Origin: Haematobacter massiliensis
GTDB lineage: Bacteria > Pseudomonadota > Alphaproteobacteria > Rhodobacterales > Rhodobacteraceae
Reading direction: 5' to 3'
DNA: 64,000 nt
Assembly: GCF_000740795.1 (NCBI RefSeq)
Contig: NZ_JGYG01000002.1
Location: 124,001-188,000, forward strand
Shown: piece by piece, positions 1-64,000 of the stretch
Position numbering within the stretch: position 1 is the stretch's first letter
How the letters are laid out: each line of letters opens with the position of its first letter
Program-made: the position numbers and the translations under genes
The notes under the pieces: generated by a model
Seen by the model: the letters and a program-made list of their open reading frames with translations, nothing else
Told to the model about the DNA's origin: nothing
Databases searched by the model: none

Positions 1-787
1 GGCGGGGCTGCTCTGGCTCCGCCCACTGCTCGGTGTCCGCCGCGAGGCGCTGCGGGAGGTGCTTTCGCGCCAGGGCATCCGCTGGGCAGAAGACCCCAGC
101 AACACCGATCCGCGCTATGATCGCGTGCGCATGCGTCAGGCGCTGCCGGCGTTCGGCGCGCTCGGTCTGACGGTGGAGCGGCTCGCCGACACGGCTGCGC
201 GGCTCGGCGAGGCGCGGGATGCCCTCGCAGCTCAGGCGGCGCTTGCGGCACGCGCACTCCTTCGGGTGGAGGCCGGGGATGTTCTCGCCGATCTTGCCGG
301 GCTGGCGGCGGAACCGGTGGAGATTCGCGCGCGCCTGCTTTCGGCCGCGCTTTGTTGGGTGTCGTCGGCGGAATACCGCCCTCGCCGTGCCGCTTTGGAC
401 CGGCTCTCGTCTGATCTCGCGAAGGGCAGGGGCGGCACACTGCACGGATGCCTCGTAACGGAGCGTCACGGTGTCGCACGAATCGGGCGGGAGCCGCGGG
501 CGGTTCTGGGTCTCCGCTGCCCCGCGCCAGGCATCTGGGATAGCCGTTGGCGGGTTTTTGGCCCCGATTGCGATGATTTGGAGATCGGGGCGCTTGGGCC
601 TAATGGCCTGTCACAGCGTCCGCGGTGGCGGGAAAGCGGCCTGCCCCGCCGCACTCTCCTTGCCCAACCCGCGCTCTGGCAGGGCCAGACCCTGATCGCC
701 GTACCGGTGCTGGACTCCGGCAGCGCATGGCGCGCGGAACTGCGGGAAGGAGCGGATGTGTTCCATTCCTCCCTCATCCCGCATTGA
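1..787 (+). CDS. tilS: tRNA(Ile)-lysidine synthase, C-terminal part (5' end outside window)
   Basis: TilS converts cytidine-34 of the CAU-anticodon tRNA-Ile to lysidine so that it reads AUA. Only the C-terminal part lies here; the reading frame is open from base 2 to the left edge. The first residues, WLRPLLGVRREALR followed by GIRWAEDPSNTDPRYDR, match the conserved TilS stretch just after the catalytic N-terminal domain. The ATP-binding SGGxDS motif must lie upstream of the window. The rest (about 240 residues) is the weakly conserved tRNA-recognition region. Its position directly before ftsH is the usual arrangement in many proteobacteria and supports the call. The stop is 39 bases before the first possible ftsH start. 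Confidence 0.9.
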   Translation, partial: AGLLWLRPLLGVRREALREVLSRQGIRWAEDPSNTDPRYDRVRMRQALPAFGALGLTVERLADTAARLGEARDALAAQAALAARALLRVEAGDVLADLAGLAAEPVEIRARLLSAALCWVSSAEYRPRRAALDRLSSDLAKGRGGTLHGCLVTERHGVARIGREPRAVLGLRCPAPGIWDSRWRVFGPDCDDLEIGALGPNGLSQRPRWRESGLPRRTLLAQPALWQGQTLIAVPVLDSGSAWRAELREGADVFHSSLIPH

Positions 788-874
788 ACCTCTCCCCGTA
801 TTCTCTATCTTAGGAGATAGCAGCGCGTGAGCCCGGACTCCTCCCGGGTTGGCGCGTATCAAGGGGAGTATCTC

Positions 875-2782
<1,908 letters not shown>

Positions 2783-2817
2783 CCTTGAAGCGGCGCTCGC
2801 TTTGAGCCAGATCATAG

Positions 2818-2852
2818 ACGCCCTGGAGCCGTGGCCGCTCCGGGGCGTTTTC
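2818..2852 (+). terminator. Rho-independent terminator of ftsH
   Basis: A 12-bp stem (ACGCCCTGGAGC paired with GCTCCGGGGCGT, one G-U pair) with a 7-base loop runs into TTTTCTTG. It lies between ftsH and corA and probably separates their transcripts. Confidence 0.8.
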
Positions 2853-2878
2853 TTGTCTCCAGCTCCCGGGAGGAGGCC

Positions 2879-3880
2879 ATGATCAAGTTTTACGGTCAGA
2901 CGGCAGGTCAGCTCAGACCACTCGATATTGATCCTGCAGCGCCCCTTCCGGTCGATGCTGCGGTGTGGATCGACCTTTACCAACCCACGCGAGACGAGGA
3001 ACAGTCGCTCGAAGCGGCGCTCGGCATCTCCATTCCGACGCGGGCTGACATGAACGAGATCGAAGCCTCCTCTCGTTTCTATCACGAAGACGGGGCGCTG
3101 TTCATGACGGCCAACGTGCTGTCCCGCCCGGCACAGGGGACCGGAGACCCGGCGCAGCAGGACGTCTTCCTGTCGATGCCTGTCACCTTCATTCTGGTTG
3201 ACACGCATCTGGTGACGGTCCGTTACCACGAACCCCGCTCCTTCCAGATGTACACCACCTGGGCGGAACGGGGCGATGCGCCTTGTGCCAACGGCAACAG
3301 CGTGCTGCTTGGCCTGTTCGAGGCCATCGTCGACCGTCTTGCCGATATCGCGGAAGAGGCGGGTACCGGTCTGGATCTCATTGGGGCCCGGCTGTTTGAT
3401 TCCCTTCCCGACGATGGCGCCCCGGACGAGACACTCGACATGCTGGTGGAGCGTATCGGGAGGGCGGAGGATCTGAACGGGAAGATCATGGCCTCCATCG
3501 TCACGCTGAACCGCGTGGTGACGGCAATGAGCACGCTGCCGAAGATGGATGCGAAGAAGGACGCGAAAGTCAGGCTGAAGACGCTGGGGCGCGACTTGCA
3601 GTCCGTTTCCGATCACGTGGAGCGGCAGGCACGGCGCATTACCTTCCTGCTCGATTCCACCCTTGGCAAGATCAACATCGAACAGACGGGAATCATCAAG
3701 ATCTTCTCCGTGATGTCGCTGGTCTTCATGCCGCCGACGCTGATCGCGTCCATCTATGGAATGAACTTCGATTTCATGCCGGAGCTGCATTGGGAGGGGT
3801 CGTATTACGTGGTGATCCTGCTGATGATCTTCTCCTCCGTCGCGCCATATCTGTATTTCAGGAAGAAGGGCTGGCTGTGA
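2879..3880 (+). CDS. corA: CorA-family magnesium/divalent cation transporter
   Basis: CorA forms a pentameric inner-membrane channel for Mg2+ (and Co2+/Ni2+). The 333-residue protein has a long charged cytoplasmic N-terminal domain and two C-terminal membrane helices joined by the loop that carries the signature GMN (294-296, within YGMNFDFMPEL). It ends with the basic tail YFRKKGWL typical of the family. The start is the ATG at 2879, preceded by GGGAGGAGG; a longer frame from 2831 would include part of the ftsH terminator. The stop overlaps the next gene by four bases, so the two genes are probably co-transcribed. Metal specificity cannot be read from the sequence. Confidence 0.93.
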   Translation: MIKFYGQTAGQLRPLDIDPAAPLPVDAAVWIDLYQPTRDEEQSLEAALGISIPTRADMNEIEASSRFYHEDGALFMTANVLSRPAQGTGDPAQQDVFLSMPVTFILVDTHLVTVRYHEPRSFQMYTTWAERGDAPCANGNSVLLGLFEAIVDRLADIAEEAGTGLDLIGARLFDSLPDDGAPDETLDMLVERIGRAEDLNGKIMASIVTLNRVVTAMSTLPKMDAKKDAKVRLKTLGRDLQSVSDHVERQARRITFLLDSTLGKINIEQTGIIKIFSVMSLVFMPPTLIASIYGMNFDFMPELHWEGSYYVVILLMIFSSVAPYLYFRKKGWL

Positions 3881-4659
3881 ACGACTGGAACCCGGAACTT
3901 TACCATCGGTTTGCCGATCTGCGCTTGCGACCCGCTCTGGACTTGATGGCGCAGGTGCCACGCCTCCCGGAGGGGGATGTGATCGACCTGGGTTGCGGCA
4001 GTGGAGCGGCTGCCTCCGCACTGGCTGCCCGCTTTCCGGACCGGCGGATCATCGGCGTGGACAGTTCTCCCGCGATGCTGGCCAAGGCCGCGGAAACGGG
4101 AGTTTATGCCGATCTGATCGAGGCGGATGCCGCGACATGGCGACCCGATACGCCGCCTGCGCTGATATTCTCCAATGCCCTGCTGCAATGGTTGCCGGAC
4201 CATGACACGTTGATGCCGCATCTCGTCGCGCTGCTTGAGCCTTATGGCGTTCTTGCGGTGCAGATGCCGCGGCAGGAGGCAGCCCCCTCCCACCGCTTGA
4301 TCCGGGAGGTCGCCGCCGCGCGGTACCCGGACCGGTTCGGCGCCTCGGACGCCTTCCGCGCACCGCTTCGCCCCGCTACCGGCTATGTCCGGCTTCTGGA
4401 ACCGGAGGGAGAGATCAACGCGTGGGAGACGGAATACGTCCAGCGCCTGCAGCATGCGGCGGAGGGGCACCCGGTGCGGATGTTCACCAGTTCCACGGCG
4501 ATGCGTCCCGTTCTGGATCGGCTGACGGCGGAAGAGCAGACGGATTTTATTGCTGCCTATGAAGCCGCCCTCTCTCCTGTCTATCCGCAGGAGCCGGACG
4601 GTACGGTGCTGTTTCCGTTTCTTCGGCTGTTTTTTGTGCTTCGGCGCGGGATCCTGTGA
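3877..4659 (+). CDS. tam: trans-aconitate 2-methyltransferase-like SAM methyltransferase
   Basis: Tam methylates trans-aconitate, a by-product that inhibits aconitase, using S-adenosylmethionine in the cytoplasm. The 260-residue product starts with NDWNPELYHRFADLR, a Tam-typical N-terminus. SAM motif I, VIDLGCGSG, lies at about residues 35-43, followed by the acidic ribose-binding end of strand 2 in GVDSSPAML and the motif FSNALLQWLPDH. Length agrees with the Tam family (about 250-260). Translation starts at a GTG that overlaps the corA stop (GTGA). The pairing with corA has no obvious functional meaning. The substrate assignment comes from family resemblance; another small carboxylate is possible. 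Confidence 0.85.
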   Translation: MNDWNPELYHRFADLRLRPALDLMAQVPRLPEGDVIDLGCGSGAAASALAARFPDRRIIGVDSSPAMLAKAAETGVYADLIEADAATWRPDTPPALIFSNALLQWLPDHDTLMPHLVALLEPYGVLAVQMPRQEAAPSHRLIREVAAARYPDRFGASDAFRAPLRPATGYVRLLEPEGEINAWETEYVQRLQHAAEGHPVRMFTSSTAMRPVLDRLTAEEQTDFIAAYEAALSPVYPQEPDGTVLFPFLRLFFVLRRGIL

Positions 4660-4759
4660 TCCCGCCCGTTTTCTGAACGATGCTGGTGCCCGAGACTTCG
4701 GCCCGCGAGATTGGCCCCGAGATTTCTCCCGCCGCATGACAGCAGGTGCGGATATGCCA

Positions 4760-4785
4760 AAGCTCCCCCTGAGGGGAGTTTCTTC
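4760..4785. terminator. Hairpin between tam and tRNA-Gly, possibly bidirectional
   Basis: A 9-bp stem (4760-4768 with 4773-4781, one G-U pair) closes a CTGA tetraloop. On the plus strand it continues TTTCTTC, suiting tam. On the minus strand it lies just downstream of the tRNA gene, with a weaker T-rich tail. Confidence 0.6.
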
Positions 4786-4804
4786 AGTGACCTGCGAGAT
4801 AAAA

Positions 4805-4879
4805 TGGAGCGGGCGATGGGATTCGAACCCACGACCCCAACCTTGGCAAGGTTGTGCTCTACCCCTGAGCTACGCCCGC
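4805..4879 (-). tRNA. tRNA-Gly, anticodon GCC
   Basis: Read on the minus strand this folds into a full cloverleaf. The acceptor stem is GCGGGCG/CGCCCGC, the D arm carries TAGCTCAGGGGTAGAGCA, the anticodon stem CAACC/GGTTG holds the loop TTGCCAA (anticodon GCC), and the T arm contains GTTCGAATC. The discriminator base is T and CCA is encoded. The span is 75 bases with CCA. Four T residues follow directly. Confidence 0.97.
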
Positions 4880-5002
4880 TTCCTTCTGGGTGAGGGTCAT
4901 TTATCCAACCGTGCCGGGACCCGCAAGACCAAAAACAAGAATTCTGCGAATTCCTTGCACGGGCCAGAGAGGGTGCGGACAAGACCCGTGCCCGAGCGGT
5001 GA

Positions 5003-5356
5003 TCAAGGTCGGCGGACGACTACCTCGAAGCCGCCGTAGATCATCCTGTCCATGCTGAAGGGCGGGTCTTGCGTGTCGGAGGACAGGCGCGGATCGGACA
5101 TGACCTTTTCATTGACGGCGTCGCGATGCGCCCTGTCGCGGAAGGTGATCCATGAGAAGAACACCACCTCGTCATCGGCCAGCAGCACGGCCTGCGGAAA
5201 GGAGGTGAATGGCCCCGAAGCGATATCATCGCCCTTCGCCTCCACCACGCTCAACGCTCCATGTTCCGTCCAGAGCGATCCGGCCAGATCGGCGAGCTTG
5301 CGGTAATCCTCCATCCGGTTCTTTTTGACCGGAACGACGAAACCGTCCACATACAT
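5003..5356 (-). CDS. DUF1428 family protein
   Basis: A 117-residue cytoplasmic protein of the DUF1428 family, a small alpha/beta (dimeric barrel-like) family without an established function. Visible marks are the start MYVDGFVVPVKKNRMEDYRK, the central FSWITFRDRAHRD and the end RMIYGGFEVVV, all family-like. The start chosen is the ATG with GGGAGA upstream; the open frame extends 15 codons further without support. A second DUF1428 gene lies at 21,061-21,420 on the other strand with the same terminal block (RMIFGGFEVI). The gene stands alone between tRNA-Gly and the Kef antiporter. No catalytic residue can be named. Confidence 0.88.
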   Translation of the reverse strand: MYVDGFVVPVKKNRMEDYRKLADLAGSLWTEHGALSVVEAKGDDIASGPFTSFPQAVLLADDEVVFFSWITFRDRAHRDAVNEKVMSDPRLSSDTQDPPFSMDRMIYGGFEVVVRRP

Positions 5357-5434
5357 CGGGGTATCTCCCACTTCCCTTGGAAGGAGACTAGCGCGTGGCA
5401 TTGAACGCGCAACGCGGGTGAGGGACGGAAGGCT

Positions 5435-7189
5435 TCAATTCTGTTTCATGTTGCCGATCAGCAGATCCCGTCCGGCAAAGATGCCGCCGCTGATCTCCAG
5501 CTCCAGCCGTTCCCTGTCGCGCTGCCGGATGCTGGCCACAAGATCGCGGATCGTATCCTCGTCGTTGTCCAGGCGGCGGAGCGCCTCCTCCGCCATTACC
5601 AGGGCGGATTCCATGGTTTCGCGGATCTGCCAGTCCACCCCGGCGTGGACGAGTTCCAGAACATGCTCCCGATCCCAGGCGCGGGCCAGGACGGGCACAT
5701 GCGGAAACTCCGATTTCATCAGCTCGACCGCTTTGACAGCTGCCGTCTTGTCGTCCATCGCAACAAGAACCAGTTTTGCCTCTCCCGCGCCGGCCGCGTG
5801 CAGGATATCGAGCCGCGAGCCGTCACCGTAATGCACCTTGAAACCGTATTCCGCCGCGCTGCGAATCGCGTCCGGGTCAATGTCGATGATGGTGATCGAA
5901 CAGAGCTGGCCCAGCAGCGGCTGACTGGCGATCTGGCCGAAGCGCCCGAAACCGATCAGAAGAACGCTGGCGCGCTGATTGTTGACCGCCTCGACCCCCT
6001 CCATCGAAGGTTTCTCGGGCGGGATAAGCCGGTCGTGGAGGACGATGAGCAGGGGCGTCAACACCATGGAGACGATGATCATCGCGGTGAGGATGGCGTT
6101 TTCCTCCCCGGTGAAGATCCCCGCGCTCGTTGCCGCGGCATAGAGGACGAAGGCGAACTCCCCGCCCTGCGCCATGAGTACCGCGCGCTCGAACGCCTCG
6201 CGGCTGCTGGCCCGGAACAGCCGGGCCACGGCGTAGATGCCGGCCATCTTCAGGATCATGTAGCCCGTGACGCAGATGGCGATCAGTCCGATATTCGCGG
6301 CGATCACCTGCAGGTCCAGCGCCATCCCCACACCGAGGAAGAACAGGCCGAGGAGCATGCCGCGGAACGGTTCCACATCCGCTTCCAGCTGATGCCGGAA
6401 CGAGGATTCGGAGAGCAGCACACCGGCCAGGAATGCGCCCATCGCCATGGACAGTCCCGCCCATTCCATGGCGAGCGCCGCGCCGAGCACGACCAGCAGC
6501 GCCGCCGCCGTCATCACCTCCCGCGCCTTGGACCGGGCAAGTAACCCGAAAAGCGGATCGAGCAGCCACAATCCCGCCGCGACCAGCGCCCCTATGGCCG
6601 CCAGCCCCGTCAGGACGGAGGTGAGCCGGTGCGCCAGCGTCACCTCCTCCCCTCCGCCGGGCGCGATGAAGGCGATGATGGCCAGCAGCGGGACGATCGC
6701 CAGATCCTCCAGAAGCAGCACAGCCACGATCCTTCGCCCGGAGGGGAGGCCCAGTTGCCGCCGCTCCTCCAGCATCTGCATCACGATGGCGGTGGAGGTG
6801 AGTACGAAGCCGGTACCGGCCACGAAGCTCTCAGGCAGCGAATAGCCAAGCGACAGGCCCACGCATGTGAGAAGCGCGATGCAGACGCCCACCTGAGTGG
6901 CTCCGAGCCCGAAGATCTCCCCCCGCATCGACCAGAGGCGGGATGGCTGCATCTCCAGGCCGATGACGAAGAGGAAGATGACCACCCCCAGTTCGGCCAC
7001 GTGGATGATCGCCTGCGGATCGTGGAAGAGCGCCAGCCCATACGGCCCGACGACAAGCCCGGCGGCGAGATAGCCCAGCACCGAGCCGAGCCCCAGACGC
7101 TTGAACAGGGGCACGGCGATGACCGCCCCTGCAAGCAGAGCCACGACCTGAAGCAGGTCAAAGCCGTGGCTGGCGGTTTCACCTTCCAT
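5435..7189 (-). CDS. Kef-type monovalent cation:proton antiporter (CPA2 family) with TrkA-N domain
   Basis: A potassium-efflux or cation/proton antiporter of the CPA2 family in the inner membrane. The 584-residue protein begins with about 380 residues of successive hydrophobic helices (12-13 expected), including the family stretch LGLGSVLGYLAAGLVVGPYGLAL. A cytoplasmic Rossmann domain (TrkA-N/RCK) follows, with the nucleotide-binding turn LLIGFGRFGQIASQ at about residue 410. Such domains gate transport by NAD(H) or, in KefB/C, glutathione adducts. I started at the ATG preceded by GGAGGG; 12 more upstream codons are open. No KefF/KefG partner lies beside it, so I do not choose between KefB, KefC and a general antiporter. 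Confidence 0.9.
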   Translation of the reverse strand: MEGETASHGFDLLQVVALLAGAVIAVPLFKRLGLGSVLGYLAAGLVVGPYGLALFHDPQAIIHVAELGVVIFLFVIGLEMQPSRLWSMRGEIFGLGATQVGVCIALLTCVGLSLGYSLPESFVAGTGFVLTSTAIVMQMLEERRQLGLPSGRRIVAVLLLEDLAIVPLLAIIAFIAPGGGEEVTLAHRLTSVLTGLAAIGALVAAGLWLLDPLFGLLARSKAREVMTAAALLVVLGAALAMEWAGLSMAMGAFLAGVLLSESSFRHQLEADVEPFRGMLLGLFFLGVGMALDLQVIAANIGLIAICVTGYMILKMAGIYAVARLFRASSREAFERAVLMAQGGEFAFVLYAAATSAGIFTGEENAILTAMIIVSMVLTPLLIVLHDRLIPPEKPSMEGVEAVNNQRASVLLIGFGRFGQIASQPLLGQLCSITIIDIDPDAIRSAAEYGFKVHYGDGSRLDILHAAGAGEAKLVLVAMDDKTAAVKAVELMKSEFPHVPVLARAWDREHVLELVHAGVDWQIRETMESALVMAEEALRRLDNDEDTIRDLVASIRQRDRERLELEISGGIFAGRDLLIGNMKQN

Positions 7190-7259
7190 GCGACCCTCCG
7201 CGCGCGCTGTAAGAAGGAGTAGCACGGGAATGTGAAAAGGCTATCGGCATATGCTTTGA

Positions 7260-7287
7260 CCGGGAGGCTGCCTCAGCCGCCTCCCGG
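7260..7287 (-). terminator. Stem-loop just downstream of the acyl-CoA ligase
   Basis: A perfect 9-bp inverted repeat (CCGGGAGGC at 7260-7268 with GCCTCCCGG at 7279-7287) begins 8 bases after the acyl-CoA ligase stop on the minus strand. No T-tract follows, so it may be an mRNA 3' stabiliser rather than an intrinsic terminator. Confidence 0.45.
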
Positions 7288-7294
7288 CCTGCCA

Positions 7295-8866
7295 TCAGGC
7301 TGTCGTTTCTGCGTTCAGCCCGGCATATTCGTTGCGAAGTTCCCGCTTGAGCAGCTTGCCCGCACTGTTGCGGGGAATGTCCGCGCGTACGACGACCCGC
7401 TTCGGCAGCTTGAACGGCGCCAGACGGGAGCGGCAGAAGTCGATCAGCTCCTCCTCCGTCACCGTCATGCCGGGGCGAAGGACGATGATGGCTGTCACCG
7501 CCTCGATCCACCGCTCATGCGGCAGGCCGACAACCGCGACTTCGGAGATGGCGGGGTGCTTGAAGATCGCCTCCTCCACCTCGCGGCTCGCCACCATGGT
7601 GCCGCCGGTCTTGATGACATCTTTCACCCGGTCCACGACGTAGAGGAACCCTTCGTCGTCGAAATATCCGATGTCGCCGCTGTGGAACCAACCGCCCGCA
7701 AAGGCTTCCTCCGTCGCTTCCGGCTTGTCCCAGTAGCCGAGCAGAAGCTGCGGCGAGCGATGCACGATTTCGCCCTGAGTGCCGGGGGGCACGTCGTTCA
7801 TGGCCTCGTCCACCACGCGGGTCTCGACCGTCATCGCAGGTTTGCCGGCGGAGGCAGGTCGGGTGTCGTGGTCCTCCGGCCGAAGGACGGTGGCAAGCGG
7901 GGCGATCTCGCTCTGGCCATAGCAGTTGTAGGCCCCCGATCCCGGCAGCCGCGCGCGCAGTTCCTGCAGTACCGGCACCGGCATGATGGAGGCGCCGTAA
8001 TAGAGCTTGGCGAGGCTGGAAAGGTTCCGCTTGTCGAAATCCGGATGGCGAAGCAGGCTGATCCACACGGTCGGCGGCGCGAAGAAGGAGGTGATGGCCT
8101 CCTCCTCGCACAGCCGCAGCACCGTATCGGCGGCAGGGGCCTCGATCAGCAGGGTGGAGGCCCCGAGCAGCAGTTGCGGCATGGTGAACACATGCATCTG
8201 TGCCGAATGATAGAGCGGCAGCGCCGCCAGAGCCCGGTCCTCCCGCTTGAGGTCGAGCTCCAGCGCGCAGGCCATGTATTCCGACAGCAGCGCCCGATGG
8301 GTCATCATCGCGCCCTTCGGGGCGGCGGTAGTTCCCGATGTATAGAGCAGCTGAACAAGGTCGTTGTCATCCACCGGCAGCAGGTCGAGCCGCGGATCCG
8401 CAGGGCCGGAGGCAGCTGTCAGGACATCAAACCCGTCGCCGCCGTGCAACGTCCCCACGAGCTGGATGCCCGCCGCCTTCGCGGTGTCCATGGCCAGCGA
8501 TGCCAGAGCCGGATCATGGAACAGCGCCGTGGCACCGGACTGGCGGAGCAGATAGTCCAGCTCCGGCGCGGTCAGCGCATAATTGACGGGAACATGAACC
8601 AGACCCGCACGCGTGCAGGCCAGCCAGAGGATGAGATAGGCATCGGAGTTACGCCCGTAAGCCGCCACCCGTTCCCCGCGCGACAGGCCGGCGGCGACCA
8701 GCGCGCCCGCCGTCGCGTCCACCGCGCGCAGCAGTTCGTCATAGCTCCAGCGCCGCGCGCCGAAACTCAGGGCGAGCCGTTCTCTGTTCCGGCGGGCCGA
8801 GCGGCGGAACGCGTCGTAGATCGTGTTGCGCCGGGCGAGCGCGCCCGCACGTATATCGTCGGTCAT
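7295..8866 (-). CDS. AMP-dependent fatty-acyl-CoA synthetase/ligase
   Basis: An adenylate-forming enzyme that activates a carboxylic acid with ATP and joins it to CoA. The 523-residue product carries the phosphate-binding motif YTSGTTAAPKG (about 175-185), the YNCYGQSE region, the motif WFHSGDIGYFDDEGFLYVVDR, and a C-terminal PRNSAGKLLKREL segment with the catalytic lysine. The start is the ATG 13 bases after GAGGAGGA. It is transcribed away from the ABC importer at 9,158 and shares a 291-base intergenic region with it. The substrate cannot be told from sequence: medium/long-chain fatty acids are usual, but aryl or steroid-side-chain acids are possible. A 9-bp hairpin follows the stop. Confidence 0.88.
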   Translation of the reverse strand: MTDDIRAGALARRNTIYDAFRRSARRNRERLALSFGARRWSYDELLRAVDATAGALVAAGLSRGERVAAYGRNSDAYLILWLACTRAGLVHVPVNYALTAPELDYLLRQSGATALFHDPALASLAMDTAKAAGIQLVGTLHGGDGFDVLTAASGPADPRLDLLPVDDNDLVQLLYTSGTTAAPKGAMMTHRALLSEYMACALELDLKREDRALAALPLYHSAQMHVFTMPQLLLGASTLLIEAPAADTVLRLCEEEAITSFFAPPTVWISLLRHPDFDKRNLSSLAKLYYGASIMPVPVLQELRARLPGSGAYNCYGQSEIAPLATVLRPEDHDTRPASAGKPAMTVETRVVDEAMNDVPPGTQGEIVHRSPQLLLGYWDKPEATEEAFAGGWFHSGDIGYFDDEGFLYVVDRVKDVIKTGGTMVASREVEEAIFKHPAISEVAVVGLPHERWIEAVTAIIVLRPGMTVTEEELIDFCRSRLAPFKLPKRVVVRADIPRNSAGKLLKRELRNEYAGLNAETTA

Positions 8867-9088
8867 GTCTTCCTCCTCGTGGCGCGCGTCCCCATGGGGC
8901 CTCCTTCGCGCGCCGTCGTCCACCGGGCGATGCCGGTGCCGCCATCCTGTCGAGTCCCGGGGATACCCGCAAGTAGCCGTGCAGTCGGAATGTCACGTGA
9001 ACCCTGCGCGTGGGCTGGACGCGAGCGGACTGAGCAGGTCCGCGCAATTATTGTGCGATGCCCCATTTTTCCGCGATGGCTGGCTGAA

Positions 9089-9102
9089 TTTGTATAGACA
9101 AA
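9089..9102. promoter_or_regulatory. Putative HutC operator before the ABC importer
   Basis: TTTGTATAGACAAA is an inverted repeat with 6 of 7 arm positions matching. It has the TTGTATAnACAA form used by GntR/HutC-type repressors. It lies 56 bases before the start of the substrate-binding protein gene and about 2.8 kb before the perfect palindrome in front of hutI. The same repressor, encoded at 19,846-20,565, may therefore bind both. Confidence 0.6.
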
Positions 9103-9157
9103 ATCGGCTGTCATGCATTCTGCTCGGCAAAAGACTACTGCACAGGGTGGAAGAAAG

Positions 9158-10099
9158 ATGAATGCCAGAACGCTTTTCGGCGCTTTCGCGCTGGGTCTGA
9201 TCTCAAGCGCGGCAGGGGCCGCCACTCCGGTCACCGTCGGACTTTCCGGCTGGACCGGCTTCGCGCCGCTCACGCTCGCCAAGGAAGCGGGTATCTTCGA
9301 GAAGAACGGTCTCGATGTGTCGCTGAAGAAAATCCCGCAGGCCAGCCGCGGTCTCGCCATGGCCTCCGGCGACATTCAGTGCGCGGCGACGACCGTGGAA
9401 ACGTGGCTGGTGTGGAGCGCGAACGGCGTGCCGGCCAAACAGATCTTCCAGCTCGACAAATCGCATGGCGCGGACGGGATGGTGGTGCGCGGCGATGTCG
9501 AGAAGATCGCTGACCTGAAGGGCAAGACCGTCGCGGCCTCCGCCCCCGGAACCTCGCCCTATTTCTTCCTCGCGTGGATTCTCAACGAAAACGGGATGAA
9601 GATCTCGGACGTCCGCGTGGTGAACCTCGAACCCGGCCCGGCGGCGCAGGCCTTCATCGCCGGTCAGAACGACGCGGCCATGACCTATGAACCCTATCTT
9701 TCCTCCGTGCGGGAGGCCAAGGATGCGGGCAGGATCATCGCCACGACGATCGACTATCCGGCCGTGATGGATACTTTCGGCTGCACCCCGGATTTCCTGT
9801 CGAAAAACCCGGAGGCCGCAAAGGCACTGGCGAAGAGCTATCAGGAAGCGCTCGACCTCATCAAGGCAGAGCCTGAGAAGGCCTTCGGCATCATGGGCGC
9901 CGATGTGAACCAGACGGCGGAGCAGTTCAAGGGATCGGCCCAGTATCTGGAGTGGCAGGATCTGGCGGCGGCCAAGACCTTCTTCGCCGGTGAATATCTT
10001 GATTTCGCGGGCAAGGCCGGAAAGCTGATGGTGGAGATGGGCCTGCTGAAGTCCGAACCCGACGTGGCCGCGCTGATCGACACGCAGTTCATCCAGTAA
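9158..10099 (+). CDS. NitT/TauT-family ABC transporter substrate-binding protein
   Basis: A periplasmic binding protein of the NMT1/THI5-like (SsuA/TauA/NrtA) fold that delivers a small solute to the permease encoded downstream. The 313-residue precursor has a Sec signal peptide (residues 1-21, ending SSAAGA). The mature part starts VTVGLSGWTGFAPLTLAKEAG and contains the family stretch ADGMVVRGDVEKIADLKGKTVA. The start chosen is the ATG after GGAAGAAAG; the open frame begins 15 codons earlier. A HutC-like palindrome lies upstream and the hut operon starts 1.9 kb downstream on the same strand. I infer the ligand is histidine, urocanate or a related compound; taurine, nitrate, sulfonates or pyrimidine precursors are alternatives. 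Confidence 0.87.
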   Translation: MNARTLFGAFALGLISSAAGAATPVTVGLSGWTGFAPLTLAKEAGIFEKNGLDVSLKKIPQASRGLAMASGDIQCAATTVETWLVWSANGVPAKQIFQLDKSHGADGMVVRGDVEKIADLKGKTVAASAPGTSPYFFLAWILNENGMKISDVRVVNLEPGPAAQAFIAGQNDAAMTYEPYLSSVREAKDAGRIIATTIDYPAVMDTFGCTPDFLSKNPEAAKALAKSYQEALDLIKAEPEKAFGIMGADVNQTAEQFKGSAQYLEWQDLAAAKTFFAGEYLDFAGKAGKLMVEMGLLKSEPDVAALIDTQFIQ

Positions 10100-10109
10100 C
10101 GCAACAACC

Positions 10110-10136
10110 GGGCGGGAGTGCTGCTTCCGCCCGCCC
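10110..10136 (+). other. Intercistronic stem-loop between binding-protein and permease genes
   Basis: GGGCGGG (10110-10116) pairs with CCCGCCC (10130-10136) directly after the binding-protein stop. No T-tract follows. Hairpins at this place often protect the binding-protein mRNA and reduce read-through into the permease. Confidence 0.45.
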
Positions 10137-10200
10137 CCAGTGACAGCCGACAGCCGATGGCCTGTTCGGACCAACAACCGGGAAGGCCGCCGGAAAGCTC

Positions 10201-10974
10201 ATGAAACCCCTCGAACCGATAAGCCCGCGCCTGCGCATGGCGCTGGGGATCATCTTCTTCATCCTGTTCTTCGCCCTCTGGGCGGGGGTCACGCTCACGG
10301 GTTACGTCTCGCCTACCTTCCTAGCCAGCCCGGTGCAGATGCTGCAGGACGGCTGGTGGCTGCTGACCGAACGCGGCTTCCTGACGGATATCGGCATGAC
10401 GGCCTGGCGCGTCTTCGGCGGCTTCGCCATGGCGACGATGGTTGCCGTGCCGCTGGGAATCGCGATGGGGGCCTACAAGCCGATCGAGGCGCTGTTCGAA
10501 CCCTTCGTCTCTTTCGCCCGCTACCTGCCGGCCTCCGCCTTCGTGCCGCTGCTCATCCTCTGGGCGGGGATCGGCGAGATGCAGAAACTGCTCGTCATCT
10601 TCATCGGATCGGTGTTTCAGCTCATCCTGATGATCGCGGTGATCGTGGCGGGCACGCGCAAGGATCTGGTGGAAGCGGCCTATACGCTGGGCGCACGCCA
10701 GAACGGCATCCTGCGCCGGGTGATCCTGCCCTCGGCTGCGCCGGAGATCGCGGAGACGCTGCGGCTCGTGCTGGGCTGGGCCTGGACCTATGTGATCGTG
10801 GCGGAGCTGATCGGCGCATCGTCGGGCATCGGCTACATGATCATCAATGCACAGAGCCTGATGGCGACGGGGCAGATGATCTTCGGCATCATCGTGATCG
10901 GGGTGATCGGTCTGATTACCGACCTGGCCTTCCGCCGCCTGAACCTGCGCCTTTTCGCCTGGAGATACGCATGA
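10201..10974 (+). CDS. NitT/TauT-type ABC transporter permease
   Basis: Inner-membrane permease of the BPD_transp_1 (SsuC/TauC-like) type, 257 residues. The first membrane helix is at about residues 13-35, with further hydrophobic segments of the six-helix fold. The cytoplasmic coupling loop, EAA-type VEAAYTLGARQNGILRRVILPSAAPEI, lies at about 158-184 (two stretches, given here only as a locator for the conserved EAA and G). It follows the binding-protein gene by 101 bases containing a hairpin, and its stop overlaps the ATPase start by four bases (ATGA). The three genes form a complete importer. The substrate is discussed under the binding protein. Confidence 0.9.
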   Translation: MKPLEPISPRLRMALGIIFFILFFALWAGVTLTGYVSPTFLASPVQMLQDGWWLLTERGFLTDIGMTAWRVFGGFAMATMVAVPLGIAMGAYKPIEALFEPFVSFARYLPASAFVPLLILWAGIGEMQKLLVIFIGSVFQLILMIAVIVAGTRKDLVEAAYTLGARQNGILRRVILPSAAPEIAETLRLVLGWAWTYVIVAELIGASSGIGYMIINAQSLMATGQMIFGIIVIGVIGLITDLAFRRLNLRLFAWRYA

Positions 10975-11753
10975 GCCTTCTGGAGATCCGCGGCGTCACG
11001 CGCACCTTTCCCGGCGTCCGGGGCGGTCAGCCGGTGCTGGCGCTGCAACCGACCGACCTGACGCTGGAGGAGAACGATTTCGTCACCATTCTCGGCCCCT
11101 CCGGCTGCGGCAAGTCCACGCTGCTGCGCATGGTGGCGGGGCTGGACACGCCCACCGCCGGGACGATCACGCTGGAGGGCAAGCCTGTGAAAGGCCCGGG
11201 GGCGGAGCGGGGCATGGTGTTTCAGTCCTATACCCTGTTTCCCTGGCTGACGGTGCGCCAGAACATCGCCTTCGGCCTGCGGGAGAAGGGCATGGCGGCC
11301 GGCGCGCAGAAGGACATCGTGGAGAGCTATATCGACCGGGTGGGTCTGCGCGGGTTCGAGGAGCACTGGCCGCGCCACCTGTCCGGCGGCATGCAGCAGC
11401 GCTGCGCCATCGCGCGGGCGCTGGCGAACCAACCGCGCGTCCTGCTGCTGGACGAGCCCTTCGGCGCGCTGGACAACCAGACGCGGAGCCTGATGCAGGA
11501 GCTGCTGCTCGGCATCTGGGAGCGGGAGCAGAAGACGGTGATCTTCGTGACCCATGATATCGAGGAAGCGGTGTTCATGGCGTCCCGCGTGGTGACGATG
11601 AGCGCGCGTCCGGGGCGGATCAAGTCGATAACGCCAGTGCCGTTCGGGCATCCGCGGGACTATACTTTGAAATCCTCGCCCGAGTTTTCGCAGATCCGGT
11701 TGAAGCTGACGGAGGAAATCCGGGGCGAGGCGATCGCAGCGGCTGCGCATTGA
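10971..11753 (+). CDS. NitT/TauT-type ABC transporter ATP-binding protein
   Basis: Cytoplasmic ATPase that energises the permease at 10,201. The 260-residue protein has Walker A GPSGCGKST, a Q-loop in MVFQSYTLFPWLTV, the ABC signature LSGGMQQR, Walker B LLLDEPFGALD and the switch histidine in VTHDIEEAVF. All these are in the order and spacing of SsuB/TauB-like ATPases. The ATG overlaps the permease stop (ATGA), showing translational coupling. A short GC hairpin (11,759-11,777) follows the stop, then 175 bases to hutI with a palindromic operator, so the importer and hut genes may be separate transcripts under one regulator. Confidence 0.93.
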   Translation: MSLLEIRGVTRTFPGVRGGQPVLALQPTDLTLEENDFVTILGPSGCGKSTLLRMVAGLDTPTAGTITLEGKPVKGPGAERGMVFQSYTLFPWLTVRQNIAFGLREKGMAAGAQKDIVESYIDRVGLRGFEEHWPRHLSGGMQQRCAIARALANQPRVLLLDEPFGALDNQTRSLMQELLLGIWEREQKTVIFVTHDIEEAVFMASRVVTMSARPGRIKSITPVPFGHPRDYTLKSSPEFSQIRLKLTEEIRGEAIAAAAH

Positions 11754-11758
11754 CGCCG

Positions 11759-11777
11759 GGCCGGGCGAATCCCGGCC
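11759..11777 (+). other. GC-rich hairpin after the importer ATPase gene
   Basis: GGCCGGG (11759-11765) pairs with CCCGGCC (11771-11777) around CGAAT, five bases after the stop. There is no T-tract, so termination here would be weak or factor-dependent. Confidence 0.35.
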
Positions 11778-11911
11778 AGCCGCGACGATATCGAGCCGCA
11801 GCCCTGCCGCCGCCCGAGCCACGCCGGAGACTGAGCGAAATCACGCCGCGGGGTGCCGCGCGTGCAGGGCCGGTTTCCAAACAAGTGGAAGCGGCGGACG
11901 AAATCGGTGCT

Positions 11912-11929
11912 AATATGTATATACATATT
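11912..11929. promoter_or_regulatory. HutC operator before hutI (perfect 18-bp palindrome)
   Basis: AATATGTATATACATATT is a perfect 18-base palindrome, strikingly AT-rich among GC-rich neighbours. Its core TGTATATACA is the form recognised by HutC repressors of histidine catabolism. It lies 24 bases before the hutI ATG, where a bound repressor would block transcription. The inducer in characterised systems is urocanate. Confidence 0.8.
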
Positions 11930-11952
11930 TAGCGAATCGGATGGAGAGCGAC

Positions 11953-13185
11953 ATGGAACTCTTTTCTGAGGGCGCAGGCGGCACCGGCTCCGGCCTGTGG
12001 CGCAACGCCCGCCTCCTGACGATGGTCGAAGGCGCGGAGCCGGTGGAACGGGGCGCGGTGGTGGTACGGGACGGGCGGATCGCCTATGCCGGGCCGGAGG
12101 CCGGGCTGCCGGATGGGTTGGAGGGTCTTGCCGTCACGGATTGCAGAGGGGCATGGATCCTGCCCTCCTTCGTGGATTGCCATACGCATCTGGTCTTTGC
12201 GGGCAACCGGGCGCGGGAGTTCGAGATGCGCCTGGCCGGGGCGAGCTACGAGGATATCGCGCGGGCAGGGGGCGGCATCCTCTCCTCCGTCACGGCGGTG
12301 AATGCGGCGGATGAAGATCGTATTCTCGCCGAAAGCCTTCCCCGGCTGGAGGCGATGCTGGCGGAGGGCACCTCCACTGTCGAGATCAAGTCCGGCTACG
12401 GGCTGAACATCGGTGCCGAACTGCGGATGCTGCGCGTGGCGCGTCGTCTCGGCCGGATGCGGAATGTGCGGGTGAAGACGACATGGCTCGCCGCCCATGC
12501 CGTGCCGCCCGATTACCGGGGCCGGAATGCCGACTACATCCGGGAGGTCGCCATCCCCGGGCTGGAGCAGGGGCATGAGGAGGGGCTGATCGACGCGGTC
12601 GATGGCTTCTGCGAGCGGATCGCCTTCACCACGGAGGAGCTTCGCCCGCTCTTTGACAGGGCGCAGGCGCTCGGCCTGCCGGTGAAGCTTCATGCGGAAC
12701 AATTGTCGGATTCGGGTGGGAGTGCCTTCGCAGCCGGATATGGCGCGCTCTCCTGCGATCATCTGGAATATCTGGAGGCGACGGGTATTGCGGCCATGCA
12801 GGCGGCGGGGACGGTCGCGGTGCTGCTGCCCGGCGCCACCTATGCCATCCGGGAGGCGCAGATGCCACCTGTCGCGGCTCTGCGCGAGGCGGGCGTGCCC
12901 ATCGCGCTGGCCACCGACTGCAACCCCGGAAGCTCGCCGCTCACCTCTCTGCTGCTGACGATGAACCTCGGCGCTACCCTGTTTCGACTGACGGTGGCCG
13001 AGTGTCTGGCCGGGGTCACTCGGGAAGGGGCGCGCGCGCTCGGTCTTCTGGCGGAGACGGGTACGCTGGAGGCGGGCAAGAGCGCCGACTTCACCCTATG
13101 GCAGATCGGCTCCCCTGCAGAGCTGGTCTACTGGCTGGGATTCAATCCCGCGCATCAGCGGGTCTATCGCGGATTTGCCGAATGA
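11953..13185 (+). CDS. hutI: Imidazolonepropionase
   Basis: HutI (EC 3.5.2.7) hydrolyses 4-imidazolone-5-propionate to N-formimino-L-glutamate, step three of histidine breakdown. The 410-residue cytosolic metal-dependent amidohydrolase shows the metal-binding HxH in [14 protein letters not shown], further metal-site histidines in LHAEQLS and CDHLEYL, and the aspartate in [10 protein letters not shown]. The start is the ATG at 11,953, preceded by GGAGAG. An ATG twelve bases upstream lacks a ribosome site. It is the first gene of the hut operon, directly behind the palindromic operator. Its stop overlaps the hutH start by four bases. Confidence 0.95.
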
Positions 13186-14738
13186 CGATCATGCTGGTAC
13201 CGGGGCAGGTGACGCTTGCCCAACTGGAACGCATCTACCGGGAGGGGGTGGCCGCGCGGCTGGACCCGGCGACCGCGCCGGGTATCGCGCGGGCCGCGGC
13301 GCGGATCGCGGCCATCGCCGCGGGGAACGAGGCCGTCTATGGCGTCAACACCGGTTTCGGCAAGCTCGCCTCCATCCGGATCGGTGCGGCGGATACGGCG
13401 ACGCTTCAGCGCAACCTGATCCTGTCGCATTGCTGTGGCGTGGGCGAACCGCTGCCCGATGCGGTGGTGCGGCTGATCCTGGCGCTGAAGCTGGTATCGC
13501 TGGGGCGCGGCGCCTCCGGTGTGCGGCCGGAGGTGACCATGCTTCTGGAGGAGATGCTGGCGCGGGATGTCGTGCCGGTCATTCCGGGGCAAGGCTCGGT
13601 GGGTGCATCGGGCGACCTGGCCCCGCTCGCCCATATGGCGGCCGTGATGATGGGGGAGGGGGAGGCCGTCGTCGGCGGCACCCGCCTTCCGGGGCGGGAG
13701 GCGCTGGCCCGGGCGGGTCTGTCGCCGGTGGTTCTGGCCGCGAAGGAGGGCCTTGCGCTCATCAACGGCACGCAGGTGTCTACCGCGCTGGCGCTGGCGG
13801 GGCTGTTCGGGGCGCATCGCGCGGCGCAGGCGGCGCTGGTGACGGGCGCGCTTTCCACCGATGCGGCGATGGGGTCGTCCGCGCCGTTCCATCCGGAGAT
13901 CCACCGCTTGCGCGGCCATCGCGGCCAGATCGACGCAGGCGCGGCGCTGGCGTCACTGCTGGCGGGATCTGAGATCCGCGAAAGCCATCTGGAGGGCGAT
14001 ACCCGGGTGCAGGATCCCTACTGCATCCGCTGCCAGCCGCAGGTGGATGGCGCGGCGCTCGACCTGATCCGGCAGGTGGGGCGGACGCTCGAAATCGAAG
14101 CGAATGCGGTGACGGACAATCCGCTGGTGCTGACCGATGACAGTGTGGTGTCGGGCGGGAATTTCCATGCGGAACCGGTGGCCTTTGCCGCAGACATCCT
14201 CGCGCTGGCCGTGTCGGAGATCGGGGCGATCGCCCAGCGGCGGATCGCGCTGCTGGTGGATCCGGCGCTGTCCTTCGGGCTGCCCGCGTTTCTCGCGGCC
14301 GAGCCGGGGCTGAACTCCGGGCTGATGATCGCGGAAGTCACCTCCGCCGCGTTGATGAGCGAAAACAAGCAGATGACGCACCCCGCATCCGTCGATTCCA
14401 CGCCCACTTCGGCCAATCAGGAGGATCATGTCTCCATGGCCTGCCACGGCGCGCGGCGGCTTCTGCGGATGGTGGAGAACCTGAACGCCATTCTGGGCAT
14501 CGAGGCGCTGACCGCCACACAGGGCATCGAATTCCGCGCGCCGCTGGCCACCAGCCCCGGCCTTGGCAGGGTGATGGCCGTGGTGCGCGGCACGGTGCCG
14601 ACGCTGACGCAGGACCGCTACATGGCCCCCGATCTGGCGGCGGCGGCGGCGCTGGTGGCCAGCGGCGCGCTGACCGCGCCGGTCACCGACATGCTGCCCG
14701 GGCTGGGGGCGGGGCTGGAGGCGGGACCGGAGGGATGA
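13182..14738 (+). CDS. hutH: Histidine ammonia-lyase
   Basis: HutH (EC 4.3.1.3) removes ammonia from L-histidine to give urocanate, the first step of the pathway and the source of the inducer. The 518-residue protein contains the Ala-Ser-Gly triad at 142-144, within [14 protein letters not shown], which cyclises to the MIO electrophile. It also has the family block [11 protein letters not shown] near residue 50 and [12 protein letters not shown] near 280. The start is the ATG that overlaps the hutI stop (ATGA). An ATG three codons later is also possible. It overlaps hutG by four bases. Confidence 0.96.
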
Positions 14739-15541
14739 CGATGCAGGTATTCGAGATTTCCGAAGGCGATGGGCCTGTCATCCTCGGCCTGCCGCACACC
14801 GGCATCTGGCTGCCGGAGGACGTGGCGGCAAAGCTGAACGACCGGGGCCGGGGGCTGGACGATACGGACTGGCATATCGAGCGGCTCTACGCGGGGCTGC
14901 TGCCCGGTGTCACCACGGTCAGGGCGCTGTTCCACCGCTACGTGATCGACGCGAACCGCGATCCGTCGGGGGAGAGCCTGTATCCCGGCCAGAACACCAC
15001 CGGCCTCGTGCCGCTCACCGATTTCGACGGCAACCCGATCTGGGCGGAGACGCCGGATGCGGCGGAGGTCGAGCGGCGGCGGCTGGCCTTTCATGCGCCC
15101 TATCACGCAGCACTTGCCGCGCAGGTGGAGCGGGTGCGGGCCAGGCACGGCGTGGCGATCCTCTATGACTGCCATTCGATTCGCAGCCACATTCCCTTCC
15201 TGTTCGAGGGCACACTGCCTGACTTCAACGTGGGCACGAACAACGGTGCGACCTGCGCGCCGCAGGTGGCGGAGGCCGTGACCGGCGTCACCACGGCGGC
15301 GGCGGGCTACACGCATGTGCTGAACGGCCGCTTCAAGGGTGGCTGGACGACGCGCCACTACGGGCGGCCCCGTGAGGGCATCCACGCGATACAGATGGAG
15401 CTTGCCCAGTCCACCCACCTCTCCGCCGAAGCCCATCCCTTCGCCTATGACGCGGCGAAGGCCGCGCGGCTCCGCCCGCATCTTTCCCGCATCCTCCACC
15501 ACCTCGCCGCGCTTGCGCCCGAGCTTGCCCGCAAGGAGTAA
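14735..15541 (+). CDS. hutG: N-formylglutamate deformylase
   Basis: HutG (EC 3.5.1.68) hydrolyses N-formyl-L-glutamate to glutamate and formate, the last step of the five-step histidine route. The 268-residue product is of the N-formylglutamate amidohydrolase family rather than the arginase-like formimidoylglutamase: [11 protein letters not shown] near the start, [16 protein letters not shown] at about 144-159, and [14 protein letters not shown] near 197 carry the expected metal-site and substrate residues. Its partner HutF, which makes the formylglutamate, is in the same operon. It overlaps hutH by four bases and lies four bases before hutU. Confidence 0.93.
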
Positions 15542-15545
15542 CGCC

Positions 15546-17222
15546 ATGAACGCCGATCCCCGCCACAATCAGCGCGACATCCTTCCCCCCACGGGAACGG
15601 AGCTGAACGCGAAAAGCTGGCTCACCGAAGCGCCGCTGCGCATGTTGATGAACAACCTCCACCCCGATGTGGCGGAGCGGCCGCACGACCTCGTGGTCTA
15701 TGGCGGCATCGGGCGGGCGGCGCGGACATGGGCCGATTTCGACCGGATCGTGGCGACGCTGAAGACGCTCGACGATGATGAGACGCTGCTCGTGCAATCC
15801 GGCAAGCCGGTGGGCGTGTTCCGCACCCACAAGGATGCGCCGCGCGTGCTGATCGCCAATTCCAACATCGTCCCGCATTGGGCGAACTGGCAGCATTTCA
15901 ACGAACTCGATCGCAAGGGCCTGATGATGTACGGCCAGATGACGGCCGGGTCGTGGATCTACATCGGTGCGCAGGGCATCGTGCAGGGCACCTACGAGAC
16001 CTTCGTGGAGCTGGGCCGTCAGCACTACAATGGCGATCTCAAGGGCAAATGGGTGTTGACCGGTGGTTTGGGCGGCATGGGCGGCGCGCAGCCGCTGGCC
16101 GCCGTGATGGCCGGGGCCTGCTGTCTGGCGGTCGAATGCGACGAAAGCCGCATAGATTTCCGCCTGCGCACCCGCTACGTCGACGAAAAGGCCCACACGC
16201 TGGACGAGGCGCTGGAAAAGATCGACCGCTGGACCAAGGCGGGGGAGGCAAAGTCCGTGGGCCTGCTGGGTAATGCGGCGGAGATCTTTCCCGAACTGCT
16301 GAAACGCGGCATCCGCCCCGATATCGTGACCGACCAGACCTCCGCCCATGATCCCGTGCACGGCTACCTGCCCGAAGGCTGGAGCGTCGCCGAATGGCGT
16401 GCGCAGCAGGAGAGCGACCCGGAGGCGGTGGATCGCGCCGCCCGCGCCTCCATGCGCCGGCATGTGGAGGCGATGGTGGGCTTCCACGACGCGGGCGTGC
16501 CCACGGTGGATTACGGCAACAACATCCGCCAGATGGCGCTGGAGGAGGGGTTCGAGCGGGCCTTTGCCTTCCCCGGCTTCGTCCCCGCCTGCATCCGGCC
16601 GCTGTTCTGCCGGGGGATCGGGCCGTTCCGCTGGGCGGCGCTCTCGGGCGATCCGGAGGACATCGCGAAAACCGACGCCAAGGTGAAGGAACTGATCCCC
16701 GACAACCCGCATCTGCACAACTGGCTGGACATGGCGGCGGAGCGGATCGCCTTTCAGGGCCTGCCTGCGCGGATCTGCTGGGTGGGGCTGGGCGACCGGC
16801 ACCGGCTGGGCCTCGCTTTCAACGAGATGGTGGCCAAGGGTGAGCTGAAGGCCCCCGTGGTCATCGGGCGCGATCACCTCGATTCCGGCTCCGTCGCCAG
16901 CCCAAACCGGGAGACGGAAGCGATGCGCGACGGGTCCGACACCGTGTCGGACTGGCCGCTGCTGAACGCGCTGCTGAACACGGCCTCCGGCGCGACCTGG
17001 GTGTCGCTGCATCACGGCGGCGGCGTCGGCATGGGGTTCAGCCAGCATGCCGGGATGGTCATCTGCTGCGACGGGACGGAGGATGCCGCGCGCCGGATCG
17101 AACGAGTGCTGTGGAACGACCCGGCAACGGGTGTGATGCGCCACGCCGATGCGGGTTACGACATTGCCATCGACTGCGCGAAGGAACACGGGCTGCGCCT
17201 GCCCGGCATACTGGGGAACTGA
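15546..17222 (+). CDS. hutU: Urocanate hydratase
   Basis: HutU (EC 4.2.1.49) adds water to urocanate to form imidazolonepropionate, using tightly bound NAD+ as an electrophile. The 558-residue protein shows the highly conserved [13 protein letters not shown] near residue 175 (NAD binding), [12 protein letters not shown] near residue 50, and the cysteine-containing [14 protein letters not shown] near 345. The start is the ATG with AAGGAG six bases upstream; the open frame extends far upstream through hutG but has no support. It is followed after one base by the flavin-reductase-like gene. Size matches the family (about 555-560). Confidence 0.96.
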
Positions 17223-17223
17223 G

Positions 17224-17877
17224 ATGGACTATGCTCCCGGACGCGAAGCCTGCCCGCTGCCGTTCTCGCCTTTCAAGGCCTGTACAGTGCCGCGCCCTAT
17301 CGGCTGGATCTCCACCGTCTCCCGATCCGGGGTGGCGAACCTCGCCCCCTACAGCCAGTGGCAGAACCTGACCTTCGACCCGCCGATGGTGATGTTCGCC
17401 GCCAACCAGTACTCCGATGGCCGCCGCAAGCATTCCGTAGTCAATGCCGAGGAGACCGGCTGGTTCGTGTGGAACATGGCGACGTGGGAACTGCGGGAGG
17501 CGGTGAACATCTCGGCCGCCGAATGGCCGGAGGGGGATGACGAGTTCCTCCGTGCCGGTGTCACCGCGGAACCCTGTGTAGAGGCCCCCGGTCCCCGTGT
17601 GGCGGAAAGCCCCGCGCATTTTGAATGCCGCTACCTTTCCACCCACCGCCTGCGCGGGAATTCGAACCACGGCTGGGTGGAGGTGGTCTATGGCGAGGTG
17701 ATCCGCATCCACGTAAAGGACAGCGTCCTCACCCCGGAGGGAAAGCTCGACTATCCCCGCATCCGCCCCTTGGCCCGGATGGGCTACTACGACTACGCCG
17801 CCATCGGCGAGACCTTCGAGATGCGTGTGCCGGGAGCTTCGGGCGCGGCTGCCGCCGGGCTTGAGGGCAAGGCATGA
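17224..17877 (+). CDS. Flavin reductase-like FMN-binding protein inside the hut operon
   Basis: A 217-residue protein with the flavin-reductase-like (split beta-barrel) fold. The N-terminal block VPRPIGWISTVSRSGVANLAPYS is the usual FMN-contact region; for the motif see PRPIGWIST at about residues 21-29. The central FVWNMATWELREAVN also fits this family. It starts one base after hutU and overlaps hutD by four bases, so it is translated with the pathway. No step of the known histidine route uses flavin. It may reduce or repair an intermediate, or supply reduced FMN to an unlinked enzyme; this is a guess. It could also be a passenger gene. No membrane or export signal is visible. Confidence 0.85.
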   Translation: MDYAPGREACPLPFSPFKACTVPRPIGWISTVSRSGVANLAPYSQWQNLTFDPPMVMFAANQYSDGRRKHSVVNAEETGWFVWNMATWELREAVNISAAEWPEGDDEFLRAGVTAEPCVEAPGPRVAESPAHFECRYLSTHRLRGNSNHGWVEVVYGEVIRIHVKDSVLTPEGKLDYPRIRPLARMGYYDYAAIGETFEMRVPGASGAAAAGLEGKA

Positions 17878-18491
17878 AACATCTTCCCGCTGCGGGTTAC
17901 CTGACCCAGCCGTGGAGGAACGGTGCCGGCGTCACGCAGGAGATCGCGCGCGCGCCGGACGCAGGGGAGTTCGACTGGCGGATCTCCATGGCGACGGTGT
18001 CGGAGGATGGCGCTTTCTCGACCTTTCCCGGTGTGGACAGGACGCTGACGGTGCTGACCGGCGCAGGGATCATGCTCGCCGTGGCAGGGCAGGAGGCGCG
18101 CCTGACACCCGGCGCGCCCTTTGCCTTCCCCGGCGACCTGCCCGCCGCCGCCCGCCTGATGGCGGGAGAGGTGACGGACCTGAACGTCATGACGCGCCGG
18201 GGAAGGCTCTCGCACGAGGTGACACGGCAGAGCGGCCCCGCCGTGATACCGGGTCCGCGCGAAAGTTCTGACCATGCCCCCCGCGCGGCACGAAGCGCTG
18301 GCGACCTGCCGGCGGGTGATCCCGGCAGTGTGCCGGGGGTGGACCACGTTCTTCTTTTTGCCCTGACCGCGTTCACCCTGAATGGGATTGACGTCGCCCG
18401 CTTCGACACGCTGATACCTGAAGGGGACGAGACGCTGCATCTGCCGGGCGGTGCGGAGGTTCTGCTCATCCGGCTGGAGACCCTGCCATGA
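17874..18491 (+). CDS. hutD: HutD family protein
   Basis: HutD is a cupin-fold protein found in hut operons. In Pseudomonas it has been proposed to limit hut expression by binding a pathway intermediate; its exact activity is unsettled. The 205-residue product starts KHLPAAGYLTQPWRNGAGVT, the conserved HutD opening, followed by FDWRISMATVSEDGAFSTFPGVDR, of which the segment WRISMA..DGPFS-type residues near 37-50 are the family mark. It overlaps the genes on both sides by four bases. Compared with typical HutD (about 185-195) it has a slightly long middle (about residues 120-145) with low conservation. Confidence 0.9.
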   Translation: MKHLPAAGYLTQPWRNGAGVTQEIARAPDAGEFDWRISMATVSEDGAFSTFPGVDRTLTVLTGAGIMLAVAGQEARLTPGAPFAFPGDLPAAARLMAGEVTDLNVMTRRGRLSHEVTRQSGPAVIPGPRESSDHAPRAARSAGDLPAGDPGSVPGVDHVLLFALTAFTLNGIDVARFDTLIPEGDETLHLPGGAEVLLIRLETLP

Positions 18492-19849
18492 CCATCCTTT
18501 GGGCCGAAACTGCCTTGACGCCGGAGGGCTGGCGCGACGGTGTGCGGATCGAGATCGCGGCGGGCCGCATTCTCTCCGTCACCTGCGGGACGGAAGCGGA
18601 GGGCGAGCGTCATCCGATCCTGCTGCCCGCGCCGGTCAACCTGCATTCGCATGCGTTTCAGCGCGCGATGGCGGGCCTGACCGAACGGCGCGGCCCCGAT
18701 CCGAAGGACAGCTTCTGGACGTGGCGGGGGCTCATGTACCGTTTCCTCGATCACCTGACGCCGGACGATGTCGAGGCTATCGCCGCGCTCGTCCAGGTGG
18801 AGATGCTGGAGGCAGGCTATGCCGCCGTGGCGGAGTTCCACTACCTTCACAATGCGCCCAACGGAGCCCCCTATGCCGATCCGGCAGAAATGTCGGCCCG
18901 GATCGTGACGGCCGCCGCCGATACCGGGATCGGGCTGACCCTGCTGCCGGTGTTCTACCAGTATGGCGGCTGCGACCGGCGCCCGCTGGGTCCGGGGCAG
19001 ATGCGGTTCTTCAACACGCCCGACAGTTTCTCCGTGTTGCATGCCGCAGCCGCGCGGGCGGTGGCAACGCTCCCCGGCGACGCGCGCATCGGCATTGCGC
19101 CGCATTCGCTCCGCGCCGTGGATCCGGAAGGGTTGGCGGCGGTTCTGCCGCTCGTGCCCGACGGGCCGGTGCACATCCATGTGGCCGAGCAGGTGGCGGA
19201 GGTGGAGGAGGTTCTGGCCCATCGCGGTGCCCGCCCGGTGCGCTGGCTGCTCGACAATGCCGCTGTGGATGAGCGCTGGTGCCTGATCCATGCCACGCAG
19301 ATGGAGCCGACGGAGACGGAGGCGATGGCCCGCTCCGGGGCGGTGGCGGGGCTTTGTCCGATCACGGAATCGAACCTTGGGGACGGGATCTTCGACGGGC
19401 GGCGGTTTCTGGAGGCGGGCGGCGCGTTCGGTGTCGGCTCGGACTCCAACGTCCGCATCGCGCTGGCGGAGGAACTTCGCACGCTGGAATATTCCCAGCG
19501 GCTGCGCGACCGCGCCCGCGCCGTTCTGGCGGAGCAGAAGCGCTCCACGGGCCGGGTGCTGTTCGAAGGCGCGGCCAAGGGCGGCGCGCAGGCGGCAGGT
19601 CGCGCCGCGGGAGGCATTGCGCCGGGTCTCTGGGCGGATCTGGTGGCGCTGGACGGCGGGGCCGTGGATCTGGAGGGTCGGCGGGGGGATGTGATCCTCG
19701 ACAGCTACATCTTCGCGGGCGATGACAGGATGGTGAGCGATGTCTGGTCCGCCGGGCGCCATGTGGTCAGGGACGGGCGGCATGTTTCGCGGGACCGTAT
19801 CGCCGCCCGCTACCGCGAAACGCTGGCCCGGCTGAGGGCTCGGCTCTGA
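18488..19849 (+). CDS. hutF: Formimidoylglutamate deiminase
   Basis: HutF (EC 3.5.3.13) converts N-formimino-L-glutamate to N-formyl-L-glutamate and ammonia. Together with HutG this defines the five-step pathway that releases formate. The 453-residue metal-dependent amidohydrolase has the HxH motif in VNLHSHAFQRAM near residue 56, the family block FWTWRGLMYRF, a later metal histidine in IHATQMEPTE, and the catalytic aspartate in GVGSDSNVRI near 320. The ATG overlaps the hutD stop. The stop TGA at 19,847 lies within the presumed start region of hutC. Confidence 0.95.
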   Translation: MTILWAETALTPEGWRDGVRIEIAAGRILSVTCGTEAEGERHPILLPAPVNLHSHAFQRAMAGLTERRGPDPKDSFWTWRGLMYRFLDHLTPDDVEAIAALVQVEMLEAGYAAVAEFHYLHNAPNGAPYADPAEMSARIVTAAADTGIGLTLLPVFYQYGGCDRRPLGPGQMRFFNTPDSFSVLHAAAARAVATLPGDARIGIAPHSLRAVDPEGLAAVLPLVPDGPVHIHVAEQVAEVEEVLAHRGARPVRWLLDNAAVDERWCLIHATQMEPTETEAMARSGAVAGLCPITESNLGDGIFDGRRFLEAGGAFGVGSDSNVRIALAEELRTLEYSQRLRDRARAVLAEQKRSTGRVLFEGAAKGGAQAAGRAAGGIAPGLWADLVALDGGAVDLEGRRGDVILDSYIFAGDDRMVSDVWSAGRHVVRDGRHVSRDRIAARYRETLARLRARL

Positions 19850-20565
19850 CTGTCGCGCAGATACGCGCCGCCTCGTCGTGGCAGGCGATCCGGGACGAGG
19901 TGCTGCGCCGCATCCGCGCCCGCGAATGGCCGCCCGGTGCCGCCATCCCGAACGAGGCCGATCTCGCCGTCGAGTTCGGCTGCGCCCGGGCGACGGTGAA
20001 CCGCGCGCTCCGCGATCTCGCGGCGGCGGGTGTGCTGGAGCGCCGCCGCCGCGCGGGCACCCGCGTCGCCGCGGCGCCGGCGGGTCGGGCGCAGCTTGAG
20101 ATCCCCGTCCTCCACCGCGATGTTGAGGAAAGCGGCGCGGCCTATGGCTATCGGCTGATCTCCCGCGCGACGGAGCCGCCGCCGCTGCCGCTGGCGCTGC
20201 GGCTGGGACTCGATCCGGCGCGCCCGCTCCTGCACCTTTGCTCCCTGCATCTTGCGGATGATGCACCGCATGTGTTCGAGGACCGCTGGATCAACCCTGC
20301 CGCCGTGCCGGAGATCCTCTCCGTCGATCTGGAGCGGGTCAGCGCCAATGAATGGCTCGTGGAAAATACCCCCTTCAGCGCCGGCGACATGCGTATCTCC
20401 GCCGAGGCGGCGGAGGCGGAGGTGGCGAGATATCTGGGCGCGGCAGCGGGCGCGGCGCTGCTTGTCGTTGAACGTTCCACCCGGCGGGACGCAGCCGTCA
20501 TCACCCATGTCCGGCAGTTCTTCGCCCCCGGACACCGTATCGACCTCGCCCTCTCCACGGGCTAA
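19846..20565 (+). CDS. hutC: Histidine utilization repressor HutC (GntR family)
   Basis: HutC represses hut genes and is released by urocanate. The product has an N-terminal winged helix (SSWQAIRDEVLRRI, then NEADLAVEFGCARATVNRAL) and a C-terminal UTRA ligand domain with the family block FEDRWINPAAVPEI. The frame contains no ATG, GTG or TTG between an upstream stop at 19,723 and the GTG at 19,900. Starting at that GTG would remove most of the first DNA-binding helix. A CTG at 19,846 overlapping the hutF stop, with GAGGG seven bases upstream, restores the normal 239-residue length, so I use it provisionally. As the last operon gene it is probably autoregulated. It converges with marR, overlapping its end by four bases. 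Confidence 0.88.
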   Translation: MTVAQIRAASSWQAIRDEVLRRIRAREWPPGAAIPNEADLAVEFGCARATVNRALRDLAAAGVLERRRRAGTRVAAAPAGRAQLEIPVLHRDVEESGAAYGYRLISRATEPPPLPLALRLGLDPARPLLHLCSLHLADDAPHVFEDRWINPAAVPEILSVDLERVSANEWLVENTPFSAGDMRISAEAAEAEVARYLGAAAGAALLVVERSTRRDAAVITHVRQFFAPGHRIDLALSTG

Positions 20566-20996
20566 AGCGCGGCAAGCAGCCTGCGCAGACGGTCGTCCTC
20601 ATCGGCCAGCGCCGATGTCAGTTCTGCATGGGTCCGGTGCCAGACGGGAAGCGCCGCGAGCAGCTGCGCATGGCCCGCTTCGGTCAGCGCGAGCCGCCGC
20701 TGCCGCTTGTCCTTTGTGTCGGGTGTGCTGGTCGCCAGGCCGTCCCGCTCCAGCGGCTTCAATGCCGCGGTCAGTGTCGTGCGGTCCATGGCGAGGATCT
20801 CCGCCACCCGCCCCAGTATCGGCGGTTCCGGTTGGTTCAGTGCCATGAGCAGGGAGAACTGGCCATTGGACAGGCCGAAGGGCCGGAGCGCGTCGTCAAA
20901 CCGCCGTGCAAGGCGGCGGGCCGCGCGCTGCACATGCAGGCAAAGGCAGGTATCATGGACGGCAAGCGTGGTCTCGAAGGGAACTTTCTTTGACAT
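20562..20996 (-). CDS. MarR-family transcriptional regulator
   Basis: A 144-residue winged-helix regulator of the MarR type. The recognition region LGRVAEILAMDRTTLTAALKPLERDGLATS (helix-turn-helix at about 70-98) and the following wing with TKDKRQRRLALTEAG are clear. Such proteins usually bind a short palindrome as dimers and release it on binding a phenolic or other small ligand. The gene is divergent from the DUF1428-VOC-VOC genes, and a perfect 12-bp palindrome lies between them, so it most likely controls both directions. Three cysteines near the N-terminus (C17, C19 and nearby) could make it redox-sensitive; that is speculation. It ends over the tail of hutC. Confidence 0.88.
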   Translation of the reverse strand: MSKKVPFETTLAVHDTCLCLHVQRAARRLARRFDDALRPFGLSNGQFSLLMALNQPEPPILGRVAEILAMDRTTLTAALKPLERDGLATSTPDTKDKRQRRLALTEAGHAQLLAALPVWHRTHAELTSALADEDDRLRRLLAAL

Positions 20997-21007
20997 TGCC
21001 TATTTAT

Positions 21008-21019
21008 GTTGATATCAAC
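21008..21019. promoter_or_regulatory. Putative MarR operator
   Basis: GTTGATATCAAC is a perfect 12-base palindrome in the AT-rich, 64-base gap between the divergent marR-like and DUF1428 genes. Its place and length suit a MarR dimer site that could repress both promoters. Confidence 0.6.
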
Positions 21020-21060
21020 TTAATTAGTCAAGGAAGCGATTCTTCAGGGAGGAGAGTACA

Positions 21061-21420
21061 ATGTCCTACGTCGAAGGTTTCATTCTGGCCGTCCCCGCCG
21101 ACCGGCGGGAGGAATATCGCAAGCATGCGGAGCAAGCCGCGGTGATATTCCGCGAATTCGGTGCCACCCGTGTCGTGGAAGCCTGGGGCGACGACGTGAA
21201 GGAGGGCAAGTGGACCGACTTCCGCCGCGCCGTCAACGCGGAGAAGGGGGAGGAGGTCGTGCTAAGCTGGATGGAATTCCCCTCCCGCGCCGTCCGGGAT
21301 TCCGTCTACGAGAAGATGATGTCCGATCCGCGCATGGAGGAGATGGGCAAGAGCATGCCCTTTGACGGCAAGCGCATGATATTCGGCGGGTTTGAGGTCA
21401 TCATCGACGTCGTGGTCTGA
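21061..21420 (+). CDS. DUF1428 family protein
   Basis: A 119-residue protein of the DUF1428 family, of unknown function. It starts MSYVEGFILAVPADRREEYR, has VLSWMEFPSRAVRD in the middle and ends KRMIFGGFEVI; all three blocks correspond to the paralogue at 5,003-5,356. GGGAGGAGAG precedes the ATG. It is the first gene of a probable operon with two VOC proteins (gaps of 2 and minus 1 bases) and faces a MarR regulator. The set suggests a small inducible unit dealing with a reactive or xenobiotic compound. No catalytic motif is known for the family. Confidence 0.9.
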   Translation: MSYVEGFILAVPADRREEYRKHAEQAAVIFREFGATRVVEAWGDDVKEGKWTDFRRAVNAEKGEEVVLSWMEFPSRAVRDSVYEKMMSDPRMEEMGKSMPFDGKRMIFGGFEVIIDVVV

Positions 21421-21422
21421 CC

Positions 21423-22187
21423 ATGGCGAACCGTCATGGCGATCCGGTGTGGTATGAGTTGATGACCCGTGAGCCGGAGCGGGCAGGGGCCTTCTATGGG
21501 GCGCTGCTGGGCTGGACCATCCAGGACTCGGATGCCGGCCGACCCGGCTATCGCCTGCTGCTCACCGGGGACGAGATGTTGGGTGGCCTGTTTCCGGCGA
21601 CGGCGGATATGCCCGTGGGCTGGATCTCCTACATTGCCGTCAGCGATGTGGATGCAGCGGCCGCAGCGACGAAGGAGGCCGGGGGCAAGCTGCTGGCCGG
21701 ACCGATGGACAATCCTGCGGCAGGGCGTCTTGCCGTCCTCACAGACCCGCAGGGAGCGACCTTTGCTCTCATGTCCCTTCAGGACGGCTGGGAAAGCCGT
21801 GCCTTCCATGACAGTTCCGGCCATTGCCGCTGGAACGAGCTCACAACCTCGGATCAGGCGGCCGCGCTTGGCTTCTACGGGACACTGTTCGGCTGGACGG
21901 CGGGAGACGGCATGCCGATCTCTCCCGAACAGGGCGATTACCGCTTCATCCAGCAGGGAGAGACGGTGCTCGGCGCGGTGATGAACGGGGATGCCTCAGC
22001 CCCGCCGCCTGCATGGCTGTTCTACTTCGGCGTCGATGACGTGGCCGCGGCTACGGAACGCTTGACGCAGGCCGGGGGCAAGGTCCGGTACGGCCCGATG
22101 GAGGTGCCGGGCGGGGACTGGATCGTGGTTGCAAGCGATCCCGAAGGCGCGGCGTTCGGGCTCGTCGGCCCGAAGGGAGGGGCGTGA
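21423..22187 (+). CDS. Two-domain VOC (glyoxalase/bleomycin-resistance fold) protein
   Basis: A 254-residue protein made of two vicinal-oxygen-chelate modules: residues about 5-120 (VWYELMTREPERAGAFYGALLGW) and about 130-250 (RWNELTTSDQAAALGFYGTLFGW), which repeat each other. This arrangement matches the CFP32/glyoxalase-like group in actinomycetes and proteobacteria. Typical VOC enzymes bind a divalent metal through His/Glu residues, but not all members are enzymes. It begins two bases after the DUF1428 gene and overlaps the next VOC gene. The substrate is unknown. Context points to control by the MarR protein upstream. Confidence 0.85.
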   Translation: MANRHGDPVWYELMTREPERAGAFYGALLGWTIQDSDAGRPGYRLLLTGDEMLGGLFPATADMPVGWISYIAVSDVDAAAAATKEAGGKLLAGPMDNPAAGRLAVLTDPQGATFALMSLQDGWESRAFHDSSGHCRWNELTTSDQAAALGFYGTLFGWTAGDGMPISPEQGDYRFIQQGETVLGAVMNGDASAPPPAWLFYFGVDDVAAATERLTQAGGKVRYGPMEVPGGDWIVVASDPEGAAFGLVGPKGGA

Positions 22188-22660
22188 TGGAAGTGGTGCA
22201 GACGCTGTGGTTTGCGGACGGCATGGATGAAGCGCTGGCGTTCTATACCTCGCTCATCCCCGACTCGGGCGTCGATACGCTATGGACCATGGCCGCCGAC
22301 AGCCCCGCCGGGCCGCCGGGCAGCGTGCGTGTGGCGACCTTTCACCTGGGCGATCAGCGGTATCAGGCAATGGAGGCGGGGGATGGCGAGCCGTTCACCC
22401 CCGCCTTTTCGATCACGCTGCTCTGCGACGATCAGGCGGAGGTTGACGGGTTGTGGTCCGCCATCGCCGATGGCGGCGGAACGCCGGTCGCATGCGGGTG
22501 GATCCGGGACCGCTGGGGGCTTTCCTGGCAGATCGTGCCCCGCCGCTTGACCGAACTGATGGCTCAACCCGACAAGGAAGCCGCAAGACGCGTGGCGGAA
22601 GCGATGATGCGGATGGTGAAGCTCGATATCGCTTCGCTGGAGGCCGCATCGAAGGGGTGA
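22187..22660 (+). CDS. PhnB-like VOC family protein
   Basis: A 157-residue single-domain VOC protein of the PhnB/3-demethylubiquinone-methyltransferase-like group. It starts VVQTLWFADGMDEALAFYTSL, contains FTPAFSITLLCDDQAEVDGLW and the typical CGWIRDRWGLSWQIVP block (about residues 103-118). The ATG at 22,187 overlaps the last base of the preceding stop (TGATG); a GTG one codon earlier is equally possible. It is the last gene of the presumed MarR-controlled operon. Function is unknown; the family includes resistance and metabolic proteins. Confidence 0.85.
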   Translation: MEVVQTLWFADGMDEALAFYTSLIPDSGVDTLWTMAADSPAGPPGSVRVATFHLGDQRYQAMEAGDGEPFTPAFSITLLCDDQAEVDGLWSAIADGGGTPVACGWIRDRWGLSWQIVPRRLTELMAQPDKEAARRVAEAMMRMVKLDIASLEAASKG

Positions 22661-22732
22661 GACCCGCTCCGACGAATGCGTGCTTTCCGCCGCGTATCGC
22701 CTCCCGCGGTCGGATGAATCCACGCCACCGCA

Positions 22733-22759
22733 TTGACAGACCGGACGCCGCGATATAAG
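22733..22759 (+). promoter_or_regulatory. Probable rpsD promoter
   Basis: TTGACA (22733-22738) and TATAAG (22754-22759) are separated by 15 bases, somewhat short of the usual 16-18. It lies about 130 bases before the rpsD start, in a gap with no other gene. The long leader downstream could take part in ribosomal-protein feedback, but I see no known leader motif. Confidence 0.5.
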
Positions 22760-22890
22760 CCGCCGCGTCCGGCCCCCTCAGGGGCGCGGAATCATTGGTG
22801 TTGGTGGACCCCGCGAGGGGAATCCTGTCGCCCGCAAGGGAAAGGACAACGCCCTTCACGGCCTTCGGGCCATATCGAAGGAGATCAGCG

Positions 22891-23511
22891 GTGACCAAAC
22901 GCACCTCTGCCAAGTACAAGATCGACCGCCGCATGGGCGAAAACATCTGGGGCCGTCCGAAGTCCCCGGTGAACAAGCGTGAATACGGCCCCGGCCAACA
23001 CGGCCAGCGTCGCAAGAACAAGCTCTCCGACTTCGGTACGCAGCTGCGCGCCAAGCAGAAGCTGAAGGGCTACTACGGCGACCTGACCGAGAAACAGTTC
23101 CGTCGCATCTATGCGGAAGCCGAGCGCGTCCGTGGCGATACCGGCGAAAACCTGGTTGGCCTGCTGGAGCGTCGTCTCGACGCTGTCGTGTATCGCGCGA
23201 AGTTCGTTCCGACCGTGTTCGCCGCCCGTCAGTTCGTCAACCACGGCCATGTGACCGTGAACGGCCAGCGGGTGAACATCGCCTCCTACCGTGTGAAGGA
23301 AGGCGACGTGATCGCGGTTCGCGACAAGTCCAAACAACTCGCCATCGTTCTGGAAGCCGTCCAGCTGACCGAACGTGACGTGCCGGACTACCTCGAAGTC
23401 GACCACTCCAAACTGACCGCGACCTTCGTGCGCACGCCCCAGCTGGGCGATGTGCCGTACCCGGTCCGTATGGAGCCGAACCTCGTCGTCGAATTCTACG
23501 CGAAGAACTGA
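22891..23511 (+). CDS. rpsD: 30S ribosomal protein S4
   Basis: S4 binds 16S rRNA early in small-subunit assembly and helps maintain decoding accuracy. The 206-residue product begins [20 protein letters not shown] and has the S4 RNA-binding domain at about 97-157 ([14 protein letters not shown], then [20 protein letters not shown] as the RNA-contact loop). The start is a GTG with AAGGAGATC upstream. The longer open frame from 22,795 contains no protein-like sequence. It is monocistronic here, as often in Rhodobacteraceae, and ends at a strong terminator. Confidence 0.97.
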
Positions 23512-23534
23512 GTTCTTCCGTATCTTGTGCTTTG

Positions 23535-23574
23535 TGAAGGGCTGCGCCTCCCCGGCGCGGCCCTTTGCTTTTGG
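23535..23574 (+). terminator. Rho-independent terminator of rpsD
   Basis: GGGCTGCGCC pairs with GGCGCGGCCC (one G-U pair) around a four-base loop, followed by TTTGCTTTT, about 25 bases after the rpsD stop. Confidence 0.85.
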
Positions 23575-23772
23575 GAATTCGTTGTAGGCAGGCCCGGTGG
23601 GAGAGGCTCATCGCGGAAAGAGCGCAGGACGGCTCTGCATCGTGAGGCTTTTTCGCAATCCGCAGCAATCCGCCCTGCCGGGTTCTCCCGGCGGCTCTCC
23701 TGCCGTCAGAGCGGAAGCTCGCGCGATGCATGGGGTGTGAGGCTGCCCCCTCCCGGACGGATGCGTCGCAGG

Positions 23773-24342
23773 TCAGTCGCCCATCGCCGCGCGCCAGTGG
23801 CGGCGGCAGAGGGAGACGTAACTCTCATTGCCGCCGATCTGCACCTGCGAACCTTCGCGCGCCGCCGCCCCATCCGGGCCGAGCCGCACCACCATCGTCG
23901 CCTTGCGCCCGCAGTGACAGACGGTGCGGACCTCCCGTATCTCGTCCGCCAGTGCCAGAAGCGCTGCGGAACCGGGAAAAAGATCGCCCCTGAAATCGGT
24001 GCGGAGGCCGTAGCACATCACGGGAATGTCCAGATCGTCCACCGCGCGGGCGAGCTGCCACGCCTGCTGCGCGGTCAGGAACTGCGCTTCATCGACAAAG
24101 ACGCAGGCGAGGGGCGCCCGCTCCGCGATCCTGTGGAAAAGATCGTCCTCCGGCACGAAACATTCGGCGGCGGAGGAGATACCGATGCGGGACGCGATCC
24201 GCCCCGGGCCGGCCCTGTCATCGACGGCGGAAGTGAGGAGCAATACCTCCATCCCCCGCTCGCGGTAATTGTGCGCGGCTTGCAGCAGCGCGGTCGACTT
24301 GCCCGCGTTCATGGTCGAGTAGTGGAGAAAGAGCTTTGCCAT
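23773..24342 (-). CDS. tdk: Thymidine kinase
   Basis: Tdk (EC 2.7.1.21) phosphorylates thymidine with ATP in nucleotide salvage. The 189-residue type-II enzyme shows the P-loop MNAGKST near residue 11, the magnesium/catalytic region FVDEAQFL near 82, the lasso substrate loop, and a zinc-binding set CHCG plus CRRH towards the C-terminus. The start ATG at 24,342 has only a weak ribosome site. It lies downstream of the DEAD-box helicase on the same strand, with 297 bases between them, so co-transcription is uncertain. Confidence 0.95.
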   Translation of the reverse strand: MAKLFLHYSTMNAGKSTALLQAAHNYRERGMEVLLLTSAVDDRAGPGRIASRIGISSAAECFVPEDDLFHRIAERAPLACVFVDEAQFLTAQQAWQLARAVDDLDIPVMCYGLRTDFRGDLFPGSAALLALADEIREVRTVCHCGRKATMVVRLGPDGAAAREGSQVQIGGNESYVSLCRRHWRAAMGD

Positions 24343-24639
24343 GCAAACTTACAGCGAATTTATGAGGTGCGGATCGCCTGACTGATCGCCTTGCATAACG
24401 GGGACGCCATCTCCACACTCCCGGTCGGCGGCATATCCATATGCAGAAATGCCATCCCTGCGGCGGCAGTCGCTCCCGCCGGAGCGCAAAGGGGAGCCTC
24501 GCGGCAGGAAATCACGGCGCAAGGGGTGGGTCCGCCGCCGCCTGGCAGCGAAGCCATGATGTCAAGGCGGGGCGCGAAACCGGTTGCGCCTCTGCGCGGC
24601 GCGGGGACCTTGGTCCTGCTGCGCCGCGCGCGGCGAGGA
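24343..24639. other. Intergenic region between tdk and helicase
   Basis: About 300 bases with no supported gene. It holds the hairpin downstream of the helicase (24,594-24,629) and whatever promoter serves tdk. The open frames across it have no family resemblance or ribosome site. Confidence 0.5.
24594..24629 (-). other. Nested stem-loop downstream of the helicase
   Basis: GCGCGGCGC (24594-24602) pairs perfectly with GCGCCGCGC (24621-24629), enclosing a second hairpin GGACC/GGTCC. It begins 10 bases after the helicase stop on the minus strand. No T-tract follows, so it is a 3' stabiliser or weak terminator. Confidence 0.4.
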
Positions 24640-25923
24640 TCATGCCCCCGCGGTGGCGCGCTGTTCCCGCTTCGGGCGGCGCGAGGGACGCCGTGCCGGA
24701 CGGCCGTTGCCGTTGCTGGGGGTGTTACGCCCCGGCCCCCCGCGGCGGTCACCGCCCTGCGGCCTGCCCTGTGCCCGCTTCTGCGGCTCGCCCACGGGCG
24801 GTTCGCCGCCTGCAACCGGAATGGCGATCTTCATCACCTTTTCGATCGCGCGCAGTTCCGAGATCTCGGCGGGAGCACAGAAAGCCACGGCCCGCCCGTC
24901 CGCCCCGGCCCGCGCCGTGCGGCCGATGCGGTGGACATAGTTCTCCGGCACGTTCGGCATGTCGTAGTTGTAGACGTGACGTACACCCGGAATGTCGATG
25001 CCCCGCGCCGCGACATCCGTGGCGACCAGCACCTTCAGCTCGCCATCGCGGAAGGCTTTCAGCGTGCGCTCCCGATGGTTCTGGCTTTTGTTGCCGTGGA
25101 TGGATCCGGCCGCATAGCCGGAAGCGTCGAGATGCTTCATCAGCTTTTCCGCGCCATGCTTGGTACGCGAAAAGACCAGAGCCATTTCACCCGGATGGGT
25201 GTCGAGCTGCGATTTCAGCAGCGTCGCCTTGTCGCCCTGATTCACGAAGTAGACCGACTGGTCGATCTTGTCCGCGGCCTTGCCGGGGGGCGAAACCTCC
25301 ACCCGGACCGGATCACGCAGGTAGGTCTGTGCCAGTTCTTCCATCTGCTTCGGCATGGTGGCCGAGAACAGCAGCGTCTGGCGCCGCACGGGCAGATGCC
25401 GGGCGATCTTGCGCAGCGCATGGATGAAGCCGAGGTCCAGCATCTGGTCCGCCTCGTCCAGCACGAGATAGCCCGTCTGCTCCAGCGTCAGCGCCTCCCG
25501 CTCCAGCAGGTCGATCAGGCGGCCGGGCGTGGCCACGAGGATATCCGTCCCGCGGCGCAGCCGAGTGGCCTGCGCATGGAGCGAGGAACCGCCCATGATG
25601 CGCTGCACCCGGATGGGCGAGGTGCCGGCGTAGAGTTCAAGGTTCTCCGCGATCTGGTTCACAAGCTCCCGCGTGGGGGCGAGGATCAGTGCGCGCACCG
25701 TCATGGGCGCGGGCGGTTTGCCCATGTTCAGCAGCCGGTGCAGGATCGGCAGGCCGAAGGCTGCCGTCTTGCCGGTGCCGGTCTGGGCCAGGCCCATCAC
25801 GTCGCGGCCCTGCATGGCATGGGGAATGGCCCCGGACTGAATCGGGGTGGGTTGGGTAAGCCCCTGCTTGGCAAGGGTGGTGAGCAGCCTCTTGTCGAGG
25901 CCGAGAGTATCGAACTGTGTCAT
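24640..25923 (-). CDS. DEAD/DEAH-box RNA helicase (RhlE-like)
   Basis: An ATP-dependent RNA helicase, probably acting in ribosome assembly, cold adaptation or RNA decay. The 427-residue product has the Q motif in GLTQPTPIQ, motif I AQTGTGKT (46-53), motif II DEAD, motif III SAT, and motif VI HRIGRTAR in the usual two RecA-like domains. A C-terminal basic, Gly/Arg/Pro-rich tail follows from about residue 375 (many RRP and RGG-like repeats), as in RhlE and CsdA groups. The ATG at 25,923 with AAAGG upstream gives the typical MTQFDTLGL start; six further codons upstream are open. Confidence 0.93.
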   Translation of the reverse strand: MTQFDTLGLDKRLLTTLAKQGLTQPTPIQSGAIPHAMQGRDVMGLAQTGTGKTAAFGLPILHRLLNMGKPPAPMTVRALILAPTRELVNQIAENLELYAGTSPIRVQRIMGGSSLHAQATRLRRGTDILVATPGRLIDLLEREALTLEQTGYLVLDEADQMLDLGFIHALRKIARHLPVRRQTLLFSATMPKQMEELAQTYLRDPVRVEVSPPGKAADKIDQSVYFVNQGDKATLLKSQLDTHPGEMALVFSRTKHGAEKLMKHLDASGYAAGSIHGNKSQNHRERTLKAFRDGELKVLVATDVAARGIDIPGVRHVYNYDMPNVPENYVHRIGRTARAGADGRAVAFCAPAEISELRAIEKVMKIAIPVAGGEPPVGEPQKRAQGRPQGGDRRGGPGRNTPSNGNGRPARRPSRRPKREQRATAGA

Positions 25924-26267
25924 CTGTGCCTTTCGGGGCAACGGGCGCGGACGCGCGTCATCGGTCAGGCCCCCGCGGGGAGCGCGGAGGGCCGGGTGGC
26001 AAGAGTGGCGTCCGAGGCCTCACCCTCCGGCGGATACCGGCGGGCCGTCTGGACGCGGCGCCCCTGCGTGATATGGGAACCGGGAAATTCTCATCCGTCC
26101 GGGCGGCGCTTTGGCCGGGCCTGCTCACGCGGCAGCGGAACGGATCGCCGGAAGATGGTCCAAAGCGGCCCGAAAGTCAAGCCACATCCCCATGGAATGA
26201 CGGTGGGGCAGGGCCTGCCGCAGCGTCCCGTCTGTGGTATGTATCCGAAAAACCGGCGTTTTCCCCC
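25924..26267. other. Divergent intergenic region, helicase / secreted hypothetical protein
   Basis: 344 bases between divergent genes. Long helicase-type leaders are common and may occupy the left part. I find no convincing promoter hexamers, operator palindrome or small gene in it. Confidence 0.5.
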
Positions 26268-26882
26268 ATGCTCCGATTCGCTGCCGTTCTTGTCCTGCTG
26301 TTGCTGTCGCTTCCTGCCCATGCCGCCTTGCGCACCTGCGAGACGCGGGTGAACGGGGAGCCTGTGGCGCTGACCTTCGATGATGAGGAGGATGTCTGGT
26401 CCTCCTACCGGGAGGGCTGGTTCGCCAAGGGGGCGACCTGTCCCGGCCTCATCGTGCTCCGCCAACTCACCCCCGACCTCGACGACACGCAAAGGGGCGT
26501 GTTCTGCGCCGTCTGGGATTCGGAGGCGGAGCAATACACGGGCTTCGCCACCGGCGCGCGGGATGGATATGGGCGCTGCAGGAAGCCGGGCCTGATCTGC
26601 CGGGGGGTGAAGGCGACGGCAGGGGAAGTCATGGCGGTCTCCGGTCTGGGCATCCGGGTGGAGGAACCCGCTGCGCCTGAGCAATCGCCCCCGGGTCTGC
26701 TCGGCGCGCTGGCGCAGCAGGCGGGCGCAGTGGTGCTGTCGGGCACGGCCGCCCATGTCGCCAGCGCGCTTCAGGGCGCCGGCGCGGCACTGGCTGCGAC
26801 TGTCGGCGGTCCGGTGGCGCTTGCCGGCGCCGCGGTGACCGTCGTGGCGGTAGGCGGCGCGCTATATATGTGCAGCGGTTGA
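26268..26882 (+). CDS. Secreted cysteine-containing hypothetical protein with Gly/Ala-rich hydrophobic tail
   Basis: I do not recognise this 204-residue protein. It has a clear signal peptide (residues 1-19, LLLLLSLPAHA). A mature domain of about 115 residues holds five cysteines (C24, C58, C80, C104, C111), plausibly forming disulfides in the periplasm. A tail from about 143 to 201 is almost entirely small and hydrophobic residues (Ala, Gly, Val, Leu) with GAG/AGA spacing, and a final CSG. The tail could span or insert in a membrane as one or two helices. The ATG lacks a good ribosome site; GTG starts a few codons upstream would still leave the signal peptide recognisable. It stands alone between the helicase and lldD. 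Confidence 0.7.
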   Translation: MLRFAAVLVLLLLSLPAHAALRTCETRVNGEPVALTFDDEEDVWSSYREGWFAKGATCPGLIVLRQLTPDLDDTQRGVFCAVWDSEAEQYTGFATGARDGYGRCRKPGLICRGVKATAGEVMAVSGLGIRVEEPAAPEQSPPGLLGALAQQAGAVVLSGTAAHVASALQGAGAALAATVGGPVALAGAAVTVVAVGGALYMCSG

Positions 26883-26995
26883 TTTCGGCGCATCGCCTTT
26901 GCGCCTTGGTCCTGCCCGGCCAGCCGACGGGGGTGTCGCCGGTTCGGATCGGATGCCCCGCGCGGTCCCGCTTCCGGTCAAGTTGTCCGCAGACG

Positions 26996-27024
26996 TTGAA
27001 ACACGCGCGTCCCGGGCCTAGGAA
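26996..27024 (+). promoter_or_regulatory. Possible lldD promoter
   Basis: TTGAAA (26996-27001) and TAGGAA (27019-27024) are 17 bases apart, 25 bases upstream of the lldD start. The -35 is good and the -10 poor, so this is only a candidate. Confidence 0.35.
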
Positions 27025-27048
27025 CAGGAAGCCATCCCGGAGACTGAC

Positions 27049-28212
27049 ATGACCGTGATTACCTCAATCGACGACCTGAAGCGGCTCTACAAGCGGCGCA
27101 CACCCAAGATGTTCTACGATTACGCGGAATCGGGAAGCTGGACCGAGCAGACCTTCCGCGAGAACTCTTCCGACTTCGCCGATATCCGCCTGCGCCAGAA
27201 GGTCGCCGTGAACATGGAGGGGCGGACGACCGCCTCCGAGATGCTGGGCCAGCCGGTTGCCATGCCGGTGGCGCTGGCGCCCGTCGGGCTGACGGGAATG
27301 CAGCGCGCGGACGGGGAGATCAAGGCCGCACGGGCGGCAGAGACCTTCGGCGTGCCCTTCACCCTCTCCACTATGTCGATCTGCTCCATCGAAGATGTCG
27401 CCGCCCATACGGTGAAACCCTTCTGGTTTCAGCTCTACGTCATGCGGGACACCGAGTTTCTGGAGGGTCTGATCGAGCGGGCAAAGCGGGCGAATTGCTC
27501 GGCTCTGGTGATTACGCTGGATCTGCAGATCCTCGGCCAGCGGCACAGGGATCTGAAGAACGGCCTGTCCGCGCCGCCGAAGATGACCCCCGCCAATATC
27601 CTGAACCTTGCCACGAAAGTGCAGTGGGGGATGGAGATGCTGCAGACCAAACGGCGCACCTTCGGCAATATCGTGGGACATGCGAAGAACGTGAGCGATG
27701 TGTCCTCCCTGTCCTCCTGGACGGCGGAGCAGTTCGATCCAAAGCTCGACTGGGAGAAGATTCAGCGGATCCGCGATCTCTGGGGCGGCAAGATCATCCT
27801 GAAGGGCGTCCTGGACGAGGAGGATGCGAAGCGGGCCGCCGATTTCGGGGCCGACGGGATCATCGTGTCCAACCACGGCGGGCGGCAGCTCGACGGCGCG
27901 TTGTCCTCCATCCGGCGGCTGCCGCCGATCCTTCGGGCGGTGGGCGACCGGACGGAGGTGTATATGGATGGGGGCGTGCGCTCGGGGCAGGATGTGCTGA
28001 AGGCCGTGGCGCTCGGTGCGAAGGGCGTGTTCATCGGGCGGGCCTTCGTCTATGGCCTCGGCGCGATGGGGGAGCAGGGGGTCAAGACCGCGCTCGACGT
28101 CATCCACCGGGAGCTCGACGTTTCCATGGCGCTCTGCGGCGAGCGGGATGTGAAGAACCTCGGGCGCCATAATCTCTATGTGCCTGCGAATTTCGAAGGG
28201 GAATGGGCCTGA
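27049..28212 (+). CDS. lldD: FMN-dependent L-lactate dehydrogenase (alpha-hydroxy-acid oxidase family)
   Basis: LldD oxidises L-lactate to pyruvate at the inner membrane and passes electrons to the respiratory chain. The 387-residue product starts with the family block SIDDLKRLYKRRTPKMFYDYAESGS and contains the substrate/FMN segments PVALAPVGLTGM and SNHGGRQLDG, the latter with the catalytic base His276. The C-terminal phosphate-binding YMDGGVRSGQDVLKAVALGA fits FMN enzymes of this group. The ATG has GGAGA upstream. It is a single gene with no permease or regulator beside it. Some relatives use other 2-hydroxy acids such as glycolate or mandelate, so lactate is the likely but not certain substrate. 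Confidence 0.9.
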   Translation: MTVITSIDDLKRLYKRRTPKMFYDYAESGSWTEQTFRENSSDFADIRLRQKVAVNMEGRTTASEMLGQPVAMPVALAPVGLTGMQRADGEIKAARAAETFGVPFTLSTMSICSIEDVAAHTVKPFWFQLYVMRDTEFLEGLIERAKRANCSALVITLDLQILGQRHRDLKNGLSAPPKMTPANILNLATKVQWGMEMLQTKRRTFGNIVGHAKNVSDVSSLSSWTAEQFDPKLDWEKIQRIRDLWGGKIILKGVLDEEDAKRAADFGADGIIVSNHGGRQLDGALSSIRRLPPILRAVGDRTEVYMDGGVRSGQDVLKAVALGAKGVFIGRAFVYGLGAMGEQGVKTALDVIHRELDVSMALCGERDVKNLGRHNLYVPANFEGEWA

Positions 28213-28227
28213 CGGGGGCGATTGTGC

Positions 28228-28256
28228 TTGTCTCAAAGGCCCGCGCCGTGTAGAGG
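28228..28256 (+). promoter_or_regulatory. Possible rplY promoter
   Basis: TTGTCT (28228-28233) and TAGAGG (28251-28256) are 17 bases apart, 67 bases before the rplY start. Both hexamers are imperfect. Confidence 0.35.
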
Positions 28257-28322
28257 CGCCACCTTGGACCGTCCATGCACCCTTGGAGGATGGGCGGCCG
28301 CATTTAACCAATGGAGTATCCT

Positions 28323-28937
28323 ATGGCTGGTGAGATCCCGAATCTTCAGGCCGAGGTGCGGACGGGGACAGGCAAGGGGGCCGCTCGTCAAGCTCGTCGT
28401 GAGGGCAACGTACCCGGTATCGTTTATGGCGACGGCAAAGAGCCGCTCGCGCTGAACCTCAACTACAACTACCTGCTGAAGCAGCTGAAAGCTGGGCGCT
28501 TCATGTCCACGCTGTTCAACCTGAAGGTCGAAGGTCAGGACGACGTGCGCGTCATCTGCCGCGGCGTTCAGCGCGACGTGGTGAAGGACCTGCCGACGCA
28601 TGTCGATTTCATGCGCCTGCACCGCAACAGCCGCATCAACCTGTTCATCCACGTGAACTTCGAGAATCACGAAGCGTCCCCGGGCCTCAAGCGCGGCGGC
28701 ACGCTGGTCATCGTGCGTCCCGAGGTGGAACTCGAAGTCACCGCGGGTGATATTCCCGATCACATCACCGTGGACCTGACCGGGAGCAACATCGGCGACG
28801 TGATCCACATCAACGACATCCCGCTCCCCGCCGGCGTGAAGCCGACGATCGACCGGAATTTCGTGGTGGCGAACATCTCCGCTCCGTCGGGCCTGCGTTC
28901 GGAAGAGAATGAGGAGGCTGCTGCGGAAGAGGCGTGA
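28323..28937 (+). CDS. rplY: 50S ribosomal protein L25 / general stress protein Ctc
   Basis: L25 of the long (Ctc/TL5) form binds 5S rRNA in the large subunit. The 204-residue product has an N-terminal L25 domain (about 6-97, with [20 protein letters not shown] as its RNA-binding start) and a C-terminal TL5-type beta domain (about 100-190), then an acidic tail rich in Glu/Ala. The ATG at 28,323 has GGAG ten bases upstream; a start four codons earlier has none. A terminator with a GAAA loop follows. In many alphaproteobacteria pth comes next; here a minus-strand gene is inserted between them. Confidence 0.95.
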
Positions 28938-28977
28938 GCCTTTGCGTGCAGCGGTCCGCAAGGGCCGAATATTCGGA

Positions 28978-29008
28978 AAGGGGCATCGGGAAACCGGTGC
29001 CCTTTTTC
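28978..29008 (+). terminator. Rho-independent terminator of rplY
   Basis: GGGCATCGG pairs with CCGGTGCCC (one G-U pair) around a GAAA tetraloop and runs into TTTTTCTTT, about 45 bases after the rplY stop. Confidence 0.88.
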
Positions 29009-29245
29009 TTTGGCCTGGCTTGCCTTGCCGCGCTGGCGGGCTGATTGCCAACCCTGGATCGCCTCGACCGACCGGTCTTTCGGCAGGGCCTGAAATTGCG
29101 CCTGAAATTGCGAACAACGGTCCAGCACGCGTCGCCAGCGCCGCCGCGCGGGGGAAGGCGCGGGCTCAGGCGGGCGCCGCCCGCCCTTCTCCCGCGCCTC
29201 GTGGAGCGGTGCTCCACGGGTCCGGCGTTACCGCTGGTGAGCGCC
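29009..29245. other. Gene-free region with short repeats between rplY and the haem monooxygenase
   Basis: No gene is supported here. It contains an exact tandem duplication of CCTGAAATTGCG (29,089-29,112), a hairpin CGTGGAGC/GCTCCACG (29,200-29,218) and a near-palindrome GGCGGGCG/CGCCCGCC (29,169-29,185). The two hairpins lie downstream of the minus-strand gene at 29,246 and may end its transcript, although neither has a T-tract. Confidence 0.45.
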
Positions 29246-29554
29246 TCACCCCGCCAGCACGGAGGTGAAGGTCTCGAGTTCCGGCCGGCCGAGATAGATA
29301 TCCGCATGCCCGCCAGCGCCCGCATGGGCATGGCGGAACTGCTCCGAGCGGGTCCAGTTCTGAAAAGCCTCCTCCGAGTCCCAGCTGGTATGGGAGGCAT
29401 AGAGCGTGTGATCCTCCTTCGACGGACCCCGCATCAGGTGAAAGGCGATGAAACCCGGCACTTCCTTCAGGCGGCTGTCGCGGCTTCTCCAGATTTCCTC
29501 AAACACCGCTTCGGAGCCGGGCTTGATGCGAAAGCGATTCATCGTCAGGTACAT
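29246..29554 (-). CDS. IsdG/HmuQ-like haem-degrading monooxygenase (ABM domain)
   Basis: A 102-residue antibiotic-biosynthesis-monooxygenase (ABM) fold protein. Its residues N6, W67 and H75/H77 fall where the Asn-Trp-His triad of IsdG-type haem-degrading enzymes lies. The pattern MNRFRIKPGSE, VPGFIAFHLMRGP, DHTLYASHTSW and WTRSEQFRHAH closely recalls rhizobial HmuQ/HmuD. It would open haem to release iron in the cytoplasm. No haem transporter or clear Fur box sits next to it, so the iron role is inferred from residues alone. The gene interrupts the rplY-pth neighbourhood on the opposite strand. A generic ABM or NIPSNAP-like role is the alternative. Confidence 0.82.
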   Translation of the reverse strand: MYLTMNRFRIKPGSEAVFEEIWRSRDSRLKEVPGFIAFHLMRGPSKEDHTLYASHTSWDSEEAFQNWTRSEQFRHAHAGAGGHADIYLGRPELETFTSVLAG

Positions 29555-29654
29555 GTGTCGTCAGATCCTCGTGCTGTGGAGCCGCGGGGCTGGCGGGCGC
29601 GTTGCGCTGGCGGGGCGGCGCGGCTAAGGTGAAGGCCAGCCGGAGGATACGCCA

Positions 29655-30335
29655 GTGAAACTTTTCGTGGGTCTCGGAAATCCCGGATCGCGTTACGCCG
29701 GAAACCGTCACAACATCGGCTTCATGGCGGTGGACCGGATTGCCGCCAGCCATGGTTTCGCTCCGTGGCGGCAGAAATTTCAGGGCCAGGTCACCGAAGG
29801 GCGGCTGAGCAATGAAAAGGTCGTGCTGCTGAAGCCGGAGACGTTCATGAACCTTTCCGGCCAATCGGTGGGGGAGGCCATGCGCTTTTACAAGCTGACG
29901 CCGCAGGAGATCGTCGTGTTCCACGACGAACTCGACCTGCCGCCCGGCAAGGTTCGGATGAAGGCGGGCGGCGGACATGCCGGCCATAACGGGCTGCGCT
30001 CCATGCACCAGCATATCGGGGAGTCTTATGCGCGCGTCCGGCTTGGCATCGGTCATCCGGGCGACAAGGAGAGGGTCGCGGGCTACGTGCTGTCCGATTT
30101 CGCCAAGGCCGATGCGCCGTGGCTGGAGGAGGTGTTGACCGGGGTGGAACGCGGCGCGCCTGACTTGGCGGAGGGGAACTCCTCCCGATTCATGACGGCG
30201 CTCTCGCCCAATCCGGCGCCCAAGCCGGCACCTGCACCGCAAACCGCGCAGCCTGAGCCGGCGCGCCCTGCGGCACAGCAGCCTCCCGCCAGCCCCTTCG
30301 AGCGTCTGCGGCGCCTTCTGCCGGGGTCGCGCTGA
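29655..30335 (+). CDS. pth: Peptidyl-tRNA hydrolase
   Basis: Pth (EC 3.1.1.29) cleaves peptidyl-tRNA released from stalled ribosomes so the tRNA can be reused. The 226-residue protein has the N-terminal VGLGNPGSRYAGNRHNIGF with catalytic His19, the KPETFMNLSG block, FHDELDLPPG with the catalytic-site Asp, and GGGHAGHNGLRS. A Pro/Ala-rich extension from about residue 185 ends SPFERLRRLLPGSR, a form common in Rhodobacteraceae. The DUF2237 gene starts on the last base of its stop, and cmk follows, making a probable operon. Confidence 0.96.
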   Translation: MKLFVGLGNPGSRYAGNRHNIGFMAVDRIAASHGFAPWRQKFQGQVTEGRLSNEKVVLLKPETFMNLSGQSVGEAMRFYKLTPQEIVVFHDELDLPPGKVRMKAGGGHAGHNGLRSMHQHIGESYARVRLGIGHPGDKERVAGYVLSDFAKADAPWLEEVLTGVERGAPDLAEGNSSRFMTALSPNPAPKPAPAPQTAQPEPARPAAQQPPASPFERLRRLLPGSR

Positions 30336-30715
30336 TGGCGGATACCGGGCGGCTGCCGTCGGTAAACGTGCTGGGCGAAGCACTGGAGACCTGTTCCACG
30401 CGCCCGATGACAGGCTTCTGGAGGAATGGCTGCTGCGATACGGGACCGGCAGATGGCGGGCGTCATTCCGTCTGTGCGGTGATGACGGCCGAGTTTCTGG
30501 CGCTCTCGAAGTATCTCGGGAATGACCTTTCCACGCCTCGGCCGGAATATGGGTTTCCTGGCCTCCAGCCGGGAGACAACTGGTGCCTTTGTGCCGGCCG
30601 GTTCCTGCAGGCTTGGGAGGAGGGCGCCGCGCCGCGCATCCGCCTTGCCGCCTGCCACGCGGCGACGCTGGAGGTGGTGCCCCTCGAAATCCTCATGGAA
30701 TGCGCCACGGAATGA
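30335..30715 (+). CDS. DUF2237 family protein
   Basis: A 126-residue protein of the DUF2237 family. The conserved blocks are [24 protein letters not shown] near residue 11 (Cys pair at 33-34), [23 protein letters not shown], and [16 protein letters not shown] with Cys-Leu-Cys. The conserved cysteines suggest metal binding or a structural disulfide, but no activity is established for the family. The ATG overlaps the pth stop (TGATG) and the stop overlaps the cmk ATG (ATGA), so translation of the three genes is coupled. Confidence 0.88.
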
Positions 30716-31320
30716 CGTCTTTCTCCTTTACCGTCGCGATCGACGGGCCCGCGGCTGCCGGCAAGGGCACCATCTCCCGTGCGGTTGCGTCGCATTTCGG
30801 CCTCGCACATCTGGATACCGGGCTGCTCTACCGCGCCGTCGGGCGGCGGTTGCTGGCCGGAGAGGATGCGGTTGCCGCTGCGGAGGCGCTGGGGCCGGAT
30901 GATCTGGAAGGCGATCTTCGCCGGCCAGAGATCGCCGATGCAGCCAGCCGCGTTGCCGCGATCCCGGAGGTGCGCGCGGCGCTGGTCGCCTTTCAGCGTC
31001 GCTTCGCGCGGCGGGACGGAGGTGCCGTGCTGGACGGGCGCGACATCGGAACGATGATCTGCCCCGATGCGGAAGTGAAGCTCTACGTCACCGCCGCGCC
31101 GGAGGTTCGGGCGCGGCGGCGGCAGGCGGAGGAGGGGCGCGACTACGAGGATGTGCTGGCCGATGTGCTTGCGCGCGACCGGCGCGACAGTGAGCGGGCG
31201 ACCGCTCCGCTCAGGCCCGCGGAAGATGCCGTCTTGCTCGATACCTCGGAACTCGCTATAGACGCGGCCGTCAGCCGGGCAATTGCGGCAATCGAGTCGA
31301 AGTGGAAAGGGCGGGAGTAA
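30712..31320 (+). CDS. cmk: Cytidylate kinase
   Basis: Cmk (EC 2.7.4.25) phosphorylates CMP and dCMP. The 202-residue product has the P-loop [13 protein letters not shown] near residue 10, the CMP-binding [31 protein letters not shown] around 105-124, and the lid region [14 protein letters not shown]. The ATG overlaps the DUF2237 stop; upstream in-frame codons are open but not conserved. It precedes rpsA by 111 bases, the classical cmk-rpsA neighbourhood. Confidence 0.95.
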
Positions 31321-31431
31321 TCTTTCGCCCCATTCTTGCATAAGATGCCATGTCCTACCACCTGACGCCACACAAAGACCGGCGGAGCCAACCGCCAGGC
31401 CCGTATACCATGCAAAGGAAACTGTTTATTT

Positions 31432-33111
31432 ATGTGCGCTAAAGCGACCATGGAGGAGTTCGAGGCCCTCCTTAACGACAGCCTCGCCATCGACACGCCT
31501 CAGGAAGGCTCCGTCGTCCGCGGCAAGGTCATCGCCATCGAGGCGGGCCAGGCCATCATCGACGTGGGCTACAAGATGGAAGGCCGCGTCGATCTGAAAG
31601 AATTCGCGGCTCCGGGCGAAGCGCCGGAAATCGCTGTCGGCGATGAAGTCGAGGTCTACCTCGACCGCGTCGAAAACGCCCGTGGCGAAGCGGTCATCAG
31701 CCGCGAGAAAGCCCGTCGTGAGGAAGCCTGGGATCGTCTGGAGAAAGCCTACGCCGCCGAACAGCGCGTCGATGGCGTCATCTTCGGTCGCGTCAAGGGC
31801 GGCTTCACCGTCGATCTCGGCGGTGCGGTGGCCTTCCTTCCGGGTAGCCAGGTCGATGTCCGCCCCGTGCGCGATGCCGGCCCGCTCATGGGCATGAAGC
31901 AGCCGTTCCAGATCCTCAAGATGGACCGCCGCCGGGGCAACATCGTTGTCTCCCGCCGTGCCATCCTTGAAGAGTCCCGCGCCGAGCAGCGCGCCGAAGT
32001 CATCGGCAAGCTCACCGAAGGCGATGTGGTCGACGGTGTCGTCAAGAACATCACCGAATACGGTGCCTTCGTCGACCTGGGCGGCGTTGACGGCCTGCTG
32101 CACGTCACCGACATGGCATGGCGTCGCGTGAACCACCCGTCCGAGATCCTGGCGATCGGCGAGACCGTGAAGGTCCAGGTCATCAAGATCAACAAGGAAA
32201 CCCACCGTATCTCCCTGGGCATGAAACAGCTCCAGGACGATCCGTGGGATGCGGTCGAGCGGAAATACGCCATCGGCACCGTCCACAAGGGCCGCGTGAC
32301 CAACATCACCGACTACGGCGCATTCGTGGAGCTGGAGCCGGGCGTCGAAGGTCTGGTCCACGTGTCCGAGATGTCCTGGACCAAGAAGAACGTCCACCCC
32401 GGCAAGATCGTCTCCACCTCGCAGGAAGTGGACGTCATGGTGCTGGAGATCGACAGCGCGAAACGCCGCGTGTCGCTCGGTCTCAAGCAAACCATGCGCA
32501 ATCCGTGGGAAGTCTTCGCGGAAACGCATCCCGTCGGCACGCAGATCGAGGGCGAGGTCAAGAACATCACCGAATTCGGTCTGTTCGTGGGTCTCGACAA
32601 CGACATCGACGGCATGGTCCACCTCTCCGATCTCTCCTGGGATCAGCGGGGGGAAGACGCCATCCAGAACTACCGCAAGGGCGATGTGGTCCGCGCGGCG
32701 GTGACGGAAGTCGATATCGACAAGGAGCGCATCTCGCTCTCCATCAAGGCGCTTGGCGACGACACCTTCTCCGAGGCGATCGACGGCGTGAAGCGCGGCT
32801 CGATCGTGACGGTCAACGTCACCGCGATCGAGGATGGCGGCATCGAGGTCGAATACAACGGCATGAAAGCCTTCATCCGTCGTTCCGACCTGTCGCGTGA
32901 CCGGGCCGAGCAGCGCCCCGAGCGTTTCCAGGTCGGCGATCATGTCGATGCACGCGTGACCAACGTCGACTCCAAGACCCGTCGTCTGGGTCTGTCGATC
33001 AAGGCGCGCGAAATCGCCGAGGAAAAGGAAGCCGTGGAACAGTACGGTTCGTCCGACTCGGGCGCGTCTCTGGGTGATATCCTGGGCGCCGCGCTCAAGG
33101 ATCGCAACTGA
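31432..33111 (+). CDS. rpsA: 30S ribosomal protein S1
   Basis: S1 binds mRNA and helps structured or leader-containing messages onto the ribosome. The 559-residue protein contains six S1 (OB-fold) repeats, recognisable from the recurring VKNITEYGAFVDLG, VTNITDYGAFVELE and VKNITEFGLFVGLD segments at domain-length intervals. The early MEEFEALLNDS and GYKMEGRVDLKEF blocks are typical of alphaproteobacterial S1. AAGGAA precedes the ATG by about 11 bases, a long spacing. Codon use is strongly biased, as expected for a highly expressed gene. A terminator follows the stop. Confidence 0.97.
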   Translation: MCAKATMEEFEALLNDSLAIDTPQEGSVVRGKVIAIEAGQAIIDVGYKMEGRVDLKEFAAPGEAPEIAVGDEVEVYLDRVENARGEAVISREKARREEAWDRLEKAYAAEQRVDGVIFGRVKGGFTVDLGGAVAFLPGSQVDVRPVRDAGPLMGMKQPFQILKMDRRRGNIVVSRRAILEESRAEQRAEVIGKLTEGDVVDGVVKNITEYGAFVDLGGVDGLLHVTDMAWRRVNHPSEILAIGETVKVQVIKINKETHRISLGMKQLQDDPWDAVERKYAIGTVHKGRVTNITDYGAFVELEPGVEGLVHVSEMSWTKKNVHPGKIVSTSQEVDVMVLEIDSAKRRVSLGLKQTMRNPWEVFAETHPVGTQIEGEVKNITEFGLFVGLDNDIDGMVHLSDLSWDQRGEDAIQNYRKGDVVRAAVTEVDIDKERISLSIKALGDDTFSEAIDGVKRGSIVTVNVTAIEDGGIEVEYNGMKAFIRRSDLSRDRAEQRPERFQVGDHVDARVTNVDSKTRRLGLSIKAREIAEEKEAVEQYGSSDSGASLGDILGAALKDRN

Positions 33112-33137
33112 GCCTTTTCAGATTGCAAGTGATTTAG

Positions 33138-33167
33138 GCGCTCACCTTTCGGGGTGGGCGCTTTTCT
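33138..33167 (+). terminator. Rho-independent terminator of rpsA
   Basis: GCGCTCACC pairs with GGTGGGCGC (one G-U pair) and runs into TTTTCTTT, 26 bases after the rpsA stop. Confidence 0.88.
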
Positions 33168-33374
33168 TTGCAAAGATTGCTAACCGTTTTCGTGCCTGAG
33201 TTGATTTACTCGCTTATTCCGTGTCGTAATTTCCATGAGATCACTCAATAGGCGGATATCAGCGTGGATGTTTCCAGTTTCTCCCGTCTTTCCAATGGTT
33301 TCCTGTTTCTCGCGCTTGCGAAAGACCGTATAGTCTCAGTCGAATAGTCGCGATATGTGGAAACGGGGGAACGG
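33168..33374 (+). other. AT-rich leader region before ihfB
   Basis: 207 bases, clearly richer in A+T than the surroundings, between the rpsA terminator and ihfB. It probably holds the ihfB promoter (a TATAGT at about 33,335 is a possible -10 without a good -35) and possibly IHF autoregulatory sites. No gene is seen. Confidence 0.4.
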
Positions 33375-33671
33375 ATGATCCGGTCGGAACTCATCCAGAA
33401 GATTTCCGAAGAGAATCCGCACCTGTTTCAGCGGGATGTGGAGCGTATCGTCAACACGATCTTTGAAGAGATCATAGAGGCGATGGCGCGGGGTGACCGG
33501 GTAGAACTCCGGGGCTTCGGCGCCTTCTCCGTCAAGCAGCGGGACGCGCGCGTTGGCCGCAATCCCCGCACCGGAGAATCGGTTGAAGTCGAAGAGAAGG
33601 CAGTGCCATTCTTCAAGGCCGGCAAGCTTTTGCGGGACCGGCTGAACGGGAAGGAAGGTACTGAGGACTGA
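33375..33671 (+). CDS. ihfB: Integration host factor subunit beta
   Basis: IHF-beta pairs with IHF-alpha to bend DNA sharply and assist transcription, replication and recombination. The 98-residue product begins [16 protein letters not shown] and contains [25 protein letters not shown], in which RNPRTG (about 64-69) with its intercalating proline is the DNA-binding beta arm. The ATG at 33,375 has GGGGGA upstream. It starts a likely operon with lapA and the trpF-GNAT-trpB genes. Confidence 0.95.
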
Positions 33672-34039
33672 TGCGCTATCTCCGTTATGGATTGATCGCG
33701 GTGCTGGGCATCGCGCTTATCGTCATTGCCGTCGCGAACCGTGATCCCGTGGTGTTCCGGTTCCTGCCGGTCTCTGCGGCGCAGACGTTCGGCGGAAGCT
33801 GGGCGGTGCAGCTGCCGCTGTTTGTCATCCTCCTCGGGGGCATAGCGATCGGGGTTCTCGTCGGCTTCGTCTGGGAATGGTTCCGGGAGCATGGACACCG
33901 CAAGCGCGCCCGTGTGAAGTCGAAGGAAGCGGCGAAGCTGGAGCAGGAAGTCGTTCAGCTCCGCCGGGAGACCGGCCGCCCCAACGGCAAGAAGGACGAG
34001 ATCGTGGCGCTGCTTGAGACTGGCAACGGCAAGCGGTAG
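33671..34039 (+). CDS. lapA: LapA-domain inner-membrane protein
   Basis: A 122-residue membrane protein of the LapA (lipopolysaccharide assembly protein A, DUF1049) family. In E. coli LapA acts with LapB in tuning LPS synthesis through FtsH and LpxC; here only the family is visible. Two membrane helices lie at about 5-23 and 46-68, followed by a basic, partly coiled-coil tail (about 75-105, [15 protein letters not shown]). The start overlaps the ihfB stop by one base. ihfB-lapA-trpF is a recurring order in Rhodobacterales. No LapB gene is in the window. Confidence 0.85.
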
Positions 34040-34050
34040 AACCGCAGCCG

Positions 34051-34713
34051 ATGACACGTTCCCGTATTCCACCCAAATCTGTCCGCGTGAAGGTATGCGG
34101 TCTTCGCGAGCCTGCCCATGTCGCAGCAGCGGCGGAGGCGGGCGCTGCCTATGTGGGCTTTGTCTTCTTCCCTCGCTCCCCGCGCGCTGTAAGCATTGCC
34201 GAGGCGCGGATGCTGGCGGCGGAGGCCCCGGCCGGTCTGGCCAAGGTCGGCCTTGTCGTCGATGCGGATGATGCGCTGCTGGACGCGATTCTGGCGGATG
34301 TGCCGCTCGACATGCTGCAACTGCATGGCCGGGAAACACCCGCGCGGGTCGCCGAGATCCGCCAGCGCTACGGATTGCCGGTGATGAAGGCGGTCGGCAT
34401 TGCGGGGCCGGAAGATATCGCAAGGCTCGCCGATTACTGGCAGGTGGCGGACCAGATCCTCGTCGATGCCAAGGCTCCGAAGGATGCGGCGCTGCCCGGC
34501 GGCAACGGCGTGGCCTTTGACTGGGGCCTGCTGTGGAACCTGCGCTGGCCGGTGCCCTGGATGCTGGCGGGTGGCCTGACGCCCGCGAATGTGGCAGATG
34601 CGCTGCGTGTCACCGGGGCGGGGCAGGTCGATGTCTCCTCCGGCACCGAAAGCGCACCGGGAATTAAGGATCCCGGCCTGATCCGTGCCTTCATCGAGGC
34701 GACGAAGCTGTGA
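34051..34713 (+). CDS. trpF: Phosphoribosylanthranilate isomerase
   Basis: TrpF (EC 5.3.1.24) carries out the Amadori rearrangement of phosphoribosylanthranilate in tryptophan synthesis. The 220-residue TIM-barrel has the catalytic cysteine in VKVCGLRE near residue 16, the substrate block [16 protein letters not shown], the catalytic aspartate in ILVDAKAP near 138, and the phosphate-binding end [10 protein letters not shown] plus [15 protein letters not shown]. It lies 11 bases after lapA and overlaps a GNAT gene, which separates it from trpB. Confidence 0.95.
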
Positions 34714-35159
34714 GCGTGACCTTCCGCCCTGCGGCGTTGGAGGATGTGCCGGCGATCGTCGCGCTGCTGGCGGACGATCCGCTCGGCGCCGCGCGAGAGT
34801 CGGCGGCGCTGGGGCCATATGAGGCCGCCTTTGCCCGGATCGCCGCTTCGCCGGACACGCAGCTGATCGTTGGCGAACGGCAGGGGCGCGTTGTGGCGAC
34901 CTATCAACTGTCGATCATGCCGGGCCTGTCCAATGCGGGCCGGACGCGTGCTACGCTGGAGGCGGTGCGCGTGGCGGCTGAGCTGCGCTCGCAGGGACTG
35001 GGCGCGCTGCTCGTGGCGGATGCGGAGGCTCGGGCACGCGCTGCCGGAGCGGGGGTTCTGCAACTCACCACACATAAAAGCCGCAGCAGGGCACATGCCT
35101 TCTACGACAGGCTTGGCTTTACCCCATCCCACATAGGCTATAAACGCGATCTGACCTGA
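34710..35159 (+). CDS. GNAT-family N-acetyltransferase between trpF and trpB
   Basis: A 149-residue GCN5-related acetyltransferase. The acetyl-CoA pyrophosphate loop is in [19 protein letters not shown] near residues 91-109 (R-x-x-G-x-G/A form), and the C-terminal [21 protein letters not shown] is typical. The start is a GTG overlapping the trpF stop (GTGA), and trpB begins 13 bases after its stop. It is thus translated within the tryptophan genes although no acetylation step is known in that pathway. The substrate is unknown; it may act on an amino acid, amine or protein. Confidence 0.88.
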
Positions 35160-35172
35160 CGGGAGGCGCGCG

Positions 35173-36402
35173 ATGCAAGGCGGCAGCAACAGCTACAGGA
35201 CTGGGCCGGACGAGAACGGACGGTTCGGCAATTACGGCGGGCGTTTCGTCTCTGAGACGCTGATGCCGCTGATCCTGTCGCTGGAGGCGGAATACGAACG
35301 GGCCAAGCACGACCCGGAATTCTGGGCAGAGATGAACGATCTCTGGACCCATTATGTCGGCCGCCCCTCGCCGCTCTATTATGCCGAGCGTCTGTCGGAA
35401 ACGCTGGGGGGGGCGAAGATCTACCTCAAGCGCGAAGAGCTGAACCATACCGGCGCGCACAAGATCAACAACGTGCTGGGCCAGATCCTGCTTGCCCGCC
35501 GCATGGGCAAGACCCGGATCATCGCGGAAACGGGCGCGGGCCAGCACGGCGTCGCCACGGCCACGGTCTGTGCCAAGTTCGGGCTGAAATGCATCGTCTA
35601 CATGGGCGCGCATGATGTGCAGCGTCAGGCCCCCAACGTGTTCCGCATGCGGCTTCTGGGGGCGGAGGTCGTTGCCGTCACCTCCGGTCGCGGCACACTG
35701 AAGGATGCGATGAACGATGCGATGCGCGACTGGGTGACCAATGTACGCGACACGTTCTATTGCATCGGCACGGTCGCGGGGCCGCATCCCTATCCCGCCA
35801 TGGTGCGCGATTTCCAGAACATCATCGGGAACGAAACCCGCGCCCAGATGGAGGCGCAGGAGGGACGCCTGCCCGATACGATCATCGCGGCCATCGGCGG
35901 CGGGTCGAATGCCATGGGCATCTTCCATCCCTTCCTCGATGATCCCACCGTGCGGATCATCGGCGTCGAAGCCGGCGGCAAGGGCGTGGACGAGCGGATG
36001 GAGCATTGCGCCTCGCTCACCGGCGGGCGTCCGGGCGTGCTGCACGGAAACCGGACCTATCTGCTGCAGGATGCCGACGGGCAGATCCTGGAGGGCTTCT
36101 CCATTTCGGCCGGTCTCGACTATCCCGGCATCGGCCCGGAGCATGCCTGGCTGCACGATACGGGCCGCGTCGAATATGTCTCCATCACCGATGCGGAGGC
36201 GCTCTCCGCATTCCAGGATCTGTGCAAGTATGAGGGCATCATCCCGGCGCTGGAGTCGAGCCACGCGCTCGCCCATGCCGTCAAGATCGCGCCCGATCTG
36301 CCGAAGGACCATCTGATCGTCGTCAACCTGTCCGGTCGGGGCGACAAGGATATCTTCACCGTCGCCCGCGCGCTCGGGGTTGAGGTGGAAGTCACCCCCT
36401 GA
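35173..36402 (+). CDS. trpB: Tryptophan synthase beta chain
   Basis: TrpB (EC 4.2.1.20) condenses indole with serine in the alpha2-beta2 complex. The 409-residue PLP enzyme has the Schiff-base lysine K97 in HTGAHKINN, the catalytic AETGAGQHG, the phosphate-binding GGGSNAMG and the C-terminal SGRGDKD. It begins [18 protein letters not shown], the usual TrpB1 opening. No trpA follows in this window: the next gene is an unrelated esterase, so trpA must be elsewhere. Confidence 0.97.
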
Positions 36403-36495
36403 ACGCGCGCCGTTCCGCCGCAGGGGCGGGAGCGGGCTGGCGTTTTCCAGCAGGATCATTAGCCTCCCGGTAAGCCCCTGCCGACCGGAGACACG

Positions 36496-37464
36496 ATGAC
36501 CCTGCGCCTCCTTGCCGCCGCCCTGCTCCTGACCCTCGCTACTCCGCTCCGGGCCGAACTGCGCCCGGAGACCTTCACCAGCCCCGCGCTGCACCGCGAC
36601 ATCTCCGCCAATGTCTATGTGCCCTCCGGTGATCCGCCGCCGAATGGCTGGCCCGTGCTCTACCTGCTCCACGGCCATGGCGGAAACCAGAACAACTGGC
36701 GCGACCTTGGGAATATCGAGCCGACGCTGGACCGGCTGATCGGGGAGGGGCGGATCGACCCGTTGCTCGTCGTCATGCCGGATGCCGGAAACAGCTGGTA
36801 TGTGGACAGCATGGCGCTCGGTGGGCCGGGGGATTACGAGACCGCCATCACGCGCGACCTGCGGCTTGCGGTGGAGGCGCGCTATCCGGTCCGCAAGGAC
36901 AGGGAGGGCCGCGGCATCGCCGGGCTTTCCATGGGCGGTTTCGGAGCGCTGCGCCTCGCCTACGCCCACAATGATCTTTACGTCGTCACCGCCAGCCTGT
37001 CTGGCGCGATATGGCAGAATGTGACCGCGCCCAACCTCGACGACACGCCGGAGGAGTTGCAGGTGGTGCAGGAATCGGCCTTTCTGAAGAACCCGACCTC
37101 CGCCCTTGCCCTGCCGTCGGTGGGCGATCACTTCGACGGGGCCTTCGGCCGGCCCTTCGATGCGGAGCGCTTCAACCGTTTGAATGTGTTCACGCTGATC
37201 GAGGGTGCCGTTGCGGCGGAGAAGCCGCTGCCGGTCACCTATATCACTTGCGGCGACGATGATGGCTACCGTCTGTGGCGGGGCGCGGTGGATCTGCATG
37301 AAACGCTGCAGGCCGCAAAGCGGACCTCCGAGCTGCGTATCACCGACGGTGCCCATACCTGGGCGCTCTGGCAGCAGACCATCGTCGATGCACTGCTGTT
37401 CATCGACCGCCAGTGGCTGCCGACTGCCTACCCCGAACCCGCCGTCAGCCCGCCGAAGCCCTGA
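36496..37464 (+). CDS. Secreted esterase/acyltransferase-like alpha/beta hydrolase (esterase D/antigen 85 fold)
   Basis: A 322-residue exported hydrolase. Signal peptide about residues 1-20 (LLAAALLLTLATPLRA). The core begins SPALHRDISANVYVPSGD and YLLHGHGGNQNNW (oxyanion region). The nucleophile Ser145 sits in GLSMGG and the probable catalytic His287 in DGAHTWALW; an Asp in between completes the triad. The fold matches the putative esterase (PF00756) family, which includes S-formylglutathione hydrolase and enterochelin esterase, but the export signal argues against formaldehyde metabolism. The substrate is unknown. It lies 93 bases after trpB and converges with hemE. Confidence 0.85.
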   Translation: MTLRLLAAALLLTLATPLRAELRPETFTSPALHRDISANVYVPSGDPPPNGWPVLYLLHGHGGNQNNWRDLGNIEPTLDRLIGEGRIDPLLVVMPDAGNSWYVDSMALGGPGDYETAITRDLRLAVEARYPVRKDREGRGIAGLSMGGFGALRLAYAHNDLYVVTASLSGAIWQNVTAPNLDDTPEELQVVQESAFLKNPTSALALPSVGDHFDGAFGRPFDAERFNRLNVFTLIEGAVAAEKPLPVTYITCGDDDGYRLWRGAVDLHETLQAAKRTSELRITDGAHTWALWQQTIVDALLFIDRQWLPTAYPEPAVSPPKP

Positions 37465-37550
37465 CCGAATCCCAGAGGTGTCAGCCGGCGAAACCCAACG
37501 GCGTCGGGCCGCGTCGAGGCGCCACCGCCACCGTGCCGGAGGGAGGCACG

Positions 37551-38576
37551 TCAGCCCCGGATCGCCTCCAGCATCCGGCTGACGTTATCGGGATCGGCGT
37601 CCGGCGTGATACCGTGGCCGAGATTGAAGATATGCGGCCCCTGAGAGAAGGCGCGCACGATCCGCCGGGTTTCCGCCACCAGTTCCGGCCCTCCGGTGAC
37701 GAGATGGTGGGGCGCGAGGTTGCCCTGCACGCAGCCGTCAACCTGCACGGCGCCTGCCACCCATTTGGCATCGACCGAATTGTCCAGCGCGACGCAGTCA
37801 GCCCCCGTCGCATGCGCGAAGCCCGCATAGCGCTCCCCTGCCTCCCGCGGGAAGGCGATGATCGGCACGCCGGGGTGAAGCTCCTTCAGAGCGGCGATGA
37901 TGCGGCGGGCGGGAGCGACGGCGAACTGCTCGAAATCCGCGCCCTTTAGCGATCCGGCCCAGCTGTCGAACAGCTTGACGACTTCCGCCCCTGCCTCGAT
38001 CTGGGCGGAAAGGTAAAGGATCGTCGCCTCCGAAATCCGGTCGATCAGCGCGGCGAAGGCCGCACGGTCGCGCGCGATCATCGCATGGGCGGGGCCTTGA
38101 TCCGGGGTGCCGCGCCCGGCGACCATATAGGTGGCCACCGTCCAGGGCGCGCCGGCGAAGCCGATGAGCGTCACCTCTGGCGGAAGCGCGCGCGCCACGA
38201 GGCGGACCGTCTCATAGACGGGGGACACCGTTTCATGCACGTCCCCGGCGGGGCGGAGCGCCGCGACCCCGGCCGCATCCGTGACGGTGGACAGACGCGG
38301 CCCCTCTCCCTGCACGAAGCGCAGGTCAAGCCCCAGGGCCTGGGGGACCAGCAGGATGTCGGCAAACAGGATCGCGGCGTCAAAGCCATAGCGCCGGATC
38401 GGCTGGAGCGTCACCTCCGCCGCGAGGTCCGGGGTGTAGCACAGGCTCAGGAAATCCCCGGCCTTCGCCCGCGTGGCGCGGTATTCGGGCAGGTAGCGCC
38501 CCGCCTGACGCATCATCCAGACGGGGGGAACATCCTGCTGTTCCCCGGCGAGGGCACGAAGTATCTTCTTGGTCAT
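37551..38576 (-). CDS. hemE: Uroporphyrinogen decarboxylase
   Basis: HemE (EC 4.1.1.37) removes four acetate carboxyls from uroporphyrinogen III to make coproporphyrinogen III for haem and, where present, bacteriochlorophyll. The 341-residue TIM-barrel carries the signature [17 protein letters not shown] near residue 17, the conserved [10 protein letters not shown] with the catalytic aspartate region near 73, GFAGAPWT, and the C-terminal [12 protein letters not shown]. It starts at the ATG at 38,576. The small CxxC membrane protein gene is divergent from it. Confidence 0.96.
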
Positions 38577-38694
38577 GGCGGCTCTCCTCCGCCGACCGTG
38601 AACGCGACACAGGGGCAGAAGTCAAGTCAGCCGGTTGCCGCGCCGGAGGGGGAGGCGTAAGCCCTCTGCATCCCGCCGCTCACCTGGGCATGAC

Positions 38695-38910
38695 ATGATC
38701 TTCTTCATCCCCTTCCTCTTGCTTGCCGTGATCATAGGTCTGTGGTGGACCCGCCGGGGCAGCACGCTCACCCGCACCTGCCGCTGGCGAGAGGATCGCG
38801 CCCATTCCACCGGGACAGAGCGCGTCTTTCGTTGCGCGGCCTGCGGGGCGGAGACACGGGTTCCCGCGGGCCGGGAACCGCGCGACTGCCTCCGCGCACC
38901 GGCGCCCTGA
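38695..38910 (+). CDS. Small membrane protein with CxxC motif
   Basis: A 71-residue protein with one N-terminal membrane helix (about residues 2-18, FFIPFLLLAVIIGLWW). A short soluble domain follows, with CRWRED, a zinc-ribbon-like CAAC near 48-51 and a single later Cys. It may be a conserved Rhodobacterales hypothetical protein, but I cannot name a family. Two overlapping ATGs lie near the start (38,690 is out of frame) and the ribosome site is weak. It ends two bases before the convergent FAD dehydrogenase stop. Confidence 0.55.
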   Translation: MIFFIPFLLLAVIIGLWWTRRGSTLTRTCRWREDRAHSTGTERVFRCAACGAETRVPAGREPRDCLRAPAP

Positions 38911-38912
38911 GC

Positions 38913-40319
38913 TCAGGGCAGCACTTTTCCGGGATTGAGCAGGCCCTGCGGGTCCAGCGCGGCCTTGATGCGCGCCATGACGTCGAGCGCGACGGGATCC
39001 TTGTGGTCCGCCATCGTGGGCCGTTTGGACAGGCCGATCCCGTGTTCGGCGGAGAAACTGCCCCCCAGCCGCACCGCCTCCTCCGCCACCGCATTGCGGA
39101 TCGTGGCGAGCAGGGGCGCGTCATCGCGGCTGGGGAAGGCGGTGTAGTGGAAGTTTCCGTCACCCAGATGCGCGATGGCCAGCTCCTCCGCGCCGGGATC
39201 GAGCACATGGAGCCGCGCGGTCATCGCGGTGAGGAAGTCCTGCATCCGGTCGAGCGGCAGGGAGATGTCGGTATCCACATGCGGTTTCTGGGCAAAGGTG
39301 ATCTCCGCCGCGGCTTCCCGCACCGCCCACATTTCTGCCCGCTGCGCCTCTGTCCGGGCGAGCGTGGCGTCCAGCACCTCACCCCGCGCCATCGCCATGG
39401 CGAGCGTATCTTCCAGCCGTGTCACGACCGGGAGCGAACCGTCGGCGAGCGGCTCCGCCTCATGCGGGGCAGTCACGCCGATCTCTATGAGCAGGGTGGA
39501 AGGATAGCGCGTGGCGAAGGGTTCCTTCAGGTCGGGGCGATGCCGGGCGAGCCGTTCCATGTAGGCGGCGGGGAGGTATTCGAAAGCCTCGACCGCGCCA
39601 CCCGTCTCCCCCTGCAGCCTGTTCAGCAGGTCGAGCGCCACGGCAAGGCCCGGCACCGCGACCATCGCCGTCGCATGGGCGCGCGCGGCGGGCACCAGCT
39701 TCAGCACCGCCGCCGTGATGATGCCGAGCGTCCCTTCCGCCCCGATGAACAGGTCGCGCAGGTCATAGCCGGTATTGTCCTTGCGCAGTTCCGACATCAG
39801 GTCGAGCACACGTCCGTCCGCCAGCACCACTTCCACCCCGAGGACGAGGGCGCGCGTATTGCCGAACCGCACCACGTTCGAGCCGCCCGCATTGGTGGAA
39901 AGGAAGCCTCCCACCTGCGCCGAGCCGCGCGCGCCGAAGGTCAGCGGGAAGGCCAGCCCATGCTCCGCCACCGCATCATGGATGGCCGAGAGGACGACGC
40001 CCGCCTCGACGATGGCGATGCGGGAGGCGGGGCGGATCTCGCGGATGCGGTTCATCCGTTCGAGCGAGAGCATGACCCCGCCTTCCGCGAAGGTGCCGCC
40101 GTTCAGACCTGTGCCGCCGCCGGTCGGCACCACCGGAACGCCCGCCTCGGCGCAGAGCCGCAGGGTGGCCGCTACTTCTTCCCTGTTGGCCGGACGTACG
40201 ACGGCGCGCGGCGTCCAGACGTATTTTCCCGTCCAATCGTGGCTGTAGCGTGCCGTTTCGTCGCCGGTCAGTACATTGGCCGGGCCGGTGATGTCCCGAA
40301 GAGCGTCGATCAGTGCCAT
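38913..40319 (-). CDS. FAD-linked 2-hydroxyacid dehydrogenase (GlcD / D-lactate dehydrogenase-like)
   Basis: A 468-residue flavoprotein of the VAO/PCMH family (FAD_binding_4 plus FAD-oxidase C-terminal domain). It oxidises a D-2-hydroxy acid such as D-lactate, glycolate or D-2-hydroxyglutarate. The N-terminal FAD domain has VVPTGGGTGLNGG and SLERMNRI, with LSTNAGGSNVVRFGNTR as the nucleotide-contact block. The C-terminal cap ends GSFSAEHGIGLSKRPTM with a metal/substrate histidine. The ATG has AGGGA upstream; the frame runs further upstream into repeat DNA. GlcE/GlcF partners are absent, which favours a stand-alone D-lactate-type enzyme. With LldD at 27 kb the window has enzymes for both lactate isomers if this reading is right. 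Confidence 0.88.
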   Translation of the reverse strand: MALIDALRDITGPANVLTGDETARYSHDWTGKYVWTPRAVVRPANREEVAATLRLCAEAGVPVVPTGGGTGLNGGTFAEGGVMLSLERMNRIREIRPASRIAIVEAGVVLSAIHDAVAEHGLAFPLTFGARGSAQVGGFLSTNAGGSNVVRFGNTRALVLGVEVVLADGRVLDLMSELRKDNTGYDLRDLFIGAEGTLGIITAAVLKLVPAARAHATAMVAVPGLAVALDLLNRLQGETGGAVEAFEYLPAAYMERLARHRPDLKEPFATRYPSTLLIEIGVTAPHEAEPLADGSLPVVTRLEDTLAMAMARGEVLDATLARTEAQRAEMWAVREAAAEITFAQKPHVDTDISLPLDRMQDFLTAMTARLHVLDPGAEELAIAHLGDGNFHYTAFPSRDDAPLLATIRNAVAEEAVRLGGSFSAEHGIGLSKRPTMADHKDPVALDVMARIKAALDPQGLLNPGKVLP

Positions 40320-40341
40320 GCGATATTCCCTGCCGTTTCGC

Positions 40342-40736
40342 GCGGCACCTGACGCCTGCGCCCCTCCGCTGTCAACCGGGCGCTGTGCTGTCGTCCGCTT
40401 AAGCGAGGACCGTGGGGAGCAAAGCGGCGCCGCGGTTTCGTGCGGCGCCTGACGCCTGCGCTCCTCCGCTGTCGAGCGTTCACTGCCGCCCCCTTCCGGG
40501 AGGCTGATGCCTCGGGCTAAGGGGCTCTGCCATCCTGCGGTGCCGCCGCCTGCCCGTTCCGCTGTCGAGCGTTCGCCCCAGCTCACTTCCGTGATGCCGG
40601 ACCGTCAGCGGGAAAGGGGGCGCGGCATTCGCTCAGCGCGGCGGGATCGCGTCCGGGGCAGGGCCGGCGTTCGCTCTCGCCCCCTTCCGTCGCGGCGCTG
40701 GACCGTCAGGGGCAAAGCCGGCGCTATGGCCCCCGC
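40342..40736. repeat. Decayed ~100-nt tandem repeats
   Basis: The 417-base gap between the FAD dehydrogenase and tesA-like genes is built from about four degenerate units. The 32-base block GCGGCACCTGACGCCTGCGC... at 40,342-40,373 recurs 100 bases later (40,442-40,473) with two changes, and a shorter third copy is at 40,537. The block starting GGACCGT occurs at 40,407, 40,599 and 40,700 (last two 101 bases apart). GCTCAGCGCGGCRGGATCGC occurs at 40,631 and again at 40,735, where it overlaps the end of the tesA-like coding region. No gene is supported inside. Confidence 0.7.
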
Positions 40737-41420
40737 TCAGCGCGGCAGGATCGCCTCCACCGCGGGGCCGAGCGCTTCAACGATCAGCGTCACGCCCTCT
40801 GCATTCGGATGAATGCCGTCGAGCAGATAGCGCGGGGCCTCGAAGGGAGTGGAGAGATGGCGGAGGATGCCGAGATAGAAATTCGGATAGAGAGGCACCT
40901 CCTGCGCGGCGGCGACCTCTGACCACAGACGGTTGTACCGGAGTGCGGGGGCGTAGATGCCCGGAATTTCCACGCCGACCAGCAGCGCCGGAATGGCCCG
41001 AGCCCGTATCTCTCCCATGATGGCCGTCAGATTGGCGGCGGCGGTGTCAAAGGGCACGCCGCGGAAGGCATCGTTGCCGCCGAGGCTCACGATCATCGCA
41101 TCTGGCCTGGGTCGCAGAACCCTCTCGAGCCGGGCGCGCCCGCCCCGCGTGCTGTCGCCCGCGATCCCGGCATTCTCCACCCGCACGTCCCAGCCACGCG
41201 CGCGCAGCCAGGCTTCAAGCTGCACCGGCAGGCTCTGCTGCGCGGGAAGGCCGAAGCTCTGCATCAGGCTGTCGCCAAAGGCCACGACCCGAAGGCTGCG
41301 GGCCTCTGCGGAAGGAGCGACGAGGAGGCCTAGACAAAGAAACAGCAGACCAAGAACCGCCGCTGTCACGCCGGAAACCTTGCGCGCTGGCGCGGGGCGT
41401 GGTGGCAGCGGGTCGGTCAT
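40737..41420 (-). CDS. tesA: Periplasmic GDSL arylesterase / TesA-like lysophospholipase
   Basis: A 227-residue SGNH hydrolase. A membrane-type signal sequence covers about 18-40 (ending PSAEA) and suggests periplasmic location. Block I AFGDSLMQSFGLP contains the nucleophile Ser51, block III has LGGNDAFRG, and block V DGIHPNAEG has Asp201 and His204; all catalytic blocks of TesA/arylesterases are present. It starts on the last base of the acvB stop (TGATG), so it is the third gene of the mprF-acvB operon. There it may hydrolyse an acyl ester bond in lipids released or modified by its partners; that link is inference. Confidence 0.87.
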   Translation of the reverse strand: MTDPLPPRPAPARKVSGVTAAVLGLLFLCLGLLVAPSAEARSLRVVAFGDSLMQSFGLPAQQSLPVQLEAWLRARGWDVRVENAGIAGDSTRGGRARLERVLRPRPDAMIVSLGGNDAFRGVPFDTAAANLTAIMGEIRARAIPALLVGVEIPGIYAPALRYNRLWSEVAAAQEVPLYPNFYLGILRHLSTPFEAPRYLLDGIHPNAEGVTLIVEALGPAVEAILPR

Positions 41421-42745
41421 CAGGGCAGCAGCTTCGCCATCAGCCTCGCGGCCAGCGCATCATAATCGCCGTCGAAATGATGCCCGCCCGTCGTCCGTAT
41501 CTTGCCGAAGCTGGCAAGCCGCGGATCGTTGCAGGCAGTATCCTCTTCCTCTTCCCCGGAGACGCAGATCGTCCTGTCCGCAGGCAGCGCAGCGATGGCG
41601 GTCGGCACATCGTAGCCCGTGCTGTCGATGCCAAGCCACCCGCCCACCGTCACCTGGAAGGAGGTCGAGGGGCTGGGTGCCAGCAGCCCGATGAGACGCG
41701 TCCGGTCGCGGAGCGCCTGCGGCAGCAGGGGCCAGGCGAAGGGCAGCGTATCGGCGCCGAAAGAGTAGCCGATCAGACCGACAGGCAGTTGGCCCGTGGG
41801 ATCGGCTGTCGCGGCGATCGTGGTGATGTCGCGGGCCAGCTCCTCCGGCGTCCGCTGGGACCAGAAGTAGCGCAGCGCGTCCAGCCCTACGGCATGAACG
41901 CCATGCTGGGCGAGCCAGTCAGCGATCGACTTGTCCAGATCGCGCCAGCCGCCATCGCCGGAGATGACGATGGCGAGCGCCCGCGGCTTTCCGGTGGCCG
42001 GCACATCAACCGCGGGCAGGTCGCCGAAGGGCTTCACCGACCCTGCGATATCGCTCACCGCGGCGGCAAGCTGCGCCTCGGGCGCGTCGGTGTCCAGCTC
42101 CTCCACCGTCACTTCCTCCTGCCGGGACGCGGCCTCCTCGACGGCGGGGAGCACCGCCTCCGAAGCGAAGAGATGCGCCGTCCGCTGCACGGCGGGGTCG
42201 AAACCCATGGCGCCGGGCGCGGGCAGGTCATCGGGGCGGCATATCAGGCGGGGCAGGGCGGTTTCGCCGTCAAAGCCGCTTCCCACTGCTGCGGCGAAGG
42301 AGGCGACCGGCGCCTCCGCCACGGCGGCATAGGCAAAGGCCGCACCCGCCCCCCGCCCTGCGAGGATCGGCGGGAGATAGGTCTGAAGACCCGCCTGCCG
42401 CTCCGCCGTCTGGGCCAGATCGCTGATCGCGCCGTCCACCGGCAGGCAGTCGCCCTCCTCTGCCGCGAGTTCCTGGATGTGGCGGCCATAATCCACCGCG
42501 AGCACCATGGACCCCTCGCCCGTCAGCGCCGCAACCATCCGGTCATCTGCCGCCTGCCAGCCCGCCGCATCGGAGAAATAGACGACGACCGCCTTTGGCC
42601 CGTCCTGCGGCGAGGGGGCGGGCATATACAGCGGAATATCGGTCAGACGTTCCGCGCTCACCCTGGAGGGCATATCCTGCCCCTGAACGGGCGTAACGGC
42701 GAGCAGCGCCAGAAGGGCCGTCAGCACGGATTTTGCACAAGTCAT
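41420..42745 (-). CDS. acvB: AcvB/VirJ-family lysyl-phosphatidylglycerol hydrolase
   Basis: A 441-residue periplasmic protein. AcvB of Agrobacterium and Rhizobium hydrolyses lysyl-phosphatidylglycerol made by LpiA/MprF, limiting its amount. The signal peptide covers about 1-22 (LTALLALLAVTPVQG). The C-terminal half is the VirJ domain: IVISGDGGWRDLDKSIADWL, the serine-hydrolase elbow GYSFGAD, and the terminal GGHHFDGDYDALA with the likely catalytic histidine. Its start overlaps the mprF stop (ATGA), the same lpiA-acvB pairing known from Rhizobiales. The N-terminal half is less conserved. Confidence 0.9.
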   Translation of the reverse strand: MTCAKSVLTALLALLAVTPVQGQDMPSRVSAERLTDIPLYMPAPSPQDGPKAVVVYFSDAAGWQAADDRMVAALTGEGSMVLAVDYGRHIQELAAEEGDCLPVDGAISDLAQTAERQAGLQTYLPPILAGRGAGAAFAYAAVAEAPVASFAAAVGSGFDGETALPRLICRPDDLPAPGAMGFDPAVQRTAHLFASEAVLPAVEEAASRQEEVTVEELDTDAPEAQLAAAVSDIAGSVKPFGDLPAVDVPATGKPRALAIVISGDGGWRDLDKSIADWLAQHGVHAVGLDALRYFWSQRTPEELARDITTIAATADPTGQLPVGLIGYSFGADTLPFAWPLLPQALRDRTRLIGLLAPSPSTSFQVTVGGWLGIDSTGYDVPTAIAALPADRTICVSGEEEEDTACNDPRLASFGKIRTTGGHHFDGDYDALAARLMAKLLP

Positions 42746-45366
42746 CGTTTCAACACCCGTATCGGATTGCCGGAGATCAGTGCCGTCACATCCATGAGCG
42801 CCTGCGGCATGGCGAAGCCGCCGGGGCAAGCGAGGTACTGGGACGTCCAGACCGGTCCGAACTTCTGCTTGAAGGCGCGCAGCCCTTCGAAATTGTAGAA
42901 CTCGTCGCCGCGCCGATAAATGAAGGTGCCGAGCCGGTTCCATGTCGAGGCAAGCGGATGATCGGCGAGGCCGGCAAGCGGCGCCGCGCCGAGGTTGAAC
43001 CAGCGATATCCCTCAGCCTTTCCGTAGAGCAGCAGCCGGGCGAAGAGCGCGTCCATGATGACCTTGGACACGCCGGGCCGATAGCGCATGAGGTCGATCG
43101 ACAATTCATTCAGGTTGTCGCCCGACCGCCAGAGATTGGCAAAGGCGACGATGGCGCCGTCCTTGCGCAGAACGGCGATGTCGAACTCCTTGATGTAGTC
43201 GTCGTCGAACCGGCCGAGGGAAAAGCCCTTCTCGGACCCATGCTTTGTCTCCAGCCAGGCATCCGAAACGCCGCGAAGCTCCTCCAGCGCCGCGGGAACC
43301 TCCGCCGCGGGGAGGACGGAGAACTCCAGCCCCTCGCGGGCGGCGCGCTTGTCGGCATAGCGGAAGTCCTGCCGCGACGGCCCTTCCAGCGAGAAGCTGT
43401 GCAGGTCCACCCGCGCGACCTCTCCTGTTTTCAACAGGGCGACGCCGAGCTCCAGATAGACGGCCAGCCATTCCGGGGTGACGGAATAATGGATGGCCCG
43501 CATCCCGTTGCGGTCGGCAGCCTCGGCGAAGTGCCAGATCAGACGGCGACCCGCTTCCGCATTGCCCACCGGATCGCCAAGCGCGATCCAGCTGTTGCCC
43601 TGTTCGCCATACATCAGGAATGCGGTTTCGTCGGCGGAGACCATGAAGGACTTGTCTCCCAGCAGCGCGACGTTGGGCTGGGTGGCGGTCGTGGTCTTCA
43701 GGATGCGCCTGACCGCATCCGGGATCTCCACCGGGCCGGAAACCTTTGCTCCCGCCGGCCGGTTCAGCCAGCTGTCGATGGTGAGCGCGCCTGTGATGAT
43801 GACGAGCGCCAGCGTCGCCCGCAGGAAGCGCGAGGCATCCCCGTCCCAGTCGAAGCTCCACCACAGGTCGTTCTGGTAATCGACGTGACGGTAGGCCAGC
43901 AGACCGATCAGCGTGAAGAAAGCGATGATGACGATGACCAGGGCAAGCCAGGTCGGCGTCAACCGGAAGGAGCGCATCCGCCCGCGCCGGTAGAAGGCTC
44001 CCGGAAACATCGCAAGCAGGAGCGCGGCGACAAGCAGGCCGCTCGCCTCCTCCCAGTCCAGACCCTTGGCGAGGGAGAACACCGCGCCGGCGCAGAGCAG
44101 GCAGATCGCCAGCAAGCGGGCACGGGCGATCCGCCGGAACAGACCACGGGAGATGACGATGAGGAGCAGCCCGGCAACGCTTGCCATCAGGTGCGAGGCT
44201 TCTGCGAAAGGCAGGGGTATCAGCCCGCTCAACAACCCCACGCGATCGGCGAGGGCAGGAACGTTGCCCGACAGCAGGAGGATGCAGCCCCCGACCAGCG
44301 TTGCCGTTCCCGCAAGCGGTGGCACGATCCGCTGTACGACAGGGCTGACCCGCCCCGCCACGGCCCGGACGGCATGCCGCGCCCGGTAGCCTTCGAAGCC
44401 CAGAAAGGCGATCCCGGCGACTGCCAGGGGCAGAAAGTAGTAGATCACCCGGAACAGCACGAGCGCCGCGACCACATCCGGCCGGTTGCCCGCCCCAAGC
44501 CCCAGCAGCACCGTCGCCTCGAACACGCCGAGGCCGCCGGGCGCATGGCTGACCGTGCCGATGACCAGCGCCACGACGAACAGGATCAGGAACATCGCAT
44601 AGCCCTGCGTCACATCGCCGGGCAGCAGCACATAGAGCGCGGCGGCAGCGGCGGCGATATCGGCGGCGGCAACAAGGATCTGGGCCGTCGCGTTCCGGGC
44701 AGATGGAAGCGGCAGACGCCAGTTGAACAGCATGACCTCCCGCGGGTTGCGCGAGAGCCAGAGGAGGGTGGCCAGAATCGCCGCAACGATGAGGCCGCCG
44801 ATGATCCGGTCTGCCATGGGCGAGACGATCTGAAGAAAGGGAATGCCGTCTGGATCGAGCAGCAGCGCGAGGCCGATCACCGCACCGATCCCCGCGGTGA
44901 AGCTCAGAAAGGAGATGCCGACGATGCGCCCCACATCCGAGGCATCCAGTCCCGCCGCCTGATAGATGCGGTAGCGGATCGAACTGCCCACCACGACGTG
45001 AAAGCCGATGGCGTTGGAGATCGCATAGGCCACCGCGCCCGCAAACGCCGCGAGCCGCACGGGCACCCTGTCCGGCGCAACGCGGCGCGAGGCCAGAACG
45101 TCATACAGCCCGAGTGCGCAGAAGCTCAGCACCGTGAAGCCCAGCGCTTCAGCCAGCGCGATCCGGGGTGTGCCGGAAATGGCGGCCTTGATATCGTCCA
45201 GCCGAAGCTCGTCGCTGATCTTGTAGATCACCACGGTTGCGATGACGGCGATGATCGCGCCAATCAGCGGCCCCGCCACGCGCGGCTCCAGAAGTCGGAC
45301 GGCTAGCTTGGCGACACCCGTCTTTTCCGGCGAGGGACGCGGCAGTTCCATATTCTTCTCGGTCAT
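42742..45366 (-). CDS. mprF: Bifunctional lysylphosphatidylglycerol synthase/flippase (MprF/LpiA)
   Basis: MprF transfers lysine (sometimes alanine) from aminoacyl-tRNA to phosphatidylglycerol and flips the cationic lipid outward, lowering sensitivity to cationic peptides and acid. The 874-residue protein has about 14 membrane helices over residues 25-560 (flippase region, including HAPGGLGVFEATVLLGLG) and a cytoplasmic C-terminal DUF2156/GNAT-like synthase domain (about 575-865) with FLMYGEQGNSWIALGDPVG and YRWFNLGAAPLAGL. The start ATG has a weak site; a frame of 38 codons upstream is open but unlikely. It heads the operon mprF-acvB-tesA. Confidence 0.93.
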   Translation of the reverse strand: MTEKNMELPRPSPEKTGVAKLAVRLLEPRVAGPLIGAIIAVIATVVIYKISDELRLDDIKAAISGTPRIALAEALGFTVLSFCALGLYDVLASRRVAPDRVPVRLAAFAGAVAYAISNAIGFHVVVGSSIRYRIYQAAGLDASDVGRIVGISFLSFTAGIGAVIGLALLLDPDGIPFLQIVSPMADRIIGGLIVAAILATLLWLSRNPREVMLFNWRLPLPSARNATAQILVAAADIAAAAAALYVLLPGDVTQGYAMFLILFVVALVIGTVSHAPGGLGVFEATVLLGLGAGNRPDVVAALVLFRVIYYFLPLAVAGIAFLGFEGYRARHAVRAVAGRVSPVVQRIVPPLAGTATLVGGCILLLSGNVPALADRVGLLSGLIPLPFAEASHLMASVAGLLLIVISRGLFRRIARARLLAICLLCAGAVFSLAKGLDWEEASGLLVAALLLAMFPGAFYRRGRMRSFRLTPTWLALVIVIIAFFTLIGLLAYRHVDYQNDLWWSFDWDGDASRFLRATLALVIITGALTIDSWLNRPAGAKVSGPVEIPDAVRRILKTTTATQPNVALLGDKSFMVSADETAFLMYGEQGNSWIALGDPVGNAEAGRRLIWHFAEAADRNGMRAIHYSVTPEWLAVYLELGVALLKTGEVARVDLHSFSLEGPSRQDFRYADKRAAREGLEFSVLPAAEVPAALEELRGVSDAWLETKHGSEKGFSLGRFDDDYIKEFDIAVLRKDGAIVAFANLWRSGDNLNELSIDLMRYRPGVSKVIMDALFARLLLYGKAEGYRWFNLGAAPLAGLADHPLASTWNRLGTFIYRRGDEFYNFEGLRAFKQKFGPVWTSQYLACPGGFAMPQALMDVTALISGNPIRVLKR

Positions 45367-45657
45367 TGAGACCCGCTCTTGGCAGCCCGGATACGGGGCA
45401 TCTTGTCGCAGAAAAATAAGAGACCGGCCATAGTTCTGTTCCCCTCTGACAAGCACTCTTGTGCGATCCCGCTGACACAATGTGGCCAGCCGCGTGTCGC
45501 CTCTTGCAGGGGTTCGGCCGTTGCTTCCACCACCGTTTCTCCTCCGCCGCTTGCCCTGAGGGTCCGAAGAGCGGGCAGGCGTGGCAGTTCCGCGGCTTCG
45601 CCCGTCATCGGCACTGCGTCATGGCTTACGCCCTTTTCCTTTCCGCACGATGAATGC
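45367..45657. other. Intergenic region between the AsnC-type regulator and mprF
   Basis: 291 bases holding the mprF promoter region and the regulator's 3' end. An open minus-strand frame of 81 codons (45,363-45,608) ends on the mprF start by an ATGA overlap but lacks a ribosome site and family resemblance, so I do not annotate it as a gene. Confidence 0.45.
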
Positions 45658-46137
45658 TCAGATCTCCGGCACGACGGACTGGCTCCGCTTGAGGCAACGC
45701 AGCGTGAAGCTCGATCGGGCATGGCGGATCCCCGGCACCCGGAACAGCTTCTGGCGGAGGAAATCCTCATATCCCCGTGTGCCATTGGCGGCGACCTTGA
45801 TGAAATAGTCGTATTCGCCGGTGGTGAGATATACCTCCAGCACCTCCGGCAGCGCGACCATGGCCTTGCCGAAGGCTTCGAGCGCGGTGTCATCATGGCG
45901 GTCGAGCATGACCTCGATGATGACGGTCTCGGCCATGCCGAGCCGTTCCTGATCCAGCACGGCGGTATAGCCCTGGATATAGCCTTCCGCCTCCAGCCGC
46001 CGGGTGCGCTGCCAGCAGGGGCTGGGCGAGAGGCCGATCTCCTCCGCGAGCTGGGCATTGGTCAGGCGGCCGTTCCCCTGAAGGGCGCGGAGGATGCGTC
46101 GGTCGATTCGATCAAGGATGCGGCTGGGTTCGGGCAT
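45658..46137 (-). CDS. bkdR: Lrp/AsnC-family regulator (BkdR-like)
   Basis: A 159-residue feast/famine regulator. The N-terminal helix-turn-helix (ILRALQGNGRLTNAQLAEEIGLSPSPCWQR, roughly residues 16-45) is followed by an RAM ligand-binding domain with VYLTTGEYDYFIKVAANGTRGYEDFL. It is divergent from the branched-chain oxoacid dehydrogenase operon, 198 bases away, as bkdR is in Pseudomonas, where it activates bkd genes in response to branched-chain amino acids. I start at the ATG at 46,137; a TTG three codons upstream is possible. The symbol is given by context. Confidence 0.85.
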   Translation of the reverse strand: MPEPSRILDRIDRRILRALQGNGRLTNAQLAEEIGLSPSPCWQRTRRLEAEGYIQGYTAVLDQERLGMAETVIIEVMLDRHDDTALEAFGKAMVALPEVLEVYLTTGEYDYFIKVAANGTRGYEDFLRQKLFRVPGIRHARSSFTLRCLKRSQSVVPEI

Positions 46138-46326
46138 GGGGTCCAAAGATGCTGCCGGGAGTGGCGCAGATCACGAAAGAAGCTTCTGACACAAAATCGC
46201 CATGCGCAAGGATCGGAATTTCCTTTTGGTCGCTCGGCATTATCCTCATATCCGGGAGAGGGGGCGGAGAGGAGCCGCCCGGCACGCCGTGGCCGACCCT
46301 TCCCATACCGCGCGACCGCGCCTTGA

Positions 46327-47568
<1,242 letters not shown>

Positions 47569-47571
47569 GCC

Positions 47572-48585
47572 ATGGCGCGCATGACGATGATCGAGGCGCT
47601 GCGCGATGCACTCGACGTGGCGATGGGCCGCGACAACCGCGTGATCGTGTTTGGCGAGGATGCGGGATATTTCGGCGGGGTCTTTCGCGTGACCTCCGGC
47701 TTGCAGAAGAAATACGGGCCGACCCGCTGCTTCGATACGCCGATCAACGAATCCGGCATCGTGGGCGCGGGGATCGGCATGGCGGCCTATGGTCTCCGAC
47801 CGGTGGTGGAGATCCAGTTCGCGGATTACGTCTACCCCGCCTATGACCAGATCGTGTCGGAGGCCGCGCGGCTGCGCTATCGCTCCAACGGCGAATTCAC
47901 CTGCCCGATGGTGATCCGCATGCCCACGGGCGGCGGCATCTTCGGCGGGCAGACGCACTCCCAGTCGCCGGAGGCGCTGTTTACCCATGTGACGGGGCTG
48001 AAGGTCGTCGTGCCCTCCAACCCGCAGGACGCCAAGGGGCTGCTGCTCTCCGCCATAGAGGATCCCGATCCGGTGATCTTCATGGAGCCGAAGCGGCTCT
48101 ACAACGGTCCATTCGATGGGCACCATGAACGTCCGGTCGCCTCGTGGAAGAACCATCCGTTCGGAGAGGTGGAGCCGGGGCACTATACCGTTCCGCTGGG
48201 CAAGGCGGCCATCCGGCGTGAAGGCTCCGCCGTGACGGTGCTGACCTATGGAACGATGGTCCATGTGGCGGAGGCCGCGGCGGAGGAGACAGGCGTGGAT
48301 GCCGAGGTGATCGACCTGCGCACGCTGCTCCCGCTCGATCTGGAGGCGGTGACAGCCTCCGTGCGCAAGACGGGGCGTTGCGTGATCGTGCATGAGGCCA
48401 CGCTCACCTCCGGCTTCGGGGCAGAACTGGCGGCGCTGGTCCAGCAGGAGTGTTTCTACCATCTGGAGGCTCCCGTGCGACGGGTGGCGGGCTGGGACAC
48501 GCCCTATCCGCATGTGCACGAATGGAGCTATTTCCCCGGGCCTGCGCGGGTCGGCGCGGCGCTCACCAGCATCATGGAGGCGTGA
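47572..48585 (+). CDS. bkdA2: Branched-chain 2-oxoacid dehydrogenase E1 component, beta subunit
   Basis: Beta subunit of the E1 heterotetramer. The 337-residue transketolase-like protein has VFGEDAGYFGGVFRVTSGL near residue 27, the TPP-contact block TPINESGIVGAGIGMA (about 56-71), VEIQFADYVYPAYDQI, and the C-terminal DLRTLLPLDLEAVTASVRKTGR and TSGFGAELAAL. It starts three bases after bkdA1, and the E2 gene starts two bases after its stop. Size agrees with the family. Confidence 0.95.
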   Translation: MARMTMIEALRDALDVAMGRDNRVIVFGEDAGYFGGVFRVTSGLQKKYGPTRCFDTPINESGIVGAGIGMAAYGLRPVVEIQFADYVYPAYDQIVSEAARLRYRSNGEFTCPMVIRMPTGGGIFGGQTHSQSPEALFTHVTGLKVVVPSNPQDAKGLLLSAIEDPDPVIFMEPKRLYNGPFDGHHERPVASWKNHPFGEVEPGHYTVPLGKAAIRREGSAVTVLTYGTMVHVAEAAAEETGVDAEVIDLRTLLPLDLEAVTASVRKTGRCVIVHEATLTSGFGAELAALVQQECFYHLEAPVRRVAGWDTPYPHVHEWSYFPGPARVGAALTSIMEA

Positions 48586-48587
48586 GC

Positions 48588-49946
48588 ATGGGAACCCTGT
48601 CGATCAGAATGCCCGATATCGGCGAAGGCATCGCCGAGGCCGAGCTTGTGGAATGGCACGTGACGCCGGGAGACATCGTGCAGGAGGATCAGCCGCTCGC
48701 CGCCGTGATGACGGACAAGGCGACGGTGGAAATCCCCTCTCCCGCCTCCGGCAAGGTGGTCTGGCTGGGCGGAGAGGTGGGTGACAGCATCGCCGTGAAG
48801 GCAGAGCTGATCCGGCTGGAGGTGGAGGGAGAGGGGAATGTCTCCGCCGATGCGGAGCCGCCTGTTCGGGCTGCGAGGGCAGCGAAGGGCGAGAGCGGGA
48901 CGGAAGACGCCTCACCGCCCGCCGGGCCGGCCGCCGGGCCTGCTGACAATTCACCGGCTGGCAAATCGCCTGCTGTCAAAACACCGGCCGCGAAACTTCC
49001 CACGGGCGAGACTTCCCCTCCCGCCGCAAGGCCCGCATCCCGGGGGCGCCACACGCCCTCCGCCGCGCTCCGTCCCGAGGGGGAGCGGCCGCTCGCCACG
49101 CCCTCCGTCCGCCAGCGGGCGCGGGAGGCGGGCGTGGACCTGCGCTTCGTGCGCGGCTCCGGGCCGGCGGGGCGGATCACGCATGACGATCTGTCGGCGC
49201 ATGTGGAAGCAGGCGCGCCCGAAGGCCGTCCGGCCCATCGCCGCGACGGATCCGTGACGGAGGTGAAGGTCGTCGGTCTGCGCCGCAGGATCGCGGAGCG
49301 GATGCAGCTCTCCAAGCGCAACATCCCCCATATCAGCATCATCGAGGAGGTCGATGTCACCGGGCTGGAGGACTTGCGCGCCAAGCTCAATGCCGAAGGC
49401 CGGGGTGCGGCGAAGCTGACCCTTCTGCCATTCCTCATGAAGGCCATCGTGCGGGCCGTGCGGGAGCAGCCCGCGCTGAACGCGCTCTATGATGATGAGG
49501 CCGGCGTCGTGCGGCAGTACGGGGGTGTGCATATCGGCATCGCCACCCAGACGCCGAACGGGTTGATGGTTCCGGTGGTGCGCCATGCGGAGGCACTGAC
49601 ACTGCGCGAGGCGGCGGGGGAGCTGCTGCGCCTGGCGGAGGCCGCACGGGATGGCAGCGCGGTGCGGGAGGAGCTTTCCGGTTCCACCATCACCATCACA
49701 TCGCTCGGCCCGCTCGGCGCCATCGCGACGACACCGATCATCAACCACCCGGAAGTGGCCATCGTCGGGGTCAACCGCATGCAGATCCGCCCGTTCTGGG
49801 ACGGGACGGAATTCGTGCCCCGCAAGATGATGAACATTTCCTGCTCCTTCGATCACCGGGTCATCGACGGATGGGACGCGGCGGTTTTCGTTCAGCGGCT
49901 GAAGACGCTGCTGGAAACGCCTGCGATGATTTTCGTGGAGGAATGA
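48588..49946 (+). CDS. bkdB: Dihydrolipoamide acyltransferase E2 of the branched-chain 2-oxoacid dehydrogenase
   Basis: E2 core (EC 2.3.1.168), 452 residues. One lipoyl domain (about 3-78) carries Lys44 in MTDKATVEI. A long Ala/Pro/Gly-rich flexible linker (about 85-160, with repeated K-SPA/KTPA-like segments) leads to a peripheral-subunit-binding domain (about 165-205, TPSVRQRAREAGVDL). The catalytic domain ends with FDHRVIDGWDA, containing the active-site His423 and Asp427. The start ATG follows bkdA2 by two bases; the open frame upstream lies inside that gene. Confidence 0.95.
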   Translation: MGTLSIRMPDIGEGIAEAELVEWHVTPGDIVQEDQPLAAVMTDKATVEIPSPASGKVVWLGGEVGDSIAVKAELIRLEVEGEGNVSADAEPPVRAARAAKGESGTEDASPPAGPAAGPADNSPAGKSPAVKTPAAKLPTGETSPPAARPASRGRHTPSAALRPEGERPLATPSVRQRAREAGVDLRFVRGSGPAGRITHDDLSAHVEAGAPEGRPAHRRDGSVTEVKVVGLRRRIAERMQLSKRNIPHISIIEEVDVTGLEDLRAKLNAEGRGAAKLTLLPFLMKAIVRAVREQPALNALYDDEAGVVRQYGGVHIGIATQTPNGLMVPVVRHAEALTLREAAGELLRLAEAARDGSAVREELSGSTITITSLGPLGAIATTPIINHPEVAIVGVNRMQIRPFWDGTEFVPRKMMNISCSFDHRVIDGWDAAVFVQRLKTLLETPAMIFVEE

Positions 49947-49947
49947 C

Positions 49948-51336
49948 ATGGCCGAACTGACCTGCAAACTGCTCGTCATCGGAGCGGGACCGGGGGGCTA
50001 TGTCTGTGCGATCCGCGCGGGCCAGCTGGGGGTGGACACGATCATTGTCGATCCGCAGAAGCCGGGGGGCACCTGTCTCAACATCGGCTGCATCCCCTCC
50101 AAGGCACTGATCCACGCGGCGGAGGAGTTCGCCCGTCTGCGCACCTTCGCGGCGGAGGGCGCGTTGGGCATCACCGCCGCCGACCCTGCCATCGACTTCT
50201 CCCGCACGGTTGCGTGGAAGGACGGCATCGTGGAGCGGCTGAACGGCGGCGTCGGGGGCCTGCTGAAGAAAGCCAAGGCGCGGCTGATCGAGGGCACCGC
50301 GCGTTTCGTCGACGGCAAGACCGTGGCGGTGACGACGGCGGAGGGGGAGGGCCACACCATCACCGCCGAAGCCGTGGTGATCGCGACCGGCTCCGTGCCG
50401 GTGGAACTGCCCTTCCTGCCGTTCGGCGGGGATGTCATCTCCTCCACCGAGGCGCTGTCGCTCTCGGATATCCCGCAGACGCTGGCAGTGGTGGGCGGGG
50501 GATATATCGGCCTCGAGCTCGGCACGGCTTTTGCCAAGCTGGGATCAAAGGTGACGGTCGTGGAAATGGCCGACCGTATCCTGCCGCTTTACGATGCCGA
50601 TCTCACCAAACCCGTGGCGCAGCGGTTGCAGGCGCTCGGCGTCCGGGTGCTTACCGGGGCGAAGGCGCGGGTCTTCGGCAATGGGCAGCTCACCGTCGAG
50701 ACGGGCCGCGAGATTGAGCAGATCCCGGCGGAGAAGGTGCTCGTGACCGTCGGACGGAAGCCGCAGCTGGAAGGCTGGGGGCTGGAGGAACTGTCGCTCA
50801 CGCGGGACGGCAGGTTCCTTGCGGTGGATGATGGCTGCCGCACGTCGATGCGGGGGGTCTATGCCATCGGGGATGTCACGGGGGAGCCGATGCTCGCCCA
50901 TCGTGCGATGGCCCAGGGGGAAATGGTGGCCGAGATCGTCGCGGGAGAGCGCCGCGTCTGGGACAAGCGGGTGATCCCCGCGGTGTGTTTCACCGATCCG
51001 GAAGTGGTGACCGTCGGCCTCTCGCCGGCAGAGGCGGAGGCGCAGGGCATCGCCACATTGACCGCGAGCTTTCCCTTCGCGGCCAATGCGCGCGCGATGA
51101 CGGTGGAGCGCGATGACGGCTTCATCCGGGTGGTCGCCCGCAAGTCCGATCATCTGATCCTCGGCATTCAGGCGGTGGGCCATGGTGTGGCGGAACTGGC
51201 GGCGGCCTTCGGGCTGGCCATCGAAATGGGCGCTCTGCTGGAGGATGTGGCCGGCACGATCCACGCGCATCCGACTCAAGGCGAAGGTCTGCAGGAGGCC
51301 TGTCTCCGCGCGCTCGGCCATGCGCTTCACATTTGA
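49948..51336 (+). CDS. lpdV: Dihydrolipoyl dehydrogenase (E3)
   Basis: E3 (EC 1.8.1.4) reoxidises the lipoyl groups of E2 with FAD and NAD+. The 462-residue protein has the FAD motif GAGPGGY (12-18), the redox disulfide C43/C48 in GGTCLNIGCIPSK, the NAD motif VVGGGYIGLELG, the second FAD contact YAIGDV, and the C-terminal HAHPTQGE with the active-site histidine. It begins one base after the E2 stop. As the dedicated last gene of the operon it corresponds to LpdV rather than the general lpd. Confidence 0.96.
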   Translation: MAELTCKLLVIGAGPGGYVCAIRAGQLGVDTIIVDPQKPGGTCLNIGCIPSKALIHAAEEFARLRTFAAEGALGITAADPAIDFSRTVAWKDGIVERLNGGVGGLLKKAKARLIEGTARFVDGKTVAVTTAEGEGHTITAEAVVIATGSVPVELPFLPFGGDVISSTEALSLSDIPQTLAVVGGGYIGLELGTAFAKLGSKVTVVEMADRILPLYDADLTKPVAQRLQALGVRVLTGAKARVFGNGQLTVETGREIEQIPAEKVLVTVGRKPQLEGWGLEELSLTRDGRFLAVDDGCRTSMRGVYAIGDVTGEPMLAHRAMAQGEMVAEIVAGERRVWDKRVIPAVCFTDPEVVTVGLSPAEAEAQGIATLTASFPFAANARAMTVERDDGFIRVVARKSDHLILGIQAVGHGVAELAAAFGLAIEMGALLEDVAGTIHAHPTQGEGLQEACLRALGHALHI

Positions 51337-51350
51337 AGGCGGGATAGAAG

Positions 51351-51380
51351 AAGCCGCGCCCGTGGGAGGGCGCGGCTCAA
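51351..51380. terminator. Bidirectional hairpin ending lpdV and the small-protein operon
   Basis: GCCGCGCCC (51353-51361) pairs perfectly with GGGCGCGGC (51368-51376) around a six-base loop. It lies 16 bases after the lpdV stop on the plus strand. On the minus strand it lies 20 bases after the 25-residue gene, with TTCTTCT behind it, so it can serve both convergent units. Confidence 0.75.
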
Positions 51381-51396
51381 TATTCACTTCGGTCAC

Positions 51397-51474
51397 TCAG
51401 AAAACGTTGATGAGATAGAGGATGATGATGAGGGGGATCGGAATACCGATCAGCCAAGCAAGTACGCCCTTCAA
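51397..51474 (-). CDS. Tiny single-helix membrane protein (25 residues)
   Basis: A 25-residue peptide, MKGVLAWLIGIPIP at the start and almost wholly hydrophobic after residue 4, so it is a single membrane span. It starts at a TTG with AAGGAG seven bases upstream, ideal spacing and a near-consensus site, which is the main evidence that it is translated. The TGA is followed by the bidirectional hairpin. Peptides with a WLIGIPIP core seem familiar to me from other alphaproteobacteria, but I cannot name a family. It follows the 46-residue gene by 15 bases in one transcript. Function is unknown; a stress-linked membrane role is suggested only by the promoter. Confidence 0.75.
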   Translation of the reverse strand: MKGVLAWLIGIPIPLIIILYLINVF

Positions 51475-51489
51475 CGAAAGCTCCTTAGA

Positions 51490-51630
51490 TCACGGGTGCC
51501 CGTTCGTGCGCTTCTTTCGCTGCGTCGGGCGTTCCACTCGGACCGGCACATCGCGCGCTTTGACATTGGGCACCGCTATTGCTGTAACAACCGCGGCGAG
51601 GGCGAGCAAAAAGGGAAGCGCTGTGGTCAT
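51490..51630 (-). CDS. Small exported or membrane-anchored basic protein (46 residues)
   Basis: A 46-residue protein: a hydrophobic N-terminal segment (about residues 5-20, LPFLLALAAVVTAIAV) and a short, strongly basic tail (RVERPTQRKKR). It is probably anchored with the tail in the periplasm or cytoplasm. AGGA lies 9-10 bases before the ATG. An EcfG-type promoter ends 34 bases upstream of the start and the 25-residue gene follows after 15 bases. I recognise no family. Its length is below usual annotation limits, so it could be missed by standard pipelines. Confidence 0.6.
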   Translation of the reverse strand: MTTALPFLLALAAVVTAIAVPNVKARDVPVRVERPTQRKKRTNGHP

Positions 51631-51663
51631 CTGCTTCTGTCCTGCCTTATCCTACTGACTGCT

Positions 51664-51688
51664 AACGCAGCGCTTTCGCTGTGGTTCC
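51664..51688 (-). promoter_or_regulatory. EcfG-type general-stress promoter of the small-protein operon
   Basis: On the minus strand GGAAC (51,688-51,684) and CGTT (51,667-51,664) are separated by exactly 16 bases. This matches the GGAAC-N16/17-CGTT consensus of the alphaproteobacterial sigma factor EcfG. The expected transcript start is about 34 - 7 bases ahead of the ATG at 51,630, giving a short leader. Confidence 0.7.
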
Positions 51689-51791
51689 CCTTTGGGTAAA
51701 AAACAGGTGCGGCATCGCCGATCTTGCATCAGGCGGCGGGATCGCTTCTTCTCCAGCGATGCGCCGGTAGCGCATGCAAGCGGAGTAAAGC

Positions 51792-52970
51792 GTGGATCAG
51801 GTGACGGACAACGAGAACGAGAACAGGCGGGGTCGACAGATCCATCTCGTCCACCGCGCAGATCTGCGCCGCCCACCGTTGATTGCCTATTCCTCCCTTG
51901 CCCGATGGCTTCTGGTCGGTGTCCTCGCCGCGTCGGTCTGGTTCTTTCACGACTTTCTCGTGCCGGTTCTCGCGGCGACGATCATCGCCTTCGCCACATG
52001 GCCGCTGCGTGTGCGGCTGCATGAAAGGGCCGGGCTGGGGCGCACGCTGACAGGGGCATTGCTCGTCCTTCTCATCGTGCTCTTTCTGGTGATCCCCATC
52101 ATCATCGCACTCGGCTATGCCGCGCGGGAATTTCGCGAATGGCTGTCCTGGGCCATTCAGATCAACGCTGTCGGCGGGCCGCCGCCCGACTGGCTCAACA
52201 CGTTTCCCGTGATCGGAAGCTGGCTCGTGGAGCAGTGGAGCCAGCATATCGGCCGCCCCGGCGCGATCGGAGAGCTTGTTCAGGTGACGAGCGGGGCGAA
52301 TATCGGCACAATCTATCGGGGCGTGCTGACGGCGAGTTCCATGGCGCTGCACCTTGCCCTGGCGCTGATCTTCATGCTCATCACCCTGTTCGTGCTCTAC
52401 CGCGACGGAGACCGGGTTGCCGCGCAGCTCGACATGATGGGGGAGCGGATCGTTCCCGGCAGATGGGAACGGCTTTCGCGGATCATCCCGCGCACCATTT
52501 CCTCCACCGTGACGGGGATGACGCTCATCGCCATCGGAGAGGGCTTGATCCTCGGCGTGGCCTACTGGCTGGCCGGGGTGCCATCCCCCGTCACCTTCGG
52601 GGTCATCACGGGTTTCATGGCATTGATCCCGGGAGGGGCGCCGCTCTCCTTCACGCTCATCTCCCTTTACCTGGTCGGAAGCGGCTCCCCCGGCGCGGGC
52701 GTGGCCCTGTTCGTCTGGGGGTGCGTCGAATTGTTCATCGTAGACAAAACCATTCGGCCCCTTCTGGTCGGGGGGCCGGTGAAGCTGCCGTTCCTGCCTA
52801 CTTTCTTCGGCCTCATCGGCGGGGTGAAGACGCTTGGTATCGTAGGGTTGTTCGTTGGGCCGGTGCTGATGGCATTGCTCGTCTCCATCTGGCGCGAATG
52901 GGCGCGGGAGATTGCGGCTCATCCCTTGCCCCAGCAGCCCGCGTCCCAACCCCGCAATCTGCCCGACTAG
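51792..52970 (+). CDS. AI-2E family permease
   Basis: A 392-residue inner-membrane protein of the AI-2E/PerM (PF01594, formerly UPF0118) family. Members have been linked with autoinducer-2 export, Na+/H+ antiport or solute efflux; no common activity is proven. About eight helices are visible, in the family pattern: two near 36-75, one at 90-112, then a long central stretch, and four or five from about 190 to 375 with LALIFMLITLFVLYRDGDRV and FGLIGGVKTLGIVGLFVGPV as the best conserved parts. It starts at a GTG with GGAG six bases upstream. A terminator follows. Confidence 0.87.
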   Translation: MDQVTDNENENRRGRQIHLVHRADLRRPPLIAYSSLARWLLVGVLAASVWFFHDFLVPVLAATIIAFATWPLRVRLHERAGLGRTLTGALLVLLIVLFLVIPIIIALGYAAREFREWLSWAIQINAVGGPPPDWLNTFPVIGSWLVEQWSQHIGRPGAIGELVQVTSGANIGTIYRGVLTASSMALHLALALIFMLITLFVLYRDGDRVAAQLDMMGERIVPGRWERLSRIIPRTISSTVTGMTLIAIGEGLILGVAYWLAGVPSPVTFGVITGFMALIPGGAPLSFTLISLYLVGSGSPGAGVALFVWGCVELFIVDKTIRPLLVGGPVKLPFLPTFFGLIGGVKTLGIVGLFVGPVLMALLVSIWREWAREIAAHPLPQQPASQPRNLPD

Positions 52971-52998
52971 ATCTCCGTTCGTTTCCTTAAAAGAAATA

Positions 52999-53038
52999 AT
53001 GCGGCAGCGCCTCAATGCGGCACTGCCGCATAATTTTT
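52999..53038 (+). terminator. Terminator of the AI-2E permease gene
   Basis: ATGCGGCAG pairs with CTGCCGCAT around a loop that contains a smaller hairpin, and runs into AATTTTT, about 30 bases after the stop. Confidence 0.75.
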
Positions 53039-53195
53039 CGCCACTTTGCAGCACTGTCATCATACCTCGGACGGGAAACAAATATTTTCATACTAAATTT
53101 TAAAAGATTCCTTTCTTTTAGAGAGACTTGTGTCACCATGATCTCCGGGCGCCACGATGCCCGTGTGGAAAGTTATAAGTTTCCGGGGGAATATC

Positions 53196-53750
53196 ATGAC
53201 TGTAAAATCTCTTGCTCTTGCGACTGTTGCCGTGGTCGCTCTTTCTGGCGGTGCTGCACTTGCAGCACCCATCTATGCAACCGGTGTCACCTGGACACCT
53301 GGCTTCGGTGACCTGAAGCCCGCGCGGAGCAATCCTGACAACGCGCTGGGTGGTCCTGACAATAAATTCCTGTCGCTCGGTTATGGCGGCTTTGCCGACT
53401 TCACCTTCGGCAAAAGCTTCACCGGCCCTGGCGCGGTGATCGAAGTGACCTGGCTGCCGCGCGATACCTATTTCGAAAGCGCGGAAGTCTGGGGTGGGGC
53501 GGCCGGCAGCTTCACCAAGATCGGTGATATCACCAATGATGTGGCCAACATCGCCCTGTCCTTCAGCGGAATCTTCGATACCCTGCGCATCATCGACACG
53601 TCGCCGGTTATCATTGGTGCCGGACGCGATGGCTTCGATATCGACGCCGTTTCCGTTTCTGCTGTGCCACTTCCGGCTGCCGGCGTCCTCCTCGCCGGTG
53701 CGCTTGCAGGTGTGGCCGGTCTGCGCCGCATGCGTCGCAAAGACGCCTGA
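53196..53750 (+). CDS. VPLPA-CTERM sorting-domain secreted protein
   Basis: A 184-residue exported protein. Signal peptide about 1-23 (LALATVAVVALSGGAALA). The mature domain is a beta-rich, discoidin/lectin-like region with repeated Gly/Asp/Phe, followed by the C-terminal sorting signal: VPLPA at 157-161, a hydrophobic stretch, and the basic end RRMRRK. This tail is recognised by the exosortase/archaeosortase-like system (VPLPA-CTERM, XrtE-type), typical of Rhodobacterales and usually linked to surface or matrix proteins. GGGGGA precedes the ATG by six bases. The 157 bases upstream are AT-rich. No exosortase gene is in the window. Confidence 0.88.
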   Translation: MTVKSLALATVAVVALSGGAALAAPIYATGVTWTPGFGDLKPARSNPDNALGGPDNKFLSLGYGGFADFTFGKSFTGPGAVIEVTWLPRDTYFESAEVWGGAAGSFTKIGDITNDVANIALSFSGIFDTLRIIDTSPVIIGAGRDGFDIDAVSVSAVPLPAAGVLLAGALAGVAGLRRMRRKDA

Positions 53751-53768
53751 TCGGACGCATTTCCGCAC

Positions 53769-53796
53769 AGGGCGGCGCTTCGGCGCCGCCTTTTTC
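53769..53796 (+). terminator. Terminator of the VPLPA-CTERM gene
   Basis: GGCGGCGC pairs perfectly with GCGCCGCC around a TTCG tetraloop and runs into TTTTTCTTT, 18 bases after the stop; a textbook intrinsic terminator. Confidence 0.93.
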
Positions 53797-53863
53797 TTTG
53801 CTTGCGGGGCGGCGCATTTCCCGACATGTCTGATTCGGCGAATTGTCGGGCCGAAAGGATCGC

Positions 53864-54874
53864 ATGAAGTTTCTGCTGTTCCGCTGCCTTGCCGCGCTAC
53901 CCACGCTGTTTGCCGTTGTCTGCCTCGGCTTCATGATGACGCGCCTGCTGCCGGGTGATCCGGCGACTCTCTATGCAAGCCAGCCGGGGATGACCGAGGC
54001 GGAAATAGGAGCCCTTCGGACTGAACTTGCCCTCGACAAGCCGTTGCCCGCTCAGTTCGGCGCCTATGTTGTCGGGTTGGCAGGGGGCGATCTCGGCTAT
54101 TCCCGTGCGATGGGCCGGCCTGTCGCGGAAGAGATCGCGCGCCGTCTCCCCGCTTCGCTGGAGCTTGCGCTATGTGCCCTTCTCATTGCGCTTTCGCTTG
54201 GCTGCGCCGTTGGAATCTCGGGCGCACTTCGGCCCGCGAGTCGCATCGACAGGATGGGAAGCCTGCTGTCGGCGACCTGCCTCAGCGTTCCCACATTCGT
54301 AACTGCGTTGTTTTTGTCACATGTTCTATATGATAAACTCGGCTGGCTGCCGGAGCCGGTAGGCCGCCTGGACCCGTTTCTGCCTTACCCTGAGAAGATT
54401 ACAGGTTTCCTTATCATAGACAGTCTGGCGGCGGGCGACGGGCGGGCTCTGGCTTCCAGCATCGCTCATCTGGTGCTGCCTGCGATGACGATGGCCATCT
54501 TCGCACTCGGCCCAATCGCGCGGATCACCCGGACAGCGATGGCGGAGGCGGTGTCGGCGGATTATTTTCGCGCTGGCCGCGCGCGGGGACTGGGCGCCGG
54601 ACGCCTGATCGGGAGCTATGCGCTCCGTAATGCCCTGCTGCCGATCACCACCACGGCCGGGCTGACCTTCGCCTATCTTTTCGGGGCGAATGTCGTGGTG
54701 GAAAAGATGTTTGCCTGGCCGGGGCTGGGGAGCTTCGCCATGGACGCGCTCATCGCGCTCGACTATGCGGCATTGCAGGGCTTTCTGCTCACCGTGGCTG
54801 CGGTGCTGATCGCCGCCAACCTGCTTGTTGATCTGGCCCATGCTCTCATCGACCCGAGGACGGCCCATCGCTGA
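53864..54874 (+). CDS. Dipeptide/nickel-type ABC transporter permease (DppB/NikB-like)
   Basis: First permease of a peptide/opine/nickel-type importer, 336 residues. It shows the N-terminal TM helix and the family signature RLLPGDPATLYA near residue 28, six membrane segments, and the cytoplasmic EAA-type loop VSADYFRAGRARGLGAGRL near 232-250. AAGGA lies five bases before the ATG at 53,864. It overlaps the second permease gene by about 35 bases, and four components are encoded within 5 kb. The substrate cannot be decided: dipeptides, oligopeptides, opines or nickel chelates are all served by this family. Confidence 0.9.
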   Translation: MKFLLFRCLAALPTLFAVVCLGFMMTRLLPGDPATLYASQPGMTEAEIGALRTELALDKPLPAQFGAYVVGLAGGDLGYSRAMGRPVAEEIARRLPASLELALCALLIALSLGCAVGISGALRPASRIDRMGSLLSATCLSVPTFVTALFLSHVLYDKLGWLPEPVGRLDPFLPYPEKITGFLIIDSLAAGDGRALASSIAHLVLPAMTMAIFALGPIARITRTAMAEAVSADYFRAGRARGLGAGRLIGSYALRNALLPITTTAGLTFAYLFGANVVVEKMFAWPGLGSFAMDALIALDYAALQGFLLTVAAVLIAANLLVDLAHALIDPRTAHR

Positions 54875-55667
54875 CCGACTGCCTCTCCTGCTGCTGGGGA
54901 GTTTCGTTCTGCTGGCGCTCATCGGACCCTGGGTGACACCCTTCGATCCCCTGGCGACGGATGCGGCGCGGGCTTTGTCGCCGCCCTCCGCGCGGAACTG
55001 GTTCGGGACGGATCACGTGGGGCGGGACGTGTTTTCGCGGACGATCGCCGCCGCGCGGGTCGATCTCGGCATCGCGGCGGCGGCAGTTTTACTGGCGGCG
55101 GTGCCGGGCACGCTTCTGGGTGCGGCGGCAGGCTTCCACGGCGGCTGGGCCGATGGACTTCTGGGCCGGGTGAGCGAGGTGATGCTGGCTATTCCCCTCT
55201 TTCTCCTCGCCATGGCGGTTGCGGCGGTGATGGGGCCGTCGGTGAGCAGCCTGATCCTTGCCACGGCATTGGTGAACCTGCCCTTCTACATGCGGCTTTC
55301 CCGGACGGAGGCCGCGCGGCGGCGCAGTGCCCCCTATGTGGAGGCGGCCCGCATCGGCGGCTCCGGAGAGGGACGGATCCTGCGCCTGCTCCTTCTGCCG
55401 GAGATCCTGCCGGTGGTGGCGGTCCAAAGCTCGGTGAACCTCGGCTGGGCGATGATGAATGCGGCAGGGTTGTCATTTCTCGGCCTCGGCATCCGGCCCC
55501 CCACGCCGGAATGGGGGCTCATGGTGGCGGAAGGCGCGCGGTTCGTTGCCTCGGGCGCGTGGTGGGTAGCAGCGTTTCCGGGTCTTGCCCTGATGCTGGC
55601 GATTCTGGGTTGCAACCTTTCCGGGGACCGCCTTCGGGAATGGCTTGCCCTCCGGGGGCGGGAATGA
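54840..55667 (+). CDS. Dipeptide/nickel-type ABC transporter permease (DppC/NikC-like)
   Basis: Second permease, 275 residues. It has the DppC-type N-terminal block ARNWFGTDHVGRDVFSRTI near residue 50 with the nearby LLLLGSFVLLALIG helix, five or six membrane spans, and the EAA-type loop PYVEAARIGGSGEGRILRL. The start is taken at the ATG at 54,840 within the upstream gene; a TTG five codons earlier is possible and neither has a good ribosome site, suggesting coupling to the first permease. The stop overlaps the ATPase start (ATGA). Confidence 0.9.
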   Translation: MLSSTRGRPIADRLPLLLLGSFVLLALIGPWVTPFDPLATDAARALSPPSARNWFGTDHVGRDVFSRTIAAARVDLGIAAAAVLLAAVPGTLLGAAAGFHGGWADGLLGRVSEVMLAIPLFLLAMAVAAVMGPSVSSLILATALVNLPFYMRLSRTEAARRRSAPYVEAARIGGSGEGRILRLLLLPEILPVVAVQSSVNLGWAMMNAAGLSFLGLGIRPPTPEWGLMVAEGARFVASGAWWVAAFPGLALMLAILGCNLSGDRLREWLALRGRE

Positions 55668-57238
55668 ACCTGCTGGAGGTGGACGGTCTGGGCGTGGTGC
55701 TGGACGGGCGGGACCTGTTGGAGGGGGTGTCGCTCACGCTTGCGCCGGGGGAGCGGCTGGCCGTTGTCGGGCCAAGCGGGTCGGGCAAGTCGATGCTTGC
55801 CGCAGCGATAGCCGGGCTGTTGCCTCCGCGCGCGGTGCAGGTGCACGGGACGATCCGGTTCGCCGGGCAGACGCTTGCCGCGCCCTCGGAGTGGCGGGCG
55901 CTTCGCGGGCGGCGGATCGGCATGGTGTTTCAGAATCCGCGCCGCTCGCTGAACCCGCTGCTTTCGATCCGGGATCAGGTGGCTGACGTGTTGGCCCGCC
56001 ATCAGCCGCTCCGTCCGAAGGAAGTGGCGGCGCGCGTGGCGGGTTTGCTGGAGGATGTGCGATTCCCGGCGGTCCTGTCGAACGCCCTGCCGCACGAGCT
56101 TTCAGGCGGGCTGTGTCAGCGTGCGGCGATTGCGGCGGCGCTCGCGGGCAATCCCGCGCTGCTTATCGCCGACGAGGCGACGACCGATCTCGACACCCCC
56201 ACACAAGCGGGGATTCTGGATCTCATCGACGGCGCGGCGCAGGCGCGCGGCATGGCCGTTCTGCTCATCACCCATGACATCGCGGTTGCGGCAGGGCGAT
56301 CGGACCGGGTCACGGCGCTGGAAAGCGGCCGAATCGTGGAAACCGGGGCAACGCGGGCCCTGCTCAACGCGCCGAGAACCGCGCTGATGCAGGGGCTGGT
56401 CGCCGCGGCGCGCCCGCCGGTGCCGCCCGGCTTGCCTGCTCTTGGCAGCGAGGTGCTGCGGGCGGAGGGACTCTCGCGCCGCTTTCGTCTGGCGCGGGGG
56501 GGCTGGCGCGGAAAGCACGTCGCCGCGGTGGAGGGCGCGGATCTGGAGCTGCGCGCCGGGGAGGCGGTCGGCCTCATCGGGCCGTCGGGGTCCGGCAAGT
56601 CCACCTTGGCCCGAATGATCTGCCGGCTGGAACAGCCCGATGGCGGCAGGCTGCTTGTCATGGGCGAAGATGCGCTGGCCGTCCCCCTTCGCGGTTTTGC
56701 GCACCATCCCTTGCGCGGGGACGTGCAACTGGCGCTTCAGGATGCGCAGGGCGCCCTTCCGCCGCGCTGGACGGCCCGGCGCGCGATCGAGGATCCGCTG
56801 CGCCTTTTGCGGCCCGCGCTCGGCGATGCGGGGAGGGAGCAGCGGCTGCGGGAGGCCGCGCGGCTCGCCGGTCTGCCGGAAACGCTGCTGGACCGTCCGG
56901 CGTATACGCTTTCCGGGGGGGAGAGGGCGCGGGTCGGGTTGGCCCGCGCCCTCGCGCCCGAGCCTGCGGTTCTGGTGCTGGATGAGCCGACTTCCGCGCT
57001 GGATGCGACGCTTCGGTCAGAGCTCTTGGACCGGCTGGACGCGCTGCGGCGGCAGCAGGCTCTCGCACTCCTGTTCATCAGCCATGACCTTTCCGCAGTC
57101 GCGCGGCTGTGCGACAGGGCCATGGTCATGGAGGCAGGGCGGGTGGTGGAGGCGGGCCCGGTGGTGCGCCTGCTCGCTCATCCGAAGGCGGACTGCACCC
57201 GTGCCCTGGTGGCGGCGATGCCGGTACTCGCCTCCTAG
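55664..57238 (+). CDS. Fused DppDF-type ABC transporter ATPase (two nucleotide-binding domains)
   Basis: A 524-residue protein holding both ATPase domains that are usually separate (DppD and DppF). Domain 1: Walker A GPSGSGKSM (36-44), signature LSGGLCQR near 147, Walker B LLIADEATTDLD, switch ITHDIAV. Domain 2: Walker A GPSGSGKST near 306, signature LSGGERARVG near 416, Walker B VLVLDEPTSALD, switch FISHDLSAV. Both sites look intact. Domain 1 has G-L-C in place of the common G-Q/M-x after LSG. The gene overlaps the second permease and ends the plus-strand operon. Fusion of the two is known in this family. Confidence 0.92.
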   Translation: MNLLEVDGLGVVLDGRDLLEGVSLTLAPGERLAVVGPSGSGKSMLAAAIAGLLPPRAVQVHGTIRFAGQTLAAPSEWRALRGRRIGMVFQNPRRSLNPLLSIRDQVADVLARHQPLRPKEVAARVAGLLEDVRFPAVLSNALPHELSGGLCQRAAIAAALAGNPALLIADEATTDLDTPTQAGILDLIDGAAQARGMAVLLITHDIAVAAGRSDRVTALESGRIVETGATRALLNAPRTALMQGLVAAARPPVPPGLPALGSEVLRAEGLSRRFRLARGGWRGKHVAAVEGADLELRAGEAVGLIGPSGSGKSTLARMICRLEQPDGGRLLVMGEDALAVPLRGFAHHPLRGDVQLALQDAQGALPPRWTARRAIEDPLRLLRPALGDAGREQRLREAARLAGLPETLLDRPAYTLSGGERARVGLARALAPEPAVLVLDEPTSALDATLRSELLDRLDALRRQQALALLFISHDLSAVARLCDRAMVMEAGRVVEAGPVVRLLAHPKADCTRALVAAMPVLAS

Positions 57239-57281
57239 CACTTTCTGCAGAAATTCCGAAGCGCCCCTGCTCTGGAAACCG

Positions 57282-57321
57282 GGAAATCGGTGCCAGGCTT
57301 GCCCCGGATGTGCCGATTTCC
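57282..57321. terminator. Inverted repeat between convergent importer genes
   Basis: GGAAATCGG (57282-57290) and CCGATTTCC (57313-57321) form a 9-bp stem with a 22-base loop, between the ATPase gene and the convergent binding-protein gene. There is no T-tract; a weak bidirectional end is possible. Confidence 0.35.
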
Positions 57322-57376
57322 GGCTGAAACTTGTCAGATGTGAAGAATTTCCGCTCCGGTTCAGCCCCGACGTCTC

Positions 57377-58966
57377 CTAGCTCCGTGACAGGGTGCGCAA
57401 TTCCAGCATCCGGTGGAAGATGAAACTGTAGCCCTCCACATCCCGGCGCATCGCGACATCCAGCGTCGGATGCCACAGCAGGATGATCGGCATGTCCTCC
57501 TTCACCATCCGGATCATGCGGGCCACATCGGCCTCATACGTGGGCCTGTCGGTTTCGAACCGCGCCTTTTCCACCAGCGCCGCGAATTCCGCGTTCTGAT
57601 AGTTGCCGAAGTTCCAGCGCGTCGTGCCGGTATAGAAGATGCGGAAGAAGTAGTCCGGATCACGCAGGAATGCGATGGAGGCTTCGAAATAGAAGGGAAC
57701 CCTCTTCTCCTGCAGCAGGGTGCCCAGCTGGCCGGAGGGCACCTTCTCGATCGCCACGCGGATACCGATCTTGCCAAGCGCATCCTGCAACAGGAGCGCC
57801 ACCGGCTCCGCCACGCTCGCCTGCGACAGGTCGTAGGAGAAAGTCGTGTCGAACCCGTCCTCCAGCCCCGCTTCCTTCAGCAGCGCCTTTGCCCGTTCGG
57901 GGTCCGTCACGGTGCCGAGCGGCTGGGGGAACGACAGGTCGCCCTCCGGCGCCGGGCCGAAGAGCGGGGCGCCCCGGCTGAAGAGGGCTGTGCGGAACAT
58001 CTCCTCGTAGGGCAGGGCGTGGGCGATGGCCTGCCGGACACGCACATCGTCAAAGGGCGCGATGCCGCCGTTCATGCCGATGAACTGAAAGGCGGCGGTA
58101 GGCATCCCGGCGACCTTCAGTTCCGGCTCCTGCTGCAGGCGGGGCACATCGGGGGCGGGGATGTCTTGCACGATATCCGCATCCCCCTTGCGCAGTGCCG
58201 CGAGGCGGGTTTCCGGCTGCGGGACCGTCTGCCACAGCACGCGGCGGATACCGGGGAGCGGGCCGCTTTTCCAGTCATCGAACCGCTCGAACAGCACCCG
58301 CTCACCCAGAGCCGCATCCGCCACCCGAAAGGCGCCGCCACCCGCCGGGTTCATGCGCAGCCATTCGGAGGCGAAGGGATCGGCCTCGGTCGCGTGCTGT
58401 CGGGCGAGAGCGGCGTTGACGATGATCGGATAGGTAAGGGCGAGGTTCGGCAGCGTCAGCCGGTCCGGTTGCGGAAGGTCGATGCGGAAGGTGTGGCTGT
58501 CCACCACCACGAATTGCGCGGGATCGGTCAGGGAGCCGGTGGCGAACTGCGACCGCCCGATCGGGCTGGCCAGAACGCGATCGAGCGAGAATTTCACATC
58601 CTCGGCGGTGACGGGCGCTCCGTCGTGGAAGGTGGCGTCGGGGCGCAGCCGGAACAGGATCTGCCGCCCGTCGGCGGACACCTCGTAGCTTTCCGCCAGC
58701 TCGGGCCGGATATCGTAATAGTCGAAGCTCGCGAAACCGTCTGGCTCCGGCTTGTAGCCGAATGTCAGCAGCCGGTCATAGACGTTCCAGGTGATCTGCA
58801 GGGCATTGCGGTTCACTCCGGCGGAGAAGCTGTCGAAGGCATTGGGCGCGCCTTCCGACAGGACGCGAAGATCCTGCCCGCGGCTTTGCGCCATCGCCCA
58901 TTTGGCGGGCAGAAGGGCGGCACCCGTTCCCATGGCGAGCGTGGCAAGGAAGTGGCGTCGGTCCAT
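57377..58966 (-). CDS. Peptide/nickel-type ABC transporter substrate-binding protein (SBP family 5)
   Basis: Periplasmic binding protein for the importer encoded at 53,864-57,238, 529 residues. The N-terminus MDRRHFLATLAMG has the RRxFL core of a twin-arginine signal, so it may be exported folded; it ends with a hydrophobic stretch and AMAQS. The mature family-5 domain shows YDRLLTFGYKPE, DGRQILFRLRPDATFHDGAPVTAEDVKFSLDRVL (conserved F-DG-P region near 110-120), and VRQAIAHALPYEEM. The gene is convergent with the permease operon, separated by 138 bases; the pairing is by proximity. GAGGGA precedes the ATG. The ligand is unknown. Confidence 0.88.
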   Translation of the reverse strand: MDRRHFLATLAMGTGAALLPAKWAMAQSRGQDLRVLSEGAPNAFDSFSAGVNRNALQITWNVYDRLLTFGYKPEPDGFASFDYYDIRPELAESYEVSADGRQILFRLRPDATFHDGAPVTAEDVKFSLDRVLASPIGRSQFATGSLTDPAQFVVVDSHTFRIDLPQPDRLTLPNLALTYPIIVNAALARQHATEADPFASEWLRMNPAGGGAFRVADAALGERVLFERFDDWKSGPLPGIRRVLWQTVPQPETRLAALRKGDADIVQDIPAPDVPRLQQEPELKVAGMPTAAFQFIGMNGGIAPFDDVRVRQAIAHALPYEEMFRTALFSRGAPLFGPAPEGDLSFPQPLGTVTDPERAKALLKEAGLEDGFDTTFSYDLSQASVAEPVALLLQDALGKIGIRVAIEKVPSGQLGTLLQEKRVPFYFEASIAFLRDPDYFFRIFYTGTTRWNFGNYQNAEFAALVEKARFETDRPTYEADVARMIRMVKEDMPIILLWHPTLDVAMRRDVEGYSFIFHRMLELRTLSRS

Positions 58967-59363
58967 GTGTCCCTCGTGAGATTGGCCGCCCTGTGGGCGC
59001 TGCTGAACTGCGGCTCGATTTTATGTGCAATGTCGTCAGGGAGTAAGATCGCAAAGACCGCGTGGCTCATTTCAGTTGCCAGCGCGGGCGCACCGGCCTC
59101 TCTCCCTGCCGAGGGTCGCGGTGCATGGTGGTGAAGCAGGAGCGGGAACTCATGCTCGGCACGGGCGCAAAGGCCCCGGCCAGCGGTGCTGCCGCCGGAT
59201 TGCCGGACGGGCGCTATCTGGCCGGGTTCAGGGCAAACCATCTGCATCTGCCCGCGCCTGGGGGGAGAGCGCCAGCATCCGCCGGCCAAGGGTTTCCGCC
59301 GTTCTGCCGAAGGCTTCCAATGGGAGCCGACGCTGGGGAGAAGCGAAACCGATCCCAGACATG
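58967..59363. other. Intergenic region without supported gene
   Basis: About 400 bases between the binding-protein start and the ettA terminator. A plus-strand frame of 100 codons (59,062-59,364) and an overlapping minus-strand frame exist, but neither has a ribosome site or recognisable protein features. The right half is GC-rich and may be decayed coding DNA; the left end should hold the binding-protein promoter. Confidence 0.4.
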
Positions 59364-59393
59364 AAAAAGGCGCGGGCTGACCTCGCGCCTTTC
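59364..59393 (-). terminator. Rho-independent terminator of ettA
   Basis: Read on the minus strand, AAAGGCGCG pairs with CGCGCCTTT around a nine-base loop and continues with TTTC, about 13 bases after the ettA stop. Confidence 0.8.
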
Positions 59394-59405
59394 CGTGTTT
59401 CGCCG

Positions 59406-61061
59406 TCAGCGGGTGAACTTCTTGTACTTGACGCGCTTCGGTTCCGCCGCGTCCGGGCCAAGACGGCGGATCTTGTCGGCCTCATAATCCTCGAAGTTGC
59501 CCTCGAAGAACTCCACATGCGCATCGCCCTCGAACGCGAGGATATGGGTGCAGAGCCGGTCGAGGAAGAAGCGGTCGTGGCTGATGATGACGGCACAGCC
59601 CGCGAATTCCTCGATCGCCGCCTCCAGCGCCTGAAGCGTCTCGACGTCCAGGTCGTTGGTCGGTTCGTCGAGCAGCAGCAGGTTGCCGCCGGATTTCAGC
59701 AGTTTCGCCATATGGACGCGGTTGCGTTCACCGCCCGACAGCAACCCCACCTTCTTCTGCTGGTCCGCGCCCTTGAAGTTGAAGGCGCCGACATAGTTGC
59801 GGCTGCTGATCGTCGCGTCGCCAAGATGGATCAGCTCGGCCCCGCCGGAGATCTCCTCCCACACGTTCTTCTCGGGGTCGAGCGCGTCGCGGGACTGATC
59901 CACATAGGACATCTTCACCGTGTCGCCGATGGTGACGGTGCCTTCGTCCGGGGTCTCGTTGCCAGTCAGCATCTTGAACAGCGTCGATTTCCCCGCGCCG
60001 TTCGGGCCGATCACGCCGATGATGCCGCCCGGGGGCAGGGTGAAGGACAGGTTCTCGATGAGGAGCTTGTCGCCCATCGCCTTCTTCAGCCCCTCGACCT
60101 CGATCACCTTGCCGCCCAGACGGGGGCCGTTCGGGATGACGATCTGGGCCTTGCCCACCCGATCCTTGACCGATTCCTCCACCAGCTTGTCATAGGCAGA
60201 GATACGCGCCTTCGATTTCGCCTGACGTGCCTTGGCGCCGGCACGGATCCACTCCAGTTCCTTCTCCAGAACCTTCTGTTTGGCCTTGTCCTCCCGCGCC
60301 TCCTGCTCCATCCGCTTGGCCTTCTGCTCAAGCCAGTTGGAGTAGTTGCCCTCATAGGGAATCCCGCGACCGCGCTCCAGCTCCAGGATCCAGGAGGTGA
60401 TGTCGTCGAGGAAGTAGCGGTCGTGGGTCACGCAGAGGATCGTGCCCTTGTATTCGATCAGGTGCTTTTGCAGCCAGGCGATGGTTTCCGCATCGAGGTG
60501 GTTGGTCGGTTCGTCCAGCAGCAGCATGTCTGGCGCTTCGAGCAGCAGCTTGCAGAGCGCGACGCGCCGCCGCTCCCCGCCCGAGAGGGTGCTGACATCG
60601 GCGTCGTCCGGCGGGCAGCGCAGCGCTTCCATCGCCACATCCACCTGGCTGTCCAAATCCCAGAGGTTCTGGCTGTCGATGATGTCCTGAAGTTCCGCCA
60701 TCTCCTCCGCCGTCTCGTCGGAGTAGTTCATGGCAAGTTCGTTGTAACGGTCGAGGATGGCCTGTTTGGACTTCACCCCCTCCATCACGTTGCCGCGGAC
60801 GTTCAGTTGCTCGTCGAGTTGGGGCTCCTGCGGGAGATAGCCGACGCGTGCGCCCTTGGCGGCCCATGCCTCACCGGTGAAGTCCTTGTCGATCCCGGCC
60901 ATGACGCGCAGCAGCGAGGATTTCCCCGCGCCGTTCACGCCGACCACGCCGATCTTGACCCCCGGGAGGAAGTTCAGGCGGATATTCTCGAAGACCTTCT
61001 TGCCACCCGGATAGGCCTTGGAGACGCCATCCATGTGATACACATACTGGTATGAAGCCAT
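59406..61061 (-). CDS. ettA: Energy-dependent translational throttle protein EttA (ABC-F)
   Basis: A 551-residue ABC-F ATPase. EttA binds the ribosomal E site and restrains the first translocation step when ADP is high. Two ATPase domains are visible: Walker A GVNGAGKS near 39 and GPNGAGKS near 356; signatures [11 protein letters not shown] and [11 protein letters not shown]; Walker [12 protein letters not shown] and [11 protein letters not shown]. Between them a basic, helical linker (about 240-320, [15 protein letters not shown]...) forms the P-site tRNA-interaction motif, and an arm insertion lies near 95-135. It starts [20 protein letters not shown], as EttA does. AAGGGAACGGA precedes the ATG. 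It carries no membrane segment. Confidence 0.95.
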
Positions 61062-61290
61062 TTCCGTTCCCTTCGTGGCGCTTTGCCCCCATCTAGGCGA
61101 GATGCGGGCAAAGGACAATCGCGGAGCGGGGGCGGGACGCTGGGAAACCGCAGCCGTGCCGCATGGCCGTTCCGCCGCGGCTGTTGGACGACTGTCACCC
61201 CGCGACCGCATGTATCAGCCACGTGACGCCGCTTGTGGATTGTGCGGGAGAAGGCTGCTAGGAGGCGATGCGTCCAGCGGAGACCTCCGT

Positions 61291-61896
61291 TTGTCCATCT
61301 ACGGCTTTCCCCATGCCCGCCCGGGGCAGAAGATCGGCTTGCTCGGCGGTTCCTTCGATCCGCCGCATGCGGGCCATGTCCATATCACGCTGGAGGCGCT
61401 GAAGCGGTTCCGGCTCGACAAGGTCTGGTGGCTTGTCTCGCCGGGCAATCCGCTGAAGCGGGAGGGACCGGCCCCTCTGGACCGGCGGATGGAGGAGGCG
61501 GGGCGCGTCATGCACCATCCCCGCGTCGTCATCACCGACCTGGAGGCGCGGCTCGGCACCCGATATACGGCGGAGACGCTGAAGCGGATGCAGGCGATCT
61601 ATCCCGGTGTGGATTTTGTTTGGCTGATGGGGGCCGACAACCTCGCCACCTTCCATCGCTGGGAGAACTGGCGCTGGATCATGGACCATGTTCCAATCGG
61701 GGTCTTTGCCCGGCCCGGCAGCGGTATCGCGGCGCGTACCTCACGGGCAGCAAATCGCTATGCGGGCTTTCGCATTCCGCCCACCGAAGCCGGGCGCCTG
61801 GCGCGAACACATCCGCCCGCGTGGTGTTTCCTCGACATTCCGATGCGGCCGATCTCCTCATCACAGATTCGTGCGCGTGGGGACTGGCGGCGATGA
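61291..61896 (+). CDS. nadD: Nicotinate-nucleotide adenylyltransferase
   Basis: NadD (EC 2.7.7.18) joins nicotinate mononucleotide with ATP to form deamido-NAD. The 201-residue product has the nucleotidyl-transferase signature [12 protein letters not shown] near residue 18, [27 protein letters not shown], and the C-terminal [13 protein letters not shown] (ISSS variant of the ISSTxxR motif). The start is uncertain: I use the TTG at 61,291 with GGAG eight bases upstream, which gives a family-like N-terminus. An ATG at 61,210 would add 27 unconserved residues. It is divergent from ettA and precedes the DD-peptidase gene by 43 bases. Confidence 0.93.
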
Positions 61897-61939
61897 GAGG
61901 CGCTTGCGGGATGCGTGCCGGTGGATTTAACTCCGGCCG

Positions 61940-63397
61940 ATGACCCGTTCTCCCTCTCTCAGCCGGCGCTCCCTGCTGGCGCTTCTTCTCGCCGCGCCTG
62001 CCGGGGCGGCTTGCGCCCGCGCTCCGGAGACGGCGGTGCGTCCGCCTTCGCGGCCGGGGCCTGCCGATCTCGACGCCCTGCTTGCCCGTGCGCGCTTGGG
62101 GGCAGAGGTATCCTTCATGCTCGCCGATCCGGCGACGGGGGAAGTGCTGGAGGCCCGCGATCCGACGGCCGCCGTCCCGCCCGCGAGCGTTTCCAAGACG
62201 ATCACGACCCTCTACGCCTGGGAGACGCTTGGCTCCGCTCATCGCTTCGCCACCCGTCTCCTCGCCACGGGGCCGATTCGCGACGGCGTGGTGCAGGGCG
62301 ACCTGATCCTTGCCGGGGGCGGGGATCCCATGCTCTCCAGTGACGATCTGGGCGACATGGCGGAGGCGCTGCGGCAACAGGGTGTCCGCGGGGTGACGGG
62401 CGCGTTCCGCACCTGGTCGGGCGCGCTGCCCTATGTGGAGCAGATCGACCCGGCCCAGCCCGCGCACGTCGGCTACAACCCCGCGGTCTCGGGGCTCGAT
62501 CTGAACTTCAACCGGGTGCAGTTCTTCTGGCAGCGGCAGGGCGGCGGGATCACCACCCGGATGGAGGCGACGGGCGACCGCTTCCGCCCGCAGGTCAGGA
62601 TGGCACGGATGCGTCTGGCTGACCGCGACACTCCGCTGTTCACGTTCAGCGGCGGCAACGGCACGGATGACTGGACGGTCGCGGCGCGCGCGCTGAACGC
62701 GAAGGGTAGCCGCTGGCTCCCCGTCCGCTCTTCGGCAGCCTATGCGGGAGAAGCGTTTCGCACGCTGGCCGCGCAAAGGGGGATCACGCTCGGGCCGCCC
62801 GTGCCACTTGCGGGCGCGGTGCAAGGTACGGCGCTGGTCACGCATTCGAGCGACGACCTTGCCGCGATCGCCGCCGACATGCTCAAGTTTTCCAATAACT
62901 TGACGGCAGAGACGCTGGGTCTGACCGCTACGCTGGCGCGCGGGGGCAAGGCGGGATCGCTCGCCAGCTCCGCGGGCGAGATGTCGGCTTGGGCACGGGC
63001 GCGGTTCGGCGCCGCGGGGATAGACCTCGTGGATCACTCCGGCCTTGGCGGGGAGTCGCGCGTGACGGCCGCGGCCATGGTCCGGGTGCTCTCCGGCGGA
63101 GGGGTCCTGCCGACGCTGCTGCGCCGCTACGACCTGCCCGCGGGCTTTGGCCGGGAACCACACCCCGTGGAAGTGCGGGCCAAGACGGGGACGCTGAACT
63201 TCGCCTCCGGCCTTGCGGGTTACATCCTGACACCCGGCCGGCCGCTGGTCTTTGCGATGTTCATGGCCGATCTGGACCGCCGCCGCGCCCTCTCGCGCCA
63301 GGAGCGGGAAAACCCGCCCGGTGCACTGGAATGGACCTCTCGCGCCCGCCGGTTTCAGCAGGAACTGCTTGCCCGCTGGATCGCTGTCAGCACCTGA
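61940..63397 (+). CDS. dacB: D-alanyl-D-alanine carboxypeptidase/endopeptidase (PBP4/DacB, S13 family)
   Basis: A 485-residue periplasmic low-molecular-weight penicillin-binding protein that trims or opens peptidoglycan cross-links. The signal peptide includes SRRSLLALLLAAPAGAAC (Tat-like twin arginine, hydrophobic stretch). The three penicillin-binding motifs are present: SVSK (Ser83-Lys86), SNN in LKFSNNLTAE, and KTG in VRAKTGTLNF. A large insertion between the first two motifs (about 100-275) is typical of class C (PBP4). It follows nadD by 43 bases and may share its transcript. Its short gap to the convergent TerB-like gene is 9 bases. Confidence 0.93.
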   Translation: MTRSPSLSRRSLLALLLAAPAGAACARAPETAVRPPSRPGPADLDALLARARLGAEVSFMLADPATGEVLEARDPTAAVPPASVSKTITTLYAWETLGSAHRFATRLLATGPIRDGVVQGDLILAGGGDPMLSSDDLGDMAEALRQQGVRGVTGAFRTWSGALPYVEQIDPAQPAHVGYNPAVSGLDLNFNRVQFFWQRQGGGITTRMEATGDRFRPQVRMARMRLADRDTPLFTFSGGNGTDDWTVAARALNAKGSRWLPVRSSAAYAGEAFRTLAAQRGITLGPPVPLAGAVQGTALVTHSSDDLAAIAADMLKFSNNLTAETLGLTATLARGGKAGSLASSAGEMSAWARARFGAAGIDLVDHSGLGGESRVTAAAMVRVLSGGGVLPTLLRRYDLPAGFGREPHPVEVRAKTGTLNFASGLAGYILTPGRPLVFAMFMADLDRRRALSRQERENPPGALEWTSRARRFQQELLARWIAVST

Positions 63398-63406
63398 GCC
63401 ACGCTG

Positions 63407-63838
63407 TCAGAGTTGGCGGTAGCGCGCCCGGGCACCGTATTCGATGGCAGCGGCATGGAGCCGGTCGATATCCAGTTCGTGGCGCATCTCCTGCAACAGC
63501 CGCAGTTCTGTCTGACGCGTGGCGCCATCGGTCGCGGACACATCGCAGGCGAGCGCATAGGCCGTCTCGCGCAGGCGCTCGGGCAGGTAGCGGCGGATTA
63601 GGCCAAAGAACGCGTCCAGCCCATCCTCTTCCTCGAACAGATCCAGCACTACGCTGGAGACGAAGCTGATCCGGTCCCGGTCGTAATTCGCGAAAACCGG
63701 CAGATGGCCGACGATGTCCTGAATGGTCAGCAGTTCCGAAATCGGCATGTGCTGATCGGAGGCGGAGACAGCAACCATGACCGCGACGAGGCAGTCCTGC
63801 GGTGTCATTCCAGCGTCGTTCTCGGTCTTGGTAGCCAC
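63407..63838 (-). CDS. TerB-family (tellurite resistance-type) protein
   Basis: A 143-residue cytoplasmic helical protein of the TerB family (PF05099). Blocks such as LVAVMVAVSASDQHMPISELLTIQDIV and ALACDVSATDGATRQTELRLLQEMRHEL, each with acidic residues in the D-G/D-H loop, correspond to the TerB helical pairs; the acid residues can bind a metal. The name reflects the family, not proven tellurite resistance; stand-alone TerB proteins without other ter genes are common. It starts at a GTG with GGAGG seven bases upstream. Confidence 0.85.
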   Translation of the reverse strand: MATKTENDAGMTPQDCLVAVMVAVSASDQHMPISELLTIQDIVGHLPVFANYDRDRISFVSSVVLDLFEEEDGLDAFFGLIRRYLPERLRETAYALACDVSATDGATRQTELRLLQEMRHELDIDRLHAAAIEYGARARYRQL

Positions 63839-64000
63839 GGGGGGTGCCTCCCTCGATTCGGGTTGCGCATTGCTTAGAGAGGCGGCTTCTGCCCGGCAAG
63901 AGGCGGAGGCACCGCACCAAGGGATGCTTGACCGGAGCGCGGTGACGCGACATTAGGGTCTTTCCCCCGCGGGCAGGCCTGCGGGGCAGCATTTTGACCC
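63839..64000. other. Right-end intergenic sequence
   Basis: 162 bases upstream of the TerB-like gene. A GC-rich inverted repeat (CCCCGC... GCGGGG, about 63,966-63,987) followed by CATTTT near the right edge may be the terminator of a gene outside the window. No gene is seen. Confidence 0.35.

Follow-up and report, generated by a model that had tools for sequence, protein, structure and literature searches.

Among the closest described systems is the EcfG (sigma-EcfG/RpoE2/SigT) regulon of Alphaproteobacteria; the unit described here fits it in promoter boxes, spacer and distance, and its genome encodes the regulators. In S. melonis, the EcfG motif is GGAAC-N17-20-GTT and is enriched within 100 bp of coding sequences (PMC6599016). 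A PhyR locus is present in Rhodobacter sphaeroides, where PhyR is important under membrane stress (PMC5830050). How the EcfG response protects cells is largely open, and many EcfG-dependent genes have no known function. For S. meliloti, 150 of the 202 protein genes raised by rpoE2 overexpression had no predicted function, and RpoE2-dependent intergenic transcripts and new ORFs were reported in the same study (PMC3616915). In the table of EcfG targets in PMC6599016, many entries are 'hypothetical proteins'; a member of the peptide family presented below could be among them.

Stress-induced small membrane proteins are a known kind. Enterobacterial members of the YohP, MgtS, AcrZ and TisB class have some tens of residues, one hydrophobic helix and a stress promoter. 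The family of the second peptide of our unit, ORF2, is alike in size, predicted helix and probable stress promoter (no sequence comparison was made), but differs from this class in its W-x-x-G-x-P-x-P core, its EcfG-type box and its wide alphaproteobacterial spread. The small stress proteins DUF3309, CsbD and DUF1328 are encoded near some of the peptide loci, but they are larger than the peptides and none of their Pfam models matches them. In S. meliloti, novel small proteins were found by ribosome profiling of unannotated sORFs, some with a predicted membrane helix (PMC10117765); RpoE2 is absent from the main text of that paper. None of Pfam, NCBIfam, PHROGs and the PDB provides a name for the ORF2 family, and it is not named in the bearing sections of PMC6599016, PMC5830050, PMC10117765, PMC3616915 and PMC2873474 (supplements excluded). 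Twelve overlapping sequence strings of the family were absent from the open-access literature searched, and no title found there described it. A prior description is not excluded, as most subscription papers lay outside this search.

The window, i.e. the whole stretch of 64,000 nucleotides of Haematobacter massiliensis DNA that was analysed, had been read in an initial annotation as carrying two tiny membrane-protein genes between an EcfG-type stress promoter and a perfect hairpin acting as terminator. The positions of the box, ORF1, the 15-base gap, ORF2 and the hairpin were all confirmed (Table 1); that ORF2 starts with TTG had been omitted. A hairpin is indeed present; its stem (51378-51368 with 51361-51351) consists in the fold of 10 Watson-Crick pairs and one G-U pair, its T-run is weak, and it was absent from the output of the terminator scan. 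The stem is kept in both sibling species (G001 and G002) with a two-sided change from C-G to T-A. The hairpin may be a terminator shared with the convergent lpd gene, whose end is at 51336. No sigma-70-type promoter was found when the region 51250-51850 was searched. In matching annotated records lpd is named lpdA, and eight plasmid matches of it came from Shinella, Rhizobium and Sinorhizobium, all Rhizobiales.

Table 1. Coordinates within the window of the two-gene unit and its flanking genes
Feature	Position	Strand	Remark
EcfG-type boxes GGAAC-N16-CGTT, GGAACCACAGCGAAAGCGCTGCGTT	51688-51664	minus	perfect match; first box base 58 bases before ORF1 start
ORF1, ATG start, 46 codons	51630-51490	minus	46 aa in 3/3 genus genomes
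15-base gap TCTAAGGAGCTTTCG with Shine-Dalgarno AAGGAG for ORF2	51489-51475	minus	AAGGAG kept in 3/3 genus genomes
ORF2, TTG start, 25 codons	51474-51397	minus	predicted single-helix micropeptide of the W-x-x-G-x-P-x-P family
Hairpin between ORF2 and convergent lpd	51351-51378	not assigned	from fold
Dihydrolipoyl dehydrogenase (lpd), flank	49948-51336	plus	Pfam Pyr_redox_2 + Pyr_redox_dim; outside unit
AI-2E family transporter, divergent flank	51792-52970	plus	outside unit

Taken singly, the box is weak evidence, because across the genome the motif (spacers of 15-18) shows no enrichment (63+60 matches compared to 115+95 for the reversed motif). The evidence becomes strong through conservation, and our argument rests on position and conservation. 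The unit was found in the same place in all three genomes available for the genus, those of the window and of the two siblings. Both boxes are identical in the three genomes while the 16-base spacer between them differs, and the ORF1 length, AAGGAG, TTG, the stops and the hairpin are all kept in both sibling species. Outside the genus, the same box was found at a similar distance ahead of many ORF2 relatives. The box of the window genus is located 214 bases from ORF2, so that the link between box and ORF2 runs via ORF1; with the box 58 bases upstream, ORF1 occupies the place held elsewhere by the peptide. The promoter spacer of the window also holds a perfect inverted repeat, CAGCG-AAAG-CGCTG (51668-51681), which is absent from both sibling species.

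ORF1 has an uncharged N-terminus, a hydrophobic stretch and a basic tail, with a net charge of +6. Judged by hydropathy only, its best 19-residue Kyte-Doolittle mean is 2.22, starting from residue 2. Across the three species of the genus, codons 1-21 show zero amino-acid changes, whereas the tail shows 8-11 changed versus 4-6 silent codons per species pair, with its basic character retained. These data support a real hydrophobic segment followed by a loosely constrained basic tail, although they come from three sequences only. ORF1 was found only in the genus (3/3 genomes), and no convincing relatives were detected outside of it among 58 genomes (best E 0.105). Having no W, it falls outside the W-x-x-G-x-P-x-P family. 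We infer that ORF1 is a lineage-specific accessory single-span protein. The initial annotation had proposed a possible stress-induced peptide pair, a reading that is supported with one correction: the pair is a trait of the genus, while ORF2 alone belongs to a widespread EcfG-linked family.

This W-x-x-G-x-P-x-P micropeptide family was defined in the present analysis by a length of 23-28 aa, a W-x-x-G-x-P core and, usually, a basic residue near the N-terminus. ORF2 (MKGVLAWLIGIPIPLIIILYLINVF) meets this definition and has a 19-residue Kyte-Doolittle mean of 2.67 (hydropathy only). A nine-sequence profile detected members (E<=1e-3) in 65 of the 387 class genomes sampled, leaving 322, the majority, without a match at this threshold. 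For the Rhodobacteraceae, the family of the window, a 14-sequence profile detected them in 24 of 296 genomes. The class-sample genomes were counted as Alphaproteobacteria because they were assigned to the class of the window and most named relatives are found there. A wider collection scan gave at least 61 loci. Alphaproteobacterial hosts among them include Gemmobacter, Belnapia, Roseomonas, Rhizobium, Rhodopseudomonas palustris, Bradyrhizobium, Nitrobacter, Sphingobium, Novosphingobium, Methylobacterium, Bosea and Asticcacaulis. Four of the members came from Achromobacter, Pigmentiphaga and Pseudomonas, which we take to be Beta- and Gammaproteobacteria.

Among 123 distinct peptides of 23-28 residues, the W is present in 122, the G in 121, the first P in all 123 and the second P in 110. 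Over 140 family sequences, the entropy was 1.04, 0.33 and 1.51 bits at codon positions one to three, with its minimum at the second and its maximum at the third, as for coding sequence. Searches with 30 members gave no confident library match (best E: Pfam 0.31, NCBIfam 0.016, PHROGs 0.054), and a search of family members against the PDB returned nothing at E<=10. No match was obtained by tblastn of the peptide against plasmid records, where the low-complexity filter probably masked it; DNA queries were used for these records instead. In viral contigs, none of 28 pattern matches was confirmed. A second weak match in the H. massiliensis genome (contig C29, E 0.59, in an 81-aa frame) was not accepted as a family member.

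A copy encoding MKGIILWLMGVPLIVIILLYMFVF lies on pSymB of S. meliloti 1021, at 1179526, and is preceded by a perfect box at -57. An identical peptide is encoded in S. medicae WSM419, where the box, again perfect, is at -59. We considered whether the S. meliloti copy could be the RpoE2-dependent sRNA SmelB126 and rejected this, as SmelB126 is located at 1325476. In records of Novosphingobium, Methylobacterium and Mesorhizobium, whose copies have no exact box, the flanking genes are annotated and the peptide is not (the gene table was incomplete). Four Sinorhizobium records carry a single annotated feature each, so that a missing peptide annotation is uninformative for them.

The frequency of the box ahead of family members was determined by counting exact matches to GGAAC-N16/17-CGTT with their first base at -140 to -40 from the peptide start, and the expectation was computed from the remainder of the same loci. 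The first set gave an exact box in 10 of 33 loci compared to 0.12 expected. Since the range of -140 to -40 was set after this set had been seen, the other three sets serve as tests. They gave 14 of 50 loci (0.46 expected), 25 of 52 for the third, named set (0.14 expected) and 10 of 20 for the fourth (0.08 expected), which brings the count to 59 of 155 distinct loci. A spacer of 16 was found in 32 of these 59 boxes and one of 17 in 27. Over the remaining spacers from 10 to 25, lengths of 11, 12, 15 and 25 gave one match each and none gave more, and the reversed motif matched once over all spacer lengths. The positions were narrow as well, with 32 of the 59 boxes starting at -60 to -57 and 35 at -60 to -56. 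An exact box at -140 to -40 is missing from the remaining 96 loci; near matches are present in some of these and absent from others.

Several choices bear on these counts. From the first set the sibling copies (L010 and L011) were dropped, and the window locus (L009) was kept as a miss because its box lies too far, 214 bases, from ORF2. The second set comprised all places from the class search at E<=1e-3 that had no earlier locus. L126, L138 and, from the fourth set, L232 had no good start and were counted as misses. Of the at least 61 loci of the named set, nine records were set aside as non-alphaproteobacterial by their titles, leaving 52, and five ORFs of these nine were not counted as family members; the exact box was found in 0 of the 4 beta- and gammaproteobacterial members. 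Two box-bearing loci titled Marinimicrobia (L181 and L206) were kept in the 52, and without them the count is 23 of 50. Loci L142-L144 and L146-L151 were left out of the analysis. Neither the box counts nor the co-occurrence counts below were corrected for phylogeny, and related species were not weighted down. Peptides lacking the second proline had the box in 3 of 17 loci, compared to 56 of 137 for those with it (one locus was unclassed).

The regulators of the general stress response are encoded in the same genome. NepR was found with E 2.9e-12 in the genome search and 4.2e-13 by Pfam at the stress locus L145, which also encodes PhyR (PhyR_sigma2, 5.3e-27), an HWE kinase (1.3e-9) and, adjoining nepR, an ECF-type sigma factor (Sigma70_r2, 1.4e-18; r4_2, 2.1e-14; all Pfam). 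The ecfG-type sigma gene overlaps the end of nepR. For the sigma factor, the ten best plasmid matches carry no annotation beyond 'sigma factor'; they came from Roseobacter, Gemmobacter and Dinoroseobacter, which we take to belong to the order Rhodobacterales, and from other Rhodobacterales. The whole island (L145:3218-8066, contig C3) holds genes for DUF883, DUF1328, phyR, nepR, the ecfG-type sigma factor, the HWE kinase and csbD, so that two of the small stress proteins named above are encoded there. Exact boxes precede phyR (-62), nepR-ecfG (-74), csbD (-51) and DUF883 (-86). A fifth exact box in this 11-kb stretch, at L145:9755 (minus), has no assigned gene.

The initial annotation had named searches for ecfG, nepR and phyR and for conservation of the peptides and boxes as checks, and a genome without EcfG together with absent conservation as its refutation. 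The first search found nepR, phyR and an ecfG-type sigma gene, the second showed that the boxes and ORF2 are conserved, and the refutation did not occur. Its EcfG-type promoter is supported by box, machinery and conservation, and the case had been understated. Its remark that many Rhodobacterales lack EcfG/PhyR was about half right, with NepR detected in 144 of 296 Rhodobacteraceae genomes.

We also compared the distribution of the peptide to that of NepR. Among the 387 class genomes, 43 have both, 22 the peptide only, 33 NepR only and 289 neither (Fisher p 2e-20, uncorrected for descent). For the Rhodobacteraceae the respective numbers are 21, 3, 123 and 149 (p 6e-5, uncorrected), i.e. NepR is present in 21 of 24 genomes with the peptide versus 123 of 272 others. 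By the Pfam model used, 22 of the 65 peptide-bearing class genomes have no NepR. In the three Rhodobacteraceae genomes with the peptide and without NepR (G506, G642 and G668), the second proline is missing and there is no box. This pattern is not exclusive: G025 and S. meliloti lack the second proline yet have the box, and in G611, where this proline is missing too, NepR is present and an exact box absent. In six (G114, G139, G191, G366, G431 and G647) of the 63 genomes with both, the peptide gene shares a contig with nepR at a distance of at most 5 kb; the NepR match of G114 is below the cut-off. In G366, G139 and G191 (L098, L118 and L115) a peptide paralogue is located no more than about 2.3 kb from nepR, and its -140 to -40 region holds no exact box.

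Among the genes near the peptide, we found DUF3309 in 13, CsbD in 10 and DUF1328 in 9 of 166 loci (the DUF3309 seed was confirmed by Pfam). In G041 and G245, where NepR was not matched, the peptide gene is retained next to DUF3309 genes and has no EcfG box (L062, L078 and L092); CsbD is also encoded nearby in G041. Possibly another stress regulator took over in these two genomes. No recurrent partner was detected when the neighbours of 52 loci were compared to Pfam: of 103 ORFs (crudely chosen, minimum length 80 aa), no family matched more than seven. The commonest families, with 25 of 66 viewed, were glyoxalase (7) and GST (6), counts which may reflect the shared synteny of many Bradyrhizobium records. 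Since no family recurs beyond 7 of 103, nothing in the neighbourhood points to a target.

By sequence, the box and its conservation, the EcfG machinery, and the coding nature and conservation of ORF2 are established. EcfG-dependent transcription, translation and insertion into the inner membrane are inferred. Although there are no expression data and EcfG dependence is likewise an inference, we consider it very likely that the unit is under EcfG control, and a bicistronic general-stress mRNA is the likely explanation overall. In this model, stress would activate PhyR, which would take NepR off sigma-EcfG (pathway according to PMC5830050). The EcfG holoenzyme would then initiate at the box, giving one short transcript for ORF1 and ORF2, and both peptides would be made and inserted in the inner membrane, ORF2 as one kinked helix. 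The orientation of membrane proteins follows the positive-inside rule, by which ORF1, with its basic C-terminal tail, would be N-out/C-in, and ORF2 the reverse, N-in/C-out. Through its conserved W and G-x-P-x-P face, ORF2 may act in trans during stress, binding and modulating some common membrane protein or state of the membrane. A specific contact is suggested by the conserved W and the proline-kinked core, and action in trans on something common to cells by the freestanding genes at different loci. Whether ORF2 is such a trans-acting single-helix modulator of a membrane target remains an inference for which we see as much reason to doubt as to believe.

ORF2 appears to be a conserved, so far unnamed stress micropeptide, with its stress role inferred in the absence of expression data. 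Its conservation and tight tie to the EcfG box make it a good candidate for a core output of the response. A bolder reading, towards which we lean slightly, is that of a class-wide core general-stress effector overlooked because its gene is only about 75 bases long: a freestanding EcfG-driven membrane micropeptide with the W-x-x-G-x-P-x-P core and a conserved membrane target, whose hosts range from Sinorhizobium and Bradyrhizobium through Roseomonas and the sphingomonads to Rhodobacterales, and to which lineages may add their own second peptide such as ORF1. EcfG-type promoters can in this way lead to genes that annotation may miss.

The main rival, which we consider unlikely, is that peptides of the ORF2 type are TisB-like membrane-perturbing peptides that under EcfG would lower the membrane potential and slow growth. 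Size, a single hydrophobic helix and a stress promoter are typical of such peptides and match those found or inferred for ORF2, and the genes are freestanding without an evident recurrent partner. However, the W, G and P are near-invariant across the class sample, whereas pore-type peptides tolerate change. Membership of ORF2 in one of the known membrane complexes, as a small CydX-, KdpF- or PsbM-like subunit, is also unlikely. Size and predicted single helix would fit, and there were single weak matches to CydX (0.053) and PsbM (0.036) among 30 members. These matches came from one member each, though, the Pfam and PDB searches above gave no better support, and complex genes were not recurrent among the neighbours (25 of 66 families viewed).

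That the short ORFs are leader or regulatory ORFs of a transcript acting as RNA is very unlikely. In its favour, codons 1-21 of ORF1 and the final part of its leader are nearly invariant in nucleotides across the three species. Against it, the ORF2 family is conserved at the protein level with freer third positions, and it occurs at unrelated loci without ORF1 and with its own ribosome site. Chance features are all but excluded: the bare motif lacks genome-wide enrichment, but the unit is conserved in the siblings and the box recurs in 59 of 155 loci, where its spacer is fixed and its distance falls in a narrow range.

During the collection scan, we noted four ORFs (L182, L185, L208 and L212) with an LLWLLGVPIP-like helix at the end followed by RGC[TS]. 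They come from a Proteobacteria MAG, Verrucomicrobium, a Planctomyces MAG and a Lysobacterales MAG, and apparently form a different small family.
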